Positions 1 through 25,678 of a DNA stretch of 25,678 bases are shown here, in pieces. Origin of the DNA: a virus. Made by a program: the position numbers and the translations under genes. Where the stretch lies: positions 1 to 25,678 of the IMG/VR virus record IMGVR_UViG_3300022752_000348. One strand, 5' to 3'. The notes beneath the pieces are model-generated. The model made no database searches, was not told the DNA's origin, and worked only from the letters and a program-made list of their open reading frames with translations. Position 1 is the first letter of the stretch. The number at the start of each line of letters is the position of its first letter.

Positions 1-4
1 ATGC

Positions 5-970
5 CTATACCTCCTTCGTGGTTAAATGTTTCGCATATTCTTCAAGTGGCACACCTAATCTTTTAGCAATTGCTACCTGTGATGGTGTGAGCTTCACAGT
101 TTTTTTGCGTCCTGATTGGCTAGGACGGTTAGCCGAAGCTACAACTTGAGCGGGTTTCGCTCTTTCTGTAGTTACTGTATCCTTTGTAGCAAATTTGTGC
201 GGAAATTCAAGTCTTATTCTTTTATCAATTTCTGCATAGTATTCATCACTTCTAGGATCAAATCCTTCTTCTTCTACAAGCTTTTTATGCATATCAAATG
301 CAGTATAAGTCATTGCAGAATCATTACCAAACCAACTATTTTTAGCAGCCCATTCTTCTGCTTTAGGATCAGTTTGAGGTGCTTGAACATTTTGTTGAGG
401 TGTAATTGTAACCTCTTTTTGTTTAGGTAACTCTTCTTGAGAAGCTTTAAGAGATCTTAATCTAGCTGCTTCCATAGTTAATTCAGCAATCTGCTCTTGT
501 GCAGAAACTTGAGCTTCTACATCTCTAGCATCAATAGCTGTTTTAAGTGCCATCTTAGCATTAGCTAAATTAGATTTAACTCTATTTTCAAATTCAGATA
601 CATAAACTTTATCTGTTTTTTGCAATCTAGATTCAATTTGATTTTTTTCTCTTTGAACAGATTGAGCATAAGCTAAAGCTTCTTCTCTTTGTCTTTCAGC
701 TTCTCTCATTTTACGAGTTAATTTAGCAATACGTTTTTTAACGCCTTCACTATATTCTTCTAACTCATCTTTTTCAGCAGCTGTTTTTTCAACTTCTGCT
801 TTTACTTCAACTGGCTTTTCAGCTTCTTGTTGAACTTCTATGTTCTCTTCTTTTTTCTCTTCCGCGGCAGCTTTCGCTTGCTCGTTGTTATCTAATTCAA
901 TCTCAGCTCCTTCTTTTTCGCCGACATCAATTAGCGGATCGTTTTTTGGTTTTTTGTCTTCTATTGGCAT
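5..970 (-). CDS. Probable head scaffolding protein
   Basis: A 321 aa, very charged protein. Residues 1-75 are acidic and Glu/Ala/Lys rich with low complexity. Residues 75-175 are a long Lys/Arg/Glu/Gln-rich stretch expected to form a coiled coil. The C-terminal 60 residues are basic (around GRKKTVKLTPSQVAIAKRLG). This acidic helical body with a basic C-terminal helix is typical of tailed-phage scaffolding proteins, which guide capsid assembly through a basic tail. In transcription order it follows the portal and the co-chaperonin, exactly where scaffold sits before the major capsid gene, which would lie beyond the left edge. The ATG start is preceded by an AGGAGG-like site (CTATG/AGGAGGCAC on the minus strand). 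No enzymatic motif is seen. The assignment rests on composition and position; a capsid decoration protein is less likely. Confidence 0.72.
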   Translation of the reverse strand: MPIEDKKPKNDPLIDVGEKEGAEIELDNNEQAKAAAEEKKEENIEVQQEAEKPVEVKAEVEKTAAEKDELEEYSEGVKKRIAKLTRKMREAERQREEALAYAQSVQREKNQIESRLQKTDKVYVSEFENRVKSNLANAKMALKTAIDARDVEAQVSAQEQIAELTMEAARLRSLKASQEELPKQKEVTITPQQNVQAPQTDPKAEEWAAKNSWFGNDSAMTYTAFDMHKKLVEEEGFDPRSDEYYAEIDKRIRLEFPHKFATKDTVTTERAKPAQVVASANRPSQSGRKKTVKLTPSQVAIAKRLGVPLEEYAKHLTTKEV

Positions 971-984
971 AGTGCCTCCTATGT

Positions 985-1452
985 TTAAATATGATGAAGA
1001 ACATCTTCAGGGTTCTTAATAGTCCCTAAAACTTCGTCATCGTTTAGTAGTCGCACTTCTCCACCTTCTATTGGTAATCTTGAACCCGCATAACGAGCAA
1101 AGATAACCCAATCTCCTTTTTTACACCATGGACCTGTTGGATAACGCTCTTTATCGTTATATGCTAATGGTCCAATTTTTAAAACATAACCACAATTTGT
1201 AGCTATTCTTAATTTGTCTAATGATTCTTGTGATATAATAATTCCACCTTTAGTTTTATCTTTTGGTGTAAATGGTAATACTAATAATCTCCAACCCGTT
1301 GGGTTTGGTAAACTATCAATTAATGATTCTGAAATATTTTCAGCTCTTACTGTTTTTTGATTTTCTTCTTTGTATTTTTCTTCAAGACCTAGGACAGTCT
1401 TTGGTATTTCATTTGACTGAACATCAGTCGAGTTTAATAATGTTTCCGGCAT
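985..1452 (-). CDS. Phage GroES-like co-chaperonin (Cpn10 family)
   Basis: A 155 aa protein. After a 45-50 residue polar N-terminal extension, residues from about 50 follow the GroES fold pattern: PTGWRLLVLPF (first strand, as in GroES 'RPLxDRVLV'), then KTKGGIIISQESLDK (the mobile loop, hydrophobic GGIII tip that docks on GroEL), then a GYVLKIGP strand, KKGDWVIFARYAG (the 'GDxVLF' strand) and a C-terminal hydrophobic segment with DDEVLGTI. Phage co-chaperonins such as T4 gp31 replace host GroES to fold the capsid protein. Its position directly before the scaffold, and presumably the capsid gene, fits that role. The mobile loop is intact, so it should be able to engage host GroEL. The extended N-terminus is unusual for GroES, which is about 97 aa. 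Confidence 0.85.
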   Translation of the reverse strand: MPETLLNSTDVQSNEIPKTVLGLEEKYKEENQKTVRAENISESLIDSLPNPTGWRLLVLPFTPKDKTKGGIIISQESLDKLRIATNCGYVLKIGPLAYNDKERYPTGPWCKKGDWVIFARYAGSRLPIEGGEVRLLNDDEVLGTIKNPEDVLHHI

Positions 1453-1645
1453 CTTCTTTTAGCTCCTTTGTGTTTAGCAGGTTAGAGATTTCCTGTAATA
1501 AAAATTCGTATGTACGAATTTGTCCAAGTATATACTTGTAATTTTCCATATTGTCAACACCTCCTGAAGTAATAGTTAGAGTTAAATTTTCTAACTGTGC
1601 CTTCATAAAGCGTTGTAATTTATAAGCTACATCTACTGTTTCCAT
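1424..1645 (-). CDS. Small helical protein of unknown function
   Basis: A 73 aa protein, predicted mostly helical, with heptad-like hydrophobics (LQRFMKAQLENLTL; YKYILGQIRTYEFLLQEI). Its 3' end overlaps the co-chaperonin start by 29 nt, which suggests translational coupling. The minus-strand start is preceded by AAAAGGAGAAG, a strong ribosome site. I do not recognise the family. Its place among morphogenesis genes suggests a virion or assembly role, but nothing in the sequence shows it. Confidence 0.65.
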   Translation of the reverse strand: METVDVAYKLQRFMKAQLENLTLTITSGGVDNMENYKYILGQIRTYEFLLQEISNLLNTKELKEDAGNIIKLD

Positions 1646-1664
1646 CTCTTCTCCTTTTATTATA

Positions 1665-1985
1665 TTAACAATTCCACTTTCTTAAAGATTTATTAATTCT
1701 TGAATTTGGGTCTCTTGCAGTTTTAGCTGAAGTCAATTTAGCTTTCATCCCTTTCATTCTACTACAAAATGATTTTCTTCTCTTAGCAGATTTTGAACCT
1801 GGTTTTAATTTAGATGGTTTAGTTGTAACAGCCATTGATAATTTAGAACCTGGATGTTGACGTCTATAGGATGCTATACCTTTTCTATTTAATCCACCAG
1901 ATTCAGCTTTGCCTTCTTTTCTTTGCCAAGCAGGAGTACCACCTGATGCAAGATAAGCTCTACCCATTCCTCTAGATTTCATCAT
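1665..1985 (-). CDS. Basic phage protein with conserved KRRKSFCSRMKGMK block
   Basis: A 106 aa strongly basic protein. The N-terminus has RGMGRAYL, echoing the RG-x-G-x-A motif of the neighbouring small proteins. The C-terminal 70 residues contain RKGIASYRRQHPGSKL, KRRKSFCSRMKGMK and ARDPNSRINKSLRKWNC, a block that recurs in small proteins of many phages (I believe the DUF6321-type domain; name from memory). The ending with a terminal Cys and conserved Arg/Lys/Cys suggests a compact nucleic-acid-binding or virion-internal protein, but no function is established. It is transcribed in the late operon, 1 nt after the upstream gene stop. Confidence 0.75.
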   Translation of the reverse strand: MMKSRGMGRAYLASGGTPAWQRKEGKAESGGLNRKGIASYRRQHPGSKLSMAVTTKPSKLKPGSKSAKRRKSFCSRMKGMKAKLTSAKTARDPNSRINKSLRKWNC

Positions 1986-1986
1986 A

Positions 1987-2178
1987 TTAATATACCTTTG
2001 TAACTTTTCTTCTATTATTCATTACTTTACCACAACCTCTTGCAATAAATCCACCTTTTTTAAATGTAGGATTTGTTACAGGTTCAAAAGAAATACCTTT
2101 AGTTTTAATTATAGTTCCTTTTATAGTAACTGGTTTTTTTCTTTTATCTGTAAATTTAGGTTTTTTTAATTCTGCCAT
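1987..2178 (-). CDS. Small basic protein, type B (KGGFIARGCGK motif), second copy
   Basis: A 63 aa basic protein. The C-terminal half reads FKKGGFIARGCGKV followed by KVTKVY, matching the C-terminus of the gene at 2372-2614 (KGGLVGRGQGKA, then KITKLY). The two are therefore paralogues at the C-terminus while the N-terminal halves differ. Small Lys/Gly proteins with the KGG-x-x-x-RG-x-G signature are common late proteins of marine phages and have no proven function. The gene lies 3 nt downstream of the 2182-2370 stop, in the same operon. It may be a minor virion or DNA-condensing protein (inference). Confidence 0.7.
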   Translation of the reverse strand: MAELKKPKFTDKRKKPVTIKGTIIKTKGISFEPVTNPTFKKGGFIARGCGKVMNNRRKVTKVY

Positions 2179-2181
2179 TAT

Positions 2182-2370
2182 TTATGGTATATCTTTTTTT
2201 GAAAGAAAATTAGAAATCTGTTCATCATCTAAACCAAGTTCTCTTAATTTTCTAATTTGTTCTTCTATTGGATCTTCTTTAGGATTAGTACCATCTTTAT
2301 ATGCAACTCTATTTTCTTTAATAATTTTTGCAATACCTGTTCCTTTTTTTTGTTTACCTAAACCAGCCAT
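2182..2370 (-). CDS. Small protein, type A (GLGxQKxGTGIAK motif), second copy
   Basis: A 62 aa protein starting MAGLGKQKKGTGIAK. I chose the ATG at 2370 rather than a longer upstream frame because it lies 1 nt after the stop of the preceding gene (2372) and because the N-terminus then aligns with the paralogue at 2614-2919 (MSGLGIQKRGTGIAK). The C-terminal half (EEQIRKLRELGLDDEQISNFL) is an acidic helix unlike the paralogue. Function is unknown. Together with the downstream 1987-2178 gene it forms the second copy of a two-gene cassette. Confidence 0.68.
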   Translation of the reverse strand: MAGLGKQKKGTGIAKIIKENRVAYKDGTNPKEDPIEEQIRKLRELGLDDEQISNFLSKKDIP

Positions 2371-2371
2371 A

Positions 2372-2614
2372 TTAATATAATTTTGTAATTTTAGTTTTAA
2401 CTGCTTTTCCTTGTCCTCTTCCAACCAAACCACCTTTAGCAAATTCTGGTTCAGCTGTAGAATCTTCTGGACGTAAACGATTTAAACCTTCTTGTCTACT
2501 TTCTTCTTCTAAAATTTGTTTATATTTTTTATTTAAATCTTCTTCTGATTTTTTAAATTTTTCTTGTTTTCTTTTTTCTTCTCTATAAATTTTATTACCT
2601 GAATAATCTGACAT
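2372..2614 (-). CDS. Small protein, type B (KGGLVGRGQGK motif), first copy
   Basis: An 80 aa protein. Residues 1-50 are a highly charged Lys/Glu helix (YREEKRKQEKFKKSEEDLNK). The C-terminus is FAKGGLVGRGQGKA then KITKLY, shared with the gene at 1987-2178. The start codon overlaps the stop of the upstream gene by 1 nt. Function is unknown. The shared tail may be a binding or targeting signal, for example for packaging into the virion (inference). Confidence 0.68.
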   Translation of the reverse strand: MSDYSGNKIYREEKRKQEKFKKSEEDLNKKYKQILEEESRQEGLNRLRPEDSTAEPEFAKGGLVGRGQGKAVKTKITKLY

Positions 2615-2919
2615 TATTTTTTTGGAAAACCAGCTTTCATATTTGCATAAGCTTTTTTAGAAATAGTAGTTTTAGATTTTGGTCTTGATATACCTAATCT
2701 TTTTCTTCTATTAATATTCGCCCAAAGTCCTGGTTTAGCACTCCCGCCATCTTTCATGTAACCCATTTTATTTCTTACAGGAGTTGGTAATTTAGCAAGT
2801 CCAGGATTTTTTTCTTTGTCAACTGGCTTTAAAGATTTACCACCATCCTTAAAGCCTGTTCTTGCATTTATAACTTTTGCAATACCTGTTCCTCTTTTTT
2901 GTATTCCAAGTCCTGACAT
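2614..2919 (-). CDS. Small basic protein, type A (GLGxQKxGTGIAK motif), first copy
   Basis: A 101 aa basic Gly/Lys/Pro-rich protein starting MSGLGIQKRGTGIAKV. It contains two DGG/KDGG turns (GFKDGGKS, YMKDGGSA) and an SRPKSKTTISKKAYANMKAG C-terminal helix. It is a paralogue of 2182-2370 over the first 15 residues. It overlaps the upstream gene stop and the downstream gene start by single bases, so the cluster is tightly coupled. Function is unknown; low complexity and high charge suggest an unstructured, nucleic-acid- or capsid-associated protein. Confidence 0.7.
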   Translation of the reverse strand: MSGLGIQKRGTGIAKVINARTGFKDGGKSLKPVDKEKNPGLAKLPTPVRNKMGYMKDGGSAKPGLWANINRRKRLGISRPKSKTTISKKAYANMKAGFPKK

Positions 2920-3302
2920 TATTTTTTCTTTTTAGCTCTGCCGCCTTTTTTCATATATTCAGCAGTTTCTTCTTCAGCATATTTTTCTGGAGATACTTTT
3001 CCAGCTTTAATAGCTTTAGCTTGTTTAGATAAACTTTTTAATTCTTCTCCTTTATGCTTTTCAGCTTTTTCTTTTTTAACAAATTCTTTTGGAGATACTT
3101 TTCCAGATTTAACTTGTTTAGCTTCTGCTAATTCTTCACCATAAGTTTCTTTACCACCAAAAGCTTTTCCACCTTTTTTTAAAGCAGCTCCCATTCCTCT
3201 AAGAGCAATTCCACCGCCTCTAAGTGCAGCTCCCATTCCTCTTAATGCAATTCCACCGCCTCTAAATGCTGGTCTTGGTCTTTGTTTAAAATCGTTTCTC
3301 AT
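2919..3302 (-). CDS. Repeat-containing Gly/Lys-rich protein
   Basis: A 127 aa protein. Residues 14-41 contain a near-perfect internal duplication of RGGGIALRGMGAAL (the DNA repeats too, about 3184-3264). The rest is Lys/Glu-rich and holds a second duplicated element, K-x-GKVSPKEFVKKE and KAGKVSPEKYAEEE, about 35 residues apart. It ends in a KKGGRAKKKK tail. Late marine-phage proteins with the RGMGAA-type motif are common and uncharacterised. The ATG is preceded by AAGGAG. It leads the run of small basic proteins after the holin. Amphipathic Gly/Ala/Leu repeats could insert in membranes or pack against the capsid interior; both are guesses. Confidence 0.72.
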   Translation of the reverse strand: MRNDFKQRPRPAFRGGGIALRGMGAALRGGGIALRGMGAALKKGGKAFGGKETYGEELAEAKQVKSGKVSPKEFVKKEKAEKHKGEELKSLSKQAKAIKAGKVSPEKYAEEETAEYMKKGGRAKKKK

Positions 3303-3312
3303 TTTTTTCTCC

Positions 3313-3741
3313 TTATCCGTTTTCCTGGTTAGTGTTTGTCGGTCTATTTGCCATTGTGCGAGCTACCGACTCTGCGCTACGCCCAACTACATAACCTCCG
3401 AGTCCAACATTTAACAATGTCCAAACATCGCCAGGTAATTCAAAAGTGATTACTGCACCCATGAATACTTTTATAACAGGTCCTATAACATAATTCCAAA
3501 CTAAAATAAAGATCAAAACATACATCAAAAGAGGTCTCCAAGAACTAGCAAACCAGCCAGCTTTTGCTTCAGCTTCAATGATTCTAGATGCTGCTTGTAG
3601 CTCTTGTGTATGAGATTGTAATAATTGAGTTTGTAATTGTGCTTTTAATTTCTCTTGTAAATCTTTATCAGGAACTGCTTTTTCAATAGTACTAAAAAGA
3701 ATTTTGGCTAATGGTGCGATAGCTCCAAGCATTGGAAGCAT
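3313..3741 (-). CDS. Holin of the 3-TM (GTA holin-like) family
   Basis: A 142 aa membrane protein. The N-terminus (LPMLGAIAPLAKILFSTI) is hydrophobic. A Gln-rich helix (about 30-58) is followed by the hallmark AGWFASSWRPLLMYVLIFIL, then VWNYVIGPVIKVFMGAVI, then a third hydrophobic stretch WTLLNVGLGGYVVGRS. The W-x-x-SWRP motif followed by paired TM segments is characteristic of the 3-TM holin family found in gene transfer agents and marine phages. Such holins permeabilise the inner membrane to release or activate endolysin. The endolysin here lies far away at 13134-13691, so the lysis genes are split between transcription blocks. The holin is within the structural operon, suggesting late timing. 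Confidence 0.82.
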   Translation of the reverse strand: MLPMLGAIAPLAKILFSTIEKAVPDKDLQEKLKAQLQTQLLQSHTQELQAASRIIEAEAKAGWFASSWRPLLMYVLIFILVWNYVIGPVIKVFMGAVITFELPGDVWTLLNVGLGGYVVGRSAESVARTMANRPTNTNQENG

Positions 3742-3742
3742 A

Positions 3743-4111
3743 TTAAAACCACTTCGCTATTTTTCTCTTATCGGTCATCATTCTTCTTTGACCTTTAACT
3801 GGTTCATATTGAGTTTCATCTTTGCTTGTCATCTCAACATCAATTCCACCTTTTTTATAACCATCTTCATTTAAAAATTTATCATGACTTCCAACTTGTG
3901 TACCGTAAGCAGATGATTCTCCTTCATTACCTGTTACTGCTCCACCTTCTGCATATCCTTTTCCAACTTTTCTAGATTCAGATAAAGCAATTGCTATAGC
4001 TTGTTTTGGATTCTTAACTATTTTATCAGATTTACCACTATGTAGTTTACCTGCTTTGAATTCATGCATAACTGTTTTCACTTTTTTTTGTGATGGTGTC
4101 ATTTTTTTCAT
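3743..4111 (-). CDS. DUF6496-type small phage protein
   Basis: A 122 aa protein. The N-terminal 50 residues carry KTVMHEFKAGKLHSG, then NPKQAIAIALSESRK. This 'MHEFKxGxLxSG ... KQAIAIALSEARK' signature is shared by a widespread family of short phage proteins (I believe DUF6496). The C-terminal part is Gly/Lys/Asp-rich (GYAEGGAV, GYKKGGIDVE), again with the KGG motif of its neighbours. It sits 1 nt from the portal stop and 1 nt before the holin. Function is unknown; a virion-associated role is inferred from position. Confidence 0.78.
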   Translation of the reverse strand: MKKMTPSQKKVKTVMHEFKAGKLHSGKSDKIVKNPKQAIAIALSESRKVGKGYAEGGAVTGNEGESSAYGTQVGSHDKFLNEDGYKKGGIDVEMTSKDETQYEPVKGQRRMMTDKRKIAKWF

Positions 4112-4112
4112 A

Positions 4113-6560
4113 TTACATTCCTGTTATTTTAGTTTGTTGTATTCCTTGCTTTGCAAGACTTACACCAGCTCTTAGTTTAGCTAATTTTTCATTTTGTTCA
4201 AGCTTATTTTCACTATTATTTTGGTTCATTAAGGCTCTCATCTTATCTAAGGCTATTCTATCCTCAGCTTCTTTACGTTTTTGCTCATTTTCTATAGCTC
4301 TTAAGTCAATTTCACGTGATTTTAGCTTCAATAATGGGTCAGAATCAAATTGTCCTAACACTTTATTTTCTTCATCAGCAAATTCTTTAGTCATTTCAGC
4401 TATTAATTTAGCTTTTCTTGATTCAATTTGACTCATAATCATTTGAATCTGTTGTAAAGCTTGTGGATTTATTTGAGCTTGTTGTTGCAATATAGACATT
4501 TGTTGTAATTCTTGTACAAATTCTATTTGAACTTGTTCTTGAGCCATTAAAGAAATGTGCTGAACAATATTTCTTTGTAATGAAGAAACAGAAATTGGAT
4601 TATTTTTAACTGAATTCAATTGTAAATAATTTAAATGAGCATCAATGTGAGCTTTATGATCTTGACCAGCAAATGCTTGGAAAGGAGAACCTGTCATTGA
4701 AGCGATATGTTCCATTGCAGGATCCATTGGTTGTGGTTGTCCAGGTGGTGGTAATATTAAATCAATATTTTTTACACCAATAGCTTCATACATAGATCTG
4801 TATGCTTGATACAAATTATGAATTTGTGGATTTGATTGAGCAAGTTGTAGTTGAGTTTGCGCTAAACTAATTCTTTGAGTTTGAGAAAATATATTTGGAT
4901 CAGCAACTGGAATAATATCTACTTTATCATCAAAATCAGTTTGTTTAATTTGTCTTGCTCCACCAACAACATCATATGGATATACTGGTGGTAAATAAGT
5001 TGCGAATACTTTTGCTAATAATTCAAATTCATTTTTAAGTGAAGCATACAATCGTTTATGAATTGCGGACATCACCCTCGATCCGCGCTCCAAGAGCGCT
5101 AATGTCGTACCGACTGCAGCTTGTTGATTCATATCGCCCACTTGTGCATCTGCGATGCTCGCGAATCGTTGACCTGCTTGAACCACAACACCCATTAATT
5201 GTAATAATGTTTGATCCGGTCCTTTAAATGGTAAAGGTAAAAACGCATCACGAAGATTTCCTCCCGGAGCGTCGACATCTCTAAATTCTCCTGGTTGAAT
5301 TGGTTGTGCATCATCTCTAACTCTAATACCACGCATTTTAAATCCTGCTGGTAAATTAGCTAAAGTTCCTGCATCTAATAATTGTCTTAAAGCTTGTGTT
5401 GCAGTTCTTGATAAACCACCAATCATGTGAATTAATCCAAGACCATAGAATCCAAGTCCTGGTAAAAATTTAAAATGTACAAAATAATTAATTTTTCTTC
5501 TTAATGGATCATCTGGTTTATAATTACGTCTTATAGATAAAACTTCTCTAGAACTTTCTTCAATCGTTACAATATATGGAAGTTTAATACCTGTGGGCTC
5601 ACCAGTTTGAGGATTTTTATCTTCAAAACCTTCTATATCTAAATTAACATGACATTCTAATAATGTATAAACATCTGCTTGTTTAGAAACTCTAATCCCT
5701 TGTAATTCTAATTGTTTCTTTTCAATATCATCTTGTTGTAATGGTGGTTCTCCTAATTCAACATCTTTATAAAATCCTGATACTTGTTGTTTCTTTAAAT
5801 CATTTTCAGAAATTTTAAGTACATGAATAATTGCTTCAGCGTCTTCTAATGAAGTTGCAGTATAAGGTACAATTAAATCATCGGATGGAATAAATTTAGA
5901 TACCGCTCTTTGCAACATTTCATCATAATAAATTTTTTTAAATGTTGATCCTGATAGTGGTAAATAAAATAACATTTGATCAAACTCTGGTTCATATTCT
6001 TTCATGACATCCATAATTTGATAATTCATAAAATCTTTAACACGAGTTGCTTGTTCTTCTTTATTTCGATCTGACATTCCTATGATTTCAGTTCTAACAG
6101 GGCCACCTGCTGGTAATAATTCTTTATAAGCTTGTGATTGGAATTGTGTAATTGCTTCAGCTAAAACTGGATGAGTTACACCCGATGCATTTCTAAATGG
6201 TTGTGTTCTTGTTTTATAAGTAAATCCTAAAAGGTCTAAACCTTTTACATAAGTCATTTCCCAATCTTGTCTTGAAGATTTATAATCAGTATATTTTTCT
6301 TGAAGATCAGAACCGATTCCTCCAAGAATACTATCATCTAAAAATTCTGCAAGATTTGCATTATGGTCTTGTCCACCTTCTTGTGATGCAAGTTGTGGGT
6401 CAAAAGAAATTTCTGCTCCACCATCTTCTGTTTGTTTGATTTCAATATCAGGATTTTGTGCTTGTTGTAAATCTTCTTGAATAGATTGTTCTACTTCAGT
6501 TTGACCAGGAATTTCAATAGTAGTCTTTGTATTCGGCAACGCCTTATCTATATCAGCCAT
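4113..6560 (-). CDS. Portal protein (P22 gp1-like)
   Basis: An 815 aa protein, in the length range of podoviral P22-type portals. After an acidic N-terminus, conserved features include YKSSRQDWEMTYVKGLDLLG, GASGVTHPVL-like sequence (NASGVTHPVLAEAITQFQ), the LPLSGSTFKKIYYDE segment typical of this family, and a GLGFYGLGLIHMIGG stem region followed by LPAGFKMRG and the D-x-P-GG-x-LRD loop. The C-terminal 200 residues are Gln/Leu-rich helices (barrel/crown-like), ending in Lys/Glu coils. Portals form the dodecameric DNA channel at one capsid vertex and bind the terminase. It lies downstream of the large terminase in the same operon, the standard order. The DNA around 5080-5180, encoding LLERGSRVMSA and its surroundings, is locally GC-richer than the rest. 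Confidence 0.9.
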   Translation of the reverse strand: MADIDKALPNTKTTIEIPGQTEVEQSIQEDLQQAQNPDIEIKQTEDGGAEISFDPQLASQEGGQDHNANLAEFLDDSILGGIGSDLQEKYTDYKSSRQDWEMTYVKGLDLLGFTYKTRTQPFRNASGVTHPVLAEAITQFQSQAYKELLPAGGPVRTEIIGMSDRNKEEQATRVKDFMNYQIMDVMKEYEPEFDQMLFYLPLSGSTFKKIYYDEMLQRAVSKFIPSDDLIVPYTATSLEDAEAIIHVLKISENDLKKQQVSGFYKDVELGEPPLQQDDIEKKQLELQGIRVSKQADVYTLLECHVNLDIEGFEDKNPQTGEPTGIKLPYIVTIEESSREVLSIRRNYKPDDPLRRKINYFVHFKFLPGLGFYGLGLIHMIGGLSRTATQALRQLLDAGTLANLPAGFKMRGIRVRDDAQPIQPGEFRDVDAPGGNLRDAFLPLPFKGPDQTLLQLMGVVVQAGQRFASIADAQVGDMNQQAAVGTTLALLERGSRVMSAIHKRLYASLKNEFELLAKVFATYLPPVYPYDVVGGARQIKQTDFDDKVDIIPVADPNIFSQTQRISLAQTQLQLAQSNPQIHNLYQAYRSMYEAIGVKNIDLILPPPGQPQPMDPAMEHIASMTGSPFQAFAGQDHKAHIDAHLNYLQLNSVKNNPISVSSLQRNIVQHISLMAQEQVQIEFVQELQQMSILQQQAQINPQALQQIQMIMSQIESRKAKLIAEMTKEFADEENKVLGQFDSDPLLKLKSREIDLRAIENEQKRKEAEDRIALDKMRALMNQNNSENKLEQNEKLAKLRAGVSLAKQGIQQTKITGM

Positions 6561-6562
6561 GA

Positions 6563-6874
6563 TTAACTATACCTTCTTTTAAATAATGTTTCAACACCTT
6601 GAGGATTAGGACCTCTAACAGGTGGAATGGTTCTTGTCAAATTTGTATCAACAGGTTCTCCTTGACTAATATAACCACCATAAGCATATCCAGGAGCTAT
6701 TGGTGTCATAGATGTTATAGGAGCAAGACCTCCATTTGAATATCCAATTGTACCGCCTCCATATTGATATCCATGTGCTAAAGAATATATACCCATATTA
6801 TAATCAGGTGTAGATTCCTCATTACTAGGATAACGAATGTCATTATATAATTTATTGAATTCTCTAATATCCAT
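6563..6874 (-). CDS. Gly/Tyr/Pro-rich unknown late protein
   Basis: A 103 aa protein rich in Gly, Tyr and Pro (YQYGGGTIGYSNGGLAP; GYAYGGYISQGEP), with an RG-P-x-P-QG-VETLFKRRYS basic end. Mostly disordered by composition. It overlaps the preceding gene by 11 nt and stops 2 nt before the portal start, so expression is coupled to portal. I do not recognise it. A head-tail or internal virion component is possible from its position only. Confidence 0.62.
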   Translation of the reverse strand: MDIREFNKLYNDIRYPSNEESTPDYNMGIYSLAHGYQYGGGTIGYSNGGLAPITSMTPIAPGYAYGGYISQGEPVDTNLTRTIPPVRGPNPQGVETLFKRRYS

Positions 6875-7247
6875 AATTTTGATCTTCGGTTGTCAAATCC
6901 GTTGGTTGTAAACTTTGCAAAGTTTGTAAAGGCTCTTGTACATTTTGTTCTGGCATTTGTACAGGGATTTTAGGTTCAAACAGATTAGCTATTATTTCTT
7001 CTGGGCTTTGACCTTGACCTATTTGATTAGCAATATTTGGAACTAAAGAAGAATCAATATTATATTTATTAATATACTCAGCCATCTGTTTAGCTTGTTG
7101 ATCTAAACTAACCACTTCTTGTTTTCCATCTGGAAGAGTTACAATAGGATTTTCAGCTCCCCATAATAATATATCTTCTTGAGTTGCAGGATTACCTTCT
7201 GCATCTAAAAAAATATGTAAATCTTTATCGTAGGTTAATTTGTCCAT
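6864..7247 (-). CDS. Acidic unknown protein after terminase
   Basis: A 127 aa acidic protein, Gln-rich at the C-terminus. It begins with KLTYDKDLHIFLDAEGNPAT and contains a helical segment (QQAKQMAEYINKYN) then NIANQIGQGQSPEEIIANLF, which looks like a short repeated helix-turn module. It lies between large terminase and portal with a 15 nt gap from terminase. No family is recognised. Small genes at this spot are often virion adaptor or regulatory proteins, but nothing here proves that. Confidence 0.65.
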   Translation of the reverse strand: MDKLTYDKDLHIFLDAEGNPATQEDILLWGAENPIVTLPDGKQEVVSLDQQAKQMAEYINKYNIDSSLVPNIANQIGQGQSPEEIIANLFEPKIPVQMPEQNVQEPLQTLQSLQPTDLTTEDQNYGY

Positions 7248-7262
7248 AAGCTAACATACCTA

Positions 7263-8732
7263 TTAGTAGTACTCTGTGTTTTCATGAATAACTTTTTCAT
7301 CTTCATAATCCTCGGGATGACCTATAAAGCCTCCCTGTCTAAATCTCATCAATGCTTGTGTCATTGAGTCTACAAGGTCATCATTATCCCCAAATGGAAA
7401 TGCCGCGCATTCCTCAATAACCTCTTCTGCAAAGTCAGCCTCTGGCGCCCAAATTTGTCCACTCTCAAAAAGAGGGGCAACGGCGTTTACTCTAGAATGT
7501 TTATCATTTCCTTTGCTAGGTGTAAAGTTGATAACAGGTATTCCCATCTTACGTAATTCATAGGTTAGTGGTAATCCTGATGCTTTTGACTCTACAACTA
7601 CTGAATCCGGTCTCCAATAATAATATTGTTGTAGCGCTTCACGTCTAAGTTCTGGAAACTCTAATCGTTTTTTTAAAGCATCTAATAATATTAAATTAGG
7701 TCCTGAATCTTCATCTGGATAAAATACTCCCCAAGTAGTGATAGCAGAGTAATCTGCAGTTTCTTTTTTTAAGAATGCAGTATCATAACTTTGTATAACA
7801 TGTTCTAAAGCTGGAATATAATCTTTGTCCCACTTACGCCACCATTCACGTTTAATGATTGAACCTTCTTCTGATGTTGGATTCTGCATCCATTGTGCAT
7901 TCCATTTTTGTAAACTTAAAGATGCTTTAACAGATTCTAATTCTTCTAACTTCCAATACTCTGGCCACACTGGTTTATTAGTTGGAAGGATTGCTGGAAA
8001 CTGTACCACTTCCCATTGATCTGATTTTAATCTTTTCTGAGCCCCGATCAACGCTCCGGTAAGATCTTTCAAAGACCAACGCGTCATAACCACAACAATT
8101 TTTCCACCGGGTTGTAATCGCTGACGTGGTCCTGAAGTATACCATTCATATGCACGCTCCAACGCTTCTGGATTTAAAGCATCTTGTTCCGAGTGCGGGT
8201 CATCAATGATAAGTAAATCCGCTCCGCGGCCCGTGATTGCCCCACCAACACCAGCTGCAAAGTATTCTCCACCTTGTTCCGTTTCCCAACGGCCCGCGGC
8301 TTGTGAATCTTCGCGCAATGTAGTTTTAAAATATTTTTTATAATCAGAACTATCAATTAAATGTTTTGCTTTTCTACCAAATCTAACTGCAAGTTCAGTA
8401 GTATGGGTTGTTTGGATTATTTTTAATTTTGGATTCTTACCAATCATCCAAGCGGGTAGCAGGAAGCTAGCGAATTCAGATTTAGTATGCCTTGGTGGCA
8501 TGTTAATAATTAATCTATTAATCTTTCCTTCTGCAAGTTTATTAAATTGTTCAGCAATTTTTTTATGATGTTTACCTTCAACAAAGTCTGGCCAGACAGA
8601 TTTTACAAAAGTTAAAAAGTCTTTATGTACCTTTTCTTCTTTTTTCTTTTCATCATATTTAATTGCGTACTTCATAAACTCCTTACGCGCATCTGGCGGA
8701 AGTTTATTCAAATCTATTTTATCTAGATCCAT
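7263..8732 (-). CDS. terL: Terminase large subunit (packaging ATPase and nuclease)
   Basis: A 489 aa protein. The ATPase part has a Walker A-like MPPRHTKS at 78-85 and Walker B LLIIDD at 173-178 followed by PHSEQD, and a coupling motif VVMTRWS at 215-220. The RNase H-fold nuclease has QSYDTAF (D317), VVVESKASG (E381) and FGDNDDLVDSM (D452/D455), so all catalytic acids are present. It cuts and pumps concatemeric DNA into the prohead with the portal. It is the first gene of the late minus-strand operon, with 830 bp of noncoding DNA upstream. The nearest ribosome-like AAAGGTG is about 23 nt before the ATG, which is far. The small subunit is encoded on the other strand, at 10704-11210. Confidence 0.95.
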   Translation of the reverse strand: MDLDKIDLNKLPPDARKEFMKYAIKYDEKKKEEKVHKDFLTFVKSVWPDFVEGKHHKKIAEQFNKLAEGKINRLIINMPPRHTKSEFASFLLPAWMIGKNPKLKIIQTTHTTELAVRFGRKAKHLIDSSDYKKYFKTTLREDSQAAGRWETEQGGEYFAAGVGGAITGRGADLLIIDDPHSEQDALNPEALERAYEWYTSGPRQRLQPGGKIVVVMTRWSLKDLTGALIGAQKRLKSDQWEVVQFPAILPTNKPVWPEYWKLEELESVKASLSLQKWNAQWMQNPTSEEGSIIKREWWRKWDKDYIPALEHVIQSYDTAFLKKETADYSAITTWGVFYPDEDSGPNLILLDALKKRLEFPELRREALQQYYYWRPDSVVVESKASGLPLTYELRKMGIPVINFTPSKGNDKHSRVNAVAPLFESGQIWAPEADFAEEVIEECAAFPFGDNDDLVDSMTQALMRFRQGGFIGHPEDYEDEKVIHENTEYY

Positions 8733-8929
8733 AAAAAATTTTTATAATTTTTTTTCACCTTTTGATTTATTTATGAAAATGAATTTACACCCTACCCCTG
8801 TCTAAATCAAGGTCTAAAGCCCCAACTCTGGGTCCCCTTTTTATGGTTTAAGGGGGTGGGGGGTCTTAGATCTTTCGACTTTCAAAATCATATAGGGATT
8901 CAAGGTCTAGTCCGGGCACGGACGTGGAT

Positions 8930-9412
8930 GCCGGGCACGGAGCCCGGCGGCGAGCCGCAACAGCGGCGAGACCGGGCGACGCCCCGCGCAGCGGGGAGAG
9001 CGGCGCAACAGCGCCGCACCGCCGACCACGACCCGCGCAGCGGGAGGAGCGCGCCGCAACAGCGGCGCACGACTCAATGCCCGCGCAGCGGGCACGAAGA
9101 GCAGCGCAACAGCGCTGCACGATTGAGGGATGGCGAGCCGCGAAGCGGCGAGCGCACAACCTAGGATTGTATGTTGCGCTAGAGCAACACCGTTGCATAA
9201 TTACAAGCGCCGCGAAGCGGCGCCCCACGACCCGCGGAGCGGGGTGCGACAATATGTCGCATTGACTTTAATGATTAAATAAATATAGGCGCGCGAAGCG
9301 CGCCCCGACCCATAAGCCGCGAAGCGGCGACCCTCGAGCACGCCAGGCGCACAACCTACGCGCGAAGCGCGGACCGCGTGCATCGCAGGCAAGCCTGCGA
9401 CAATTTGTCGCA
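8930..9412. repeat. GC-rich array of about 18 short palindromic hairpins
   Basis: Perfect inverted repeats (left arm start to right arm end): 8930-8948, 8954-8967, 8982-8996, 9000-9017, 9032-9044, 9051-9068, 9079-9093, 9101-9118, 9137-9149, 9172-9189, 9207-9223, 9231-9243, 9245-9261, 9288-9304, 9316-9328, 9359-9371, 9383-9400, 9396-9412. Loops fall into classes: AACA (second, fourth, sixth, eighth), GCA (third, fifth, seventh), GAA (ninth, 11th, 14th, 15th, 16th), GGA, ATA/ATT. Stem sequences differ between copies while staying perfectly paired, for example GCGGCGC/GCGCCGC, GCGCCGC/GCGGCGC and GCAGCGC/GCGCTGC. The GCGAAGC core is known as an exceptionally stable mini-hairpin in DNA. Base composition contrasts sharply with the AT-rich genome. 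Confidence 0.92.
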
Positions 9413-9464
9413 TTGACTATTTGCGGATCGTTGATCTCTAAAATTTGCGAATCAAAAAATTTAG

Positions 9465-9493
9465 TTGTTGCATTATTATTGTTATAAGATAAT
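9465..9493 (+). promoter_or_regulatory. Candidate sigma70-type promoter for the 9562 gene
   Basis: TTGTTG at 9465-9470, a 17-bp spacer and GATAAT at 9488-9493 (5 of 6 match to the -10 consensus; -35 weak, 3 of 6). It points at the plus-strand gene at 9562 and would start RNA near 9500, right at the 5' edge of the structured leader described next. Predicted by inspection only. Confidence 0.45.
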
Positions 9494-9501
9494 GTGGGAA
9501 G

Positions 9502-9554
9502 TGGGTTAGCTATCCTTGTTATGTAAACTAACCCATTAACAATTAAACAAGGAG
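9502..9554 (+). promoter_or_regulatory. Candidate SD-hiding pseudoknot leader
   Basis: An 8-bp stem TGGGTTAG (9502-9509) / CTAACCCA (9528-9535) closes an 18-nt loop. Inside the loop, TCCTTGTT (9513-9520) is perfectly complementary to AACAAGGA (9546-9553), which contains most of the AAGGAG ribosome site (9549-9554) of the gene starting at 9562. This geometry (stem 8, first loop 3 nt, middle 7 nt, last loop 10 nt) is that of an H-type pseudoknot that would block ribosome binding, as in several short translational riboswitches. No known aptamer consensus was recognised. The complementarity is seen in the sequence; the regulatory role is inferred. Confidence 0.55.
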
Positions 9555-9561
9555 CGAGAAA

Positions 9562-9753
9562 ATGATAACAACTAAAATAGTAAAGAATGGAAGTGACTTA
9601 GGTTTCATTGGTATGTTAATCCAAGTAACTAAGTTTCAAGATGGTTCGTTTGATGAACAAGTTTTAAAATCAAAGCATTACACTTTAGAAAAGAATGCTG
9701 AAAGACAAGTAAAAAAATGGCTTGATAGTCATAACAATATAAAGGTTGATTAA
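9562..9753 (+). CDS. Small plus-strand protein of unknown function
   Basis: A 63 aa protein with a strong ribosome site (AAGGAG, 7 nt before ATG). The sequence alternates strands and a final amphipathic helix (LGFIGMLIQVTKF; YTLEKNAERQVKKWLDSHN), suggesting a small beta-beta-alpha fold. It is one of the few genes on the plus strand and lies immediately after the candidate promoter and pseudoknot leader. The next plus-strand ORF begins directly at its stop codon, so the two are probably co-expressed. No family is recognised. A regulatory or host-takeover role is only a guess. Confidence 0.72.
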   Translation: MITTKIVKNGSDLGFIGMLIQVTKFQDGSFDEQVLKSKHYTLEKNAERQVKKWLDSHNNIKVD

Positions 9754-9924
9754 ATGATAGCTGATCTAATAGATAATTTATACATGCTGATAATGTCAGG
9801 CGTTTGCATATCAGCGGTCATCGGCGCGCTGATCTGTTGGTACATGATTAGTGTTGATTTAAAGCAGAAGGATGACTTTGATAAGAAGTACCGCGAATCG
9901 CGGGATATTGAAGGACGTTGGTAG
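9754..9924 (+). CDS. Small single-pass membrane protein
   Basis: A 56 aa protein whose ATG follows the preceding stop codon with no gap (TAAATG). Residues 8-33 form a hydrophobic segment (LYMLIMSGVCISAVIGALIC), followed by a charged cytoplasmic-type tail with KQKDDFDKKYRESRDIEGRW. The tail is partly encoded by a GC-rich palindrome (9891-9903) of the same style as the nearby hairpin array. The stop codon lies inside the first unit of a 21-bp tandem repeat. Function is unknown. Confidence 0.6.
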   Translation: MIADLIDNLYMLIMSGVCISAVIGALICWYMISVDLKQKDDFDKKYRESRDIEGRW

Positions 9925-9986
9925 TATGTTGAAGGACGTTGGTAGTATGTTGAAGGACGTTGGTAGTATGTTGAAGGACGTTGGTA
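9908..9986. repeat. Four tandem 21-bp repeats
   Basis: Unit TTGAAGGACGTTGGTAGTATG at 9908-9928, 9929-9949 and 9950-9970, plus a 16-nt partial copy at 9971-9986. The units are identical. The repeat contains the stop codon of the membrane-protein gene and ends 1 nt before the stop codon of the convergent nuclease gene. An ATG-started frame crosses it (9926-9991, MLKDVGS three times, the last ending N), but I see no ribosome site. Length of 21 bp is two DNA helical turns, as in protein-binding iterons; recent slippage is the simpler explanation. Confidence 0.95.
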
Positions 9987-9987
9987 A

Positions 9988-10356
9988 TTAATTAATCCCT
10001 AATAGTTTATTTTGAATCGCGGTCCAATCATTCTGGGCCGCGATTTTCGCATCGCGGATATTGGATTGGAGCTCGCGGATCGCGGAGCTTTCATAAAGTA
10101 TTACGGAACGGGAAGCGGCTTCTTTTACTAAGATGAAATTACGCTTTGGATGTATCGTATGAAACAATATCTGGTGCGGTGAAAGTCTAATTTTGTTACC
10201 TGTTGCTACTTTAAGTTCAACCATGAAAAAACTACAACAATCATGATATCCTAATAGATCTGGAACGCCAAAAGATGCCCAAGATTCTAATCTTGTCCAA
10301 AAGATTTTAGGTGTATTTTTTTTAACTTCTTTCCAAAATTTAGACTCTTCTTTCAA
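9988..10356 (-). CDS. VRR-NUC-like PD-(D/E)XK nuclease
   Basis: A 122 aa protein. Core motifs: WTRLESWASFGVPDLLGYH (E19 or so and the catalytic D in GVPDLLG), FFMVELKVATGNKIRLSPHQ (the E-x-K of the PD-(D/E)XK site), then a hydrophobic strand NFILVKEA. The 'G-x-PDl-l ... vElK ... lspHQ' order is that of the VRR-NUC/Holliday-resolvase-like phage nucleases, which process branched DNA or break host DNA. It is convergent with the small membrane protein at 9754-9924. The last 33 residues (from SSAIRELQ) are encoded by GC-rich palindromic DNA resembling the hairpin island, so this tail may be an acquired extension. Confidence 0.8.
   Translation of the reverse strand: MKEESKFWKEVKKNTPKIFWTRLESWASFGVPDLLGYHDCCSFFMVELKVATGNKIRLSPHQILFHTIHPKRNFILVKEAASRSVILYESSAIRELQSNIRDAKIAAQNDWTAIQNKLLGIN
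10015..10089. repeat. GC-rich palindromes inside the nuclease gene 3' end
   Basis: AATCGCGGTCC (10015-10025) pairs with GGGCCGCGATT (10035-10045) as an 11-bp stem with one T-G pair. AGCTC-GCG (10070-10077) pairs with CGC (10081-10083) and GAGCT (10085-10089) around a GAT loop. The octamer TCGCGGAT occurs twice (10052-10059, 10073-10080). The composition is like the 8930-9412 array and unlike the rest of this gene. Confidence 0.75.
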
Positions 10357-10361
10357 AGTAA

Positions 10362-10646
10362 CTACACTAATTGATTAGAGCGTATAACTTTAGACATTTT
10401 GTGTCTTTCTTTTTCTGTTTTCAATACAATTCTATGAGTTTCAGTTTTACCAATTAACATATTTTCCATTAATCTTATTTCTGTAATGTCATGCAAGTCG
10501 CCATTTGGCATTTGAACTTGTATACGTGCATTAGCACCAACTTCAGATTTATTTATAAATCTTTCTAAAACTGTTAGTAATGTTTTTCCGTGTATCATAG
10601 CACCTTTTAAAGTGGGGCCCAGTATCTGAAGGCAAAAATCTTTCAT
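10362..10646 (-). CDS. Conserved-type small phage protein, unknown function
   Basis: A 94 aa protein starting MKDFCLQILGPT. I chose 10646 because longer frames run through the promoter region and into the divergent small terminase. A further start at 10598 (MIHGKTLLTVLE) has a better ribosome site (AAAAGGTG) and is also possible. The sequence has LLTVLERFINKSEVGANARIQVQMPNGD followed by a beta-rich DITEIRLMENMLIGKTETHRIVL, a helix-plus-sheet arrangement I have seen in small phage proteins without a known role. It ends 5 nt before the nuclease gene start, so the two form an operon. Confidence 0.68.
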   Translation of the reverse strand: MKDFCLQILGPTLKGAMIHGKTLLTVLERFINKSEVGANARIQVQMPNGDLHDITEIRLMENMLIGKTETHRIVLKTEKERHKMSKVIRSNQLV

Positions 10647-10667
10647 CTTCTCGTAAGCCGACCCCAA

Positions 10668-10694
10668 TTGACATATACGTAATGTTACTATATT
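10668..10694 (+). promoter_or_regulatory. Candidate promoter for the small terminase gene
   Basis: Perfect TTGACA at 10668-10673, a 15-bp spacer and TATATT at 10689-10694 (5 of 6). RNA would start at about 10701-10703, i.e. at or within a base or two of the ATG at 10704, implying a leaderless or nearly leaderless message, in line with the missing ribosome site. Inspection only. Confidence 0.5.
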
Positions 10695-10700
10695 TGTCAA
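10672..10700 (-). promoter_or_regulatory. Candidate promoter for the 10646 operon
   Basis: On the minus strand TTGACA (10700-10695), a 17-bp spacer and TATATG (10677-10672, 4 of 6). It overlaps the plus-strand promoter face to face: both -35 boxes are perfect and lie at opposite ends of one 33-bp element. Initiation near 10665 would give a leader of about 20 nt for the gene starting at 10646. Confidence 0.45.
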
Positions 10701-10703
10701 TCT

Positions 10704-11210
10704 ATGGGTGTACCAAAACAATTAACTCCGATGCAAATGAAATTTGCTGAATTATTAGTTTACAATGAAGGTAGACTAACAGCAACTGAATGCGCAAGAC
10801 AAGCAGGATATGAAGAGGATAGAGCAAGAATAACAGCTTCTGAATTACGTAATCCAAGAAAATTTCCATTAGTTGCTAAATATATTGGTGAACTCAGAGA
10901 AGAAGTACAAAAGAAATATGAAGTTACATTTGAAAATCACATTAGTGAACTTGCAAAATTAAGAGAAGAGTCTAGAGCAAAAGGTGCTTGGTCAGCGGCA
11001 ATTAATGCAGAAGTTGCAAGAGGTAAAGCCGCAGGCTTATATATAGATCAAAAGATTATTAAATATGGTAGTGTAGATTCGTTAACACCAGCTGAATTAG
11101 AAGCTAAAATGAAACAAATATTAGAAGACCATAGAGGTTTACTAGTAGAAGCAGATTTTGAAACTGTCAAAGAACAACAAACAAAATCAGAGCAAATAGA
11201 AAAAGAATAA
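10704..11210 (+). CDS. terS: Terminase small subunit
   Basis: A 168 aa protein. The N-terminus LTPMQMKFAELLVYNEGRLT, then ATECARQAGYE, then ITASELRNPRKFPLVAKYI is the DNA-binding helix-turn-helix region of the Terminase_2-type small subunits (pattern 'ltpkq-x-Fa-x-ly ... A-x-AGY ... np-x-v-x-x-yi'). The middle is a helical oligomerisation region (EEVQKKYEVTFENHISELAKL) and the C-terminus is acidic/Gln-rich. It recognises phage DNA and starts packaging with the large subunit. Here it is on the opposite strand from terL and 2 kb away, with the hairpin array between them. No Shine-Dalgarno site is visible before the ATG. Confidence 0.85.
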   Translation: MGVPKQLTPMQMKFAELLVYNEGRLTATECARQAGYEEDRARITASELRNPRKFPLVAKYIGELREEVQKKYEVTFENHISELAKLREESRAKGAWSAAINAEVARGKAAGLYIDQKIIKYGSVDSLTPAELEAKMKQILEDHRGLLVEADFETVKEQQTKSEQIEKE

Positions 11211-11375
11211 TTATTTTAAATTTGCCCAAAAAAAGAATAATGCAATTAAACTTGCAATTATAATAGAAGGTATTGTTCTATCTTCTTTCGTAATTTCTGA
11301 AACATATAAAATACAACCATATGCAAAAATAAAATAAAAAAACAATTTTATTACTATCCAAACAACTTCACCCAT
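11211..11375 (-). CDS. Two-TM 54 aa membrane protein
   Basis: A 54 aa protein with two hydrophobic helices: VVWIVIKLFFYFIFAYGCIL near the N-terminus and TIPSIIIASLIALFFFWANL at the C-terminus, separated by a charged turn EITKEDR. It starts 2 nt after the stop of the upstream minus-strand gene, and its stop codon abuts the stop codon of the small terminase gene with no gap. No strong ribosome site is seen, so coupling to the upstream gene is likely. Function is unknown; small holin-like or antiholin-like roles cannot be excluded. Confidence 0.55.
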   Translation of the reverse strand: MGEVVWIVIKLFFYFIFAYGCILYVSEITKEDRTIPSIIIASLIALFFFWANLK

Positions 11376-11377
11376 AT

Positions 11378-11608
11378 TTAATTATATTTATTTTTAAGGT
11401 GATCTATTCCTTCTTGTATCCAATCTTCTAATTGTTCAGCATGCCACATAACTTCTGATTGTTCTTCACCAGGAAATCTCTTACGAGCTTCATTAATAAA
11501 CATTTCTGACATTTGTCTACCGGATAATAAAAATTCTCCGCTGTAGTTTCCTGCTTTCCAATTATCTATTAAATGATTAGATAAATCTTCTAAATTATTT
11601 ATTTTCAT
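11378..11608 (-). CDS. Unknown small acidic protein
   Basis: A 76 aa protein predicted all-helical with conserved-looking aromatic residues (LIDNWKAGNYSGEFLLSGR; EVMWHAEQLEDWIQEGIDHL). It overlaps the upstream gene by 4 nt (ATGA), so the two are co-translated. I do not recognise a family. Confidence 0.65.
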   Translation of the reverse strand: MKINNLEDLSNHLIDNWKAGNYSGEFLLSGRQMSEMFINEARKRFPGEEQSEVMWHAEQLEDWIQEGIDHLKNKYN

Positions 11609-11979
11609 GCATGTCTCCCAAATGTTTTATTAAAAGGTACAACGTTATCTTTGTATTCAATTTTTACATCTTCACATACAAGATCTGAAGGATTATCTTT
11701 ATCAATTCTTTGAACAATTCCAACACATTTAACATTCACATCTAATGGATCTATATCAAGAAAAGAAGTTTCACAAACATCGTATTTTTCTTCTGTCAAA
11801 TGTATATTAAAATCGTCATACTTAATTCCACCTTCTCTTAAATAAATATCAAAGGCTTCATCTTCATTATTAGCTTTAATATATTGATCAACAATCATTT
11901 CATATGTTTGTCTAACTTTATATACTTTTTTACCTTCATCTTCTGGTCTAAAAGTAAATGGTGTATCTATTTTATTCAT
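11605..11979 (-). CDS. Unknown acidic beta-rich protein
   Basis: A 124 aa acidic protein (many Asp/Glu, pI clearly low). It contains KVYKVRQTYEMIVDQYIKAN, then NEDEAFDIYLREGGIKYDD, consistent with a strand followed by a helix that packs on it, then further strands (KCVGIVQRI; VKIEYKDNVVPF). A ribosome site AAAGGATAAAA precedes the ATG. It is the first sizeable gene of a small minus-strand operon (11979 to 11211). An acidic host-interaction protein is a guess; no motif shows it. Confidence 0.65.
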   Translation of the reverse strand: MNKIDTPFTFRPEDEGKKVYKVRQTYEMIVDQYIKANNEDEAFDIYLREGGIKYDDFNIHLTEEKYDVCETSFLDIDPLDVNVKCVGIVQRIDKDNPSDLVCEDVKIEYKDNVVPFNKTFGRHA

Positions 11980-12073
11980 TTTTATCCTTTCTATTAAAAG
12001 TATAATGTATCATAAAACATGATGATATAAATAACCATACAATTATTTTTATCAGTAGCAAGTGTTCTATCAT
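11972..12073 (-). CDS. Tiny membrane peptide (33 aa), tentative
   Basis: A 33 aa frame, MIEHLLLIKIIVWLFIS followed by SCFMIHYTFNRKDKNE, with one hydrophobic helix and a charged C-terminus. It overlaps the start of the 11605-11979 gene by 8 nt, and that gene's ribosome site lies inside it, as in coupled phage operons. The upstream AGAAAG is a weak ribosome site. It may be a real membrane peptide, but its small size leaves doubt. Confidence 0.4.
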   Translation of the reverse strand: MIEHLLLIKIIVWLFISSCFMIHYTFNRKDKNE

Positions 12074-12199
12074 ATTTATTCTTTCTTTTTGTTAATGATT
12101 TTAATTTACATTAATATGGGATATTATGTCAATAGTTATTTTTTATTACATTTACATTTATTTAATAATAAACAACCAAAATATGTATTCCATATGCAT

Positions 12200-12451
12200 T
12201 TAAACATATGTGATATTTTTAACACAACCTATAGGATATATATTTCTATCACCAAAACTTATAATTTCATCGTTTTCAATTTCATAAGATGCAAAAGTCA
12301 TAATAACCTTATCATCTTTATAAAATAGGAAACCTTCACTTACACAGGTACTGCATTGCATATCATTAAACTCATCGTTATCAGCCCATGCTGTATCTCC
12401 AAGGATATCAATCCATTCAAGTTTAATTCTAGGATATTTGCTTATGCTCAT
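12200..12451 (-). CDS. Small phage protein, unknown function
   Basis: An 83 aa protein if the ATG at 12451 (MSISKYPRIKLEWIDILG) is used. The 41 codons upstream to 12574 read as low-quality sequence crossing a G-run and a CGCGTAGCG palindrome and are unlikely to be coding. The KLEWIDILGDTAW core followed by GFLFYKDDKVIMTFASYE resembles a class of short phage proteins with a small beta-barrel-like pattern (strand, D-x-x-G-W turn, strands). No function is known. A 13-bp palindrome GTAAAA-T-TTTTAC (12462-12474) sits just upstream of the start and may be a control site. Confidence 0.6.
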   Translation of the reverse strand: MSISKYPRIKLEWIDILGDTAWADNDEFNDMQCSTCVSEGFLFYKDDKVIMTFASYEIENDEIISFGDRNIYPIGCVKNITYV

Positions 12452-12942
12452 CACTACATAAGTAAAATTTTTACCCCTGTTTTGCAATTTAAAAATAAAA
12501 AGGGGGTCGCGTAGCGGAATAAGTGGAAAATCAATAAAATCAACGTTTTTGTAAAAAAGCCTTATAAAATGCATAGTCCAAAAAAGATATATAAATCAAT
12601 GAGCTATTCCCGCCGTGGCGAATCGTTGATTTATGCGGCTCCAGAATCGTTGCACGCCAAGGGTTTTTTTTCCGTGGCGTAAAAAAAATAGTCTACTATT
12701 CGCATATACCAACACTTCTAGACGATTTACGCCACCAAAGCCACCCGCCACGGGGTAAAGTAAAAAAATTTTTTTCATAACTACCCCTAAAACTTTCCTT
12801 ATGGTGGCGGCGATAACAAAAAAGCTATATAAATCAACGCTCCACGTTCCGCGCTCCATTTTACGCCATTTCCTGTTAACTATTACCTTGTTCTGTCACA
12901 AAGATCTGTTATTAGGGGATCGCGGATAGGGGGTAATTGCGC
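12452..12942. other. Noncoding, structured intergenic region
   Basis: A 491 bp region without a credible gene. It holds a 22-bp imperfect direct repeat (AAAAAAG-N-TATATAAATCAA-N-G) at 12580-12601 and 12818-12839, and between the copies several matching inverted elements: CCGTGGCG at 12613-12620 and 12672-12679, CGCCACGG at 12746-12753, GTGGCGTAAA at 12674-12683 and TTTACGCCAC at 12726-12735, plus TTTACGCCA again at 12860-12868. An element similar to one before the 9562 gene occurs at 12875-12900. It separates a minus-strand gene from the plus-strand acidic gene, so it should contain divergent promoters. Confidence 0.6.
12674..12735. repeat. 10-bp inverted repeat with nested hairpin
   Basis: GTGGCGTAAA (12674-12683) and TTTACGCCAC (12726-12735) are perfect complements 42 nt apart, with a small AATAG/CTATT hairpin between. 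The left arm overlaps CCGTGGCG (12672-12679), which can instead pair with CGCCACGG at 12746-12753, so two alternative folds exclude each other. Confidence 0.6.
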
Positions 12943-13104
12943 ATGGCTAAAAAGAAACAATCAATCGAAGATATCCTTGAGGACATAAGAGCTCATATAG
13001 ACTTATTAGAGGATAAAATTAACGAAATAAGAGATCAAGACGAACCGGAGGATTGGGATGACCAAGACGAAGACGAGGACCTTGATGAAGACGAAGACGA
13101 GTAG
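12943..13104 (+). CDS. 53 aa protein with extreme acidic tail
   Basis: A 53 aa protein. The start is basic (MAKKKQSIEDILEDIRAHID), the middle is a helix (LLEDKINEIRDQDEPE), and the last 20 residues are almost all Asp/Glu with a DWDDQDEDEDL stretch. A strong ribosome site AGGGGGT (12928-12934; full pairing with one G-U) sits 8 nt before the ATG. It stands alone on the plus strand and is convergent with the endolysin gene. Very acidic small phage proteins include DNA mimics such as T7 Ocr, but this one is much shorter and lacks the spaced-helix pattern, so that is only a possibility. Confidence 0.65.
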   Translation: MAKKKQSIEDILEDIRAHIDLLEDKINEIRDQDEPEDWDDQDEDEDLDEDEDE

Positions 13105-13111
13105 CAAACGG

Positions 13112-13133
13112 TGTGGGGTATAAAAGCCCCACA
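13112..13133. terminator. Hairpin between convergent genes
   Basis: TGTGGGG (13112-13118) / CCCCACA (13127-13133) forms a 7-bp, mostly G-C stem with an 8-nt loop, exactly between the stop of the plus-strand acidic gene (13104) and the stop of the endolysin gene (13134). No clear U-run follows in either direction, so efficient intrinsic termination is uncertain. Confidence 0.5.
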
Positions 13134-13691
13134 TTAAAACCCCATATCTACAAGTTCTTTATAAGTTCTTTTCAGTAGCTGTGGATATTCAGGATTAGTA
13201 GAATAGTTATAAAGCAGGTTAAAATAACGATTTACATCATTTATTCTTAATTTAGTTTGTAATTCACGTTCATTTCTAAAAGATTTGTAAGCATCTTTCG
13301 TATTAAGCAGATTTATATAATACTCAATAGAATGGCATTTAGACTTAAATTTAGCCACTCTAAAAGGGGCATTTGGGTTGTTGGCAGGGGTCATGCCAGT
13401 ATGTAAATTTCTAAACTGATATATGCCCATTAAGTTGTTTCCTTCAATGGCATAACGACTACGGCCATAATTAGATTCTAATGCCGCTTGTGTTAATAAT
13501 AATTTTCTAGGTATTCTTTCTTCCTTCTTATATCTTTTATCAAGATAATCAGCGCATTTATTGACTGATTGGACAAATTCTCTGTTATTAGAATAGCCAA
13601 AGGCGGGTTCAGAATAGACAACAAACAATACAATAAATAACCATATAATTGCTGTTAACAGATACAGTAGATAATGTTTTAAATTATTCAC
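13134..13691 (-). CDS. Glucosaminidase-type endolysin with signal anchor
   Basis: A 185 aa protein. Residues 7-26 are a hydrophobic N-terminal segment (YLLYLLTAIIWLFIVLFVVY), either a signal peptide or a SAR-type signal anchor. The body matches Bax/FlgJ-like glucosaminidases: LLLTQAALESNYGRSRYAIEG (catalytic Glu in ALES), then NNLMGIYQF, and a FKSKCHSIEYYINLLNT segment. These enzymes cleave the glycan strand of peptidoglycan. The start is GTG, chosen because AGGAGG lies 5 nt before it. A self-exporting endolysin would need the holin only for membrane depolarisation; the 3-TM holin at 3313-3741 fits. Confidence 0.85.
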   Translation of the reverse strand: MNNLKHYLLYLLTAIIWLFIVLFVVYSEPAFGYSNNREFVQSVNKCADYLDKRYKKEERIPRKLLLTQAALESNYGRSRYAIEGNNLMGIYQFRNLHTGMTPANNPNAPFRVAKFKSKCHSIEYYINLLNTKDAYKSFRNERELQTKLRINDVNRYFNLLYNYSTNPEYPQLLKRTYKELVDMGF

Positions 13692-13719
13692 GTGGTCCTC
13701 CTGCGATGTTGGTTGATTT

Positions 13720-14313
13720 TTAGCTTATCCTATTTCCTTTTGATAGGTTTTCGCTAGCCCATAAGGGCTGTAAGTTTGTATAGTGGAAACATTTTGCCTG
13801 TTCTTCTGGTTTTGTCAAGTCAAAAGATGAACATGGAAGTATATGATCTATATGCCATTTTCCATGATTTTTACGTGTCATACCAGGTTTAAATGATTTT
13901 TCTAAATGATCCCAAACTTCTTTTACATCTTTAACACCTAATAATTTTAAAGAAGATTCATTTTTTCTAATTCCTTTTAAAGCTTTCAATATTCTACTTC
14001 TCAAAATTATAGATAATTTAAATTTAGGGTCTTTTTTTGTTTTAATTCTTTTCTTTTCATTTAATAATTTTCTATTCTTTTTTGCCCATTCTTTCATATA
14101 TATTTTTTGTTTAAGTTTATTTTTTAAATCATATTCTTTTTTGTATTTTTTTATTTTATCTCTATATAATAAAAAATATTCTTTTAAATATTTTTTAAGT
14201 TTTTCTTTATTTTTTAAAGACCATTTTTTAAAATATATTTTTTGTTTATTTCTTCTTTTAAAATTATATTTTTTAAAATATTCTTTTTGTTTTTCTTTAT
14301 CTTTGTAAGGCAT
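13720..14313 (-). CDS. HNH endonuclease with Lys-rich repeats
   Basis: A 197 aa protein from the ATG at 14313, which lies 1 nt after the upstream stop; an in-frame extension of 11 codons is less likely. The N-terminal 100 residues are a chain of K/Y/E repeats (KDKEKQKEYFKKYNFKRR and similar units), probably DNA-binding helices. The C-terminus holds KWHIDHILPCSSFDLTKPEEQ then CFHYTNLQPLWASENLSKGN, an HNH site (H of IDH, N of TNLQPL, and the K-G-N end). Such enzymes are usually free-standing homing endonucleases in phages. It is probably a mobile passenger between endolysin and the exonuclease gene. Confidence 0.85.
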   Translation of the reverse strand: MPYKDKEKQKEYFKKYNFKRRNKQKIYFKKWSLKNKEKLKKYLKEYFLLYRDKIKKYKKEYDLKNKLKQKIYMKEWAKKNRKLLNEKKRIKTKKDPKFKLSIILRSRILKALKGIRKNESSLKLLGVKDVKEVWDHLEKSFKPGMTRKNHGKWHIDHILPCSSFDLTKPEEQAKCFHYTNLQPLWASENLSKGNRIS

Positions 14314-14314
14314 T

Positions 14315-14548
14315 TTATTTATGTTGAAACCAATTATATACAGCAATAAAACTTAATAATATAAAAACTACTTGCTGTGTTAATCTTGCCATATCTTTTT
14401 CAATATAAGAAACATAAGCCCACATGAACACAGATACCATTAAAAATATCCATGCAATCCATTGTATATTAATAATAGCTGTTGCCTGTATTACAGAACA
14501 AGTAATACTAATACTTGCAGCTATCCATTTATAAACAGTTAAATTCAT
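14315..14548 (-). CDS. Small polytopic membrane protein
   Basis: A 77 aa protein with three hydrophobic stretches (WIAASISITCSVIQATAIIN; WIAWIFLMVSVFMWAYVSY; VVFILLSFIAVYNWF) and a short charged loop IEKDMARLTQ. It overlaps the exonuclease gene by 4 nt. Similar short phage membrane proteins are common, and their function is unknown. Confidence 0.68.
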   Translation of the reverse strand: MNLTVYKWIAASISITCSVIQATAIINIQWIAWIFLMVSVFMWAYVSYIEKDMARLTQQVVFILLSFIAVYNWFQHK

Positions 14549-15228
14549 TTTTTTAATTGATTATAATATTGATCTACTCTTCTTAAAAAATCATGTTTGT
14601 ATCTTTTGTATTCTAATCCTTCTATTGTAAATTCTTGATAAACATTTTCTGGTGTGCACATCATAATAATTCCTTTTTCAATTTTAGTTCCATAAACATA
14701 ATCATGTGCCATTCCATAAGCCGCAAGTTGCATAAAATAATCTTGAATCCATTCTTTTTTCTTTGGTTTATTAGATTGTTTAAAATCTATAATACTGTCC
14801 TTTCCATTATGAACTGCAATAAAATCAGTAGCTCCTGCATATAGATCTGGATAATATAAGGTAGCTTCCATGCCATAATATTCAGTGATTTTATTTTTTA
14901 ATCCGTTATCTATGATAGTTTGAGCCATGTTATGTGCATTACGACCTACATCTGTTAAATCTAAGTGATATTGACCCTCTATAAAACTTTGAATTATGGT
15001 ATGCATGGCTGTTCCACGTGTTGAAGAACGATCCACGATCCGCGTAGCTTCTTCTTCGCCTATTCGTTTACGCCACTCTTCCAGTGATTTACGTTTCTCT
15101 TCAGGTTGAGTTGCGGATAATATTGTAGTAACTGATGGTAATTTAGCTTCCCCTAGATCATAGTGTCTATGACCATCAACAGATGCTCGTGTTGATTTAG
15201 GGTATATAAATTTAGGATTGTGTTTCAT
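14545..15228 (-). CDS. RecB/MGME1-like PD-(D/E)XK exonuclease
   Basis: A 227 aa protein. Motifs in order: LPSVTTILSATQP (N-terminal signature), STRGTAMHTIIQSFIEG (RG-x-x-x-H helix), YAGATDFIAVHNGKDSIIDFKQSN (D of the site, then D-x-K), and the QDYFMQLAAYGMAHD helix (Q-x-x-x-Y motif). This set is that of Cas4/RecB-type and mitochondrial MGME1-type single-strand exonucleases. In T7-like phages an exonuclease at a comparable place (gp6) degrades host DNA and processes replication intermediates, a likely role here. It is coupled to a membrane-protein gene (4-nt overlap) and preceded by a lipoprotein gene. Confidence 0.88.
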   Translation of the reverse strand: MKHNPKFIYPKSTRASVDGHRHYDLGEAKLPSVTTILSATQPEEKRKSLEEWRKRIGEEEATRIVDRSSTRGTAMHTIIQSFIEGQYHLDLTDVGRNAHNMAQTIIDNGLKNKITEYYGMEATLYYPDLYAGATDFIAVHNGKDSIIDFKQSNKPKKKEWIQDYFMQLAAYGMAHDYVYGTKIEKGIIMMCTPENVYQEFTIEGLEYKRYKHDFLRRVDQYYNQLKK

Positions 15229-15230
15229 AA

Positions 15231-15377
15231 TTAATATTGAATTTCCATAACAGGTTTTTCTTTAGTTGATTCGTCATATAAAAATTTAATAGTTTGTTTA
15301 ATAACAGTAGTTGTAGGATCAAAAGAAATATCTTTTGAGCAACTAGCTAATATAAATAATATAAATAAGTATTTCAT
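15231..15377 (-). CDS. Small lipoprotein
   Basis: A 48 aa protein, MKYLFILFILASCSKDISFD and onward. Lys-3 followed by a hydrophobic core and an L-A-S-C lipobox (Cys13) is a classic bacterial lipoprotein signal. The mature part is about 35 residues. The start overlaps the stop of a 22 aa membrane-peptide frame (ATGA). Phage lipoproteins of this size act as outer-membrane spanins or block superinfection; neither is shown here. Too short for typical frame tracking but with a clear signal. Confidence 0.68.
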   Translation of the reverse strand: MKYLFILFILASCSKDISFDPTTTVIKQTIKFLYDESTKEKPVMEIQY

Positions 15378-15442
15378 TTTATAAATACTCTAATAATGTA
15401 AGATAGTATAATCAAACCAACAATAAAATTTCTAATTTCCAT
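15374..15442 (-). CDS. 22 aa membrane peptide, tentative
   Basis: MEIRNFIVGLIILSYIIRVF then IK: one hydrophobic helix with basic ends. Its start overlaps the end of the PD-(D/E)XK gene by 11 nt and its stop overlaps the lipoprotein start as ATGA, so it sits in a tightly coupled chain. Too short to classify; a real membrane peptide or just a ribosome-linking frame. Confidence 0.4.
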   Translation of the reverse strand: MEIRNFIVGLIILSYIIRVFIK

Positions 15443-15719
15443 CCACGTAATATATCTTAATCCCCAACGCTTTCTGTTCTTTCGATACAGAACGATTAAT
15501 TGTGTCTCCTGGTTTACAGTTATAACTTTGGCTCTTACGACGAGATATGGTCTTAACATCAAGTAAACTGGTTTTACCTTGTTTATCAACAACAACAAGA
15601 TCAAACGGACATTGTGGATCCAATGATTTAGCGACATGATATCCTTTTTTTAAAAATTCTTTTGCAGCAATTAACTCTGAACATATACCTTTTGTTGATC
15701 TACTTATCATTTTTTTCAT
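15432..15719 (-). CDS. Small PD-(D/E)XK endonuclease-fold protein
   Basis: A 95 aa protein. STKGICSELIAAKEFLKKGYHVAK (E of the first helix), then DPQCPFDLVVVDKQGKTSLLDVKTIS (PFD-x-V and D-x-K) are the motifs of small PD-(D/E)XK nucleases related to group I intron and resolvase-like enzymes. The rest is an alternating strand pattern ending IKIYYVDGN. It overlaps the preceding small gene (15700-15846) by 20 nt. Likely a structure-specific or host-DNA-degrading nuclease (inference). Confidence 0.75.
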   Translation of the reverse strand: MKKMISRSTKGICSELIAAKEFLKKGYHVAKSLDPQCPFDLVVVDKQGKTSLLDVKTISRRKSQSYNCKPGDTINRSVSKEQKALGIKIYYVDGN

Positions 15720-15846
15720 CTTTTTTTTCTTTGACGTAAGACCAATCTATTTCATCATAATTTTTTTTAAATGTTTCATCCGGTATACGAGATCTTCCGT
15801 CCCAACCTTTACCCCATTCTGATCTTCTTTTTTTATTTTCTGTCAT
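15700..15846 (-). CDS. 48 aa basic phage protein (GKGWDGRSR motif)
   Basis: MTENKKRRSEWGKGWDGRSR, then IPDETFKKNYDEIDW and a Lys/Glu tail. The short 'GKGWDGRSR-x-P ... Y-x-x-N-DEI' pattern recurs in tiny proteins of many phages and has no known function. It starts after a 12-bp hairpin and overlaps the nuclease gene by 20 nt. Confidence 0.62.
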   Translation of the reverse strand: MTENKKRRSEWGKGWDGRSRIPDETFKKNYDEIDWSYVKEKKDEKNDK

Positions 15847-15856
15847 ATTATTTATA

Positions 15857-15888
15857 ATGAAGTAGAACCTGTTAGAGTTCTACTTCAT
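15857..15888 (-). terminator. 12-bp hairpin after the ParB-like gene
   Basis: ATGAAGTAGAAC (15857-15868) / GTTCTACTTCAT (15877-15888): a perfect 12-bp stem with an 8-nt loop in the gap downstream of the ParB-like gene (ends 15926). The minus-strand sequence after it is AT-rich (TATAAATAAT) but has no U-run. It could be a weak terminator or a processing/stability element for the next gene, whose start lies 11 nt further. Confidence 0.5.
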
Positions 15889-15925
15889 ATCATTCCTCAT
15901 TTACATTCCTTTACTAATTTATCAA

Positions 15926-16690
15926 CTAAAATTCTTTTCTAGTTGATATTCTATTTGCTTTAGAAAGTTTAAAGTTATAAGCATCTACCAAACCTTCAAT
16001 CCAATCTTCTTGGTTCATACAACCTTCCAATTTAGATCTATATTTTTGTATTTGGTCATAAGCAGTTTCAACTTTAAAGTTTTCTAAGTTTTGTATTCTA
16101 GTAAAACCTATACAAAACTTTTTAATTTGTACAAGATCAGGTGCAAAAGATTTTATCTTTAACAACTGTTGTGCAAATCGTCTTGCTTTGTTTTCATCAG
16201 TTATTACAAAATTGCCACTGATGAAGTCTCTATGACAATCACCTTTAACTTTACTACCTTCAATGCTTAATAATATTAAACATACAGATAATGGAAGATT
16301 AAACTCTTCAAAAAATTTACTTATTTTTGAATAAGTTTGGTGATTAGGATGAGATCTATGAGAGAAACTTTTTAAATAATCTCTATATTTCCATCCTCTT
16401 TGCTTATTGTTAATAACTCTAACATGTTCTATGCCTAAGTTCTTAACAGTGATATAAGTTACTGGAAGTTTCAACAATTTACACGCGTTCAAACGATGTT
16501 GACCTTCAATAACTTCTTTGTTTTCGTTAACAATGATTGGATTGATCTGTCCGTATTTTTTTAGACTAACAGCAAGATCATTCACATGATTGTCCGAAAT
16601 GTCCCGATTAGCATTCAATATTTTGAACATTGAATAATCATCGGTTTGTCTTATTATGCTACTTCTTCCAGTAAAAAGAGAAGTATTCAT
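15926..16690 (-). CDS. ParB/Srx-fold protein
   Basis: A 254 aa protein from the ATG at 16690 (AAGGAG 5 nt before it; a GTG 6 nt upstream is less likely). Residues 25-85 carry the ParB N-terminal pattern: NHVNDLAVSLKKYGQINPII, VNENKEVIEGQHRLNACKLL, then KLPVTYITV, with the EGQHR box that binds phosphate/nucleotide in ParB. The C-terminal 150 residues are helical and unlike ParB HTH domains. Phage proteins with this fold are DNA-binding or act as nucleases/nucleotide-dependent switches. It has its own upstream region with inverted repeats, suggesting autoregulation. Precise role unknown. Confidence 0.78.
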   Translation of the reverse strand: MNTSLFTGRSSIIRQTDDYSMFKILNANRDISDNHVNDLAVSLKKYGQINPIIVNENKEVIEGQHRLNACKLLKLPVTYITVKNLGIEHVRVINNKQRGWKYRDYLKSFSHRSHPNHQTYSKISKFFEEFNLPLSVCLILLSIEGSKVKGDCHRDFISGNFVITDENKARRFAQQLLKIKSFAPDLVQIKKFCIGFTRIQNLENFKVETAYDQIQKYRSKLEGCMNQEDWIEGLVDAYNFKLSKANRISTRKEF

Positions 16691-16706
16691 ACACACTCCT
16701 TTATTG

Positions 16707-16780
16707 CGTCAAGTTTTTTTAAAATTTTGTTAGTTCTTGACGTTAACATAACAAAATTATTATACACTTTTTTGTATAAT
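16707..16780 (-). promoter_or_regulatory. Promoter and inverted repeats before the ParB-like gene
   Basis: A perfect minus-strand TATAAT (16764-16759) lies within an inverted repeat ATTATAC (16759-16765) / GTATAAT (16774-16780). A second inverted repeat CGTCAAG (16707-16713) / CTTGACG (16736-16742) lies downstream, between -10 and the ribosome site. No good -35 box is seen, as the upstream DNA is A-rich. Two palindromes bracketing the start region look like operators. Confidence 0.5.
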
Positions 16781-16789
16781 TCTTTTTAA

Positions 16790-17029
16790 TCATTTGCTTA
16801 TGAATCTCATTAAGTTTTTATCTTTAGATAATTCATAATTTGTTTTTCTTATTTTTATTTTACACCACTCAACATATTCTGGATTTAAATTACCTAAGTT
16901 ATCTTCATTCATAATATAAGTCATAATATTAACTTTATTTAAATATTCCTTAAATTTTTTATTTTCAAAATCATTAAAGTAATCACTGTTTAAATATTTT
17001 TCTAAAATTTTTTTTCTATATTCAGTCAT
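16790..17029 (-). CDS. Unknown small basic protein
   Basis: A 79 aa Lys/Asn/Tyr-rich helical protein (MTEYRKKILEKYLNSDYF and onward). Its start codon overlaps the upstream gene stop by 1 nt. Last gene of the small-ORF chain that begins at 18462. No family recognised. Confidence 0.62.
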   Translation of the reverse strand: MTEYRKKILEKYLNSDYFNDFENKKFKEYLNKVNIMTYIMNEDNLGNLNPEYVEWCKIKIRKTNYELSKDKNLMRFISK

Positions 17030-17268
17030 TAATGTATTGCCTTATTATTAAAAGGTTCTATTTGTTCAGATTGTTTCATAATTGTATCCATAACTTCTTC
17101 AAACTCCCCAGGATATTTAAATACTGTTTTATATAATCTCATAGCTTGAGCCATCATAGTAGATGCCACCATCTGCGGTTCATTATAACGAAGAACTAAT
17201 TCAACCATTTTATCAAATAGTTCATTATAAATGTATTCTAATTCAAGATCTTTTTTTGTTTTTTTCAT
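17029..17268 (-). CDS. Unknown helical protein
   Basis: A 79 aa acidic helical protein: a charged first helix (KKDLELEYIYNELFDKMVEL), a VLRYNEPQMVASTMMAQAMRLY segment and an acidic tail. The 4-nt ATGA overlap with the upstream gene supports it. Patterns like 'ep-x-vAs-x-m-x-x-qA-x-rlYk' occur in short marine-phage proteins, and the function is unknown. Confidence 0.66.
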   Translation of the reverse strand: MKKTKKDLELEYIYNELFDKMVELVLRYNEPQMVASTMMAQAMRLYKTVFKYPGEFEEVMDTIMKQSEQIEPFNNKAIH

Positions 17269-17450
17269 TTTCTAAATAAATCTTCGTCTTGTTGTTTATT
17301 CTTTCTTTTCATATGACATTCAATTTTTACAACATCTTCAGCTCCATCTAATATTCTTATTTCATAGCCATATTTTTTTGGTTCAACCCAATATTTTACT
17401 ACATTATGAATTATAAGATTACCTATTTTCTTTTTTGTTCTTTCAGACAT
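17265..17450 (-). CDS. Unknown 61 aa basic protein
   Basis: A 61 aa basic protein, MSERTKKKIGNLIIHNVVKY and onward, with a beta pattern in the middle (YGYEIRILDGAEDVVKIECHM) and a Lys-rich end. ATGA coupling with the next gene; overlaps the 32 aa frame upstream by 28 nt. No family recognised. Confidence 0.6.
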   Translation of the reverse strand: MSERTKKKIGNLIIHNVVKYWVEPKKYGYEIRILDGAEDVVKIECHMKRKNKQQDEDLFRK

Positions 17451-17521
17451 TTCTTCAACCTTTTGTTTTGTTTTTTTAAACGATAAATAATTTCATCTAA
17501 ATCATTTGGTCCGCGTTTCAT
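17423..17521 (-). CDS. 32 aa basic peptide, tentative
   Basis: MKRGPNDLDEIIYRLKKQNK followed by a Lys-rich end; a short amphipathic helix. The start overlaps the upstream stop as ATGA (17521-17518), and the 3' third overlaps the next gene. Support is from coupling and composition only. Confidence 0.42.
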   Translation of the reverse strand: MKRGPNDLDEIIYRLKKQNKRLKKCLKEQKRK

Positions 17522-17607
17522 CTTTTTCTTTCGTATAATGTTTTAAATATACGTTTTTTTTTAATCGGACACCAGTATCCGTAATATCCTGATATTTTTC
17601 TTTTCAT
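17518..17607 (-). CDS. 29 aa basic aromatic peptide, tentative
   Basis: MKRKISGYYGYWCPIKKKRI then a basic end. Both its start (GTATGA with the zinc-ribbon gene) and its stop (ATGA with the next frame) are coupled overlaps, which random frames rarely show. Function unknown. Confidence 0.48.
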   Translation of the reverse strand: MKRKISGYYGYWCPIKKKRIFKTLYERKR

Positions 17608-17780
17608 ACAGGCATCCCCGCATCATCAATGTTTTCTAACATTTCCTCTTCTGTAAATGCTATTTCACCTTGTGATTTGCAATTTTTACATTGGTAAACT
17701 TCACCATAGCAATCTCTACGATATCCATTACCACCACAATCATGGCAAATGATTTTATGTGTTTTATTTTGTATGTCCAT
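17604..17780 (-). CDS. DnaJ-type zinc-ribbon protein
   Basis: A 58 aa protein. IICHDCGGNGYRRDCYGEVY then QCKNCKSQGEI gives two C-x-x-C pairs with the CGGNG and C-x-x-C-x-x-x-G pattern of the DnaJ central zinc finger. The C-terminus is acidic (FTEEEMLENIDD). Likely a small zinc-bound protein for protein or nucleic-acid contact. Overlaps its neighbours by 17 nt (upstream) and 4 nt (downstream). Confidence 0.72.
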   Translation of the reverse strand: MDIQNKTHKIICHDCGGNGYRRDCYGEVYQCKNCKSQGEIAFTEEEMLENIDDAGMPV

Positions 17781-17940
17781 TTTTATATCCCCTATTTTTT
17801 GCTTCTTTTTTTGCGAGAACTTCTATTGTTTTACTTATAGTTAAATTAGCATCAGTTAATTTACCTTCTCCAAGAAATATTAAAATTTTATATATTTCCA
17901 TCGGCACAGATACCGATTTATATTTTGCTGGGTCTGCCAT
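17764..17940 (-). CDS. Small RHH-like phage protein
   Basis: A 58 aa protein, MADPAKYKSVSVPMEIYKIL, then a helix ending TISKTIEVLAKKEAKN. A short strand (KSVSVP) followed by two helices is the ribbon-helix-helix layout of small dimeric DNA-binding proteins. Good ribosome site AAGGAG 4 nt before the ATG. A candidate regulator for the phage (inference). Confidence 0.65.
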   Translation of the reverse strand: MADPAKYKSVSVPMEIYKILIFLGEGKLTDANLTISKTIEVLAKKEAKNRGYKNGHTK

Positions 17941-17991
17941 TACTTCTCCTTTTGTTTGTTTATTTATGCTTTCTGCATCTTAATATGGGAA

Positions 17992-18019
17992 ACTATAGCA
18001 TTAAAAACAAGTGTTGCAA
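17992..18019 (-). promoter_or_regulatory. Candidate promoter for the small-ORF chain
   Basis: Minus strand TTGCAA (18019-18014), 16-bp spacer, TATAGT (17997-17992; 5 of 6). It would start RNA near 17985, giving a leader of about 45 nt to the RHH-like gene at 17940. Inspection only. Confidence 0.45.
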
Positions 18020-18069
18020 GATAATTATTTTTAAGGTATTGTGGACATCTCTTCTCACACCTTTTGTTT

Positions 18070-18096
18070 GCTCGTCCTAGTACAACTAGGGCGGGC
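18070..18096 (+). other. Strong hairpin that folds best as plus-strand RNA
   Basis: A 12-bp stem, GCTCGTCCTAGT (18070-18081) / ACTAGGGCGGGC (18085-18096), with loop ACA. Two of the pairs are T-G (72/94 and 75/91), which are U-G pairs in plus-strand RNA but A-C mismatches in minus-strand RNA. It lies in a 161-bp gap (17941-18101) between minus-strand genes. No U-run follows. Confidence 0.5.
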
Positions 18097-18101
18097 ATTC
18101 A

Positions 18102-18233
18102 TTATCTTCTCCCTTGACCTCTATATTCTTTTCTATCGTTGCGTTTATTTGGTCTTTTAGAATGACGTCCTGGACGTTTTTTATTGGTATGTTTAATAAA
18201 AGTACCAGTACCTGATTGAACTTTACGAGCCAT
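18102..18233 (-). CDS. 43 aa basic protein
   Basis: MARKVQSGTGTFIKHTNKKR then PGRHSKRPNKRND and an Arg-rich end; pI very high. The 'GT-x-IKHT-x-KKRPGRHSK' pattern is familiar from tiny phage proteins with no known role; RNA or DNA contact is likely from charge. Overlaps the zinc-ribbon gene upstream by 11 nt. Confidence 0.65.
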   Translation of the reverse strand: MARKVQSGTGTFIKHTNKKRPGRHSKRPNKRNDRKEYRGQGRR

Positions 18234-18462
18234 TATCTTTTATTTCTGTCATTAAACCACTTCTTTTACTATTAGTAATTGGGATATATTTAATAACTCC
18301 ATTAACATATTGTTCTACTTCTTCTCCACACAAAGAACATCTGTAAAAATCTTTATATAAAAACAATAAAGGTGATAATAAATTACAATAAGGACATATA
18401 CCATGCTCTATTCTGGCATCTAATTTTAAAGCACTTCTAATTTTTCTTGGTTTTCTTGGCAT
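18223..18462 (-). CDS. Small zinc-ribbon protein
   Basis: A 79 aa protein. Basic N-terminus (MPRKPRKIRSALKLDAR), then GICPYC at about 22-26 and a second pair YRCSLCGEEVE about 18 residues later: a four-Cys zinc ribbon as in small transcription- or DNA-associated phage proteins. C-terminal part is a beta strand and tail. Overlaps the upstream gene by 26 nt. Confidence 0.72.
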   Translation of the reverse strand: MPRKPRKIRSALKLDARIEHGICPYCNLLSPLLFLYKDFYRCSLCGEEVEQYVNGVIKYIPITNSKRSGLMTEIKDNGS

Positions 18463-19102
18463 CTATATTATAGAACATATCATCTGAGTCATCTGTTTTC
18501 CAGTTTTTATTTTCTACATTCCAACACGTAGTCTGGACTTTATAGTCAGGCCAATGTGATGAAGTAGTAAAGCTAGGGATATTCCACAAAATACGATTAT
18601 TAGGCTGAATTGCATAATTACCGTTATCAAGAGCCAGAACGTGGCCACACTTATGTTGATCAGGTATTTCGGAATGTTCAGTATCCAAAATATTAGGTTC
18701 CGGATGTGCCCAATCCACAGTGAATAAATATTCTCCATGATAAAATTTTTTATTTTTTCCTAAATATTTACAGCGTTGACCTTTTAAAAAATCAAAAACA
18801 ATAATACTAGGATAATAACTAAATGAATTCCATAACTGAAGATCGTCGAGATCTTGATGTTCCATCGGTGTGCTATACACATCACTGCTGATTCTTCTTT
18901 GAACAAAAGCAGAGATAGGAAGTCTCCAATATATTGCACCGTTGCTAAGTAAACAATGAAACAACGTCGCACGCCCGCTAATACTCCCCAAAGCAAATAC
19001 CACGCAGTCTTCAGTTTCTCCTTTATGTTTTCGTAAGTCATATAAATATTCTCTCCTTATTTTACAGTATATGGGTGGTATATTAGCATTTAAATAAGAC
19101 AT
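18437..19102 (-). CDS. Conserved-type phage protein of unknown function
   Basis: A 221 aa protein with many aromatic residues and conserved-looking blocks: NIPPIYCKIRREYLYDLRK, EDCVVFALGSISGRATLFHC, GAIYWRLPISAF, GEYLFTVDWAHPEPN and ALDNGNYAIQPNNRILW, then HWPDYKVQTTCWNVEN. I recognise this as a protein type often found beside DNA polymerase in marine phages, but no function has been assigned as far as I know. It begins 6 nt after the polymerase stop and so is expressed with replication genes. Confidence 0.72.
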   Translation of the reverse strand: MSYLNANIPPIYCKIRREYLYDLRKHKGETEDCVVFALGSISGRATLFHCLLSNGAIYWRLPISAFVQRRISSDVYSTPMEHQDLDDLQLWNSFSYYPSIIVFDFLKGQRCKYLGKNKKFYHGEYLFTVDWAHPEPNILDTEHSEIPDQHKCGHVLALDNGNYAIQPNNRILWNIPSFTTSSHWPDYKVQTTCWNVENKNWKTDDSDDMFYNIDAKKTKKN

Positions 19103-19108
19103 TGAATA

Positions 19109-20971
19109 CTATTTAATAGCACCCCAGTTATCTCCAAATTCATAATCTACTTTATTAGGTATTTCTAATTTAATTGAAGATTCCATAATTTCTACTATTT
19201 GTTTTGCATGATCATTTGATTCAACTGATATATCTAATTCATCATGTATTTGTATATGAGGTACAATACCTGCATCACTTAAAGCTATTATAGATAATTT
19301 AGTCATATCCGCAGCTGATCCTTGTATTAATCTATTTAATGCTTTGTATGTTCCTGCTCTTTTAATTCCATGACCATATTCTTTTATTGCTTCAGCATGT
19401 GGTTTAGGGAATCCAGCACCAAACGTAGTTGGTTCCCAAAGATCAAAATGACAAACTCTTCCTCCCAAAGTTCTAATTCTTCCAGATTCATCAGCTCTTC
19501 TTGATACTGCTTGCATTAGTTGTTTTATGAATGGAGCTTTAGTATGATATTGATTAATTAATTTTTCAGCTGATTCTTTCATTAAACCTAATTCAGCCAT
19601 TAATTTATTTTTACCCATACCATACATTAGCCCAAGATTAATTGTTTTAGCTTGTGATCTTTCAATACCAGCCATCTTTGCGACTGCGGCATGGAAATCT
19701 GCTTCTCCTGATTCATATGCTTCTGCAATTTCATTAATACCATCTAATCTTTGAAGTTTAGCATAATGAATTAATATTCTCGGTTCTTGTTGTGAGTAAT
19801 CAAATACACCCCATTTATGATTTTCTTCTGGAATAAATAAAGATCTAATTAATGGTCCTAATTCTTTATGTCTTACCGGTATCTGTTGTAAATTAGGATT
19901 AGACATTGAAAATCTTCCTGTAACAGTTCCACCATCATCAGATCTAATTTGATTTATATCTGCATGTATTCTTCCTTTATGAGAATGTTTTACAATTGTA
20001 TCTATAAAAGTTGTATGTGCTTTATTTATTTCTCTTGCATAAGAAATTCCTTGAGCAATTTCATTTGGATGATTTGATAAAAAGTTTTTTGTAAAACTTG
20101 GAGCTCCAGTTTTTTCTGTCCTATCATAAGGCAATTTTAAAGCATCAAATACTTTTGCTATAGAAGCTGCAGCCCATAATTCTACTGAAACTCCAGTTAA
20201 GTCTTTGATTTTATTAAGTATTTTATTTTCTTTATCTATTAATTGTTTTTTAATTTTATCAGCTTTTTCAATATCAACTCTTACTCCTTTAAATCTCATA
20301 TCAACTAGACATGGAAATAATCTTGTTTCCGTATCAAATATAGTCCAAAGATCTTGATCAGATAATTCTATTTTCATTCTATGCCAAAGTTTTAAAGTTG
20401 ATTCAGCATCTCTTTCAGCATACTGACCAACAAACATAGATGGAAGTTTCCACATATCTTTTTTAGCATCAATTCCATATTCTCTTGCAGCTGCCTGCAA
20501 TACTGCTTCATCTTTACCTATCCCTGCATATTCTCTTGCAAGATCATTTAATCTAAAACTCCATCTGTTTTCATTAACTAAAGATGCTGCAATCATTGTA
20601 TCTACAATTTTTGCAGGGGGTGTAATACCTGATGATCTTAACCAACAAATATCATACATTGCGTTATGAAATATAAATGTTGAATCTTGTTTAAATAAAT
20701 CTTGTAACCAATTTAAAACTAATTTTTTATCCATGTTACCGCCGCCTTCATGTGCTATTGGATAATAAGCAGACCATCCTTCTACAGCTACTGCTATACC
20801 AACGATCCGTCCACGACCAACCACGTTCCCCGATCCGCGTTCAGTTAACTCTGGATCACAAGTCTCTAAGTCTATTGCAATCTCTTTATGACCGCGCAGA
20901 TCTTTTAATTCTTCAGGAACCACCCATTCTGTTTGTGGGGTAAATAATATTTGTTGAAATGTTCGTGTCAT
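19109..20971 (-). CDS. polA: DNA polymerase I (family A) with 3'-5' exonuclease
   Basis: A 620 aa protein; no 5' nuclease domain. Exonuclease: IAIDLETCD (D34/E36), FHNAMYD (N103/D107) and YAERDAE (Y184/D188), all present. Polymerase: motif A VFDYSQQEPRI (D391), motif B RSQAKTINLGLMYG (R438, K442, Y450) and motif C IQIHDELDIS (H576/D577/E578). The residue matching E. coli Phe762 is Leu446. This makes it the replicative polymerase, as in T7-like phages. The gene starts in a 4-nt overlap with a 21 aa membrane peptide. A GC-richer patch encodes residues 33-60. Confidence 0.96.
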   Translation of the reverse strand: MTRTFQQILFTPQTEWVVPEELKDLRGHKEIAIDLETCDPELTERGSGNVVGRGRIVGIAVAVEGWSAYYPIAHEGGGNMDKKLVLNWLQDLFKQDSTFIFHNAMYDICWLRSSGITPPAKIVDTMIAASLVNENRWSFRLNDLAREYAGIGKDEAVLQAAAREYGIDAKKDMWKLPSMFVGQYAERDAESTLKLWHRMKIELSDQDLWTIFDTETRLFPCLVDMRFKGVRVDIEKADKIKKQLIDKENKILNKIKDLTGVSVELWAAASIAKVFDALKLPYDRTEKTGAPSFTKNFLSNHPNEIAQGISYAREINKAHTTFIDTIVKHSHKGRIHADINQIRSDDGGTVTGRFSMSNPNLQQIPVRHKELGPLIRSLFIPEENHKWGVFDYSQQEPRILIHYAKLQRLDGINEIAEAYESGEADFHAAVAKMAGIERSQAKTINLGLMYGMGKNKLMAELGLMKESAEKLINQYHTKAPFIKQLMQAVSRRADESGRIRTLGGRVCHFDLWEPTTFGAGFPKPHAEAIKEYGHGIKRAGTYKALNRLIQGSAADMTKLSIIALSDAGIVPHIQIHDELDISVESNDHAKQIVEIMESSIKLEIPNKVDYEFGDNWGAIK

Positions 20972-21033
20972 TGAATCATTGATGAAATGTATAAAGCAAG
21001 AGATATACCGTATAATATTAATGCTATTTCCAT
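20968..21033 (-). CDS. 21 aa membrane peptide before polA
   Basis: MEIALILYGISLALYISSMI then Q: a single hydrophobic helix. It has a strong ribosome site (AAAGGAGA, 7 nt before ATG), and its stop overlaps the polA start as ATGA. It may mainly serve to load ribosomes onto polA, or be a real membrane peptide. Confidence 0.5.
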   Translation of the reverse strand: MEIALILYGISLALYISSMIQ

Positions 21034-21054
21034 TCTCTTCTCTCCTTTGTTAGT

Positions 21055-21255
21055 TTATTTTAATCCCCACCAAATTAATATTGCAGGGATAATAAAATGT
21101 TCTACTATTTCATAAATGCATATAAATAATAATAAAATAGTAAACCATAAAGATGTTTTAGATTTACGTGCTAAATACATAAATATTTTTTCATGCCATG
21201 ACGTAAATTTATGTGTAAATGTTAAAATTTTATTTCTAATTTTTATTTTGTCCAT
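21055..21255 (-). CDS. Membrane protein, unknown
   Basis: A 66 aa protein. Basic N-terminal half (MDKIKIRNKILTFTHKF and onward) and a hydrophobic C-terminal half, SLWFTILLLFICIYEIVEHF and IIPAILIWWG, making one long or two short TM segments. Overlaps the DUF3310-type gene by 20 nt. Function unknown. Confidence 0.6.
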   Translation of the reverse strand: MDKIKIRNKILTFTHKFTSWHEKIFMYLARKSKTSLWFTILLLFICIYEIVEHFIIPAILIWWGLK

Positions 21256-21460
21256 AATCTCTTTCTAATATCATTTCTAAATAATGTATTGCTTTTAATA
21301 TATCTTCTTTTTTACCTTTTAGTTTATGTCTACATATATACTTAATTGCATTGCCTTCTGCAAATGGTAAATTGTTTTCATTAATAAAAACAGAAGGTTG
21401 TATCTTCATAGTTTTGTAATGTTTTCCACCAACTTGTTTAAAGAATGTTTTGTTTGTCAT
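21236..21460 (-). CDS. DUF3310-type protein
   Basis: A 74 aa protein. GGKHYKTMKIQPSVFINEN, then LPFAEGNAIKYICRHKLKGK, then EDILKAIHYLEMIL matches the DUF3310 pattern ('Y-x-x-x-x-i-x-P-x-x-f-x-x-nnl-x-f-x-eGnaiKYi-R-x-k-K-x-x-x-DL-K-a-x-hYle'). These are often annotated as nucleotide-kinase-like in phages, with little direct evidence. It sits in the replication operon. Good ribosome site AAGGAG. Confidence 0.82.
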   Translation of the reverse strand: MTNKTFFKQVGGKHYKTMKIQPSVFINENNLPFAEGNAIKYICRHKLKGKKEDILKAIHYLEMILERDYGQNKN

Positions 21461-21599
21461 TTAACTCCTTATTAGTTTTATATAAATCATTTAAAACATC
21501 TTCTGGTTTTCCATTAAATGTATATATAGTTTTCCCTGCTTCATAAATTAAAGAATAATTATTTTTTTCTTTTTTATCTATTTCTCTTATTCTAATCAT
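21438..21599 (-). CDS. 53 aa unknown protein
   Basis: MIRIREIDKKEKNNYSLIYE, then AGKTIYTFNGKPEDVLNDLY and a Lys/Asn-rich end; two strands and a helix by pattern. It starts in a 4-nt overlap with the helicase stop (ATGA) and overlaps the DUF3310-type gene by 23 nt. No family recognised. Confidence 0.6.
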   Translation of the reverse strand: MIRIREIDKKEKNNYSLIYEAGKTIYTFNGKPEDVLNDLYKTNKELNDKQNIL

Positions 21600-23104
21600 A
21601 TTAAATATGCGCGATCAAAATTCTTTGGATCTACAATATGTAATTCCTTTTTTGCTCTTGTAAAAGCAGTGTAATACAAACGATGTAAATCATCAGGATC
21701 TGTTTCGCTTTGTTTAATTGCGGCAGCTGTTAAATCTAATAGAACACAAATATTATCTCGTTCACCACCTTTGAACGCGTGGATTGTTGACATAAGAATG
21801 CGCGGAGTCTTATTTATCTTCTCACCATTTGCTCTCATATTACGAATATAATTTTCAGTAATTGTGTCTACACCTTCAAATGATTCATACCATACTTTAT
21901 CAGTAAGTAAACCATGATCTTTAATACAATCTTGTATTAAATACTTTTCTTCAGCTTTTAATGTTTTAGCATCTCTATATCCAGGAGCTACATTTGCTCC
22001 TAAATATTTATATATATTTTTAATTTGTATATAATTTAGTGCTGTATTGTTTCTAAAATCTTCCCAATTACTCAATGCTAATAATAATTCTAACGATATA
22101 GAATTAATTCCTTTATATTGATAATACCAACCTTGTAATTCACATAATTCTTTAACATCATCTAAAAAATAATTAGCTGATGCAAGTACAGTCCATTCTC
22201 CTTTGGACATATCTAATTGTGTAATATCAGTATAATATCTTAAAATGCCTGTTTCTTGGCGTGGTTTATAATCTTTTTCATATCTATTCTTAACTTTAGA
22301 TATAATTCTTTGTGATAATTCATGTATAGGACCTCCAGGAATGCGATAAGATTGATTAAGCGTCCTGATCTCGTCTACCTCATCTTTTAGCGCTATAAAG
22401 TGATCTACGTCGGCCCCAGCCCATTTAAAAATAGCCTGGTCATCATCACCTGCAATATAAGTCTTTTCAGCTTTTTTCCAAATAGTTCTAACCATTTCCC
22501 ATTGTAAATGTGATAAATCTTGTGCTTCATCTATAAATAATACTTTAAATTTTGGTGCCATATCTTTTTCTACAAATTCTTCTAATAAATCTGTAAAATC
22601 TTTTAATCCCTTTTCTTTTTTAAATCTTTTAAGTTCTTGATCTATTAAAAATAATGTATCTCTTTCTATATCTAATAAATTTGTTCTTAAATCATAACAT
22701 TCCATTAAATCCATTTTTTTAACTCTTGCTGTATTAATGATAGTTAAATATTCATTATCAGAATTAAAAATACCATCTTCATCAGAATAAGATGCAGTTT
22801 TAATTGGTATATTACATTTTAATCCAAACTCTCTATAATCTTCCGGATTCATCATTCTATCTCTTGTTATACTTAATAGTTTAAATGCTAATGAATGCAA
22901 AGTTTTAAAATAAATTAAATCACGTTCTGGACTTAATCCAAATTTTTCTGCTGCTCTTGTTGCAGCTTCTCTTGCAGCTTTTTTAGTAAAAGAAAAATAA
23001 CCTATTTCCCTTGGTTTAATTCCTTGTTTAATAAATTCATCTACCAAGTTTAACAACGTTGTTGTTTTTCCTGTTCCTGGTGGACCCAATATTATTGTTT
23101 TCAT
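21596..23104 (-). CDS. UvrD/Rep-type SF1A DNA helicase
   Basis: A 502 aa protein. Motif I GPPGTGKT (7-14), Ia FSFTKKAAREA (38-47), II LFIDEAQD (189-196), III YIAGDDDQAIFKWAGA (216-231), IV LNQSYRIPG, V STIHAFKGGE and VI YTAFTRAKKELHIV. This is the full SF1A set of UvrD/Rep/PcrA with shortened inserts (E. coli UvrD is 720 aa). It would unwind DNA 3' to 5' at the phage fork or in recombination. It replaces the DnaB-like helicase found in T7-type replisomes. Encoded between the primase and polymerase genes. Confidence 0.92.
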   Translation of the reverse strand: MKTIILGPPGTGKTTTLLNLVDEFIKQGIKPREIGYFSFTKKAAREAATRAAEKFGLSPERDLIYFKTLHSLAFKLLSITRDRMMNPEDYREFGLKCNIPIKTASYSDEDGIFNSDNEYLTIINTARVKKMDLMECYDLRTNLLDIERDTLFLIDQELKRFKKEKGLKDFTDLLEEFVEKDMAPKFKVLFIDEAQDLSHLQWEMVRTIWKKAEKTYIAGDDDQAIFKWAGADVDHFIALKDEVDEIRTLNQSYRIPGGPIHELSQRIISKVKNRYEKDYKPRQETGILRYYTDITQLDMSKGEWTVLASANYFLDDVKELCELQGWYYQYKGINSISLELLLALSNWEDFRNNTALNYIQIKNIYKYLGANVAPGYRDAKTLKAEEKYLIQDCIKDHGLLTDKVWYESFEGVDTITENYIRNMRANGEKINKTPRILMSTIHAFKGGERDNICVLLDLTAAAIKQSETDPDDLHRLYYTAFTRAKKELHIVDPKNFDRAYLI

Positions 23105-23204
23105 ATTTCTTTAACCTTCTTTCTAATATTTCTTTTTGTAATTTTATTTTTTCATAATTTTCTTTTAGTAATCTATATTTTAAAAACCAATTAACACCTA
23201 TCAT
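23037..23204 (-). CDS. 55 aa coiled-coil peptide overlapping helicase, tentative
   Basis: MIGVNWFLKYRLLKENYEKI, then KLQKEILERRLKKYE: a basic amphipathic helix. The start overlaps the primase stop (TAATG), and the last 17 residues overlap the helicase start region in another frame and look like shadow sequence (Asn/Arg/Lys from A-rich codons). Could be a real small protein or a coupling frame. Confidence 0.42.
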   Translation of the reverse strand: MIGVNWFLKYRLLKENYEKIKLQKEILERRLKKYENNNIGSTRNRKNNNVVKLGR

Positions 23205-24757
23205 TAAAAATGTTGTTCTTGATATTTAACAGCAGTTGTTGTTGTACTTATTTTTTTCATTGTTTTAATTTTAATCAATCTTGGTTCTTGACCTTTAATT
23301 TTCATTCTTGTTTCTTCTACAAATATTCCATCATCCTTTAATGATTTAATCAAATTTCCTGTCTTTGCTTTATCCATTTCCCAATGATTCTTTTTACAAA
23401 AGTTATAAAAATCTTCCATTCTAAAATATGTAAATTCTCTTTTTTCATCTGTATATGGAAGTTTATTAAAAATATCTTCCATGGTTCTTGCGTTTTGTCT
23501 ATTAGTAGTCCAATCTTGAAGTAATGCTGTAATTTGATTTTTAGGATCTAATGATTCTAATGGTTCCACCGTCTGTAAATTATCCATTAGAGGTTTTAAA
23601 TAATATTCTCTCCAATCTTTTTCCTTTAGTTTTGGTACTAATAAATCTGCTTTTTCTAACATTGCTAATGAAAACAATGCAGGACTTGCTAATTGTTCTG
23701 CTTTTAATTCTATTCTTTTTTGTTTTTTGTCATCAATTTCTTCATCAACATCTAAAAAATATTGTGGTGGATTTGAATTATATTTAGTTAAATTACTAAG
23801 CTTAGGCATCATCTCTTCACCATCACCAACACCAAATTTTTTTGTTCTACATAAAGATGCATTACAAACATCTACAATTGGTGGAAGCTTACATCTATAT
23901 TTATCATAACCTTTTTTACCAATTGATTTTAACAATTGTTGAACTTCACTATTACTTAATGGTGGGTTCATATATTTAAGATTAGCTTCGACGACTTTAT
24001 CTTCCCAAGAATCTGGACTAGATTGTTTAAAGTATATGGCAACATTAAACAATGCATTATTTCTAGATCCTTCGCCAAAGCCATCGCGAGCTAATCTATT
24101 TAAACATGGAGGCCCATCTTTAAATACTTCTTCTACCTTTTCTTCTTTGATTTCAATTTTTTCAACTTCTTCTTTTGTTTGCGCATACATGTCATAGAAT
24201 TTATAAAATTCTTCAAGCGACATAGCTGAGCCATTATCATCAAATGCATATCTTAATCCTTTTGTTTGGTTATGGTAGGGAAGATTTAAAAAATTACCTG
24301 TATCCCCACGTTCTACAAGTATTTCAGTTTGTTTAGGAAATATTTCAACACCTGAATATCCTAATACTTCTGAAATTTTTTTAAGAGTAGTCTGCATCAA
24401 TGATGCAGGAATAAATTCTTTTGTAAATAAAAATACGTGAGCTCCTCCAGATTTAGATCTGAATACTATTAATGGAAGTTTTAAATTTCTTATTTTTTTT
24501 ATTAAGTCAATATGATTAAGATTATACTGATCAACATCAATACAACCCCACTTACAGTTGTTGTCTTCATTAATAGGGATAATACCAAGAGCAGGATCAA
24601 CACCATTAAGATGATCTTCCCAAAGGTTATCAGTAATCGGTTTCCTAACAATGTATGCTTTACCTTTTTGTTTTCCGTTTTCACTACGTTCTCCTTTTTG
24701 ATATTGACCATATGCTGTTTGTAGACCAGTAAATATTTGTTTAAATTTTTCTTTCAT
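23204..24757 (-). CDS. Archaeo-eukaryotic-type primase (TOTE-like)
   Basis: A 517 aa protein. The AEP core is visible: KWGCIDVDQYN (D74/D76, the metal-binding D-x-D), IVFRSKSGGAHVFLF (the S-x-H box, H107), and GVEIFPKQTEILVERGDTGN then LPYHN as the third catalytic region. A C-terminal linker (residues 150-210, acidic) is followed by a helical PriCT-like region (CLNRLARDGFGEGSRNNALF; 'G-x-R-n-x-alf-x-x-a-x-yfk'), a Cys cluster (VCNASLCRTKKFG) and a basic end. This matches AEP primases in some phages and TOTE conflict elements. It would make primers for the PolA fork. Confidence 0.88.
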   Translation of the reverse strand: MKEKFKQIFTGLQTAYGQYQKGERSENGKQKGKAYIVRKPITDNLWEDHLNGVDPALGIIPINEDNNCKWGCIDVDQYNLNHIDLIKKIRNLKLPLIVFRSKSGGAHVFLFTKEFIPASLMQTTLKKISEVLGYSGVEIFPKQTEILVERGDTGNFLNLPYHNQTKGLRYAFDDNGSAMSLEEFYKFYDMYAQTKEEVEKIEIKEEKVEEVFKDGPPCLNRLARDGFGEGSRNNALFNVAIYFKQSSPDSWEDKVVEANLKYMNPPLSNSEVQQLLKSIGKKGYDKYRCKLPPIVDVCNASLCRTKKFGVGDGEEMMPKLSNLTKYNSNPPQYFLDVDEEIDDKKQKRIELKAEQLASPALFSLAMLEKADLLVPKLKEKDWREYYLKPLMDNLQTVEPLESLDPKNQITALLQDWTTNRQNARTMEDIFNKLPYTDEKREFTYFRMEDFYNFCKKNHWEMDKAKTGNLIKSLKDDGIFVEETRMKIKGQEPRLIKIKTMKKISTTTTAVKYQEQHF

Positions 24758-24774
24758 ACATTACCATATTGTTT

Positions 24775-24796
24775 GGGGCTCGTATTACCGAGCCCC
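24775..24796 (-). other. 8-bp GC hairpin between SSB-like and primase genes
   Basis: GGGGCTCG (24775-24782) / CGAGCCCC (24789-24796) with a 6-nt loop. It lies in the 53-bp gap between two genes of the same operon, without a U-run in either direction, so termination is unlikely; it may tune expression of the primase or protect the upstream message end. Confidence 0.6.
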
Positions 24797-24810
24797 GTTT
24801 CGCGATTAAA

Positions 24811-25593
24811 CTAGAACGGTACGTTCTCAGTTATTCTCTCTTCTACATCAGCTCTTGTTTGCACCGATCCTTTTCTTACATCACCAGAAAAACCTTTTGC
24901 ACTTAAGTACAAAGATTTATCTTTAGTGTCTAAAATTCGGTCTTGTGTTACTACCCAACCGTACCAACTACCTTTATCATTTTTTTGTAAAGTAGATGCT
25001 AAGTTGTATACAACACCATGCATTGGAGGAACTGCAAATCCACCTTTACCGTCAGGAATCTGAACAGTTTTCATCATTGCATTCCACTTTTTGCTTACAT
25101 TGAGTTGAGTTGATTTCATGGTGATTAAAGCTGGAGTATAACCACCCGCTTTAGTTTCAGCCATTACATAATAAGATGCAGTCTCTTCAATATAATTACC
25201 ATTTGGTAATCTTACTTTAGATCCTTCTCTCTTACCTGTAGCTATCACTGGACTGTTAGGTAAGTGAATTGCAACCGGAGCTGCAGATCCTTCTCCTCTA
25301 TCAGACCATTCTGGATAGTCTTTTTTATAGTAGCAAGGAATAACTTTAATTCCTTTTTTACCATCATACAGTTCACTTGTAACTGTATTGTAAATCATAC
25401 CAGGTTTAGCACCAGGTACATATTTAGCATCACCTTCAGTTACCTGTGGTGATAATTGTCCAAGGATTCTTATGAAAGGTAACGCAAGATCTTGTTGCGT
25501 CATATTTTCAAAACCTTTGTCTAGATCATCTCCAAACAAAGCTACAGAACCATTGGCTACTGGTTTTTTTACCATTGCTTCATTAGCCATCAT
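24811..25593 (-). CDS. Probable single-stranded DNA-binding protein
   Basis: A 260 aa protein from ATG 25593 or 25590, both behind GGAGA. N-terminus FGDDLDKGFENMTQQDLALP then FIRILGQLSPQV, then a beta-rich body (YNTVTSELYDGKKGIKVIPC; AETKAGGYTPALITMKSTQL; NVSKKWNAMMKTVQ). The C-terminal tail ends DVEERITENVPF: an acidic stretch with a final hydrophobic-Pro-Phe, similar to the acidic tips of SSB (DDDIPF) and to the terminal Phe of T7 gp2.5. First gene of the replication operon in this window, just ahead of primase. The SSB role is inferred from the tail and location; the OB fold is not provable by eye. Confidence 0.6.
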   Translation of the reverse strand: MMANEAMVKKPVANGSVALFGDDLDKGFENMTQQDLALPFIRILGQLSPQVTEGDAKYVPGAKPGMIYNTVTSELYDGKKGIKVIPCYYKKDYPEWSDRGEGSAAPVAIHLPNSPVIATGKREGSKVRLPNGNYIEETASYYVMAETKAGGYTPALITMKSTQLNVSKKWNAMMKTVQIPDGKGGFAVPPMHGVVYNLASTLQKNDKGSWYGWVVTQDRILDTKDKSLYLSAKGFSGDVRKGSVQTRADVEERITENVPF

Positions 25594-25603
25594 TCATTCT
25601 CCA

Positions 25604-25678
25604 TTATTTACGGGTTATTTTAGTTGTGTCTTTAATCCAAGTACTAAAGACATCAGAAGGCATGTCGAGCCCGGACTC
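25604..25678 (-). CDS. C-terminal end of a gene cut by the window edge
   Basis: 24 in-frame codons and a stop, reading in from the right edge (ends WIKDTTKITRK). Open to the edge, so it may continue outside; an internal ATG (MPSDVFSTWIKDTT) exists but is not needed. The stop lies 10 nt before the start of the SSB-like gene. Too short to assign. Confidence 0.5.
   Translation of the reverse strand, partial: ESGLDMPSDVFSTWIKDTTKITRK

Follow-up and report, generated by a model that had tools for sequence, protein, structure and literature searches.

DNA hairpins of proven function are few in nature, and the promoters of phage N4 are the model case. The N4 hairpins carry a three-base loop with a sheared G:A pair and lie on the template strand, and the variable bases of their stems need only pair (PMC4496689). 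Extraordinarily stable DNA mini-hairpins consist of a loop of the type GNA or GNNA on a stem of two or more G-C pairs (PMC4686876). Near terminase genes, TerS has three sites spread over 120 bp in lambda cosB (PMC4669245), and the pac site of SPP1 has direct repeats across terminase promoters (PMC4737164).

The window, by which we mean the whole stretch of 25,678 nucleotides analysed here, is a linear viral record of 25.7 kb with an overall GC content of 32%. It is related to two pelagiphages, HTVC027P and HTVC023P, and to phage 023Pt_psg01; the terL genes of these phages share 67-74% DNA identity with that of the window. The gene for the terminase large subunit (terL, 7263-8732) lies on the minus strand and that for the small subunit (terS, 10704-11210) on the plus strand. 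The hairpin island (8930-9412) sits between them, as the original prediction had placed it, a position that fits a packaging or control site. The window also encodes a GroES co-chaperonin (985-1452), an endonuclease VII-like protein (13720-14346) and a ParB-like protein (15926-16696), and a tRNA search of the window found none.

The GC content of positions 8906-9412 is 67%, against 32% for the fragment. A greedy non-overlapping search for perfect stems of at least 5 bp with loops of 3-8 returned 19 palindromes in 8906-9412, compared with a mean of 4.3 and a maximum of 9 in dinucleotide-preserving shuffles, which served as the null. With stems of at least 7 bp, there were 9 palindromes versus 0.5 in the shuffles (maximum 3). 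Eighteen of the 19 stems fall in 8930-9412, matching the roughly 18 perfect palindromes first claimed there; one of these (9267-9279) is AT-rich and trivial. Thirteen island hairpins fall into two loop classes, AACA (4) and GNA triloops (9, comprising three GCA, five GAA and one GGA). The fixed classes AACA, GCA and GAA described originally were thus seen as stated, with the single GGA in addition.

The first part of the island alternates in the order AACA-GNA-AACA-GNA-AACA-GNA-AACA, with 48, 51 and 50 bp between successive AACA loops. Along the plus strand run H1 (gccgcAACAgcggc, 8954-8967), H2 (ccccgcGCAgcgggg, 8982-8996, with a GNA loop), H3 (gcggcgcAACAgcgccgc, 9000-9017), H4 (cccgcGCAgcggg, 9032-9044), H5 (gcgccgcAACAgcggcgc, 9051-9068), H6 (tgcccgcGCAgcgggca, 9078-9094), H7 (gcagcgcAACAgcgctgc, 9101-9118; gcgtcgc/gcgacgc in L183) and H8 (gccgcGAAgcggc, 9137-9149). 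Further hairpins are found on the same strand at 9207-9223 (gcgccgcGAAgcggcgc), 9231-9243 (cccgcGGAgcggg), 9288-9304 (ggcgcgcGAAgcgcgcc), 9316-9328 (a second copy of the H8 sequence, gccgcGAAgcggc) and 9359-9371 (cgcgcGAAgcgcg).

Two other plus-strand palindromes have the form TGCGACA-NNN-TGTCGCA, with ATA in the middle at 9245-9261 and ATT at 9396-9412. Each directly abuts TTGACT, a -35-like box (9245-9267 and 9396-9418 together with the box). Since palindrome and box occur together in at least 119 viral contig stretches, the palindrome may represent a promoter-tied operator. A second palindrome family, tacaacc-NNN-ggttgta, recurs in these islands (L151:4646, L171:6948).

Using pattern searches and terL searches, we gathered orthologs from IMG/VR and found islands in the corresponding position, upstream of terL, in eight further distinct viral sequences from several metagenomes (ortholog groups L122, L156, L178, L183, L151/L168, L164/L170/L171/L136/L137, L141/L182 and L251). 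Because orthologous islands occupy the same place in contigs of other metagenomes, an assembly chimera, which the original prediction had named as grounds for discarding it, is ruled out. Random GC sequence at this locus in related phages, named there as well, was not what we found; many relatives, however, carry no more than two hairpins, or lack them entirely. The array belongs to the lineage of the window; in the majority of relatives the number of such hairpins lies between zero and two. L178 (TerL identity 89%) contains fourteen GC hairpins, whereas the close TerL relatives L006-L008 (92-93%) contain one or two, showing that array size turns over fast between relatives.

Repeated units whose copy number varies between close relatives are what mobile palindromic elements would produce, and the original prediction had considered a nest of such elements. 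The distribution of the double-hairpin unit argues against this. Its pattern matched 8 viral contigs, of which the 7 examined belong to this terL-island set (L500 being the eighth), and otherwise only 14 GC-rich genome contigs in 257 Gb. A scan for spaced AACA loops returned mostly unpaired repeats, with no new array among the matches listed. Moreover, aligned orthologs match hairpin for hairpin. We therefore regard mobility as highly improbable, the distribution being without dispersed copies at unrelated loci. GC-hairpin arrays in AT-rich genomes are familiar as REP-like and other dispersed palindromic repeats and as GC clusters; those are scattered through genomes, whereas the island is confined to one orthologous locus.

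The compensated stem variants quoted in the original prediction are real, although they compare paralogous hairpins within the window, and orthologs provide a stronger test. In nine distinct sequences, H1, H3 and H5 can each be aligned with its own counterpart, and all 171 of 171 cells of their combined alignment pair (100%, against 91.3% when shuffled). In the two 7-bp stems, H3 and H5, 6 of 14 pairs are variable across the nine orthologs. At these six pairs both sides changed in 14 cells, with no one-sided, broken or G-T case; the alignment rows are related, so that the changed cells should not be counted as independent events. Shifting the partners by 1-3 columns abolished the pairing signal. 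When rows were compared pairwise, the 7-bp cores of H3 and H5 showed 87 two-sided and 0 one-sided differences, while pair 8, just beyond the core, showed 12 and 47, respectively. This contrast indicates that stem length itself is held, not the palindrome alone. Some loci had entered the set through a pattern matching one AACA hairpin (L183 and L251 entered via the terL search); a one-hairpin pattern cannot generate compensation in other hairpins. The alignments thus show pairing to be kept by compensated change across orthologous loci, upholding the claim that pairing persists while the sequence changes.

Pairing of this kind could also be maintained mainly by mutation, through quasi-palindrome correction by hairpin-templated synthesis, with little or no function. 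The perfect stems, the lack of G-T intermediates and the fast turnover of copy number are in line with such a process. Correction should, however, mend the next pair too, yet pair 8 is mostly uncompensated. In addition, the G and the A of the loop are conserved around a variable middle base, and the hairpins are limited to one locus and one polarity. We consider this explanation improbable.

We surveyed polarity in 192 distinct terL-upstream regions, counting unique GC hairpins with stems of at least 6 bp. GNA loops occurred 46 times and their reverse form 0 times; the forward to reverse ratios were 18:0 for AACA and 25:2 for GNNA loops. A C-G pair closes 88 of 89 oriented hairpins (all GNA, all AACA and 24 of 25 GNNA). 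The stable loop form lies almost always on the strand opposite terL, that is, on the template strand of terL, with a per-locus polarity of 158:1, and the remainder of these contigs contains few hairpins of this class. The link to the GCGAAGC mini-hairpin drawn in the original prediction was right, and widens to the whole GNA/GNNA loop class. The AACA loop, invariant save for one AATA, falls outside the known extra-stable class and may, we infer, be a contact sequence.

Stems of 5-7 bp with c-GNA-g loops on the template strand of terL are, by sequence, what N4 geometry requires, and the hairpins might accordingly be promoters upstream of terL that are read by a phage RNA polymerase. The tetraloop hairpins of the island do not fit that geometry, and N4 has three early promoters rather than a late-gene array. 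No match to the RNA polymerase family PF00940 was found in three relatives and the window, a search of little weight given that its positive control was also silent, and the large virion protein gave no polymerase match. We judge N4-type promoters to be quite improbable here.

The hairpins could instead work as RNA, within a structured non-coding transcript running rightward (plus strand) through the array. The RNA fold of the array has a z-score of -9.9, an outer stem around H1 is possible in the orthologs (alignment, by eye), and HTVC027P carries a Flavobacterium-1 RNA (RF02976, E 9e-16; L002:10047-10167) in its terL-terS gap, opposite terL. At the island itself, the Rfam search returned no family match, and no rightward promoter-like site lies left of the array. 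RNA hairpins would favour GNRA loops, whereas 20 of the 25 GNNA loops are not GNRA, and the variable core pairs are without any G-U. From these two features we infer that DNA rather than RNA is the folding molecule. Furthermore, in the single-hairpin loci that were read the upstream gene runs toward terL, so that no mRNA would carry the GNA strand there. An RNA is thus unlikely, and the array is probably a DNA-structure signal. Mismatches of the G-T and A-C types, which would tell the acting strand, numbered 4 versus 2, too few for this purpose, and the DNA parameters used in the strand energy comparison carry no GNA bonus, which makes that comparison uninformative.

In many relatives a single longer perfect hairpin stands in place of an array, about 150-280 bp upstream of terL; its loop class and polarity are mostly those of the array of the window. 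In HTVC023P this hairpin reads ccctggcgcGCTAgcgccaggg, has a GCTA loop and lies 175 bp upstream of terL. Only 75 of the 192 terL-upstream regions contain a perfect oriented hairpin of at least 6 bp, which means that not every phage of the group can depend on the hairpin in this form. Several relatives have the hairpin immediately after a stop codon, as might be expected if the hairpins were terminators forming an RNA-level transcription boundary that separates the terL operon from the genes upstream of it. Stems are almost never trailed by a U-run, the window holds about as many terminator-like matches as its shuffles (3 versus 1.7), and terminators would leave the loop polarity unexplained. 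Such a boundary is very unlikely, and intrinsic terminators were rejected.

In many single-hairpin loci, the hairpin sits shortly upstream of the first of a set of phased direct repeats. The motif GGT[AC]CC[AT] lies near the hairpins and, in 100 distinct regions, has a second copy 60-65 bp farther along, with a spacing of 62-64 bp in 85 of the 100 (counted with the relaxed motif GG[TA][ACT]CC[ATC]). Of 182 regions, 43 have three copies (in one example at -166, -103 and -41 from terL), which spreads the sites over about 125 bp; shuffles gave none. Strict phased pairs numbered 140 near terL versus 4 in 1.98 Mb elsewhere, and in the complete genomes of HTVC027P and 023Pt the sole phased pair is the one at terL. 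In the window, R2 (8830-8836, minus strand) reads GGGACCC in the sense of terL, and R1 (8895-8901, minus strand), 65 bp from it, is a degenerate GAATCCC, which counts against a packaging or control role. A terL promoter-like TTGATT-N17-TAAATT was noted by eye at 8782-8810 on the minus strand, with similar sites in relatives; the consensus promoter scan did not report it. The phased repeats are a finding in their own right for a large phage group and a testable candidate for a terminase or late-control site. Together with the fixed polarity relative to terL and the single-hairpin form, they go beyond the content of the original prediction.

Contig ends are about six times more frequent within 1.1 kb upstream of terL than over an equal distance downstream (62 versus 10). 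We sought a fixed cohesive end among those upstream of terL and found the ends to be diffuse and their sequences to differ; no fixed cohesive end emerged, which counts against a packaging site. This excess may reflect hypervariability, hairpins or genome ends.

Between the island and terS, on the minus strand, lies a gene for a 122-aa protein (9988-10356) whose predicted fold (pLDDT 82) has the Holliday junction resolvases Hjc and RecU as its top matches (best E 3e-3, TM about 0.5 in the predicted fold search). Such a resolvase-like protein could act on cruciforms. The gene is conserved in many relatives, including beside loci without hairpin arrays, which counts against its tie to the array. 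In 023Pt_psg01, the match to this gene falls in a stretch without an annotated gene.

Taken together, the array is real and unusual, and apparently an undescribed cis element. Folding as DNA hairpins is well supported by the comparisons above, whereas the packaging function is a proposal. Our leading reading, held tentatively, is that the island is a cis-acting DNA-structure site in a control region of the terminase locus, most likely for packaging initiation. Negative supercoiling between divergent transcription units, or a single-stranded stage of replication, would free the terL-template strand, which would then fold into a row of mini-hairpins recognised by protein. The hairpin block and the phased GGT[AC]CC repeats would together form the terminase-locus control region, a nucleoprotein site. 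Its most likely job would be packaging initiation, as a pac/cosB-like site loading terminase; control of the terL late promoter is a close alternative, and transcription control fits too because the repeats span the promoter-like region. One hairpin beside the first repeat would be the simple form, from which an alternating array of AACA and GNA hairpins, built of units about 50 bp long, would have developed in the lineage of the window.

More doubtful, though possible, is that the locus represents a new type of phage signal, in which a polar, covarying mini-hairpin array marks the terminase locus and is read as a single-stranded or extruded structure by the packaging machinery, beside candidate binding sites six helical turns apart. 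In the open-access literature we found no phage hairpin array described, an absence that is weak because it covers open-access papers only. The main text of the HTVC027P transcriptome paper makes no mention of intergenic, promoter, antisense, non-coding, sRNA or terminator, and the HTVC023P-type genome paper none of intergenic, noncoding, termini or promoter. If the proposal is true, an array at a fixed locus, with compensated changes and one polarity, in relatives of SAR11 phages (HTVC023P, HTVC027P) would offer a natural system in which to study how DNA structure is recognised; were packaging to start here, an abundant phage group would gain a pac/cos site open to testing in cultured relatives.

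Compared with known systems, the island resembles the N4 early promoters, the hairpins of the virion RNA polymerase, in its short GC stem, c-GNA-g loop, location on the template strand and compensable stem. In N4, the virion RNA polymerase begins transcription about 11 nt away from the centre of the loop. Unlike in N4, the hairpins here form an array of up to about 14, also include AACA loops and lie beside a late gene, and no virion RNA polymerase was found. With the stable mini-hairpins d(GCGAAGC) and GNA/GNNA the island has the loop class and C-G closure in common; those are studied as short oligonucleotides, whereas the island is a natural covarying array at one locus. As in lambda cosB and SPP1 pac, direct repeats adjoin a terminase gene, extending in the three-copy regions over about 125 bp versus 120 bp in cosB, although they lie beside terL rather than terS, and cosB and pac have no hairpin array. 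The phased pair is also like pac and cos sites in being unique per genome near terminase genes (HTVC027P, 023Pt). By layout, then, the hairpins would seem akin to N4 promoter hairpins and the repeats to cosB and pac.

Follow-up and report, generated by a model that had tools for sequence, protein, structure and literature searches.

Why does a virus of 32% GC carry a GC-rich row of small palindromes next to its terminase gene, and does this row act as DNA or as RNA? The window, i.e., the whole stretch of DNA that we analysed, is the entire IMG/VR record IMGVR_UViG_3300022752_000348 (25,678 bases). The row occupies an intergenic region between two divergent genes, terL on the minus strand and an ORF of 63 aa on the plus strand (9562-9753). 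The identities of TerL to HTVC027P and 023Pt_psg01 make the window a relative of HTVC023P-type pelagiphages, and this sequence relationship suggests that its host is probably the ocean bacterium SAR11. ORFs within the array were discounted as genes since they are made of palindromes. With the 63-aa ORF as query, one locus was matched, and the stretch beside that match was without an array.

Seven perfect, GC-rich hairpins form the core of the array (Table 1). Their coordinates, loops and order were found to be exactly those of the preliminary description of this DNA, and the two-hairpin module of about 50 bp proposed there is real as well; Tandem Repeats Finder independently reported a repeat at 8979-9122 with a period of 50, 2.9 copies and 78% matches. 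The core region contains 7 hairpins, compared with a mean of 0.98 and a maximum of 4 in 1000 dinucleotide shuffles. Between 8930 and 9420 there are 14 hairpins (mean of 1.83 and maximum of 7 in 500 shuffles), and 13 hairpins have GNA or AACA loops (mean of 0.09 and maximum of 2 in 500 shuffles). All 13 of these loops lie on the plus strand and none on the minus strand. Local GC, measured in 50-base steps, climbs to 70-80% inside the array. The fold z-scores are -7.0 for RNA and -5.8 for DNA; with neither set of energy parameters can the strands be told apart, and this comparison is not decisive. The hairpin row runs on past 9118, and strict alternation is therefore limited to 8954-9149; hairpins with other loops start at 8910, 8930 and 9383.

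Table 1. Coordinates of the array and of neighbouring features in the window.
Feature	Positions	Strand	Remarks
terL, terminase large subunit	7263-8732	-	489 aa; 74% to Pelagibacter phage HTVC027P, 77% to phage 023Pt_psg01
Candidate leftward sigma-70-like terL promoter	8782-8810	-	TTGATT-17-TAAATT; array lies upstream
7-bp hairpin	8930-8948	+	
Outer pairing around first AACA hairpin	8942-8946 with 8973-8977	+	GCCCG with CGGGC; unchanged in 5/5 homologues and, for lack of variation, not proven
Core alternating array	8954-9118	+	AACA/GCA, seven hairpins; stems 5-7 bp, closing pair C-G
Hairpin 1	8954-8967	+	AACA
Hairpin 2	8982-8996	+	GCA
Hairpin 3	9000-9017	+	AACA
Hairpin 4	9032-9044	+	GCA
Hairpin 5	9051-9068	+	AACA
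Hairpin 6	9078-9094	+	GCA
Hairpin 7	9101-9118	+	AACA
GAA hairpin extending the alternation	9137-9149	+	Invariant in 5/5 homologues
GNA hairpins without AACA partners	9207-9371	+	9207 GAA, 9231 GGA, 9288 GAA, 9316 GAA, 9359 GAA
Candidate rightward promoter of the 63-aa ORF	9468-9495	+	TTGCAT-16-TAATGT; pattern match only, absent from a stricter scan
terS	10704-11210		About 1.7 kb from the array

Homologous arrays were located by pattern scans, and others by a terS query. Arrays made up 5 of the 33 stretches found with a tighter two-hairpin pattern and 6 of the 71 viral stretches found with a two-AACA pattern. When the latter was run on genomes, AACA and GNA hairpins were never mixed in one cluster among the at least 119 matches listed. 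A loose two-hairpin pattern yielded at least 120 stretches and was dropped, the best 40 showing at most one GNA/AACA hairpin near the match, and a DNA search against phages gave no match. In four contigs (L216, L232, L348 and L370), the register of the window is kept to 1-2 nt, with hairpins at offsets 0, 28/29, 45-47, 78, 97/98, 124-126, 147/148 and 183/184 in the five arrays; one GNA hairpin of L348 is imperfect. Loop-order class and spacing thus hold in other isolates. The AACA loop is retained in 19/20 cases over the five contigs, the exception being AATA in the fourth AACA loop of L370. The second loop class is GNA (GCA, GAA, GGA), so that the alternation of AACA with GCA in the preliminary description stands as one of AACA with GNA, of which GCA is a special case.

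The AACA stems show compensatory change at 4 pairs, with no broken pair, no G-T and no A-C, and their covariation score was reached by 0/500 shuffles. Such changes, with G-T intermediates missing, are also compatible with template-switch correction of quasi-palindromes in place of selection. The first GNA stem carries one or two mismatches in 4/5 contigs, and the outermost pair of the third is C-A in 2/5. The linkers between the hairpins are conserved too. A branched helix between CTCAAT (9073-9078) and ATTGAG (9122-9127), also part of the preliminary description, does pair in the window but is not conserved: only the window, 1/5 homologues, pairs fully, and 52% of cells are paired across the five. 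If a structured non-coding RNA were transcribed through the array, the RNA fold z-score, the conserved linkers and the covariation would be accounted for. However, Rfam 15 gives only 4 matches, all far below the gathering scores, the scan of the window yielded no credible promoter pointing into the array, and the AACA stems are without G-U pairs, and we consider such an RNA quite improbable.

The array matches the terL gene in its degree of conservation. Its identity to the window is 91% in L370, 91% in L348, 91% in L232 and 86% in L216, and the corresponding values for terL DNA are 90% (partial), 87%, 84% and 87%. The stretch separating array and terL could be aligned in only 2/9 loci (L370 and L348). 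Moreover, orthologous units are more alike (mean identity of 89%, n = 30) than units within one contig (mean of 80%, n = 15), which indicates that the row is old and not freshly duplicated. This comparison also speaks against a mobile or decaying repeat, be it a BIME/REP spread by RAYT or a neutral amplification of palindromes, a reading that would fit the repeated unit and the varying array size between clades. REP/BIME are paired palindromes in intergenic DNA, and a likeness to BIME had been suggested for this row. We found Y1_Tnp (PF01797) in 0/9 virus records including the window, while the control was positive in 8/14 named genomes. Unlike REP/BIME, which occur as many dispersed copies in both orientations, the array is a single locus in one orientation; no elements were found outside this intergenic region in the window, and in relatives too there is one locus and one orientation. 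Membership in REP/BIME was thus rejected, and a mobile or decaying repeat is very improbable.

Thirteen further contigs have shorter or altered arrays at the same site. Two of them (L337, L375) have AACA hairpins at steps of 51-53 nt followed by AACA at shorter steps, which breaks strict alternation. L234, L235 and L502 each contain three AACA hairpins whose GNA partners are degraded; L212, L223, L230, L236, L237, L242 and L243 combine one AACA with several GNA hairpins, and L245 has GNA hairpins only. Given these variants, strict alternation is a property of one clade. terL is present in 16/17 array loci, and its side and orientation relative to the array are always identical. This constant position beside terL, with terS at a short distance, would suit a packaging or replication site, i.e., repeated TerS/TerL (pac/cos-like) sites or a hairpin that serves the AEP-type primase of the phage as origin or as priming site, and both an AEP-TOTE primase and a PolA-type polymerase are indeed encoded in the window. 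Against such a site, GC skew, which is confounded by gene direction, makes no clear turn here in either HTVC027P or the window, and 54/138 relatives are missing a perfect hairpin (see below). We therefore regard a packaging or replication function as unlikely.

To extend the comparison to the wider family, we surveyed 138 terL-relative loci (excluding the window), each with 260 nt or more available upstream. A perfect GC-rich hairpin with a stem of at least 7 bp lies within 450 nt upstream of terL in 90/138 loci, representing 55 distinct sequences, counts that are not independent since the sites are related by descent; a control sequence of 406 kb contained one such hairpin. On the terL template strand, the loops of the 55 are G(N)NA in 35 (GTTA 19, GAA 5, GTA 4, GCGA 3, GCA 2, GCTA 1, GTGA 1), AACA in 4, TACA in 2 and other in 14, and the reverse class T(N)NC is found in 0/55. 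The G and the A of single-site loops are constant while the inner letters vary, and the closing pair is C-G in 40/41 single-site hairpins. With a relaxed composition filter, 84/138 loci have the forward loop class (G(N)NA or WACA), 2 the reverse and 54 none. HTVC027P is among the 54 without a perfect hairpin and has an imperfect copy with a TAT loop at its site. Both loop classes of the window are alternatives at the single site, because relatives carry either one there. Judging from these sequences, the array would have grown out of the single hairpin that most of the family carries at this site, and the single hairpin is likely the ancestral state.

A leftward sigma-70-like motif, T[TA]GATT-N16-18-TAWWWW, was found in 97/145 loci including the window, compared with a mean of 2.1 in shuffles and 0 on the reverse strand. 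The median distance from its -35 element to the downstream terL start is about 76 nt. The hairpins are upstream of this motif and thus outside the terL leader, if the promoter is used.

The same region contains other sequence features. Between array and terL promoter, at 8830-8863, the window has a block GGGTCCCCTTTTT...AAGGGGGTGGGGGG, and most relatives viewed have a similar one (GGGACCCCTTTTT...AGGGGG). An operator-like 17-bp palindrome occurs twice, at 9245-9267 and 9396-9418 (TGCGACAATATGTCGCA / TGCGACAATTTGTCGCA), each copy being followed by TTGACT, and relatives have near-copies in the corresponding position. The repeat GCGCACAACCTA is present at 9152-9163 and 9347-9358 and is dispersed over the same region beside hairpins in relatives. 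The 700 bases upstream of terL in L015 include a different GC-rich stretch, with GCGAAGC/GCGGAGC units in intergenic DNA of 54% GC.

Could the hairpins be RNA 3'-end elements of an upstream transcript? A terminator without U residues, or an exonuclease-blocking hairpin, would then shield the late operon from early transcripts, with a REP-like effect. Indeed, a co-directional ORF stops before the hairpin in 76/78 single-copy sites, with a median gap of 13 nt, whatever protein is encoded upstream, and these proteins differ among relatives. This arrangement is expected of an RNA 3'-end element and counts against a DNA reading. However, in 68/78 single-copy sites the 8 nt that follow the hairpin contain only 0-2 T and hence no U-tract, the conservation of the G..A loop is on the strand opposite to the transcript, and the clade of the window has the largest array yet a divergent upstream gene. 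The window contains 3 terminator-like sites compared with 1.6 expected, none of them within 8954-9118. Mismatches in clear single-copy sites are A-C or C-A twice and G-T once, by which DNA or RNA is not decided. Similar hairpins are also few elsewhere in the genomes, as seen in five phage records. A 3'-end function thus appears rather unlikely.

The recurring loop of the few hairpins elsewhere is TTCG, an RNA-type loop. An identical 8-bp TTCG-loop hairpin is located at 36124-36143 of HTVC027P (L504) and at 14743-14762 of the IMG/VR record behind L574 (L591); that of HTVC027P lies between structural genes and resembles an RNA-type processing or termination signal.

Two known DNA systems share features with the array. 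The N4 virion RNA polymerase promoter, as described in PMC4496689, is a short GC-rich hairpin of template-strand DNA with a sheared G:A pair in a three-base loop, a partly free stem sequence and extrusion by supercoiling. The array likewise has hairpins with GNA-type loops on the template strand, and strand, loop and GC-rich core all agree with a promoter of the N4 type, to which a virion RNA polymerase of the phage would bind. It differs from N4 in forming arrays with a second loop class, AACA, and in lying upstream of a separate sigma-70-like motif, so that the terL promoter motif sits elsewhere. Moreover, no RNA polymerase was found with Pfam/PHROGs among the 7 HTVC027P proteins tested; in the PF00940 profile search, the control itself was silent. 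An RNAP is specific to HTVC022P in comparison with HTVC027P, according to PMC12753301. Promoters of the N4 type are thus hardly probable here.

The DGR target hairpin/cruciform (Bordetella phage BPP-1 type) has a GC-rich variable stem of 7-10 bp and a conserved 5'-GRNA loop, lies near a stop codon and functions as DNA (PMC3240598). Unlike in DGRs, the loop class of the array is antisense to the upstream gene, and there are triloops, AACA loops and arrays. RVT_1 was found in 0/8 records with a control positive in 4/14, which speaks against a DGR. The array is thus most likely structurally like the N4 promoter and DGR target hairpins and a member of neither group. In the title of a work cited in PMC8373063, d(cGNNAg) is named as a stable DNA loop motif. 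Loop and C-G closing pair of the family hairpins agree with the stable d(cGNNAg) loop and with GNA triloops, which are in-vitro motifs and not a genetic element; the AACA and TACA loops fall outside.

Together with the scarcity of such hairpins elsewhere, where the RNA-type TTCG loop recurs, the analogy to N4 promoters and DGR targets, namely, free stems, fixed G..A loops and supercoil-driven extrusion, favours a DNA hairpin. The element probably acts in cis, as DNA, at the early/late junction. The AACA/TACA loops match no stable DNA loop class known to us, which counts against a DNA reading. More specifically, we propose with a probability of roughly 0.4 that HTVC023P-type pelagiphages use the array as a cis-acting DNA element, conserved and strand-polar, in the control region upstream of the late (terL) promoter; it would be read by its loops and would control the early/late junction. 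We infer that DNA is the acting molecule, and likewise extrusion, protein binding and control of late transcription. Short, perfect, GC-rich palindromes would extrude upon negative supercoiling or single-strandedness of the region. Transcription generates supercoiling, and in the clade of the window the array would lie between divergent promoters supplying it. The terL template strand, with its c-GNA-g / c-GNNA-g loops, would fold into compact hairpins, of which a phage or host protein may recognise the loop and shape and not the stem sequence; this recognition would control the early/late junction. A torsion-sensing DNA switch, in which minihairpins with an alternating two-loop code would extrude between divergent promoters and phase a loop-specific phage protein on the late template strand, thereby setting the early/late change, seems unlikely.

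The array is a real, conserved non-coding element, of which we found no description among the open PMC texts searched; the available part of PMC9599517 does not mention hairpin, palindrome, intergenic or RNA polymerase. HTVC023P-type pelagiphages are an abundant group of ocean phages, and a non-coding element that is conserved as strongly as terL and has one loop class on one strand offers a concrete handle. If the array acts as DNA, functional phage DNA hairpins would extend from single sites to ordered arrays.

Follow-up and report, generated by a model that had tools for sequence, protein, structure and literature searches.

The SAM-II, SAM-V and preQ1-I/II/III riboswitches are pseudoknots that sequester the Shine-Dalgarno (SD) site. 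Among phages, the translational operator of T4 gene 32 is a pseudoknot that belongs to one autoregulated gene, and the put RNA of HK022 and boxB of lambda are promoter-proximal hairpins with a conserved loop that act in antitermination. The methylophage Melnitz has been reported to carry a glutamine riboswitch of the glnA type (PMC9004378, accessible text). A riboswitch scan of pelagimyophages and compared phages found none, according to the available text of that study (PMC7029224), and HTVC023P is named without an element of the kind described below in the accessible portion of PMC10504331. No description of this element was found in the accessible text of the literature on pelagiphages, on phage riboswitches and pseudoknots, and on structured phage RNAs. 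It looks like a real control element that has hitherto not been described.

The window, that is, the whole stretch of 25,678 bases that was analysed, is a virus record with matches to terL, portal, DNA polymerase, helicase, primase and small terminase. The original prediction had placed an 8-bp stem in the leader of a small gene, with an 8-nt complement of the SD region in its loop, and both stand in the sequence. The stem, P1, is formed by TGGGTTAG (9502–9509) and CTAACCCA (9528–9535) and can be extended to 9500–9509/9528–9537 with one G-U included; the loop segment TCCTTGTT (9513–9520) pairs exactly with AACAAGGA (9546–9553) in the SD region, a pairing termed P2. A repeat search of the window recovers P1 and P2 as repeats I9 and I10. 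The exact pattern of stem, loop and SD, which was itself read off the sequence, occurs once in the window and in none of 100 shuffles. When 566 kb were scanned for the topology in general, 11 rows came up (with the window leader counted twice) versus 1–4 in Markov sequence, and the remaining rows resemble chance matches in coding sequence. The fold energy of the leader is ordinary compared with shuffles (z 0.12, 105 of 200 shuffles being equally low). Taken alone, the window offers only a suggestive case for a structured leader. The features of the locus are collected in Table 1.

Table 1. Features of the leader and the small genes behind it, in window coordinates
Feature	Position	Strand	Basis
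Candidate promoter: TTGTTG 9465–9470, 17-nt spacer, GATAAT 9488–9493	9465–9493	+	Own reading; block aligned with L076 and L141
P1, 5' strand; 8 Watson-Crick pairs from 9502, 10 pairs from 9500 (one G-U)	9500–9509	+	Covariation, 22 sequences
Conserved 16-nt loop TATCCTTGTTATGTAA, consensus UAnCCUUGUnAUGUAR	9511–9526	+	Comparison of members
P2, 5' strand (complement of the SD region)	9513–9520	+	Exact complementarity; class A comparison
AUGUAA start-stop inside the loop, kept as AUG-UAR; AUGUAG in L141	9521–9526	+	Comparison
P1, 3' strand	9528–9537	+	Complementarity, covariation
L3, A-rich linker from P1 to SD	9538–9545	+	Sequence; aligned with class A relatives
P2, 3' strand AACAAGGA, SD inside	9546–9553	+	Complementarity; class A comparison
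First gene of the small-gene operon, 63 aa, without family match	9562–9753	+	Start codon 9562
Second small gene, 56 aa; similar to the third small ORF that follows the L334 element	9754–9924	+	

The same element is present in at least 30 virus records, the window included. It consists of a P1 stem that is rewritten with compensation and a near-constant 16-nt loop, UAnCCUUGUnAUGUAR. Ten records belong to class A (window, L076, L097, L141, L199, L247, L334, L340, L343 and L355) and 19 to class B, and L215, which has no RBS close by, was assigned to neither class in the SD-pairing test. Members were collected with a two-sequence profile and by scanning the viral collection for the exact loop and for the SD context, one loop scan amounting to 76 stretches; weak candidates with short stems or in coding sequence (L163, L214, L337 and similar rows) were excluded. 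Covariation in homologues, which had been proposed as a check, was found in P1: among 22 sequences (20 distinct), both sides have changed in 10 of 11 pairs, and covariation is 0.668 compared with 0.281 (sd 0.032) in shuffled and at most 0.205 in slid alignments. An earlier set of 13 sequences had given 8 of 11 pairs changing on both sides and a covariation of 0.554 versus 0.237. All 20 distinct rows have standard pairs at the five inner positions; every member was required to have a stem of at least 4–5 bp, so the percentage paired is partly given by construction, and the compensatory changes are not. The near-identical L247, L216, L227, L250, L321, L331, L177 and L238 were omitted from the alignment and kept in all 30-record counts.

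The loop is invariant at 12 positions and almost so at 3 others, much of which is forced by the search pattern. All members except the window, L076, L003–L005, L141 and L355 were found by the exact loop pattern, and the constancy of the loop is thus partly built in. These seven loci, found independently of the loop pattern (window, L076, L003, L004, L005, L141 and L355), differ from one another at few loop positions only, namely positions 1 and 3, the second n, an inserted U in L003 and the last A, which is G in L141. An AUG followed by a stop is present in 30 of 30 loops, forced by the search in most of them, and the sole stop variant, UAG in L141, was found without the loop pattern. A peptide in the frame of the loop AUG showed no conservation by eye among the member leaders. 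A start-stop within a hairpin loop (AUG-UAA at 9521–9526 in the window, AUG-UAG in L141) is odd in itself.

All elements lie within relatives of the HTVC023P/027P-type pelagiphages. The 29 loci besides the window, and L371, all encode relatives of the window's terL, terS or portal, and the element stands about 0.4–1.04 kb upstream of the terL start in 26 of 27 element records with terL, the exception being L215. The first genes behind the element vary widely and have no metabolic family match. For the 63-aa gene of the window one relative was found, in L001 (88% identity in the best segment), and its leader is plain. The terL relative L076 (73%) shares the upstream block and the leader and has a different gene behind, with compensatory changes in P1 and a nearly intact loop; that second leader-borne gene has relatives in L150 and L151 without the element. 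The two-sequence profile found the element before further genes in L003, L004 and L005, the closest terL relatives. Judged from these sequences, it is the locus and not the gene that carries the leader, and the hairpin is promoter-proximal in most members and independent of the gene behind.

The model R1, run on 89 sources made up of the window, terL relatives, phage isolates and gene relatives, finds the element in 5; among 80 terL relatives it finds the element in 4 (L003, L004, L005 and L076), 42 of the 80 having at least 1150 bases upstream of terL. When 26 records were searched whole, 12 matched at E <1e-10 with one copy each and 10 gave no match; the matches of the other four, at E 0.05–0.53, were taken as chance. 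The element is absent from five named phage records (HTVC027P, 023Pt_psg01, DSL-LC04, HTVC023P and HTVC115P), and BLAST of one class A and one class B leader against 50,697 phage records gave no match. The genome collection has 29 stretches with the exact loop, none of them with a convincing stem, and the model matches 0 of 397 Pelagibacteraceae genomes, an empty result that by itself shows little for a scan of this kind. A host origin was considered for L291 (Pelagibacteraceae AG-359-E06), which has the exact loop and a promoter-like pair before RmuC but an imperfect stem, and was rejected; the matches of relatives to its downstream stretch are coding sequence in the 8 loci read out. A resemblance to the loop at L084:1989–2019 and an R1 match in L058 (18 bits) also read as coding sequence.

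Classes A and B differ in the pairing of the loop. In class A, the loop complements 7–11 nt of the 26 bases before the start codon in 10 of 10 members (11 nt in L076), which 0–44 of 2000 loop shuffles match; in class B, the best complement of loop and SD is 4–5 nt in 19 of 19, which is the chance level. At the variable loop position P2 needs a U, which all 10 class A members have; class B has either A or U there. The SD-complementary loop, from which the original prediction had read the topology of an SD-sequestering pseudoknot, recurs in every class A member, but the pseudoknot does not stand as a conserved core, since the loops of the 19 class B members match the SD no better than chance. 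On this evidence the hairpin with its loop is the conserved object and the putative pseudoknot is a feature of class A. P2 is without covariation support because its arms are invariant in class A. The comparison shows, through its covariation, that P1 is real, and the SD complement present in every class A member makes the SD pairing likely. The geometry of class A (a 3-nt L1, a P2 of 7–8 bp, an L2 of 6–7 nt and, in members without an insert, an A-rich L3 of about 10–14 nt, longer in L076) would allow an H-type pseudoknot that covers the SD. L097, L199 and L247 share one hairpin inserted between P1 and SD with both P2 arms intact; L355 has an insert of different sequence there, also with intact P2 arms, and its lowest-energy fold forms P2 around the insert. 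The inserts of L097 (565–635) and L355 (8573–8637) are two unrelated hairpin domains at the same point. L371 keeps the SD context and has no hairpin, so the loop by itself does not account for the conservation of AACAAGG. This natural hairpin-less leader (about 1836–1880, − strand), in a sister of L141, also keeps the same promoter-like block.

Orientation follows the same division. In all 9 class A records with terL the element points away from terL; in all 17 class B records with terL it points toward terL, reading into the operon that contains terL. A terL tree was built from 44 rows, namely 22 element records, L371, and 21 element-free records selected from those whose upstream stretches are long. 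It requires 4 changes for class A and 3 for class B, and it places L334 (A), L238 (B) and the window (A) close together. The spread of the two classes over the tree indicates that the element locus has been swapped or lost repeatedly.

The start of the RNA had been predicted at the edge of the stem, which is plausible in the window from GATAAT at 9488–9493, but the best-scoring pair of the window lies further upstream. Among the 30 members, the best-scoring sigma70-type pair ends 3–8 nt before P1 in 22 and 21–28 nt before it in the other 8, one of which is the window; single scores are weak. The RNA is likely to start at the base of P1. Further upstream of the leader, the palindrome TGCGACAAtaTGTCGCA stands directly before TTGACT twice in the window (9245–9267 and 9396–9418), and similar combinations of palindrome and TTGACT are present in L076, L097, L141 and L199; this may be an operator beside a −35 box.

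P1, the constancy of the loop over rewritten stems, the genomic neighbourhood, the independence from the gene behind and the A/B split are all established by comparison of the members. We propose that the element is a phage-specific promoter-proximal leader RNA of the terS-terL region of HTVC023P/027P-type pelagiphages, in which a freely rewritten P1 would present an almost invariant 16-nt loop. The loop would be recognised by a putative trans factor common to these infections, which may be a phage or host protein, a ligand or the ribosome. In class A only, CCUUGUU of the loop would pair with AACAAGG of the SD region as an H-type pseudoknot, and P2 would hold back translation of the gene at the head of the small-gene operon for as long as the loop is neither engaged nor opened. 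Because the loop is kept where the stem is free to change, even without SD pairing, something must read it; because the leader is independent of the gene behind, its reader is unlikely to be a pathway metabolite. Loop recognition plus SD occlusion in class A is the reading we consider most likely, and we hold it with evenly balanced confidence. One point against it is that the 11-nt pairing of L076 would use part of AUGUAA, which makes AUGUAA less likely as a free pocket. In what would be a new class of phage translation switch, the loop may also be the sensor itself, its first half an antisense of the SD and its second half an AUG-UAR whose binding by a ribosome, factor or ligand would free the SD. 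We regard this as unlikely.

A possible, though not probable, explanation is that the element serves RNA polymerase or a transcription factor as a site on the RNA, acting in antitermination or pausing, with the SD complement of class A as a secondary matter. Its promoter-proximal position in most members, its indifference to the gene behind, the constant loop on a varying stem, its presence without SD pairing and the reading of class B into the terL operon would all suit such a site, which nevertheless leaves the complement of 7–11 nt in 10 of 10 class A members unexplained. The original prediction had proposed, next to protein or temperature control, a possible new class of metabolite riboswitch with an SD-sequestering pseudoknot, for which there is a precedent in the phage glutamine riboswitch (PMC9004378, accessible text). 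The compact hairpin, the conserved loop, the SD pairing of class A and the optional inserts between P1 and SD agree with such a riboswitch, but the first genes differ and have no metabolic family match, class B is without the pseudoknot and Rfam gives no match. A metabolite riboswitch is improbable and not favoured, since the genes behind the element vary.

It is quite unlikely that P1 is only a 5'-terminal hairpin that stabilises the mRNA with an incidental loop sequence, as its position at the predicted 5' end and its variable stem sequence might suggest, for a stabiliser would need no conserved 16-nt loop. A role in packaging or replication, as a site in the DNA or the RNA that is near terL by coincidence, would fit the distance of about 0.4–1.04 kb from the terL start in 26 of 27 element records with terL; this is very unlikely given that the orientation flips between the classes, that nearly all members have the element between a promoter-like pair and an RBS, and that a site in double-stranded DNA predicts no covariation of the stem. 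A trans-acting antisense RNA against the SD sites of other phage genes is extremely unlikely: the loop is indeed the antisense of an SD context, yet 9 of 423 RBS windows hold a 7-nt complement of the loop versus 10.6 for shuffled loops, which is no enrichment. A pairing between the loop and the 3' region of 16S rRNA (11 positions with one G-U) is broken by the A-variant of class B and was put down to coincidence.

Like the SAM-II, SAM-V and preQ1 riboswitches, class A has a hairpin loop that would pair with the SD, an A-rich linker and an optional hairpin before the SD; unlike them, the element has no Rfam match, lacks SD pairing in class B and precedes varied, non-metabolic genes. With the T4 gene 32 operator it would share, in class A, a phage pseudoknot leader that acts on translation, but it is one leader before many different genes. 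With put and boxB it shares the promoter-proximal position, the conserved loop and the independence from the gene behind, and differs in the SD pairing of class A; we know of no sequence match between the element and either of them. The glutamine riboswitch of Melnitz (PMC9004378, accessible text) is likewise a regulatory RNA with structure in a phage whose hosts are streamlined marine bacteria; the element differs from it in structure and genes and in having no Rfam match in the window or the member loci. That no match to the conserved cores of the SAM-II, SAM-V and preQ1-II types is present, as had been noted from the letters of the window, agrees with Rfam, which gave no match above gathering in the window and 15 member loci. 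SAM-II, SAM-V, preQ1 and the glutamine riboswitch (glnA and Downstream-peptide) had no match at gathering in the same loci, and the SAM-II, SAM-V and preQ1 families were absent up to E 5 within 9420–9640. Matches at lax E (tsr33 and mir families) were far below gathering scores and were rejected.

A different structured RNA occupies the same interval in HTVC027P (L084), where a Flavobacterium-1 RNA (RF02976, 90 bits) lies at 3280–3400 on the − strand, between terS and terL and upstream of gp34, within an unannotated and strongly folded stretch of 500 nt (z −4.63). Like the element, it precedes a small gene in the terS-terL interval, and it differs from the element in size and structure. RF02976 matched only in HTVC027P, with none in the window or 15 member loci. 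The table of the HTVC027P record places gp30, gp33 and gp34 between terS and terL; these genes have been reported to form extra temporal clusters, and the early genes of this phage to be all of unknown function (PMC12753301, accessible text). A covarying leader, found in phages alone, that is swapped before different small genes at one genomic place offers a direct handle on gene control, and it can serve to test how loop-SD pseudoknots are gained and lost while the hairpin persists.

The surroundings of the leader contain further repeats and folds. In the window, the gap between terL and the leader (9000–9400) is filled with numerous short, GC-rich palindromes centred on GAA (CGCGAAGCGCG, CCGCGAAGCGG), and 21-nt head-to-tail repeats lie at the 3' end of the 56-aa gene (9905–9986). 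Palindromes of another kind (GAGCCCT/AGGGCTC) follow the small genes of L076. In L215, a strongly folded stretch (5700–5965, − strand; z −3.73) without a clear gene begins with P1 and the loop, with terS further downstream, and this may be a longer RNA.
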